Part shown: piece after piece, positions 1 through 25,483 of the stretch | How the letters are laid out: every line of letters starts with the position of its first letter | How positions within the stretch are numbered: the first letter of the stretch is position 1 | Assembly (NCBI GenBank): GCA_945866505.1 | Contig: CAMBHH010000020.1 | Span: forward strand, 1-25,483 | DNA: 25,483 nt | Direction: 5' to 3' | Source: Flavobacterium psychrophilum | GTDB lineage: Bacteria > Bacteroidota > Bacteroidia > Flavobacteriales > Flavobacteriaceae | The notes under the pieces: model-generated | What the model was told of the DNA's origin: nothing | The model's input: only the letters and a program-made list of their open reading frames with translations | Databases searched by the model: none | Made by a program: the position numbers and the translations under genes

Positions 1-7
1 AAAAAAA

Positions 8-709
8 ATGCTCTACACCGCTTTCATATTCGGTTTAATCAGTAGTTTTCACTGCATCGGAATGTGCGGTCCAATTGCTATGATGTTGCCTGTAGATAGA
101 AATAATCAAGCCAAGAAGGTCACACAAATCCTGACGTATCAAATCGGTCGATTGACAGCTTATGCCTCTATAGGTTTAATTTTTGGACTGCTGGGACGCG
201 GTTTGTATTTGGCTGGTTTTCAACAAAAAATGTCTATTTTTATTGGCGTTGCGATGATTGCGGTTATTCTGATTCCAGAGAAAGTTTTTGCCAAATACAA
301 TTTTTCGAAACCTGTTTTCAAATTGATTTCAAAAATCAAGGCAACTTTAGGAAGTCAGTTCAAAAATAAAAGTTACAAATCCCTATTTACGATTGGTTTA
401 TTGAATGGTTTTCTGCCTTGCGGAATGGTTTATGTTGCGCTATTTGGTGCAATAGCAATGCAAAACGAGTATTACGGAGCTTTATATATGATGTTATTCG
501 GATTAGGGACAGTTCCTATGATGAGCAGCGTAGTATATCTCAATTCATTTTTAACAATTTCGATGCGAAATAAAATTCAAAAATTCATCCCATTTGCTGC
601 AATCATTATTGGGGTCTTATTTATCTTGAGAGGGTTAGGACTTGGTATTCCGTATGTATCTCCATCAGATGTGAGTTTGTTTGTACAATCAGCTTCTAAT
701 TGTCATTGA
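8..709 (+). CDS. TauE/SafE-family membrane protein (cbb3 oxidase-associated type)
   Basis: A 233-residue polytopic inner-membrane protein with about six hydrophobic segments. Near the N-terminus it has the motif HCIGMCGP and in the second half FLPCGMVYVAL, the paired Cys-containing motifs of the TauE/SafE (DsbD/CcdA-like, UreH-type) proteins. In Flavobacteria this subtype usually closes a ccoNOP-ccoG-fixH cluster and is thought to help cbb3 cytochrome oxidase maturation or copper handling; that role is inferred from family knowledge. The ATG lies in the first ten bases of the window, so the upstream cco genes, if present, are outside. The N-terminus matches the usual family start, so the gene is probably complete. 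Its stop is 8 bp from the stop of the convergent hemN gene. Confidence 0.85.
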   Translation: MLYTAFIFGLISSFHCIGMCGPIAMMLPVDRNNQAKKVTQILTYQIGRLTAYASIGLIFGLLGRGLYLAGFQQKMSIFIGVAMIAVILIPEKVFAKYNFSKPVFKLISKIKATLGSQFKNKSYKSLFTIGLLNGFLPCGMVYVALFGAIAMQNEYYGALYMMLFGLGTVPMMSSVVYLNSFLTISMRNKIQKFIPFAAIIIGVLFILRGLGLGIPYVSPSDVSLFVQSASNCH

Positions 710-717
710 TTGTTTTT

Positions 718-2082
718 TTAAATTGTCATCGAAAATAATTTTGTACTTGGTGTTTTTCTTTTTAAACGCAAGTCAAATGCCATACAGATATTTCGGACAA
801 AGGGTTTTCCCGCATCGGTGACTTTGATTCCGTTTTTTTCTATACTGACCAAGCCATCATTTTCCATTTCTTTCAGCTGGATAATAATTTCAGGAACTTC
901 AGAAAAATAATTGGCTTCATCTAGCCAAGAGGTTTCAAAATGGCACATCAAATTCAAGATGTGTCTTCTAATAATAAGGTCCTCATTTGTCAATAGATGC
1001 CCTCTGAAAATGGGTAATTTATCTGTTTTCAAAATTGTATAATACTCCTCTAATTCTTTTACGTTTTGAGCAAAACTATACCAACTATCGCTAATTGACG
1101 AAACGCCAAGACCTATCATTAGTTGGGTTTTAGAGGAACTGTAACCCATAAAATTACGGTGTAATTTGCCGCCATCAAAGGCTTTGTATAGTGAATCGCT
1201 TTTTAATGCAAAATGATCCATACCTATTTCGTAATATTCATTTTCGAAAAGCAAATCTTTACCCACTTCATACAATGTACGTTTTGTTTCATCTTTAGGA
1301 ATATCGTCGTCATTAAAGCCGCGTTGTCCGTTTCCTTTGATCCAAGGCACGTGAGCGTAACTGTAAAATGCTAATCGATCGGGTTGCAGCGAATTCGTTT
1401 TTTCGATAGTGTCAATTACATCGTCTATTTCTTGAAACGGCAGTCCAAAAATAATATCGTGACCTATTGAAGTATAACCAATTTCCTTAGCCCAAAAAGT
1501 CACTTTGGCCACGTTATGAAAAGGTTGGATGCGATGAATCGCTTTTTGAACTTTTTCTGAATAATCCTGAACACCAAAACTAACTCTTCTAAATCCTAAA
1601 TCATATAATTTTTGCAAATGTGCACGGGTGGTATTATTAGGATGACCTTCAAAACTAAATTCGTGATCTTGCGCTTTTTCGGCATAAAGGAAAATACCAT
1701 TGATTAAATCCTCCAGATTCTTTGTATCGAAAAAAGTAGGCGTTCCGCCTCCAAGATGAATTTCTTTTATAATGGGTTTTACTTCAAGTATATTGCAATA
1801 AATCGTCCATTCTTTCAAAACAGCCTGTATATACGGATGTTCAACGTCGTGATTTTTTGTAATCCGTTTGTTGCAACCGCAAAAAGTGCACATACTTTCA
1901 CAAAACGGTAAATGGATGTACAAGCTAAGTCCTTGTTGCGAATTGCTTTCAGCAAATGATTTATTTAAAGTGTCAATCCAGTTTTGATAGACAAAATCTG
2001 CCTCATCCCAATATGGGACAGTCGGATAACTTGTGTATCTTGGTCCAGGTACATTGTATTTTTGTAAGATGGAGTTTTTCAT
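718..2082 (-). CDS. hemN: Oxygen-independent coproporphyrinogen III oxidase (HemN)
   Basis: Radical-SAM enzyme that decarboxylates coproporphyrinogen III to protoporphyrinogen IX without oxygen, in cytoplasmic haem synthesis. About 454 residues with the start used here, close to E. coli HemN (457). The CxxxCxxC cluster motif followed by C (Cys61, Cys65, Cys68, Cys70) lies in HLPFCESMCTFCGCN, and GGGTPTF follows near residue 110. An in-frame upstream ATG at 2121 would add 13 residues; the internal Met was chosen because the family begins just before the PGPRYTSYP motif. The gene is convergent with the TauE/SafE gene, which fits a shared link to low-oxygen respiration and haem supply. A perfect 14-bp palindrome lies about 55 bp upstream. 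Confidence 0.95.
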   Translation of the reverse strand: MKNSILQKYNVPGPRYTSYPTVPYWDEADFVYQNWIDTLNKSFAESNSQQGLSLYIHLPFCESMCTFCGCNKRITKNHDVEHPYIQAVLKEWTIYCNILEVKPIIKEIHLGGGTPTFFDTKNLEDLINGIFLYAEKAQDHEFSFEGHPNNTTRAHLQKLYDLGFRRVSFGVQDYSEKVQKAIHRIQPFHNVAKVTFWAKEIGYTSIGHDIIFGLPFQEIDDVIDTIEKTNSLQPDRLAFYSYAHVPWIKGNGQRGFNDDDIPKDETKRTLYEVGKDLLFENEYYEIGMDHFALKSDSLYKAFDGGKLHRNFMGYSSSKTQLMIGLGVSSISDSWYSFAQNVKELEEYYTILKTDKLPIFRGHLLTNEDLIIRRHILNLMCHFETSWLDEANYFSEVPEIIIQLKEMENDGLVSIEKNGIKVTDAGKPFVRNICMAFDLRLKRKTPSTKLFSMTI

Positions 2083-2135
2083 AGAAAACAATGTTTTTCG
2101 ATAATCAAAAGTAGCAAGCAATATTTAACATTAAA

Positions 2136-2149
2136 ATGATAATTATCAT
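2136..2149. promoter_or_regulatory. Perfect palindrome upstream of hemN, possible Fur- or FNR/CRP-type operator
   Basis: ATGATAATTATCAT is a perfect 14-bp palindrome 54 bp upstream of the chosen hemN start and downstream of the terminator of the preceding gene, so it lies in the hemN promoter space. TGATAAT/ATTATCA half-sites are typical of Fur boxes, while haem genes of facultative bacteria are often under FNR-type control. The regulator cannot be decided from the sequence. Confidence 0.4.
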
Positions 2150-2166
2150 ATTCCATTCTTTTGAAC

Positions 2167-2206
2167 AAAAAAAAACCTCATTCACTTTGTTTTGAATGAG
2201 GTTTTT
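2167..2206 (-). terminator. Rho-independent terminator of the DUF349 gene
   Basis: An inverted repeat with arms AACCTCATTC and GAATGAGGTT around a short AT-rich loop. Read on the minus strand it ends in a run of T, 20 bp after the stop of the DUF349 gene. It separates that gene from hemN. Confidence 0.85.
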
Positions 2207-2225
2207 TCAATTGATTTTAAAAGAT

Positions 2226-4343
2226 TTAAACTTGATTTAAATTTCTAATTTGTTTCAGTTTGTCTTTTAAAACTTCCATTTCTTCTTTGTGTCTTTCAAT
2301 GTTTTTTCTAACTTCTAGTACAATGGAGTTCTCTTTTTTAGCATTTCGAGTATTGGTAAAAAATTGAATGTTATTCTCCAACTGAAAAATTTCATTCTTA
2401 ATTTCATCAATTTTCCGCATTAAGAAAATTTTCTCTCCTTCTAGTTTTTTCGTGTCATTATTTTCAGATAATTGATCCATTCTATTAGAAAAACGCATCA
2501 TTTCAGAATCTTTTTTACTCAAACTCAATTTTTCAAATAGTGCATCAAGCACTTTGTTGAATTTACCTTCGATATGTCTTCTGGAGATGGGCACTTTTCC
2601 AAAGCCTTTCCAGGTTTCGATATGCAACTTTATAGCATCTAAATCGGTTTTATGATCACCAGACATCTGGAATTCTCTTAATGTTTCCAAATAGGCTTTC
2701 TTATGGTCAAAAGCTTGCACCTCTTCAGTGTTTTCCTCATTTTTTTGCTCTTTTAATTTGTCAAAATAATGATTGCAAGCGTCCTTAAATTCAATCCAAA
2801 TTTTGTCAGAGTATTTTCTTGGCACATGACCAATTTGTTTCCACTCTTCTTGAATTTGTTTCATCACTGGTGTAGTCATTTCAAAATCAATGCTTTCCTG
2901 CAGTTCTTTTGCTTTGGCAACAAGTGCTATTTTACGGCTTAAATTGTTGTTTTGATCTTTTTTGATGTCTTTATAAAAGGAGTTTTTGAAAGAATTAAAA
3001 TTTCTCACGGCCGTTTTAAAAGCTGCCCAAGTTTCTTCATTTACCTCAGATGGTACTTTTCCAGCTGAGAAAAAGTCTGTTCTCAAAGCTTCGACCTTTT
3101 CAACTTGGTTGAGCCATTGTGCGTGAGCGTTTACTTTTTCAGTAGCCAAAACTTCAATTTTGGCAATTATCTCTTTTTTCTTTTCTAAATTTTCAAGTTC
3201 AGTTCCTCTCATTTTTTCGAACAAAACTTCACGTTTGTCGTGCATTTGTTTGGTTAAGTCACTAAACTTATTCCAAATTTCATCACGGTGTTCTCGAGAA
3301 ACCGGGCCGATATCTTCTTTCCAAATTTTGTGTAAATCCTGTAATTCTCGAAAGGCTTTGTTGATATCTGTCTCGTTTACCAATTCTTCTGTACGAGCAA
3401 CAATTTTTTGTTTTTGCTCCAAATTGTGTTTAAAATCAAGGTCTCGCGCTTCTCTATCAAGATGCAAATAGTCATAGAAATTTTCTACGTGAAAATGATA
3501 ATTATTCCAAACATGGTTGTATTTGTCTTTTGGAATTGGTCCTGCATTTTTCCATCGTTCTCTTAAATCATTAAAATGTTTAAAAGTGTCTTTAATGTTT
3601 TCCTGCGGATTGATAAGCTCTTTCAACTCTTCGACAATTGCCAATCTGTTTTCTAAGTTCGTTTTCAGGTTGGTTTGTAAACTTTTGAAATGTGCATTTT
3701 TATTGTCTCTATATAACGAATACAATTGGTCAAATTGTGTTTTTAGAGGAGAATGATAGGTGAATTCTTCAGTAGTGTCTGGGTTTTCGGCAAGAAATTC
3801 CTCTTTTTTCTCTTCTAGAAGATGATAATATTTTGATAAGAATGATTTTTTAATTTCTTCGATATGGTCTTTTACCGACATCACTTTTTCATTGGAAACC
3901 AAATTTTTCAATTCGGCAATAAGCGATTCTAATGAAAGTGCGTCGTAATCTAACATTGGAATATCGTGACGTTCTTTCAAGGTTTCGTCTTCACTTTCTT
4001 CTGCATTATTGTCGGCAATGGCCTCGATAATGGTTTTTGTCTCAGACATTTTTGTTTCAGCAGTAAGCTCGTTTTCCGCATCAACTGGTTCAACTGATTC
4101 ACTTTCGATGGTCTGTGGAACTTCTATTTCATTTGCAATTGGAGTTTCAGGAACTTCAATAGTTTCATTTTCGGATTCTTCACTACTTTCTATAATTGTT
4201 TCGCCTTTTTCTTCGGGCAAATCGCTCGTTCCAACCGCTTGTATATCATCTAAAACTGTTGTTTCAACTGACGCTGTTTCAACCGAACTATTTTCTAAAT
4301 TTCCATCTGCCTGAAGCAGGTTATCATTCTTTTCTTCTAACAT
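2226..4343 (-). CDS. DUF349 repeat protein with acidic N-terminal region
   Basis: About 705 residues. The first 130 or so are rich in Glu, Ser, Thr and Val and look disordered. The rest is helical and contains five DUF349-type repeats, each with a W...G.(I/V)P signature: RERWKNAGPIPKD, HKIWKEDIGPVSRE, RTDFFSAGKVPSE, QEEWKQIGHVPRK and IETWKGFGKVPIS. A C-terminal coiled coil follows. DUF349 proteins are common and highly expressed in Flavobacteria, but their function is not established. The start was moved to the Met of MLEEKNDN because the upstream 20 codons look like leader sequence and overlap the predicted promoter. The gene is transcribed alone, with its own promoter and terminator. Confidence 0.85.
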   Translation of the reverse strand: MLEEKNDNLLQADGNLENSSVETASVETTVLDDIQAVGTSDLPEEKGETIIESSEESENETIEVPETPIANEIEVPQTIESESVEPVDAENELTAETKMSETKTIIEAIADNNAEESEDETLKERHDIPMLDYDALSLESLIAELKNLVSNEKVMSVKDHIEEIKKSFLSKYYHLLEEKKEEFLAENPDTTEEFTYHSPLKTQFDQLYSLYRDNKNAHFKSLQTNLKTNLENRLAIVEELKELINPQENIKDTFKHFNDLRERWKNAGPIPKDKYNHVWNNYHFHVENFYDYLHLDREARDLDFKHNLEQKQKIVARTEELVNETDINKAFRELQDLHKIWKEDIGPVSREHRDEIWNKFSDLTKQMHDKREVLFEKMRGTELENLEKKKEIIAKIEVLATEKVNAHAQWLNQVEKVEALRTDFFSAGKVPSEVNEETWAAFKTAVRNFNSFKNSFYKDIKKDQNNNLSRKIALVAKAKELQESIDFEMTTPVMKQIQEEWKQIGHVPRKYSDKIWIEFKDACNHYFDKLKEQKNEENTEEVQAFDHKKAYLETLREFQMSGDHKTDLDAIKLHIETWKGFGKVPISRRHIEGKFNKVLDALFEKLSLSKKDSEMMRFSNRMDQLSENNDTKKLEGEKIFLMRKIDEIKNEIFQLENNIQFFTNTRNAKKENSIVLEVRKNIERHKEEMEVLKDKLKQIRNLNQV

Positions 4344-4380
4344 TTTGTCAATGTATAAGGGTTCATTTTTTTTCGAGTGC

Positions 4381-4411
4381 GAAAGATAGTAAAGGAAGTT
4401 CAAAATTCAAA
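4381..4411 (-). promoter_or_regulatory. Predicted promoter of the DUF349 gene
   Basis: On the minus strand TTTG, 19 bp, then TATCTTTC, one base away from the Bacteroidota -33/-7 consensus (TTTG-N19-TAnnTTTG). It sits about 40 bp upstream of the chosen start and overlaps the longer alternative start, which supports the shorter protein. Confidence 0.55.
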
Positions 4412-4894
4412 GGAATTCCTTGATTTATAGTCCTTTTAAGTGTCGAAATTGATTAGTTGAAAATGCCATTTCGCACTGAAATAGTACAATTTTAAAATTA
4501 ATAGATACGAATATCAAAAAAACTTGAAATTAAATGTAATGAATTGCAGATTTTGTTAAGAATTTCAAAAAAATAGAAAGCCAGCAAAGACAATCAATAC
4601 TATTGACTTGCTGACAATGTAATTGTTTATTTTCGGCTGATATAAAATTTCTTTAGAGACGAAAATGGGAATTCACAACCAAATCGATAATTGCTTGAAT
4701 CGGTTTTAACTCTTGTGTTTGTTTTTTTTACCACTTTTGTTTAAGAACGTTAGTTGGGATGTATGATCTGTTATTTAATTGCCTTATCATTTCAAACAAA
4801 AATTTTCTTTTATAGCTTTAATTTCCATTTGCAAGACCTTTGCCTCAGATAGTTGTAGCAAACTTGTGTTTCTATTCCGTTAAAATTCTTTTAT
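4412..4894. other. Intergenic stretch, no gene seen
   Basis: About 480 bp of AT-rich DNA with no convincing reading frame. The one structured spot is an imperfect inverted repeat at 4582-4613 (CAGCAA...TCAATA-C-TATTGA-CTTGCTG). Read on the minus strand it is followed by a T-rich tract, so it could end transcripts of the amine oxidase gene 280 bp upstream, but the distance makes this weak. Confidence 0.4.
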
Positions 4895-6256
4895 TTATAA
4901 ATCTATTATTTTGTCGGCTTCTCTTATTCCACTTATATATGCTCCGTGAACTGTGCCACGATAGTCTCGTTCTGTATGTTCGCCAGCAAAGAAAACTTTA
5001 TTATTTACTTCATTAGCAAGAATGTCAAAGTCGGCCGAAGTGGAGCCATTTGTTGGGTAGGAATAAGTACCATAAGAGTTAATATTCTGACCCCATTTAG
5101 TTCTTAAAAAGTGAGTAGGATTTGGAATGCTATTGCCGTAAATAGCTTTTAAATTCAACATTATTTCAGTGATAATTTGATTATCAGTCATACTTTCTGT
5201 TGCGGTTGCATAGTCGCCTAAAGCAAAAGTCATTAAGCCATTTGAGGGTGTAAATTTCTTGATATTAAGAAAGTAGTTAAACTTGCCTTTGGTGTCAGGT
5301 GTGTAACCAATATATTGCAGATTAGTGTCCCAAAAAGGCGTAGTCCAAACCAATAAAAATTTGTTTACATTTCCAATATTTGTGCTGCTAATCGCATTTA
5401 TTTTATTGGTAGGCAAAGCAGGTGTAAAAGCAATCACATTTTTTTTTAATACTCCCAACGGAACCGAAACAACAACATAATCTGCTTCTATGGCGTTTCC
5501 ATTTGCCGTAATATTTACTTTTAGGCTTGAATAATTAATGGCTGTAACTCTTGTGTTTAATCTAATATCTAGACCTTGTGCTAAAAAGTCAGTTACTTTA
5601 TCGTAACCATTTGTAATAATGACATCGTCTCCACTAAATACTTCATCGTCATCAAAGAATTTTGATGAAATTTTTGAGATATCGCCACCCATATCAAATT
5701 CAAAATAAGCAGAAAGCATGTATTTCCAAAGTCTGTCATTGACTTTTGTTGGGTAAAGAGAGTTGAATACTGTTTGAAAACTTTGTGTTTGCGTTCCTGC
5801 ATTTCTCACTGCGATTAAAGCGCTGTTGAATTGATTTTCGACACTGGTCAAGATATCGTCAGAATAGGCTGTTCCGTTCGTGTCAAACACTGTAACGCTG
5901 TCGTCAGAGGTCAAAAATGTATTTGCCCCAGATTGAGCAGCCAAATTGGTTATAGGATTTCCATTTGGCCCGTGGATCCAACTTGCGCCTTCATCAAAAG
6001 CAAAGCCTAAACTTCTGTCGGTTCGCATTCGGCCGCCTACTTTTTCTTGCGATTCTAATACGATTACAGTAAAGCCTTTTTGCTGTAGTTTTTTGGCTGC
6101 CGCAAGTCCTGAAATTCCCCCGCCAACTATTATAACAGTCTTGCCATTTGGATTAATAATCGCATCGTCTTCACCACAACTCGCCAAAAGTGTCGGTGTT
6201 AAAAGTAGTAATGGCAATCCTGTCAAGGTGTCTTTTATGAATTTTCTTCTTTGCAT
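4895..6256 (-). CDS. FAD-dependent amine oxidase with Tat/lipoprotein signal
   Basis: A 453-residue flavin monoamine oxidase-type enzyme, expected to oxidise a primary or secondary amine to an imine with release of hydrogen peroxide; the substrate cannot be read. The FAD-binding VIIVGGGISGLAAAKKL stretch (GxGxxG) is near residues 40-57, followed by the GGRMRTD loop, FDEGASWIHG, and the C-terminal FAGEHTERDYRGTVHGA motif that closes the FAD site. The N-terminus has RRKFIK, which fits a twin-arginine signal, then a hydrophobic stretch ending LLASC, which fits a lipobox with Cys near residue 27. This predicts export of the folded flavoprotein and lipid anchoring. It stands alone, so neighbours give no substrate clue. 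Confidence 0.88.
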   Translation of the reverse strand: MQRRKFIKDTLTGLPLLLLTPTLLASCGEDDAIINPNGKTVIIVGGGISGLAAAKKLQQKGFTVIVLESQEKVGGRMRTDRSLGFAFDEGASWIHGPNGNPITNLAAQSGANTFLTSDDSVTVFDTNGTAYSDDILTSVENQFNSALIAVRNAGTQTQSFQTVFNSLYPTKVNDRLWKYMLSAYFEFDMGGDISKISSKFFDDDEVFSGDDVIITNGYDKVTDFLAQGLDIRLNTRVTAINYSSLKVNITANGNAIEADYVVVSVPLGVLKKNVIAFTPALPTNKINAISSTNIGNVNKFLLVWTTPFWDTNLQYIGYTPDTKGKFNYFLNIKKFTPSNGLMTFALGDYATATESMTDNQIITEIMLNLKAIYGNSIPNPTHFLRTKWGQNINSYGTYSYPTNGSTSADFDILANEVNNKVFFAGEHTERDYRGTVHGAYISGIREADKIIDL

Positions 6257-6596
6257 ATTAGTTGCGATTTTTGAAATGGTCTATGTTTGTGTTGACGAGC
6301 TAAACTTACCGTTATTCTCAGCTGGTCTAAAAACCTTCGTTTATTTTAAATTGAACTGTAAAATCAAGTAAATATAGTAGATTTAAACTACACATAAATC
6401 TTTTTTTTCAAAGAGTATGTTTTTGTTCTCGAAAAAAAAGTTAGTGCATAACATACTAAAAAATAGAATTATGACTCAAAATAAACCTCACTTAAATGTG
6501 CTTAAACCAGGTTGTTTTTTATACTTATTTTGAAAGTTTAGTTTTTGAATTAGGTTGCGCAATAGCTACGCCTGGTAGCAGAAGTAGTTTATTTTT
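6257..6596. other. Intergenic stretch at the left edge of the accessory block
   Basis: About 340 bp without a credible gene. It holds an 8-bp inverted repeat AGTATGTT...AACATACT (6414-6421 and 6450-6457) and a small hairpin GCTAC-GCCTG-GTAGC (6565-6579). Neither is followed by a T-run in a useful position. The core-like sequence to the left changes here to short genes and repeats on the right. Confidence 0.4.
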
Positions 6597-6920
6597 TTAT
6601 TTGTCGAAATAGGTTGTAATTTCATTTCGCTTTAAATCATAAATATAAAGGTTTCCAAAATAACAACCGGCAAAGTAAAATTTGCTTTTTCTATTTTCCA
6701 TAACCGTCGGATATTCTTCTGTACTTTTTACACCTTGAAATTCTATTTCACTTCCATTAAATATGAAATCTTGATTGTATGCAATTGGATCGCCGAGATT
6801 TATTCCACTTTCTTGTAGCCAAAGATGTTTAGCTCTGTTTGGCATCCAAGTATATCTGTCTACAACGAAAAGAATTGTAAATAATATTACTGAAAATAAT
6901 ATTTTCTGTTTTCGTGACAT
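6597..6920 (-). CDS. Small single-pass membrane protein, unknown function
   Basis: 107 residues. Residues 7-21 (ILFSVILFTILFVVD region) form one N-terminal membrane segment or uncleaved signal. The rest is polar and aromatic with motifs such as YFAGCYFGNLYIYDL, and looks like a small beta-rich extracytoplasmic domain. I do not recognise the family. The start is 37 bp from the left end of the first attC-like repeat and the gene points away from it, so it may be a passenger gene of the same array. Coding character is moderate: normal amino-acid mix and a start with a clear hydrophobic signal. Confidence 0.6.
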   Translation of the reverse strand: MSRKQKILFSVILFTILFVVDRYTWMPNRAKHLWLQESGINLGDPIAYNQDFIFNGSEIEFQGVKSTEEYPTVMENRKSKFYFAGCYFGNLYIYDLKRNEITTYFDK

Positions 6921-6956
6921 TTGTTTGTAATTTAAAATTGTGTTTTAGTATTTCTG

Positions 6957-7088
6957 CTAACGTGCCGCCGCTTCTCGTCAGTTGCGAACTTCGAAACTTT
7001 TTATTTTCCATTAAAGCTAAAAATTCTTGCGAAATGTAAACATGTATTTATTACAAATTTCGCAATCTTGCCAAACGCCTCTTAACGG
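6957..7088. repeat. attC-like palindromic site 1
   Basis: Begins CTAACGTGCCGCCGC and ends TTGCCAAACGCCTCTTAACGG. Between the ends is a strong hairpin: TTGCGAAATGTAA (7027-7039) against TTACAAATTTCGCAA (7051-7065), with a 2-nt bulge; GTTGCGAA at 6981-6988 could pair with the same right arm. The left end shares CTAACGT with the two further sites. The right end shares TTGCCAAAC and TTA(A/G)CGG with site 2. It lies between the 107-residue gene and the higBA promoter. Confidence 0.6.
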
Positions 7089-7117
7089 AAGTGTCTCTGA
7101 TTAATACCAATATTTTG

Positions 7118-7148
7118 TTTGCAAATTGAAAACTTTTTATTAGTTTTG
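7118..7148 (+). promoter_or_regulatory. Promoter of the HigB/HigA operon
   Basis: TTTG (7118-7121), 19 bp, TAGTTTTG (7141-7148): an exact match to the Bacteroidota TTTG-N19-TAnnTTTG pattern. The toxin ATG begins 5 bp after the -7 element, so the transcript would be leaderless or nearly so. Confidence 0.75.
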
Positions 7149-7152
7149 CAAT

Positions 7153-7482
7153 ATGAAAATCCTTGTAAAGAAAACGATTTTATTTTATATCAAAAAATAT
7201 CCAATTGCTGAAACGCAATTACTAATTTGGTATAATGAATTTTCAAAACTCGATTTTCAAAATTTTAATGAACTCAAAAAAGTTTATGGAAACGCAAGTA
7301 TCGTAAATAATAATAGAGTTGTGTTTAACATTAAAGGAAATGATTTCAGATTAGTGATTTCAATAAATTTCCTTCAAACAGCTTGTTACGTGATTTGGTT
7401 TGGAACTCACAAAGAATATGATAAAATAAATGTTGAAACGATTGCTTTTGACACAACAATTCTCACAGATAAAAAATTATAA
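7153..7482 (+). CDS. higB: HigB-family toxin (mRNA interferase)
   Basis: 109 residues matching the HigB_toxin family (RelE-like ribosome-dependent mRNA interferases that cleave translated mRNA). Visible family features are the N-terminal helix region with YPIAETQLLIWY, the central NNRVVFNIKGNDFRLV strand segment, and the C-terminal WFGTHKEYDKINVETI motif, all close to the usual HigB spacing. The start is fixed by the family's N-terminus. The toxin gene precedes the antitoxin gene by 2 bp, the usual order for hig loci. The operon sits between attC-like sites 1 and 2; toxin-antitoxin pairs are frequent passengers in cassette arrays. Confidence 0.9.
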   Translation: MKILVKKTILFYIKKYPIAETQLLIWYNEFSKLDFQNFNELKKVYGNASIVNNNRVVFNIKGNDFRLVISINFLQTACYVIWFGTHKEYDKINVETIAFDTTILTDKKL

Positions 7483-7484
7483 CT

Positions 7485-7841
7485 ATGAACTGGAAAGTAT
7501 TAAAAACGGAAGATGATTATAATAAAGCTTCGATGCGAATGATGGAAATATTTCACGTGCAGCCAAACTCTCCAGAAAGTGATGAGTTAGATTTGCTTAT
7601 CGTGTTAGTCAAAGATTATGACGAAAAACAGTATCAACTTCCTGAACTTGATGTGTTGGAAGTCATAAAATACAAAATGCAAGAAATGGGAATCAAGGCA
7701 AAAGATCTTGAGCCGATAATTGGAAGCAAAGGTCACGTTTCTGCAATTCTTTCTGGTAAAAGAGAAATCACATTGAAAATGGCTCAAAAACTGAAAAACT
7801 ACTTTAGTCTTACTGCTGACGTATTTCTACACAGCGCTTAA
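7485..7841 (+). CDS. higA: HigA-family antitoxin with HTH domain
   Basis: 118 residues. The N-terminal half (LLIVLVKDYDEKQYQLPELDVL region) is the HigA extension that binds the toxin. The C-terminal half, about residues 60-115, is an XRE-type helix-turn-helix: KYKMQEMGIKAKDLEPIIGS, then KGHVSAILSGKREITLKMA. It neutralises HigB and should repress the operon promoter. It is translationally linked to higB (2-bp gap) and ends 39 bp before attC-like site 2, so the pair fills the interval between the two sites. Confidence 0.92.
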   Translation: MNWKVLKTEDDYNKASMRMMEIFHVQPNSPESDELDLLIVLVKDYDEKQYQLPELDVLEVIKYKMQEMGIKAKDLEPIIGSKGHVSAILSGKREITLKMAQKLKNYFSLTADVFLHSA

Positions 7842-7880
7842 CAAATATTGTTCTGTGAAGGATTTCGAACGACATTTCTT

Positions 7881-8019
7881 CTAACGTTTTGCGGCTCGGC
7901 GAAGTGGCGTATTGAGGATCACTTACTTTCAATTTAGCACTAATGGTTATTAGAATTCCAATGTTCACTCTAGGCCAAAACCCGCCATTTTGCCAAACTG
8001 CTTTTAGCGGTTCGGCTTT
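7881..8019. repeat. attC-like palindromic site 2
   Basis: Begins CTAACGTTTTGCGGCTCGG and ends GCCAAACTGCTTTTAGCGG. Inner arms pair as GGC-GAAG-TGGCG (7898-7909) with CGCCA-TTTT-GCC (7983-7994), leaving a central stretch of about 73 nt. This is the R''-L''-loop-L'-R' arrangement of attC sites, with mismatched spacers inside the stem. The right edge GGTTCGGCTTT (8009-8019) is shared exactly with site 3. It separates higBA from the next gene by only 4 bp. Confidence 0.65.
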
Positions 8020-8023
8020 TATT

Positions 8024-8574
8024 TTATAGGTTAAATTTTCTGTTTTTCAAAATTATTATGGATAAGATATATACTATAACAATAGCTATTGGAATTGTTA
8101 TAAATCTGGCAGAAGGAAACAAATACCATAGCACTAAAATTAAGATTGTCCTCAAAATTGAATGAAATAATCCAACCCAATGATCAATTATCCACGTCAA
8201 TGGAACCCACATTAATCCTGTCAAAATTCCAACCGTTAATGGAAGAGATGTATAGTCTTTAATAAAAAATGGTATTGCGATTGAATACACTAAAATCGCT
8301 TGGGCAACTGTAAGAAAAAAAAGAGTGTCAAAAGTATTTTTAGGCTTGCTTTTGTCAAGATAGTTTTCACCAGTCAACTTTGAAATTCCCATAGCTAAGT
8401 AGACAATCGAGCCTGTTGCTATAAACAAAACCCAAACAGTTATCTGATCAGAAAAAAAATCCCTGATAAAGCCACTGTTAACCAAGCAATTAAACCTGCG
8501 ATCGGAGATGCCAAAAGTTTCTTTCGTTTAAATTCTTCCTTTTGCTCTTCAAGTGTTCTTATATTGTCTATCAT
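8024..8574 (-). pseudogene. DUF7010-like membrane protein gene with a frameshift
   Basis: The long frame (8024-8485) encodes four or five membrane segments but has no proper N-terminus. The missing part is found in another frame from an ATG at 8574: MIDNIRTLEEQKEEFKRKK, then LIAWLTVALSGIFF. The frames would join at a run of eight A on the plus strand (8452-8459); one added base gives SGIFFSDQITVWVLF and a protein of 183 residues. The whole resembles the DUF7010 family of small membrane proteins in length and layout; that match is from memory. The slip could be a real mutation, an assembly error or slippage during expression. The gene lies antisense between attC-like sites 2 and 3, with 4 bp and 49 bp to spare. 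Confidence 0.65.
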
Positions 8575-8623
8575 ATTTTGTCAGTTTAAGTTGGTGAATT
8601 ATCCGTTTTGTGCTAAGCTGACC

Positions 8624-8765
8624 GCTAACGTTCCCACGCTACACGCAGGTTGGGGTTAATAATTACTTGTTTTTCAGTTTATTACTGATTTAAAAAATAC
8701 AAGACCGACTTCAAATTGAGCCTAAAGCCCAACTTGCTTGTAGCGTGTGTTGGTGGTTCGGCTTT
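8624..8765. repeat. attC-like palindromic site 3
   Basis: Left arm GCTAACGTTCCCACGCTAC..GCAGGTTGGG (8624-8654), right arm CCCAACTTGCTTGTAGCG (8728-8745) continuing to TGTGTTGGTGG. The arms pair well over ACGCTACA, GCA and GTTGGG. It ends in GGTTCGGCTTT (8755-8765), identical to the right edge of site 2. The central loop is about 70 nt. This is the clearest folded site of the three. Confidence 0.7.
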
Positions 8766-8988
8766 ATTCTGCGAATATATATGTAGTCTTTTTTACTATT
8801 TCTGTTTTAGTTAGCTTTCCATTTTTCGCCAATTCTTTCCACTCGCTTTCTGTCAGTTCAATAAACTTTGAATTCCACGGCTCATTAAAATCAATCTTTC
8901 CTGCTTCTGCCGAATTTAATTCCAATACTTTGTCTTCTAAATGTTCTTCAGATTTTGTATGTTTGCTTATAACTTTATATTTATACAT
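8764..8988 (-). CDS. Small soluble protein, unknown function
   Basis: 74 residues, charged and helical in composition, with motifs VISKHTKSEEHLEDK and FIELTESEWKELAKN. No membrane segment and no recognised family. The stop codon overlaps the right edge of attC-like site 3 by two bases, so the gene starts the next interval of the array, in antisense orientation like the membrane gene before it. The amino-acid mix and the lack of a better frame favour a real gene. Confidence 0.6.
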   Translation of the reverse strand: MYKYKVISKHTKSEEHLEDKVLELNSAEAGKIDFNEPWNSKFIELTESEWKELAKNGKLTKTEIVKKTTYIFAE

Positions 8989-8989
8989 T

Positions 8990-9190
8990 ATGCTTGATTT
9001 TAATTATTATGTTGTTACCTCGTTAGTTAATGACTTTCCGTATTTTACTACTTGTGTTTCTATTAATAACGTATTTTATAGAATTTCTAATTTAGAACTG
9101 TTTTTAGCTGATGGTAAAAGTGGAATTTCTGATGAGATAATAGAATCTATTAATTATAAACTTGTTACAAGTAAGAATTTCACAGTTTAA
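8990..9190 (+). CDS. Possible 66-residue ORF or gene remnant
   Basis: Reads from an ATG one base away from the start of the divergent 74-residue gene, with ordinary-looking sequence (motifs YYVVTSLVNDFPYF and GKSGISDEIIESINYKL). With one base between two divergent starts there is no room for promoters, so this may be the 3' remnant of a larger gene whose front was replaced, rather than a working gene. Confidence 0.3.
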   Translation: MLDFNYYVVTSLVNDFPYFTTCVSINNVFYRISNLELFLADGKSGISDEIIESINYKLVTSKNFTV

Positions 9191-9222
9191 GTTTATTTTT
9201 GTACTTTTGGCTTTTCCAGTTT

Positions 9223-9281
9223 GTTTGTAGAAAGGTCTGTCCTTAAACAGAAGGAGGACTTTAAAATACCCTCCTACAAAC
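9223..9281 (+). other. Candidate branched RNA/DNA fold upstream of a 52-residue ORF
   Basis: An outer stem GTTTGTAG (9223-9230) with CTACAAAC (9274-9281) encloses two hairpins: AAGG-TCTGT-CCTT (9232-9244) and AGGAGG (9252-9257) with CCTCCT (9270-9275), which shares two bases with the outer stem. It ends 3 bp before the ATG at 9285. It could be a leader RNA structure or a degenerate palindromic site. Confidence 0.45.
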
Positions 9282-9284
9282 ACT

Positions 9285-9443
9285 ATGGGTAACATTTACT
9301 CTTTGAAAAATGGACGTTGTTTCAGACGATTGTTCTTAAAATGTTTTAGACACTGGCGCAGTGGTAAACTTGTTTATCCTGTGCACACAGAGTTTATTTC
9401 ATTTTTAGTACCAGCGAAACGCTCATTCTGCAATTGCAGTTAA
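9285..9443 (+). CDS. 52-residue Cys- and Arg-rich ORF, unknown
   Basis: Begins MGNIYSLKNGRCFRRLF and contains CFRHWRSGKLVYP; four Cys and many Arg/Lys/aromatic residues. It is followed after 11 bp by a good rho-independent terminator and preceded by a branched inverted-repeat structure, so a transcript with defined ends is likely. The region is itself rich in short inverted repeats (AGACACTG at 9348-9355 is complementary to CAGTGTCT at 9458-9465; CACTG-GCG-CAGTG at 9351-9363), so the product may be a structured RNA instead of a protein. Confidence 0.4.
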   Translation: MGNIYSLKNGRCFRRLFLKCFRHWRSGKLVYPVHTEFISFLVPAKRSFCNCS

Positions 9444-9454
9444 AACTGGATTTT

Positions 9455-9485
9455 AAGCAGTGTCTGAACCACTGCTTATTTTTTG
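9455..9485 (+). terminator. Rho-independent terminator after the 52-residue ORF
   Basis: Perfect 8-bp stem AAGCAGTG / CACTGCTT with a 7-nt loop, followed by ATTTTTTG on the plus strand. Confidence 0.8.
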
Positions 9486-9504
9486 TCTGTAAAAATAGTG
9501 TTAT

Positions 9505-9735
9505 CTAATCTTCCCCCAAATAATAAAATTTACTTGTCAAAGGTTTATCCACTATTTCTGCAAACTCACCTTTATACCAAAGACACCCCCAACCGCCGTG
9601 TTTTATGGCATAAAAATGGTCTGAAATTATTACTCTTCCATAGACATAATGAATTTCTTCACAGTTAGGAGGTTTAATCCACATACCCTCCTTATAGCGT
9701 TCTTTGCAAATGTCAAAAGCGTCTCCTATCCCCAT
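9505..9735 (-). CDS. 76-residue soluble protein, unknown function
   Basis: Sequence is rich in aromatic residues and Gly, with motifs GMWIKPPNCEEIHYVYG, HGGWGCLWYKGE and TSKFYYLGED. This looks like a compact beta-rich fold. Not recognised. It is oriented away from the 153-residue gene on its right and convergent with the terminator-ended unit on its left. Small single genes of this type fit the passenger character of this block. Confidence 0.6.
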   Translation of the reverse strand: MGIGDAFDICKERYKEGMWIKPPNCEEIHYVYGRVIISDHFYAIKHGGWGCLWYKGEFAEIVDKPLTSKFYYLGED

Positions 9736-9806
9736 AATTCTAAATTTTTAATTTATGTAGCTAATTTAGTAAATATATTTCTTATGTTTGATAAAAACTT
9801 TTTATT

Positions 9807-10268
9807 ATGACTCATATTAACATTATCCATAATTTAGAAAATCTTACAAGCTCTCAAAAGTATAATTTAGAGATAGTTGAAAACATTACTAACAATTTAA
9901 ACTCTATAAGACCTATAAATATTATAGAAAATGTGTTGGCATACGATGGAAAAAATTTTACAATTAAGCAAGGTGGATTTTTAAACAGATTTCTTATAGA
10001 TGATATTAACGTTACTCTTGAAGATAATAAAGAAAAACACTTAAACTTTATAAAAGAGACAATAAAAGAGCATTTTAAAAACTTTGACTACTACAGTAAA
10101 AAGTTGCCAAATGAGTTAGAAAATTTGAAATTTGTATTATCATCAACTATAAAATATTATGAGTTAAATATGGAGTTAGACTTTCCTACTTATTACAGAG
10201 ACTCTGAATTTAAAGATAATATCGACTTACTAAAACAAGCTGTTGAAAAGGAGTTAGCTAAAACTTAA
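9807..10268 (+). CDS. 153-residue helical protein, unknown function
   Basis: Very AT-rich gene coding a polar protein rich in Asn, Ile, Lys and Leu with long helical stretches (KEHFKNFDYYSKKLPNELE, then DNIDLLKQAVEKELAKT at the end). No signal peptide, no membrane segment, no family recognised. A perfect -7 element TATGTTTG lies at 9783-9790, 16 bp before the ATG, but no good -33 box. The 3' end overlaps the convergent 61-residue gene by 11 bp. The base composition is more AT-rich than the core genes, which suits an acquired gene. Confidence 0.7.
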   Translation: MTHINIIHNLENLTSSQKYNLEIVENITNNLNSIRPINIIENVLAYDGKNFTIKQGGFLNRFLIDDINVTLEDNKEKHLNFIKETIKEHFKNFDYYSKKLPNELENLKFVLSSTIKYYELNMELDFPTYYRDSEFKDNIDLLKQAVEKELAKT

Positions 10269-10443
10269 TTTCTTTACCTATTAACTGCTTTTCTTCTGTT
10301 GTAAGTTCAGTTATCCCTACATATATATTTTGTGGGTTAGAGTAGCACAGACCTTTTTCTAAATGCTGTATGTAAACAAGTTCTCCACTCATAAGTTGCT
10401 GAATTTCATTTGGAGTTAATTTTACTAGCTTTTCCGTATTCAT
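10258..10443 (-). CDS. 61-residue small protein, unknown function
   Basis: Begins MNTEKLVKLTPNEIQQLMSG and ends in LTTEEKQLIGKEIKF; charged, with no membrane segment. Clear coding character for its size. It overlaps the end of the 153-residue gene by 11 bp in convergent orientation. Not recognised. Confidence 0.55.
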   Translation of the reverse strand: MNTEKLVKLTPNEIQQLMSGELVYIQHLEKGLCYSNPQNIYVGITELTTEEKQLIGKEIKF

Positions 10444-10641
10444 TTTCGTTTAGTTTTATTTCTAAACGCTGTCGGTTGCTTTTCCACTTTTGGTTCTTTA
10501 AGCTGACCACCAACTCATAAATATACGCAACTCCAAAAGCTACAATACATCTAATCGGTTGATTTTTAATTTTTTATTTCCGAAAACATAAATAAACGCA
10601 TTGCGTTTATTTGTGTTGTCGCTCTTAAAGTTTATTTAAAT
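10444..10641. repeat. Intergenic stretch with inverted repeats
   Basis: No gene seen. A near-perfect palindrome lies at 10590-10612: 11-bp arms around one base, containing AATAAACGCA and TGCGTTTATT. It may end transcripts of the small gene on its right, although the T-tract is poor. GCTGACCACCAACT (10501-10514) resembles the reverse complement of the right end of attC-like site 3, so a decayed site in opposite orientation is possible. Confidence 0.35.
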
Positions 10642-10827
10642 TTAATTGCTCTTAATCGACAATGCGTTTTGTTCTTTTTGAAACGCATTACTTTTTTGGC
10701 TTAAATATTTTTTGAAATCATCAATGTTCATTCCATAAGTTTCTTCCGCAATTTTAGTTCGAATCTCCGTAAAAGTTGCAACCGTGTCGAAACTTTTAGT
10801 TTTCTCCTGTGTTTTACTATTTTCCAT
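10642..10827 (-). CDS. 61-residue helical protein, unknown (antitoxin-sized)
   Basis: Begins MENSKTQEKTKSFDTVATF and continues EIRTKIAEETYGMNIDDFKK. It is a charged, helical, cytoplasmic protein. Its size and the pattern 'D.V..F.EIR.KI..E..GM....K.YL' recall small antitoxin-like proteins of Bacteroidota, but I cannot name a family. It lies 38 bp downstream of the recombinase on the same strand and has its own -7 element (TATTTTTG on the minus strand, 10846-10853), so it can be expressed independently. Confidence 0.6.
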   Translation of the reverse strand: MENSKTQEKTKSFDTVATFTEIRTKIAEETYGMNIDDFKKYLSQKSNAFQKEQNALSIKSN

Positions 10828-10845
10828 ACGCTATAATTCCAATCC

Positions 10846-10853
10846 CAAAAATA
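10846..10853 (-). promoter_or_regulatory. -7 promoter element for the 61-residue gene next to the recombinase
   Basis: TATTTTTG on the minus strand matches TAnnTTTG exactly and lies 18 bp before the ATG. The nearest TTTG upstream is at 15 bp spacing, shorter than usual. Confidence 0.4.
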
Positions 10854-10865
10854 GGAAAATTTGTA

Positions 10866-11960
10866 TTACAAATTATCTAAAGGACTAATAATTTTCCGAA
10901 TACTTTTGTCGCTTACTTCAGTATAAATCAGGGTGGTTTTTATGTCGTTATGCCCTAAAAGTTCTTGAATAAATCGAATGTCGGTGCCTTGTTCTAGTAG
11001 ATGAGTAGCAAAACTGTGTCGCAAACTATGAATACCTACTGTTTTGTTGATTTTTGCTTTTTGTAAAGCGTTTTTAAAAACCTGTTGCGCACTGCGGCTG
11101 CTATATTGTCCGCCAAACTGTCCTTCAAATAAATACAATTTGGGTTTGTATACTAAAAAATAAGTACGAAGTTGCGGTAGGATACTTTCAGGCAAATTGA
11201 CATAGCGGTCTTTTTTACCCTTGGCTCGTTCGATAAAAACTTGCATCGCTTTGCTGTCAATATCGGTAATTTTTAGATTCACAATTTCCGAAACTCGCAA
11301 TCCCAAACCATAACACAGTTTAAGCATAGTATTGTGTTTTAAATTTGCGGTGGTTTCTAACAGCTTTTTTATGTCTTTGGGAGCAATAACTTTTGGTAAT
11401 TGTAGTGCTTTTTTGGGACGAGGAATTTCTAATAAAAAGCGCTCTCGTCCCAACACCTGCTCATAATAAAATTTTATAGCATTGATGCGGCTGTGAATCG
11501 TGGCTTCTGATAATTGTAGTTCGTTGATGCAATACAAAATATAGTTGCGAATATCTTCTACAGTGGAGCTTTCACCGGGGATTTCTTTCAAGAAATTCAA
11601 ATAAATTCCAAATTCATTGCGATAGGTTTTTAGTGTTGAGGCACTCTAGCCTTTTAATTGTATTTCTTCGATATATCGTTTTAAGACGAATTGATTACCG
11701 TCTTGAATTTGGGACAATGCCGATTTTCCTTCCGTTAGTGCAATCTTAAACCGAATCCGATTTTCCTCCGTATCCGGAAGGTGCCAAGCCACTAGAGATT
11801 GACTCCATCGCGCTCCATCAATTTCCTTAATTCGGGAAATCCATTCGGCGTTCTTTTCGAAATAAACGGCGATTCTTTTGCTGCCTCTATGTGTGATTAT
11901 TTTAGCGCTCCACTGCATAAGCCGTATTTTTCTATGGCTAAAGTAAGGAAAAATTGTCAT
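10866..11960 (-). pseudogene. Tyrosine recombinase gene interrupted by one amber codon
   Basis: One frame of 364 codons (Met15, at 11918, is a likely alternative start) with a single in-frame TAG at codon 105 (11646-11648). Residues 15-95 form an extra N-terminal domain with WSAKIITHRGSKRIAVYF and GARWSQSLVAWHLPDTEEN, known from Bacteroidota integrases. After the stop, SASTLKTYRNEF is the start of the SAM-like core-binding domain; Tyr is usual at the amber position in LKGY-type motifs, so TAT/TAC to TAG is the likely change. The catalytic domain is intact: Arg222 (LGLRVSE), Lys near 249 (AKGKKDR), His311 and Arg314 (HSLRHSF), His337 (LGHND), Tyr346 (IYTEV). The C-terminus ISPLDNL recalls integron integrases, but the IntI-specific insertion is not seen. 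Confidence 0.85.
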
Positions 11961-12218
11961 TTATTAAAAATCAACTGCTTAATACTAGTAAAATGGGCTC
12001 GTCAGTTGCTGTTTTTGCGCTCGTCAGTAACTATTTTTAAAAGCATCAGTATTGTATTTATGAAAGATGTACATCTTTTGGAATATTCCTGTACATATTT
12101 TAGCTCATTGCTGTACATCTTTTACTCTAAAGATGTACAGCAATACAATTTAGTGTCCCGCACTTTTAATAACTTTGTCCCTTCGAACTTATTTTATCAC
12201 CCTAACGAATCTATTTTT
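11961..12218. promoter_or_regulatory. Palindrome-rich divergent control region between recombinase and HU gene
   Basis: Contains a direct repeat of about 20 bp at period 22 (11997-12016 and 12019-12038, core GCTCGTCAGT). It also holds a perfect 16-bp palindrome AAAGATGTACATCTTT (12063-12078), GGAATATTCC (12080-12089), and a perfect 16-bp inverted repeat with a 6-bp spacer (12107-12122 and 12129-12144). AAAGATGTACA thus occurs four times in alternating orientation. A -7 element TAACTTTG lies at 12170-12177 for the HU gene; its -33 box (TTTA at 12149) is weak. Confidence 0.6.
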
Positions 12219-12602
12219 ATGGCTGTATCTTTCAAAATGGTGCCAAAGAAAAACAATTTGGCATCACCACCCGAAACAAAATATTATCCTTGTGCAGTGC
12301 ATAATGGTGAGGTCAATCTAAACCAATTAGCGGCTATTGTTGCTTCGCGTTCTACTGTGAGTCGCGTTGAATGTTATGGAGTCATTATTGGCTTGACCCA
12401 AGCCATAGGCGAATCCTTGGCTGCAGGTCGCATCGTCAAGATTGATGATCTGGGGACTTTTCAAATCACTTTGCAGGGTTTACCCGCCAATTCTGCTGCC
12501 GATTTAGGAAAATCGAATATCAAAGGGGCGAAAATTATTTACAAACCTTCTAGGGATATGAAAAGTACTTTGAGGCAATTGACCTATAAAAGAATTCGGT
12601 AA
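12219..12602 (+). CDS. HU-family DNA-binding protein (Bacteroidota HU-related type)
   Basis: 127 residues. After a short N-terminal segment (MAVSFKMVPKKNN) it shows the HU/IHF-like fold seen in the HU-related family of Bacteroidota: NLNQLAAIVASRSTVSRVE with helices, then GRIVKIDDLGTFQITLQ, the equivalent of the HU core G-F-G segment, and a basic C-terminus (PSRDMKSTLRQLTYKRIR). It should bind and bend DNA. The frame is open far upstream, but the family begins at MAVSF and the palindromic control region lies in front, so this ATG was used. HU-type proteins assist many tyrosine recombinases, but this protein may equally be an unrelated nucleoid protein. Confidence 0.85.
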   Translation: MAVSFKMVPKKNNLASPPETKYYPCAVHNGEVNLNQLAAIVASRSTVSRVECYGVIIGLTQAIGESLAAGRIVKIDDLGTFQITLQGLPANSAADLGKSNIKGAKIIYKPSRDMKSTLRQLTYKRIR

Positions 12603-12627
12603 TAGCCAAGAAACGCTATACTGAAAA

Positions 12628-12780
12628 ATGCGTTACAAAGATTTCTTGCACATAAAACTCTTAGAAAAAATAGCCGTGGGCGAAAGTTTCATACACGAAG
12701 CGATAATTTCGGGAAAAGGCATTCTTGTTGACAAAATCACTTCATCGAGAGAAATAATACTAAAAACGTTTATAAAATAG
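12628..12780 (+). CDS. 50-residue ORF, unknown
   Basis: Begins MRYKDFLHIKLLEKIAVGES and ends SSREIILKTFIK. Ordinary amino-acid mix, 25 bp after the HU gene on the same strand, so co-transcription is possible. No family recognised; it might be a fragment of a longer gene cut by the REP-like element that follows 7 bp later. Confidence 0.35.
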   Translation: MRYKDFLHIKLLEKIAVGESFIHEAIISGKGILVDKITSSREIILKTFIK

Positions 12781-12787
12781 TCCACAG

Positions 12788-12921
12788 CATAAGGCTATTT
12801 GTCACTCCGCAGGAGTCTCAACGCACGAGAGTAGGGACGCTTACAGCGTGACAAATAGGTGTGGAAGATTGGATTAAATCAATAGTTCACACAAAACCCT
12901 GAAGAACCAAATATAATAATG
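12788..12921. repeat. REP/MITE-like repeat, copy 1
   Basis: Core hairpin CTATTTGTCAC...GTGACAAATAG (about 12794-12858) containing TCTC-AACGCAC-GAGA, followed by GTGGAAGATT and the right-end sequence TTCACACAAAACCCTGAAG (12886-12904). It matches copy 2 at 13968-14101 at roughly 85-90% by eye and in the same orientation. The left terminal repeat present at copy 2 is missing here. Confidence 0.75.
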
Positions 12922-12949
12922 TGTGGTGTAAAAAACACAAAAGACCAAT

Positions 12950-13459
12950 TTACCCCATTGATTTTTTGGTGCGTTTCATCCTTTTGTAATGCGATTGATG
13001 AAGATTTTTAGTACCGGTAATGATGCTGATATTGCCGTCGATTTCCAACATTGCCAACTTTACATCCGAAAAATGTTCCACTCCATGTTCTCGTATCGCT
13101 TCTTTTAATTCATCGTGGGTGATGTTTAATTTGCTCAACGCTTTGAAATCTATTTTCCCGTCGTGGATTAAGATTTCTGGCTTTTCTTGCATAAAATCAC
13201 TGAATTTCGGGAATTTATACATTAATTTTTTTAAAGTAAAGTTGATGATAAAAAGTACAGCAGCTGCGGCCAAACCACCCCAAAGACTCGTGTCGCTTCC
13301 TACCATCGCATTTTGAACCGAGTTGCTAATCAACAAAATTAGAATGACATCGGCGGTGTTGAGTTGTGATAATTCCTTTTTGCCGAAAAGTCGTAAAGCG
13401 ACGACCATAAAAAAATATACGGCAGCACTTCGAATAATAATATCAAAATAAGGATTCAT
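12950..13459 (-). CDS. DUF421 membrane protein (YetF/YcaP type)
   Basis: 169 residues. Three N-terminal membrane segments (residues about 8-25, 38-52, 62-78) include LRLFGKKELSQLNTADVILI and the conserved SNSVQNAMVG loop. A cytoplasmic alpha/beta domain follows with EKPEILIHDGKIDFKALSK and HDELKEAIREHGVE, both typical of the family. DUF421 proteins occur widely; some Firmicute members affect spore germination or stress, but the biochemical role is unknown. The gene is bracketed by two same-orientation repeat copies (12788-12921 and 13968-14101) and a separate MITE-like element lies 26 bp upstream of its start, so its promoter region has been invaded or shaped by repeats. Confidence 0.9.
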   Translation of the reverse strand: MNPYFDIIIRSAAVYFFMVVALRLFGKKELSQLNTADVILILLISNSVQNAMVGSDTSLWGGLAAAAVLFIINFTLKKLMYKFPKFSDFMQEKPEILIHDGKIDFKALSKLNITHDELKEAIREHGVEHFSDVKLAMLEIDGNISIITGTKNLHQSHYKRMKRTKKSMG

Positions 13460-13484
13460 ATTTTTTGTTTAAAATTACATTAGG

Positions 13485-13658
13485 GCATTCGCTTTTAGAA
13501 AGTTTGCCACAGATTCATAGATTTTTAAAGTGCCAAAATCTATTAAAAGACACTGATTTATTAATTTGCGTAATAAACATGCTCTTTATTTTCAAAATCT
13601 GTGAATCTGTGGCGTTTGTTTTTTATTTTAGCTGGCATTAAATTTTAAAAGCGAATAC
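13485..13658. repeat. MITE-like element with nested inverted repeats
   Basis: Outer terminal repeats GCATTCGCTTTTA (13485-13497) and the complement TAAAAGCGAATAC (13646-13658), one mismatch. Inner repeats GCCACAGATTCATAGATTTT (13506-13525) and its near complement at 13594-13613, two mismatches. About 174 bp with no coding capacity: a non-autonomous element or a large hairpin. Confidence 0.65.
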
Positions 13659-13908
13659 CGTGAAAGTACACCATTTTATTGGTATAATGGTACTTCGTCT
13701 CTTCAAGTGGTTTTGAATAGTAATGCGACAGCTTTACGATTCAATCCCTCCCAAAAGCGGAATCACTTGACCTGACGACCAATTATCATTTTACTCTTTT
13801 ATTTATAGCTAACCATCGGTCTCTTTGAGTAATTTTTTAATAAAACACGTCAACAGACGCCTAAAGTTTGACTGATTGCATACATATAATGTAAAGCATA
13901 AAAAACAA
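13659..13908. other. Non-coding stretch with stem-loops between two MITE-like elements
   Basis: No gene seen. An imperfect hairpin lies at 13664-13695 (AAGTACACCATT against AATGGTACTT). A nested one lies at 13703-13770: outer TCAAGTG/CACTTGA, inner TTGAAT/ATTCAA. The stretch may consist of remains of further repeat copies. Confidence 0.45.
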
Positions 13909-14089
13909 GGTACTACTGGGTTTTGTGTGAAAATAAAAAAGAACGAAATCATTTAAAAAGCACAAAATATAAAGCTATTTGTCACTCCGTAGGAGTCTCA
14001 ACGCACGAGACTAGGGACTCTTACAGCTTGACAAATAGGGGTGGAAGATTGAATCTAATTAATTAGTTCACACAAAACCCAGAAGAACC
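13909..14089. repeat. MITE-like element containing REP copy 2
   Basis: Terminal inverted repeats of 23 bp: 13909-13931 and 14067-14089. The inner 16 bp (CTGGGTTTTGTGTGAA and its complement) are perfect and the outer 7 have two mismatches. Inside is the hairpin CTATTTGTCA...TGACAAATAG shared with copy 1. Length is 181 bp, without coding capacity. No clear target-site duplication. Confidence 0.75.
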
Positions 14090-14122
14090 AAAAAATAATA
14101 ATCATCAAATAGAACACAAAAA

Positions 14123-15490
14123 TTACACCTTAATGTTCTTTTCTATTGCGATAATCATTTCGCCTGCAATGTCTTTATTGGTGGCGCCTTCTATTCCCTC
14201 AAGTCCAGGAGAGGAGTTCACTTCAAGTAACAAAGGACCTTTTGTAGAACGAATAATATCTACGCCTGCGACTTTCAAATCCATTGCTTTGGCAGCACGA
14301 ATAGCAATTTTTTTCTCTTCGGCAGTTGGTTTTATTACTGAGGCTGTTCCTCCAAGATGTATGTTGGCTCGGAATTCGCCTGGCATAGCTTCTCTTTGAA
14401 TCGTTGCCACTACTTTGCCGTCAACAACAAACAATCGCAAATCTTTTCCGTTGGCTTCTTTGATAAATTCTTGAACTAATATATTAGCATTCAAACTCTT
14501 GAAGGCGTTTATTACACTTTCTGCTGCTTTTTTGGTTTCGGCCAAAACAACTCCTTTTCCTTGTGTTCCTTCCAGTAATTTCACGATTAATGGCGGACCT
14601 CCAACCATTTTTATCAAATCGTTGGTGTCCAGCGGAGAATTGGCAAAACCTGTTGTAGGAATGTCGATTCCGCTATGCAAAAGCAATTGTAGTGAGAATA
14701 GTTTATCACGCGATTGGGTTATCGCTGTCGAAGAATTCAAACAAAAAACGTTTAACGCTTCAAACTGACGAGTTAAAGCACAGCCATAAAAGGTCATGCT
14801 AGGCCGAATCCTTGGAATAATGGCGTCAAATTGATTTAAAATAATGCCGCCACGATAATGAATCTCGGGCGTTTTGGCATCGAGTTTCATATAGCATTCC
14901 TTGATATTTAAAAAGTGCATTTCGTGCCCTCGCATTTCTCCAGCTTCCATAATGCGTTTGTTGCTATACAATTCAGGATTACTTGCCAGCAATCCGATAC
15001 GTAAACCCGAACTGGTTTTCACAGCATTTTTATATACTTCCTTTAAAATATCCGTGGTAGTTTGTCCTAAAAGATACTGTTGTTCAGGATCAACGAGAAC
15101 TCTTCCGCTCATAGCTTCACGACCCAATAGCATTCTGAAACCCATCGAATCTCGATTGGTCAACGTCATTTCAATAACCCATTTTGAATTTCCAATTTCT
15201 AATGCAGTTTGAATGACATAGCGTTGTTCTCTAAATCCACTTGAACTTTTCACGACTCTTTTATCGACCAAAGGTGCTTCGCAATGAATAATGGTTTTGA
15301 CATTATTTTGAATAGGATTGATGTCAAATCTGACCCAATTTTGTCCCTCTTTGATAAATGGAGCTATATTTTTAGCATGAAGAGCTGAGGTTTTTGCTCC
15401 CGAATCAACCCGCGCTTTAATAGAAGGAATTCCTAATTCAGGAAAAGTACACCATTCTTCGCTGCCTAAAATGATTTTGTTTTGTAACAT
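14123..15490 (-). CDS. rimK: RimB-RimK fusion: retropepsin-like protease plus S6 glutamate ligase
   Basis: About 455 residues. Residues 1-145 are a RimB/ATP-dependent zinc protease-type retropepsin domain, with the signature [13 protein letters not shown] (Asp29) and a later [12 protein letters not shown] segment. From about residue 160 follows an ATP-grasp ligase of the RimK family: [12 protein letters not shown], then [12 protein letters not shown], the ATP-binding [20 protein letters not shown], and the metal-binding [13 protein letters not shown] (Glu423, Asn425). RimK adds Glu to the C-terminus of ribosomal protein S6; RimB trims such tails in the Pseudomonas Rim system. A fusion would place both activities in one chain. 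Met8 of the longer frame was taken as start because it is where the protease domain begins. Confidence 0.88.
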
Positions 15491-15511
15491 AAAAGATTTT
15501 TTGAATATCAA

Positions 15512-15685
15512 TACAATTCACTGTAAATATATATCGATTGCAGCACTTGGGATGTTAAATTACGGTTAAATCAATGAGTGGCGAATTGCAATCGTTTTAA
15601 ATGCGTGGTTCTTTGGGTCTAAACGAATGTAACCTGGGAAGCAATGTTTTTAAGTTAACAAATCTCAGCTTGGCATTAAAGTATT
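15512..15685. other. Intergenic stretch between clpC and rimK
   Basis: No gene seen. It should contain the rimK promoter on the minus strand; I see no close match to the TAnnTTTG pattern. Confidence 0.3.
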
Positions 15686-15750
15686 AAAAAAAATAGCCTT
15701 GAACGCACTAATTTCAAAGATATATTTTTGAAATTAGTGCGTTCAAGGCT
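15686..15750 (-). terminator. Very long perfect-stem terminator after clpC
   Basis: A perfect 24-bp stem (15695-15718 with 15727-15750) and an 8-nt loop; arm starts AGCCTTGAACGCACTAATTT. Read on the minus strand it is followed by AT8, 24 bp past the clpC stop. The stem is much longer than a usual terminator. Confidence 0.85.
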
Positions 15751-15773
15751 GAAATGGTGCCCCGTTACCTAGA

Positions 15774-18320
15774 CTAGTTCGTTGGTTCTTCGGCTTTCAA
15801 AATTTTAACAGACAACTCTTGCGATGTTTCGTCTTCTAAATCCATAAAAATTTCATCGCCAGTACCCACTTTAGAAGTAATAATTTCTTCTGCAAGTGCA
15901 TCTTCAACATATTTTTGGATGGCTCTTTTTAGTGGTCTCGCGCCAAATTGTCTATCAAAACCTTTGTCTGCAATGAATGATTTTGCTTTGTCGGAAAGTT
16001 TTAATTGATAACCCAAATCGTTGATACGAGCATATAGTTTTTTCAATTCAATTTCAATAATCAAATTAATGTCTTCTTTTTCTAAGGCATTAAACACAAT
16101 CACATCATCAATTCTATTTAGAAATTCTGGAGCAAATGTTTTCTTCAAAGCATTTTCGATAATGCTTTTCGAATTATCATCGGCTTGAGCTACTTTGGCA
16201 GCAGTTCCAAAACCAACACCTTGTCCAAAATCCTTCAATTGTCGTGCTCCCACATTCGAAGTCATAATGATAATAGTATTTTTGAAATCAATTTTTCGTC
16301 CCAAACTATCGGTTAAATAACCATCGTCTAAAACTTGCAACATCATATTGAAAACATCAGGATGCGCTTTTTCTATTTCGTCTAATAGCACTACACAATA
16401 GGGTTTGCGACGCACTTTTTCGGTTAATTGTCCGCCTTCTTCATAACCCACATATCCTGGAGGCGCTCCGATTAATCTAGAAATAGCGAATTTTTCCATA
16501 TACTCGCTCATATCAATTCGAATCAAAGCTTCCTCTGAATCGAATAATTCTCTAGCTAAAACTTTGGCCAATTGTGTTTTTCCAACACCAGTTTGTCCCA
16601 AGAAAATGAAGGAACCAATTGGGCGATTTGGGTCTTTCAGTCCAGCACGGTTTCTTTGAATAGCGCGGGAAATTTTAATCACAGCTTCTTTTTGTCCAAT
16701 GACTTTATCGCCTATAAGTTCTGGTAAAATAGCCAGTTTATTACTTTCAGTTTGAGCAATACGATTTACAGGAATTCCTGTCATCATTGATACTACATCG
16801 GCAACATTGTCTTCGGTAACTTGAATTCTATTGTTTTTAGAATCTTCTTCCCATTGTTCTTGGGCTATAGCCAAATCTTTTTCGAAGCGTTTTTCGTCAT
16901 CACGAAGTTTTGCTGCCTCCTCGTATTTTTGTTTTTTGACAACCGCATTTTTAAGTTCACGAACATCTTCCAATCGCTTTTCTAGTTCCAAAATTTGTTC
17001 TGGAACTTCAATATTAGTGATGTGAACTCTTGATCCTGCTTCGTCTAGAGCATCGATAGCTTTGTCTGGTAAGAAACGCTCAGACATATATCTATTAGTC
17101 AATTTAACGCAAGCTTCAATCGCCTCAGGAGTATAAGTTACATTGTGGTGATCTTCATATTTGTCTTTGATGTTATTCAGAATGGTAATGGTTTCCTCAA
17201 CTGAAGTTGGTTCTACAATCACTTTTTGAAAACGTCTTTCTAATGCTCCGTCTTTCTCAATATATTGTCGGTATTCATCAAGAGTTGTGGCTCCAATACA
17301 TTGGATTTCGCCTCTTGCTAAAGCAGGTTTAAACATATTGGAAGCATCCAAAGAACCTGTTGCTCCTCCAGCACCAACGATAGTGTGAATTTCGTCAATA
17401 AAAAGGATGATATCGTTGTTTTTTTCTAACTCATTCATCACGGCTTTCATTCGCTCTTCAAATTGTCCACGGTATTTTGTACCAGCTACAAGGCTTGCTA
17501 AATCAAGAGTAACCACGCGCTTGTTATACAATATACGAGATACTTTCTTTTGAATGATTCGCAAAGCCAAACCTTCGGCAATAGCTGATTTTCCTACGCC
17601 TGGTTCTCCTATCAGGAGCGGATTATTCTTTTTACGACGGCTCAAAATTTGTGAAACACGTTCGATTTCTTTTTCGCGTCCTACAACTGGATCTAATTTT
17701 CCTTCTTCGGCCATTTCTGTTAAATCTCTTCCAAAATTATCCAAAACAGGAGTCTTCGATTTTTTGTTAGATTTATTGGCTGGATTATTAAAATTCCCTT
17801 CTTTGAGACTGTCATCTTGTCCTGAATCTTCGTTGTAGGCGTCGTTTTTAGGCAAGTTTTCGATAAAATTTTCTTCGGATGGTGTCATATTTAAATATTG
17901 TTCTTTAGCTATATCATAATCAATACTAAGGTTGTTCAATAGCTTGGTTGTGGGATCGTTTTCATTTCTTAAGATACACAATAGTAAATGTGCTGTACTA
18001 ATTGAGGTGCTATGAAACACTTTGGCTTCTAAAAAAGTGGTTTTCAATGCACGCTCTGCTTGTCTAGTAAGATGAAGATTCTTCTTTTCGTTGTTCATAT
18101 CCATAGTAGGACTGGCAGGACTTAGAATCTCTACTTTTCTACGCAAGAGGTTTAAATCTATCGATAAATTATTCAATATATTAATGGCTTTGCCGTTTCC
18201 ATCTCTCAAAATCCCGAGCATAAGATGCTCGGTACCAATGAAATCGTGACCTAGTCGCAAGGCTTCTTCTTTGCTATAAGTAATAACATCTTTTACTCTT
18301 GGCGAAAAATTATCATCCAT
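15774..18320 (-). CDS. clpC: ClpC-type AAA+ unfoldase of the Clp protease
   Basis: 848 residues, the usual ClpC length. It unfolds substrate proteins with ATP and feeds them to ClpP. Clp-N double repeat at residues 1-140. First AAA+ module: Walker A GEPGVGKS 238-245, Walker B ILFIDEIH near 305-312. Middle domain with a UVR-like coiled coil near 460-485 ([20 protein letters not shown]). Second AAA+ module: Walker A GQTGVGKT 575-582, Walker B VVLLDEIE 643-650; GVGFG at 701-705 is the likely ClpP-docking loop. The linker 155-190 is polar and probably flexible. The gene is divergent from gyrA with about 260 bp between, has a good promoter, and ends in a strong terminator, so it is monocistronic. 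No adaptor (mcsB, ctsR) genes are adjacent. Confidence 0.97.
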
Positions 18321-18340
18321 ATTATCGTGTATTGTTGATG

Positions 18341-18372
18341 TAAATTTAGTGAATTACTGTTTGAAAAACAAA
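18341..18372 (-). promoter_or_regulatory. Predicted clpC promoter
   Basis: Minus strand TTTG (18369-18372), 20 bp, TAAATTTA (18341-18348), one mismatch to TAnnTTTG, 20 bp before the ATG. Confidence 0.5.
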
Positions 18373-18505
18373 AATCATACCTTTTAAAAGGATATGACGG
18401 CTAATTGACAAAAAAAACAGCAGAAAAACGTTAAAACTTATATAAATTATTAACTAAAAATAATGGTCGATTTGTTAATAAATCATTGAAATAAGTGCTG
18501 AATTG

Positions 18506-18538
18506 TTTGGATAAAAACATCAGAATGACTTATCTTAG
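18506..18538 (+). promoter_or_regulatory. Predicted gyrA promoter
   Basis: TTTG (18506-18509), 21 bp, TATCTTAG (18531-18538), one mismatch to TAnnTTTG, 42 bp upstream of the ATG. Confidence 0.45.
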
Positions 18539-18580
18539 CACGTTTTGAAATTAAAATAAATTTATTTAAAATTACAACTT

Positions 18581-21214
18581 ATGTCTGAAGGAGAAAAGTT
18601 AATTCCTATTAACATTGAGGATGAAATGAAATCAGCTTACATCGATTATTCGATGTCGGTAATTGTGTCAAGAGCGCTTCCTGATGTTAGAGATGGCTTG
18701 AAACCAGTACATCGAAGAGTACTTTACGGAATGTATGATCTAGGAGTAACTTCAAAATCTGCTCATAAAAAATCTGCAAGAATTGTTGGAGAAGTTTTAG
18801 GAAAGTATCACCCACACGGAGATACCTCAGTTTATGATGCGATGGTTCGTATGGCCCAAGAGTGGAGTATGCGCTATTTATTAGTTGATGGTCAAGGTAA
18901 CTTTGGTTCTGTCGATGGTGACAGTCCAGCAGCAATGCGTTATACTGAGGCTAGAATGAAAAAGATTTCGGAAGAAATTATGGCCGATATCGAAAAAGAA
19001 ACAGTTGATTTTCAGTTGAACTTTGACGATACCTTGTATGAGCCAAAAGTAATGCCAACTAGAGTTCCAACATTGTTAGTGAATGGAGCAACAGGAATTG
19101 CAGTAGGTATGGCTACCAATATGCCTCCTCATAATTTAACTGAAGTTATCAATGGTACCTTAGCGTATCTAGATAATAACGATATTGAAATTGACGAATT
19201 GATGACTCATATTAAAGCACCAGATTTCCCTACTGGAGGTGTTATATACGGTTATGAAGGAGTTCGTGAAGCATTTAAAACGGGTCGTGGGCGTATAGTT
19301 ATGCGTGCTAAAGTTGGTTTTGAAGAAGTGGACGGTAGAGAATGTATCATCGTTACCGAAATTCCATACCAAGTCAATAAAGCGGATATGATTAAGCGTA
19401 CAGCTGATTTGGTCAACGACAAAAAAATAGAAGGTATTGCCAATATTCGTGATGAATCGGATAGAAACGGAATGCGAATCGTTTATATTTTGAAGCGTGA
19501 TGCAACACCAAATGTGGTTTTAAATACGCTTTATAAATTTACACAATTACAATCTTCATTTAGCGTAAATAACATTGCATTAGTAAAAGGTCGCCCACAA
19601 ATGTTGAATCTAAAAGATATGATTCATTATTTTATTGAGCACCGTCACGATGTCGTAGTTCGTAGAACGCAATTTGAATTGCGTAAAGCCGAAGAAAGAG
19701 CCCATATTTTAGAAGGATTAATCATTGCTTCAGACAATATTGATGAAGTAATCGCTTTAATCAGAGGTTCTAAAAACACCGAAGAAGCCAGAGAAAAATT
19801 AATCGAAAGATTTCAATTATCCGATATTCAAGCGCGCGCTATTGTTGAAATGCGTTTGCGCCAGTTAACCGGTCTTGAACAAGACAAGTTGAGAGCAGAA
19901 TATGAAGAGTTGATGAAATTAATCGAACATTTGAAAGCTTTATTAGCAGATGTAGATTTAAGAACCGCTTTAATAAAAGAAGAATTGGCGGAAATTCGCG
20001 AGAAGTATGGAGATGAGCGTCGTTCTCGAATTGAATATTCAGGCGGAGATGTAAGTATCGAAGATTTAATTGCCGATGAAAATGTGGTAATTACCATTTC
20101 GCACGCAGGTTACATCAAACGTACTAATTTATCAGAATACAAAACTCAAAATAGAGGTGGAGTTGGACAAAAAAGTGCTGGAACTAGAGATCAAGATTTC
20201 CTTGAAAGCATGTTTGTAGCTACCAATCACCAATATATGATGTTCTTTACCCAAAAAGGAAAATGTTTCTGGATGCGTGTTTATGAAATTCCAGAAGGAA
20301 GCAAAACTGCCAAAGGAAGAGCCTTACAAAATTTAATCAATATTGAAAGCGACGATAAAGTAAAAGCATTTATTTGTACCCAAGATTTAAAAGACAAAGA
20401 ATACATCAATAGTCACAACCTTATTATGGTGACTAAAAAAGGTCAGGTAAAGAAAACTTCTTTAGAAAAATATTCTAAGCCTAGAATAAATGGTGTTGCT
20501 GCTATTACTATTAAGGAAGGCGACGAATTATTAGAAGCTAAACTAACCGATGGAAATAGTCAAATTATTTTGGCAGTAAAATCAGGTAAATTAGTTCGTT
20601 TTGAAGAAACCAAAACCCGTAAGATGGGAAGAACTGCTTCCGGTGTTCGCGGAATTACTTTGAAAGATGATACCGATGAAGTAATTGGTATGGTTACTGT
20701 TAATGATATGAATAGTGAAATTCTGGTAGTTGCCGAAAATGGATACGGAAAACGTTCTAGTCTTGATGAATACAGAATCACAAATCGCGGTGGAAAAGGA
20801 GTGAAGACCTTGAATATCACGGAAAAAACTGGAAAACTAATTTCTATAAATGCTGTTACCGATGCTGATGACTTGATGATTATCAACAAATCAGGATTGA
20901 CTATTAGAATGGCTGTTGAAGATTTGAGAGTTATGGGGCGTGCTACACAAGGGGTTAAGTTAATCAACATCAAAGGAAACGATTCGATTGCCGCCGTTAC
21001 GAAAGTAATGAAAGACGACGTTGTAGAAGTGGTGGTTGATGAAGAAGGAAATGTCATTGAAACGGAAGTTATCGAAAGAGTGAAACCAGTTCTTGAAATT
21101 CTAGAAGATGATGGAGTAGAAGACGATGACGAGGATGATTCTGAAGAAGAAGACGAACTCGAAGAAGAGGATGATTCTGAAGAAATTGGTGACGATGACG
21201 ATTCAGATGAATAA
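18581..21214 (+). CDS. gyrA: DNA gyrase subunit A
   Basis: 877 residues. Breaks and rejoins DNA in the GyrA2GyrB2 complex to introduce negative supercoils. The N-terminal winged-helix domain carries the catalytic Tyr121 in [10 protein letters not shown]. The quinolone region reads [14 protein letters not shown]: Thr82 and Asp86 align with E. coli Ser83 and Asp87, and Thr at this place is the normal Flavobacterium residue. A coiled coil (about 370-480) is followed by the C-terminal beta-pinwheel with the GyrA-box variant [10 protein letters not shown] and further RGG/GRA repeats ([19 protein letters not shown]). The last 35-40 residues are an almost pure Asp/Glu/Ser tail, like the acidic tail that regulates GyrA wrapping in E. 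coli but longer. The gene is followed on the same strand by a TPR gene after 103 bp. Confidence 0.98.
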
Positions 21215-21317
21215 AAATCAAAAATAAATAACCTAAAACATATATTGTATATGATAAAAATCATAGACAGTATATATTTTTATATCTAATTTTACAGTTA
21301 AATTAAAAACTAAAAAC

Positions 21318-22604
21318 ATGAAAAGTAAATATGTAATTCTAGCGTCAGCATTATTGTTTTCAGTAATTGCTTTTGCTCAAAAAGATCAAATAAAAGCTGC
21401 TGAAAAAGCATTAAAAGGTGGAAATCCGCAGGAAGCAATAACTATTTTACAAGGAGCAGAAGCTGCATCCGCAACGGCTCCAGATTCCGAAAAAGCGCAA
21501 TATTTTTTTGTAAAAGGGAATGCTCATTTGGAGTTAGCCAATAAAAAAGTTGATGAAGGTAAAAATCTTTCTTTGGCAGCCAAAGCGTATCAAGATTTAG
21601 TAGCGGTAGAAAAAGTGTCTGGAAAAGATAAATATTCAGCTCAAGCTACTACTTCTATATTGGATATTAAATTTAAATTATTGAACAGTGCAATCGCTGA
21701 TACAAAAGCGAATAAAGACATAGATGGTGCTCAAAAATTATATGATGCTTATTTACTCGATAAAAAAGACACCATCAATTTATATTATGCAGCTTCCACT
21801 TATGTAAATGCGAAAGATTATGCAACTGCTCTAAAATGTTATACGGAGTTGAAAACTTTAAATTATTCTGGAAAAGGAAGCAGTTATTTGGCTACTAATA
21901 AATTAACCGGTCAAGAAGATTTATACAATACAGCTAAAGAAAGAGATTTAGCTGTGAAAATTGGTACTCACGAAAAGCCAAAAACGGAAGCCATTCCTTC
22001 AAAACGAGGTGAAATTTATAAAAATATTGCTTTGATTTTGGTACAAGACGGTAAAATTGAAGAAGCTAAAAAAGCGGTTGCAGATGCTAGAAAAGCAAAT
22101 CCAGAGGATAATTCTTTAATTTTAACTGAAGCCAATTTATATTTAGAAACAAAAGATTTTGAAACGTACAAAAAGTTAGTTGCTGAGGCTTTAGAAAAAA
22201 ATCCAAACGATGCCGATTTGGTTTTCAATTTGGGTGTGATAAGTGCCAATGCAAAAAATTTTGATGATGCGGAGAAGTATTACAAAAGGGTAATTGAAAT
22301 TAATCCTAAGTATGCAAATGCCTATATCAATTTGGCTGCCTTGAAACTAGACAATGAGAAACCCATTATCGATGAGATGAATAAATTGGGAACTTCAGAC
22401 AAGGACATGAAACGCTACAATATTTTAAAGACGAAAAGAGAGGATTTATTTAAAAGTACTATACCATTCCTTCAAAAAGCATATGAATTGGAACCAACTA
22501 ATATTGATATAGCAAAGACACTATTAAATGTTTACAGTGCATTAGAAATGATGCCTGAATCTAAAGAGTTAAAAGCAAAAATAAAAGTGCTGGAGCAAAA
22601 ATAG
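21318..22604 (+). CDS. Exported tetratricopeptide-repeat protein
   Basis: 428 residues with a Sec signal peptide (MKSKYVILASALLFSVIAFA, cleavage likely before Gln21). The mature protein is a helical repeat array: an N-terminal pair (AAEKALKGGNPQEAITILQ; YFFVKGNAHLELANK), a central region with YDAYLLDKKDTINLYYAA, and canonical TPRs near the C-terminus (DADLVFNLGVISANAKNFDD; PKYANAYINLAALKL). A scaffold or assembly role in the periplasm is typical; no partner is visible. In Flavobacteria such a TPR gene commonly follows gyrA. It ends 19 bp before a strong terminator. Confidence 0.88.
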   Translation: MKSKYVILASALLFSVIAFAQKDQIKAAEKALKGGNPQEAITILQGAEAASATAPDSEKAQYFFVKGNAHLELANKKVDEGKNLSLAAKAYQDLVAVEKVSGKDKYSAQATTSILDIKFKLLNSAIADTKANKDIDGAQKLYDAYLLDKKDTINLYYAASTYVNAKDYATALKCYTELKTLNYSGKGSSYLATNKLTGQEDLYNTAKERDLAVKIGTHEKPKTEAIPSKRGEIYKNIALILVQDGKIEEAKKAVADARKANPEDNSLILTEANLYLETKDFETYKKLVAEALEKNPNDADLVFNLGVISANAKNFDDAEKYYKRVIEINPKYANAYINLAALKLDNEKPIIDEMNKLGTSDKDMKRYNILKTKREDLFKSTIPFLQKAYELEPTNIDIAKTLLNVYSALEMMPESKELKAKIKVLEQK

Positions 22605-22623
22605 TTGTTCTTCTTATTTAGAC

Positions 22624-22660
22624 AAACCGTTTCATAATTTACAATGAAACGGTTTTTTTT
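22624..22660 (+). terminator. Rho-independent terminator of the TPR gene
   Basis: Perfect 12-bp stem AAACCGTTTCAT / ATGAAACGGTTT with an 8-nt loop, followed by T8 on the plus strand. It also lies directly beyond the end of the convergent peptidase gene. Confidence 0.9.
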
Positions 22661-23420
22661 ATATAATTTTTTTAATAACCCTGAGTTTGTGAGTATGTCT
22701 GTTTGCCTCAGCATTAAATATCCCAAGATGATCCAAACGGTCAATTCTTACTTTTCCACTGGCGTGAATGATATAATTGTCTTGCATAATAATACCAACA
22801 TGAATAATATTTCCTTCATCGTTGTCAAAAAAAGCCAAATCTCCTGGCTCGCTTTCCTCAATAAAACTTAGTGTTTCACCTTGCAAGGCTTGTTGTGATG
22901 CGTCACGTAGTAATTTGTAGCCATTTAACTTGTATACGATTTGTGTAAAACCGGAGCAATCAATACCAAATGGCGTTTTCCCTCCCCAAAGATAAGGTGC
23001 ATTCAGGTACATAAATGCGGTGTTTAGAATATAATTTTTTGGTTTTGTCCCACTAATTTTGGTGCCTTCAAAGTTAAAGTTGGCAGTATTGATATCGATA
23101 TGATTCAAAAAAGATAAGGAACAACCCAATGGAATTGGTAGTAATAAATTATTTGGACCTGTTATGTATTCTAATAAATCGGCATTTAAAACTACGACAT
23201 CATTACATAGTTGTTGAAATTCTGATTCGGAAATATTCTGGTATTGCTTAGAATCTACCCAACCTTCATAATTGTCGAAATGCAATTTAATTTTAGACCA
23301 TTGTTTTAATTGTTCTATGATTTCAAAATGTTCTCCAAACAAAACTTGCGAAACAATTTCACTTCTGTCGCTAGGTTCACTTCGAAGAGGGATTATGGCT
23401 AGATTACAAATTCCAAACAT
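22659..23420 (-). CDS. NlpC/P60 (C40) cell-wall peptidase with SH3-like N-terminus
   Basis: 253 residues. Residues 1-60 form a bacterial SH3-like domain (PLRSEPSDRSEIVSQVLFGE; KLHFDNYEGWVDSKQY). Residues about 130-250 are the NlpC/P60 domain with Cys155 in FGIDCSGFTQIVYK, His207 in NIIHVGI and His219 in YIIHASG as the catalytic triad members; PGDLAFFDN is the usual family motif. Such enzymes cut gamma-D-Glu-diamino acid bonds in peptidoglycan stem peptides or recycled muropeptides. There is no obvious signal peptide, so it may act in the cytoplasm in recycling, or the start may be misjudged. It is convergent with the TPR gene and co-oriented with the thiolase 95 bp upstream. Confidence 0.9.
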   Translation of the reverse strand: MFGICNLAIIPLRSEPSDRSEIVSQVLFGEHFEIIEQLKQWSKIKLHFDNYEGWVDSKQYQNISESEFQQLCNDVVVLNADLLEYITGPNNLLLPIPLGCSLSFLNHIDINTANFNFEGTKISGTKPKNYILNTAFMYLNAPYLWGGKTPFGIDCSGFTQIVYKLNGYKLLRDASQQALQGETLSFIEESEPGDLAFFDNDEGNIIHVGIIMQDNYIIHASGKVRIDRLDHLGIFNAEANRHTHKLRVIKKII

Positions 23421-23514
23421 AGGTTGGGGTTAAAGGTTATAGGTTAATAGGTCAAAAGTTTATGTGTAAATTGCGTATAAAGGTAAACTCATAACTTATA
23501 ACTTTCATCGTTTT

Positions 23515-24693
23515 TTATGCTCTTTCAATAATAATTGCCGAAGCTCCTCCACCGCCATTACAGATCGCAGCAGCTCCAATTTTACCATTATTTTGTTCTA
23601 AAACATTCAGTAGTGTTACAATAATTCGAGCTCCAGAGCATCCTAACGGATGGCCTAAAGAAACCGCACCGCCATTTACATTTACTTTTGTATCCTCTAA
23701 TTGAAGGATTTTAGAGTTGACCAATCCTACCACAGCAAAAGCTTCGTTAAATTCAAAATAATCAACATCTTCAATTGATAAGCCTGCTTTTCTTAAGGCT
23801 TTAGGAATGGCAAGTGCAGGAGTTGTGGTAAACCATTTCGGTTCTTGCGCCGCATCAGCATAACTTTTTATGTAAGCTAGCGGTTTTAATCCCAATGCAA
23901 TTGCTTTTTCTTCACTCATCAATACCATTGCGGCTGCGCCATCATTTATAGTAGAAGCGTTGGCAGCGGTAACGGTTCCGTCTTTGGTAAAAACTGCGTT
24001 CAGCGACGGAATTCGTTCTAAACTTACATTTGTATATTCTTCGTCTTTTGAGACTATCATCGGGTCTCCTTTTCTTTGAGGAACAGCAACAGGAACAATT
24101 TCGGTATCAAATTTTCCTTCTCTCCAAGCTTTAGCAGAGCGCTCATAGGATTGAATTGCGAAGTTGTCTTGATCTTCCCGACTTATTTTATATTCAGTTG
24201 CACATAAATCAGCACAAACACCCATAGCGTTGTTGTCGTAGGCGTCAGTGAGTCCGTCTTTCTGCATTCCGTCCACCATCGTGGCGGGTCCAAATTTATG
24301 CCCATTCCTCAAATGTACGTAATGTGGAATCAAACTCATATTCTCCATTCCACCTGCGACAACAATTTCGGCATCTCCACACAGAATAGCTTGCGCACCT
24401 AACATCACAGATTTCATTCCAGAAGCGCAAACTTTATTGATTGTTGTGCACACAACAGAATTTGGTAATCCAGCATAAATTGCAGCTTGTCGGGCAGGCG
24501 CTTGACCTACCCCAGCTTGAATGACGTTTCCCATGAAAACTTCATCAACTAAATTGACATCCAATTGTATTCGATCTAACGCACCTTTTATGGCCGCTGC
24601 GCCTAATCTTGGGGCAGAAACGGTAGCTAGTCCTCCCATAAAACTTCCAATTGGAGTTCTGACAGCAGAAACAATAACAATTTTTTTGCTCAT
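23515..24693 (-). CDS. Acetyl-CoA C-acyltransferase (thiolase)
   Basis: 392 residues, the standard length for biosynthetic or degradative thiolases. It condenses two acetyl-CoA to acetoacetyl-CoA or cleaves 3-ketoacyl-CoA. Catalytic residues are visible: Cys89 in NKVCASGMKS (acyl-enzyme), His348 in GHPLGCSGAR and Cys378 in CNGGGGAS; the NEAFA motif near 315 is also present. The overall sequence is closer to AtoB/ThlA-type acetyl-CoA acetyltransferases than to FadA, but the direction of use cannot be read. No fatty-acid oxidation genes are adjacent in the window. Confidence 0.94.
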   Translation of the reverse strand: MSKKIVIVSAVRTPIGSFMGGLATVSAPRLGAAAIKGALDRIQLDVNLVDEVFMGNVIQAGVGQAPARQAAIYAGLPNSVVCTTINKVCASGMKSVMLGAQAILCGDAEIVVAGGMENMSLIPHYVHLRNGHKFGPATMVDGMQKDGLTDAYDNNAMGVCADLCATEYKISREDQDNFAIQSYERSAKAWREGKFDTEIVPVAVPQRKGDPMIVSKDEEYTNVSLERIPSLNAVFTKDGTVTAANASTINDGAAAMVLMSEEKAIALGLKPLAYIKSYADAAQEPKWFTTTPALAIPKALRKAGLSIEDVDYFEFNEAFAVVGLVNSKILQLEDTKVNVNGGAVSLGHPLGCSGARIIVTLLNVLEQNNGKIGAAAICNGGGGASAIIIERA

Positions 24694-24918
24694 GATAGTT
24701 GAATTCTATGGTTACGCTGCGAATTTAATCATTTTGAGCAAATACTAAATTACAATTTTGATAATATTATACATATAATTAGCAAATGTTGAAAAATTTA
24801 TTTTTTGTCACAAAGCAAATTATATAAAATCGAAAGTTTTATTTTTATCTGCCTATACATTTGATTGTTAAGTAATTTGAAATAGCAAAAAAAAACATTT
24901 AAAAAAATGGGTCAATTA

Positions 24919-24950
24919 TTTGTGGAATATAGAATAGAAAGTTACATTTG
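24919..24950 (+). promoter_or_regulatory. Promoter of the tRNA cluster
   Basis: TTTG (24919-24922), 20 bp, TACATTTG (24943-24950): an excellent match to the Bacteroidota pattern, 33 bp upstream of tRNA-Ser. The rest of the gap from 24694 is AT-rich and shows nothing else. Confidence 0.7.
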
Positions 24951-24983
24951 CAACCGCTTAAAAGGAATATAGTTTTATATATT

Positions 24984-25070
24984 GGAGAGTTGCCTGAGTG
25001 GCCGAAAGGACATGTTTGCTAAACATGCGTATGGGAAACTGTACCAAGGGTTCGAATCCCTTACTCTCCG
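24984..25070 (+). tRNA. tRNA-Ser (anticodon GCU)
   Basis: 87 nt. Acceptor GGAGAGT pairs with ACTCTCC; discriminator G. Anticodon loop TTGCTAA with GCT at 25018-25020, long variable arm typical of Ser, T-arm GGGTTCGAATCCC. CCA is not encoded. A T-rich tract follows directly. Confidence 0.95.
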
Positions 25071-25084
25071 CTTTTTTTGCATTT

Positions 25085-25131
25085 CGGGGTGTAGCGTAGC
25101 TCGGTTATCGCGTCCCGATTGGAAATCGGGA
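25085..25131 (+). pseudogene. tRNA-Pro 5' half joined to a foreign anticodon arm (GGA)
   Basis: The first 28 nt (25085-25112) are identical to the first 28 nt of the intact tRNA-Pro at 25191. Then comes TCCCGATT-GGA-AATCGGGA (25113-25131), a 6-bp or longer arm with loop TTGGAAA (would-be anticodon GGA, Ser). No T-arm and no 3' acceptor strand follow; the sequence becomes AT-rich. It cannot make a normal tRNA. Confidence 0.7.
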
Positions 25132-25190
25132 AGACCTCATAAGGTTCTTATTATATTGAAATTAAAACAAATATTTTTAAATAAAATATT

Positions 25191-25265
25191 CGGGGTGTAG
25201 CGTAGCTCGGTTATCGCGCCTGCTTTGGGAGCAGGAGGCCGCAGGTTCGAATCCTGCCACCCCGA
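25191..25265 (+). tRNA. tRNA-Pro (anticodon UGG)
   Basis: 75 nt. Acceptor CGGGGTG pairs with CACCCCG; discriminator A. Anticodon stem CCTGC/GCAGG with loop TTTGGGA, TGG at 25226-25228. T-arm GCAGGTTCGAATCCTGC. CCA not encoded. Confidence 0.95.
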
Positions 25266-25294
25266 CAAAACTTCCCATAAAGTTTTAAAACAAT

Positions 25295-25483
25295 TGAAGG
25301 AATAGCTCAGCTGGATAGAGCATCCCGATTTTTAATCGGGACGGTATCGAAAGTTGAATTTAGTAATAAAGATTATTGGACGCATAGCTCAGCTGGATAG
25401 AGCATCCCGATTTTTAATCGGGACGGTATCGAAAGTTGAATTTAGTAATAAAGATTATTGGACGCATAGCTCAGCTGGATAGA
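25295..25483 (+). repeat. 82-bp tandem repeat of tRNA-like 5' halves (anticodon UUU)
   Basis: Two complete identical 82-bp units (25302-25383 and 25384-25465) and the first 18 nt of a third, cut by the window end. Each starts with a tRNA D-arm (TAGCTCAGCTGGATAGAGC), continues with TCCCGATT-TTT-AATCGGGA (loop TTTTTAA, would-be Lys anticodon), then an AT-rich spacer (CGGTATCGAAAGTTGAATTT and on). The second and third units are preceded by GGACGC, a plausible acceptor 5' strand; the first by GAAGGA. No T-arm or 3' acceptor strand is found. Confidence 0.8.

Follow-up and report, generated by a model that had tools for sequence, protein, structure and literature searches.

The window (the whole stretch analysed, 25,483 nucleotides) contains a recombinase gene and a short array of attC-like sites and genes, which read on the minus strand in the order of a recombinase in two pieces (11960 to 10866), an attI-like motif, a first cassette, site S3, a DUF7010 gene, site S2, a higBA operon, site S1, a gene for 107 aa and half of a further site. 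The N-terminal recombinase piece (11646..11960, minus strand, from the ORF call) carries a domain with the motif ..ARWSQSLVAWHLPD.., and an in-frame TAG at 11646-11648 separates it from the piece at 10866..11600 (minus strand), which lies in the same frame, matches PF00589 (E 6.6e-40) and encodes the catalytic domain of a tyrosine recombinase along with some of its core-binding domain. The attI-like insertion site, TGCGTATATTTATGA|GTTG, is an exact copy of the motif at 10511..10529 on the minus strand, 352 bp past the recombinase. The first cassette (8764..10510, minus strand; about 1.9 kb including its site) starts at attI with 6/7 matches to the R'' end of S3, and its listed ORFs at 10258-10443, 9505-9735 and 8764-8988 on the minus strand and 9807-10268 on the plus strand match nothing in Pfam or NCBIfam at E 0.001.

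The three sites S3 (8622..8756), S2 (7878..8010) and S1 (6954..7088) lie on the plus strand, the folding strand of an array that reads on the minus strand. S3 scores 82.8 bits with a covariance model that includes it in its training set, while S2 (83.5 bits, E 3.3e-20) and S1 (29.9 bits, E 3.4e-6; degenerate, with its strand preference lost) were both recovered though they are outside that set. Between S3 and S2 lies the DUF7010 cassette gene (8024..8485, minus strand; PF22765, E 8.5e-19), and between S2 and S1 the higBA cassette operon (7153..7841; higB 7153-7482, PF09907, E 1.3e-27; higA 7485-7841, PF01381, HTH_3), which is on the plus strand, opposed to the array direction. The last cassette gene, the 107-aa ORF (6597..6920, minus strand, from the ORF list), likewise matched neither Pfam nor NCBIfam at E 0.001. 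Beyond it a last site, truncated to its R'' half (GGTAGCAGAAGTAG), was recognized by eye at 6574..6590 on the plus strand; it matches the cassette start beside S1, GTTAGCAGAAATAC, and the covariance model has no match at this half site. An earlier sequence-only reading had proposed an integron-like cassette array here from three palindromes beginning with CTAACGT, which indeed occur three times on the plus strand, at 6957, 7881 and 8625, with the right-end motifs that it described as common to them and with one gene or operon filling each interval. The first spacing is 924 bp as it gave, whereas the second is 744 bp and not 743. That reading included neither the recombinase nor the attI-like site, which are about 2 to 4 kb distant, and it had no means of telling that the IntI patch is missing from the enzyme.

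We read the window as the distal end of a real chromosomal integron-like platform, an end that has partly decayed, as indicated by the recombinase frame stopped by the TAG, the DUF7010 frame, which is shorter than a 183-aa copy in another Flavobacterium locus (L142), the degenerate S1 and the halved last site. Judged from the stop in its frame, the window's own recombinase is probably dead, and activity is therefore deduced from intact relatives. Sequencing error could conceivably have caused the defects of the window; intact copies are known in relatives. Elsewhere in the window, an 82-bp tandem repeat in two full copies and one partial copy reaches the window end (25293-25483) and has a tRNA-like start, although no tRNA was called, and two repeats (12775-12911 and 13955-14092; 85-89% identical), each with an internal palindrome, lie around a gene for 169 aa (12950-13459).

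The attC-like site family

A scan for paired-arm ends of the form YAAC..GTTR in 81 sequences, counting both strands and overlaps, returned 137 scored pairs at a score of 40, compared with one in sequence shuffled in 100-base blocks. The covariance model was built from 64 sites, 63 of them from other loci plus S3 of the window, and RNAalifold on these aligned sites gave 22 pairs, 17 with compensatory changes. The architecture is attC-like, with paired ends, an unpaired spacer, paired inner arms and a variable loop. The AAC and GTT triplets are present in 64/64 aligned sites, and a G-T wobble is conserved in 60/64 on the modelled strand. The classical R boxes RYYYAAC and GTTRRRY do not both fit in any of 135 sites (the L053 site and one locus-end site excluded), the first fitting in 10 and the second in 7.

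Folded alone, S3 is unusual (z -4.7 on the plus strand and -3.3 on the minus strand), S1 and S2 are not (z between -1.2 and 0), and S1 has its more stable fold on the other strand. The modelled strand was the better-pairing one for the training sites, hence strand tests are also given outside training. With top and bottom defined by the direction of the array, the better fold is that of the bottom strand in 102/136 sites, in 48 of the 73 outside training and in 240/299 sites of the genome G014 described below. In 82 of 89 sites, stability is greater in the excised circle than in the array. By analogy with integrons, recombination through the folded bottom strand is predicted. At one locus (L031, 13791-17574), a second, unrelated palindrome type was observed beside standard sites, with less than 100 bp between matches of both types.

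Polarity, cassette boundaries and the insertion site

Relatives were collected with the 244-aa window recombinase piece as query, and the best 80 of 344 loci were kept (L001-L080; 55-87% identical, nearly all Bacteroidota), among them L014 with an array of the same palindromes immediately past its recombinase. The covariance model gave 197 rows on these loci, and a cut at 34 bits, which also removed weaker opposite-strand copies, left 137 sites in 46/80 loci. All 75 sites downstream of a recombinase are on the minus strand and all 61 upstream are on the plus strand, with a single exception (L053), so that 136/137 keep their side and strand relative to the recombinase; the palindromes do not lie at random relative to genes, the outcome that would have spoken against the sequence-only reading. 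Below the cut, L062 (31.7 bits) and L001 (28.2 bits) each have one site on the wrong side. No site of at least 34 bits was found in 34/80 loci; the contigs of L004, L012 and L020 stop less than 200 bp past the recombinase, and L013 and L022 have 10 kb of sequence past it and still no such site. For the recombinase tree, 47 of the 80 loci were labelled by array side and 33 were unlabelled, giving 24 loci of the 3' layout, including L062, whose label is unreliable, and 23 of the 5' layout. In the window, the array is on the 3' side. Array side maps as one change in 96% of bootstrap trees, with branch support of 79/90.

Integron cassettes begin with sequence complementary to the R'' end of their own site. 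We compared positions 3-9 after the GTT in 93 adjacent pairs of sites of at least 29 bits (window included, L053 excluded), and neighbours matched at 6.23/7 positions, compared with 2.94 for shuffled partners (maximum of 10,000, 3.45) and 3.15 within the same site. Matching persists to about position 14. Position 10 is the exception, agreeing in 1% of cases, and its almost constant mismatch would form a G-T wobble in the bottom strand. This neighbour matching implies that the mobile unit is a gene with its site, with the crossover at the GTT and termini of about 15 nt, and the complementarity of a cassette start to its own R'' holds in the 93 pairs as well as in 282 pairs of G014. Within the window, S3-S2 match at 6/7 positions and S2-S1 at only 4/7, for which reason S1 is considered degenerate.

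The search for movement covered 299 genomes of Flavobacterium, the genus to which L003 belongs. The DUF7010 cassette with S2 (7883-8643) is 90% identical in L142, where the homology starts and stops at the cores and the neighbours differ: one gene is GTPase-like (357 aa) and the other acetyltransferase-like, both named by eye. In L141 the higBA stretch (7087-7904) recurs at 89.5% identity, with different genes around it and without S1; this case is less clean than that of DUF7010 because the higBA body is common to both loci and S1 is not. Gain, loss or transfer of whole cassettes between genomes is thus seen, cleanly for DUF7010 and without its site for higBA, and the exchange of whole site-gene units that the earlier reading had asked about is borne out by the DUF7010 unit. 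Outside arrays higBA is frequent, with 16/19 fetched loci having no site above 17 bits and sites present in L141, L157 and L160.

The exact attI-like motif has one copy in the window (0.02 expected), at the place where cassette matching puts attI. Among the 23 loci of the 5' layout, 16 have, 69-200 bp before the recombinase ORF, a GTT that agrees with the first-cassette terminus at 5/7 positions or more, two others have it at 327-328 bp, and L035, L036, L057, L058 and L069 are off this pattern. In the 3' layout, such a match was found in 20/23 loci, nine at 102-170 bp past the ORF, four at 231-370 bp, six at 524-576 bp and that of L074 at 2.6 kb. The sequence before the insertion point, TGCGTATATTTRWGA|GTT, is conserved in both groups; it is missing at this point from L029, L074, L075, L036, L057, L058 and L069 and partial in L026, with L036 and L058 having the motif at another nearby place. 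The exact motif occurs as a single copy in each of 30/80 loci (L001-L080), 23 of which have sites of at least 34 bits, with the motif on the array side in 23/23, and seven of which have no such site; a single attI-like site beside the recombinase is thus seen in the window and in these 30 loci. When one mismatch was allowed in 14 whole genomes, the motif was located beside the recombinase in eight, only elsewhere in G002 and G005, and not at all in G004, G006, G013 and G014. In G010 and G012, additional attI-like motifs were seen at a distance from the recombinase, some of them close to sites on other contigs; these may mark secondary arrays.

The recombinase and its spread in Bacteroidota

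The best NCBIfam match of the window recombinase is integrase_gron, with 186 bits against a cut-off of 265, and no match above this cut-off was detected in the 14 genomes examined. Its best PDB match is IntI4 (2a3v), with XerA, XerC and XerD next in both sequence and fold. Most relatives are 350-370 aa long, and 71/80 have the N-terminal domain with a W..W motif, a domain for which no Pfam family reached its cut-off; the L014 recombinase shows a SAM-like domain and the catalytic domain. R214, K239, H303, R306, H329 and Y338 are invariant in a 35-row alignment. The IntI patch insertion (patch III) is absent in 80/80 relatives, with 91-94 residues from Box I to Box II, and in the alignment with IntI4 the roughly 43 residues missing between these boxes correspond to the patch. 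An AlphaFold model of the recombinase (pLDDT 84.5, pTM 0.51) has IntI4 2a3v as its closest structure (E 1e-16). For the N-terminal domain alone, the best Foldseek match, 4o66 (the HARP domain of SMARCAL1), is not significant (E 0.25, probability 0.60); L014 has no Pfam HARP match, and 4o66 is not among the 50 entries listed by a second aligner. Relatives of the recombinase, at most 52.6% identical, are also present in 284 plasmid records. The records H1-H10, which are Acinetobacter plasmids and one plasmid of an uncultured bacterium (annotated TnpF), carry recombinases 52.6% identical to the window piece.

By these observations the system is not a canonical IntI integron, and it is filed as a variant of the integron because it fails on the patch, on the integrase_gron cut-off and on the R boxes. 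That this is an ordinary integron of the catalogued kind, its IntI having diverged, is very unlikely, although IntI provides the best PDB and NCBIfam matches and a passage of PMC8618304 lists Bacteroidota among the integron-bearing phyla; all 80 relatives lack the patch, none of the 14 genomes passes the cut-off, no site among 135 has both R boxes, and the text of PMC9024848 (IntegronFinder 2.0), in the part that deals with this, names one complete integron in Bacteroidetes proper, that of Salinibacter ruber M1. As for the patch, a passage of PMC8138268 (Smyshlyaev et al.) describes the insertion as not fully conserved in an integron-like subgroup, yet essential for function, and one of PMC9668308 calls the additional domain of IntI defining and necessary.

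The covariance model matches sites across Bacteroidota, as the sequence-only reading had suggested checking within Flavobacteriaceae. With 13 candidates scored per genome, sites at E 1e-8 or better were detected in 123/247 genomes of the phylum of L003 (Bacteroidota), compared with 4/249 genomes of another phylum (that of L063, Lachnospiraceae). In this other phylum, four short attC-like matches of about 80 nt were observed in G672 (C1:411577-439607), possibly another integron type. A close recombinase (E 1e-60) is present in 66 of the same 247 Bacteroidota genomes, and when the two genome lists were compared by hand, sites were found in 58/66 genomes with it and in 65/181 without a close one (Fisher p 8e-14).

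These figures bear on the possibility that the sites are true cassette boundaries worked on by XerC/XerD or by a distant relative, with this recombinase merely a neighbour. The 65 genomes with sites and no close homologue, as well as the roughly 53% identical recombinases on plasmids of Acinetobacter and others, would be in keeping with it, but the strong co-occurrence of recombinase and sites and the position and side of attI beside this recombinase speak against it, and we consider it very unlikely. In the loci with sites, a tyrosine recombinase adjoins the array.

One long array was found in G014, the genome of L074 (CP058707.1, Bacteroidota bacterium SSA2, one contig of 4.27 Mb), in which 349 sites (188 + 161) at E 0.001 are located on the plus strand from about 3,475,210 to 3,982,501, a stretch of about 507 kb adjoining the recombinase. 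Matches on the opposite strand score lower and fall on these same sites, and no sites were found in the 80 kb before this stretch. The rest of the chromosome was covered with 150 candidates, and all of the best-scoring matches listed lie within the stretch; with nhmmer, 363/364 matches share the same strand. In the neighbour test, 203 of the 282 pairs of G014 match at 6 or 7 of 7 positions. The longest ORFs (at least 60 aa) run along the array direction in 177 cassettes and against it in 20, and 68 cassettes have none. For cassette content, 165 forward ORFs of at least 80 aa were reduced to 127 non-redundant ones, 90 of which were scanned, and the families recovered include PIN and ParE toxins, restriction enzymes, abortive-infection proteins, candidate defence families and DarT-like and Arr-like enzymes. 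This array (L111-L140) occupies about 12% of the chromosome and includes series of sites at intervals of about 660 bp, which resemble repeated cassettes.

That the palindromes are dispersed mobile repeats of the MITE or REP type, placed by chance between small genes, is highly improbable: many related copies per genome would fit, but their positions and strands are not independent of genes and recombinase, a polarity of 136/137 relative to the recombinase is unexpected of MITEs, the termini match across neighbours and not within a site, 349 one-strand sites occupy the 507-kb stretch of G014, and a whole unit ends at the cores (DUF7010 in L142).

The proposed system and known integrons

It is very probable that the system works like an integron and that the sites are attC-like hairpins of a cassette array, which remains the best reading of the palindromes given the side and strand rule, the spread of the covariance-model matches and the recurrent site-gene unit. 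As judged from sequence comparison, the site family and its covariation, the polarity, the termini, the attI position, the link to the recombinase and the recurrence of units are established. In the proposed mechanism, a tyrosine recombinase would insert circular gene cassettes at a fixed attI, TGCGTATATTTRWGA|GTT, and would recombine cassettes with each other at attC-like hairpins folded from the bottom strand, each cassette comprising one or a few genes and one site, with the crossover in the GTT core. We infer that the reaction is performed by this recombinase, which by analogy would act on a folded single strand as IntI does. A more far-reaching reading, to which we give even chances, is that Bacteroidota have their own integron lineage, with a patch-less recombinase aided by an N-terminal HARP-like domain, non-IntI recognition of folded single-stranded sites, arrays of up to about half a megabase and a presence in about half of the species of the phylum.

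Among the top-ranked titles and abstract openings from searches of the open-licence PMC literature (preprints and subscription papers being outside this scope), no description of this system was found. A patch-less lineage would be passed over by the integron survey PMC2426708, which, by its own passage on selection, kept only enzymes with the additional domain of IntI, the domain that PMC9668308 takes as defining and necessary. Judging from the genome comparisons, similar gene-capturing machines appear to be widespread in Bacteroidota. If the system is real, Bacteroidota, which abound in water, soil, sewage and animals, would commonly capture genes as cassettes, the boundaries of these cassettes would be directly readable, and the claimed necessity of the patch for integron recombination would be testable on intact natural enzymes without it.

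XerD is not known to carry the IntI insertion, and the present recombinases resemble XerA, XerC and XerD in this respect, but they differ in their association with an attI-like site and an array of cassettes, and action at dif alone does not explain cassettes. According to a passage of PMC3607928, the Treponema integron recombinase is transcribed toward attI, as it is in the group to which the window belongs. Unlike the Treponema integrons, the system described here is patch-less, and its recombinase tree is divided by layout, with 24 labelled loci of the 3' type and 23 of the 5' type. The chromosomal integrons of Vibrio combine a tyrosine recombinase, attI and long one-directional arrays of bottom-strand hairpin sites with toxin-antitoxin cassettes. 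Like these IntI4/IntIA and VCR arrays, the system has a recombinase, an attI-like site, one-directional arrays, predicted bottom-strand hairpins and toxin-antitoxin cassettes, whereas it differs from them in the absence of the IntI patch, the extra N-terminal domain, R boxes that are not RYYYAAC/GTTRRRY, cassette termini of about 15 nt, a conserved short attI and one array of about 507 kb.
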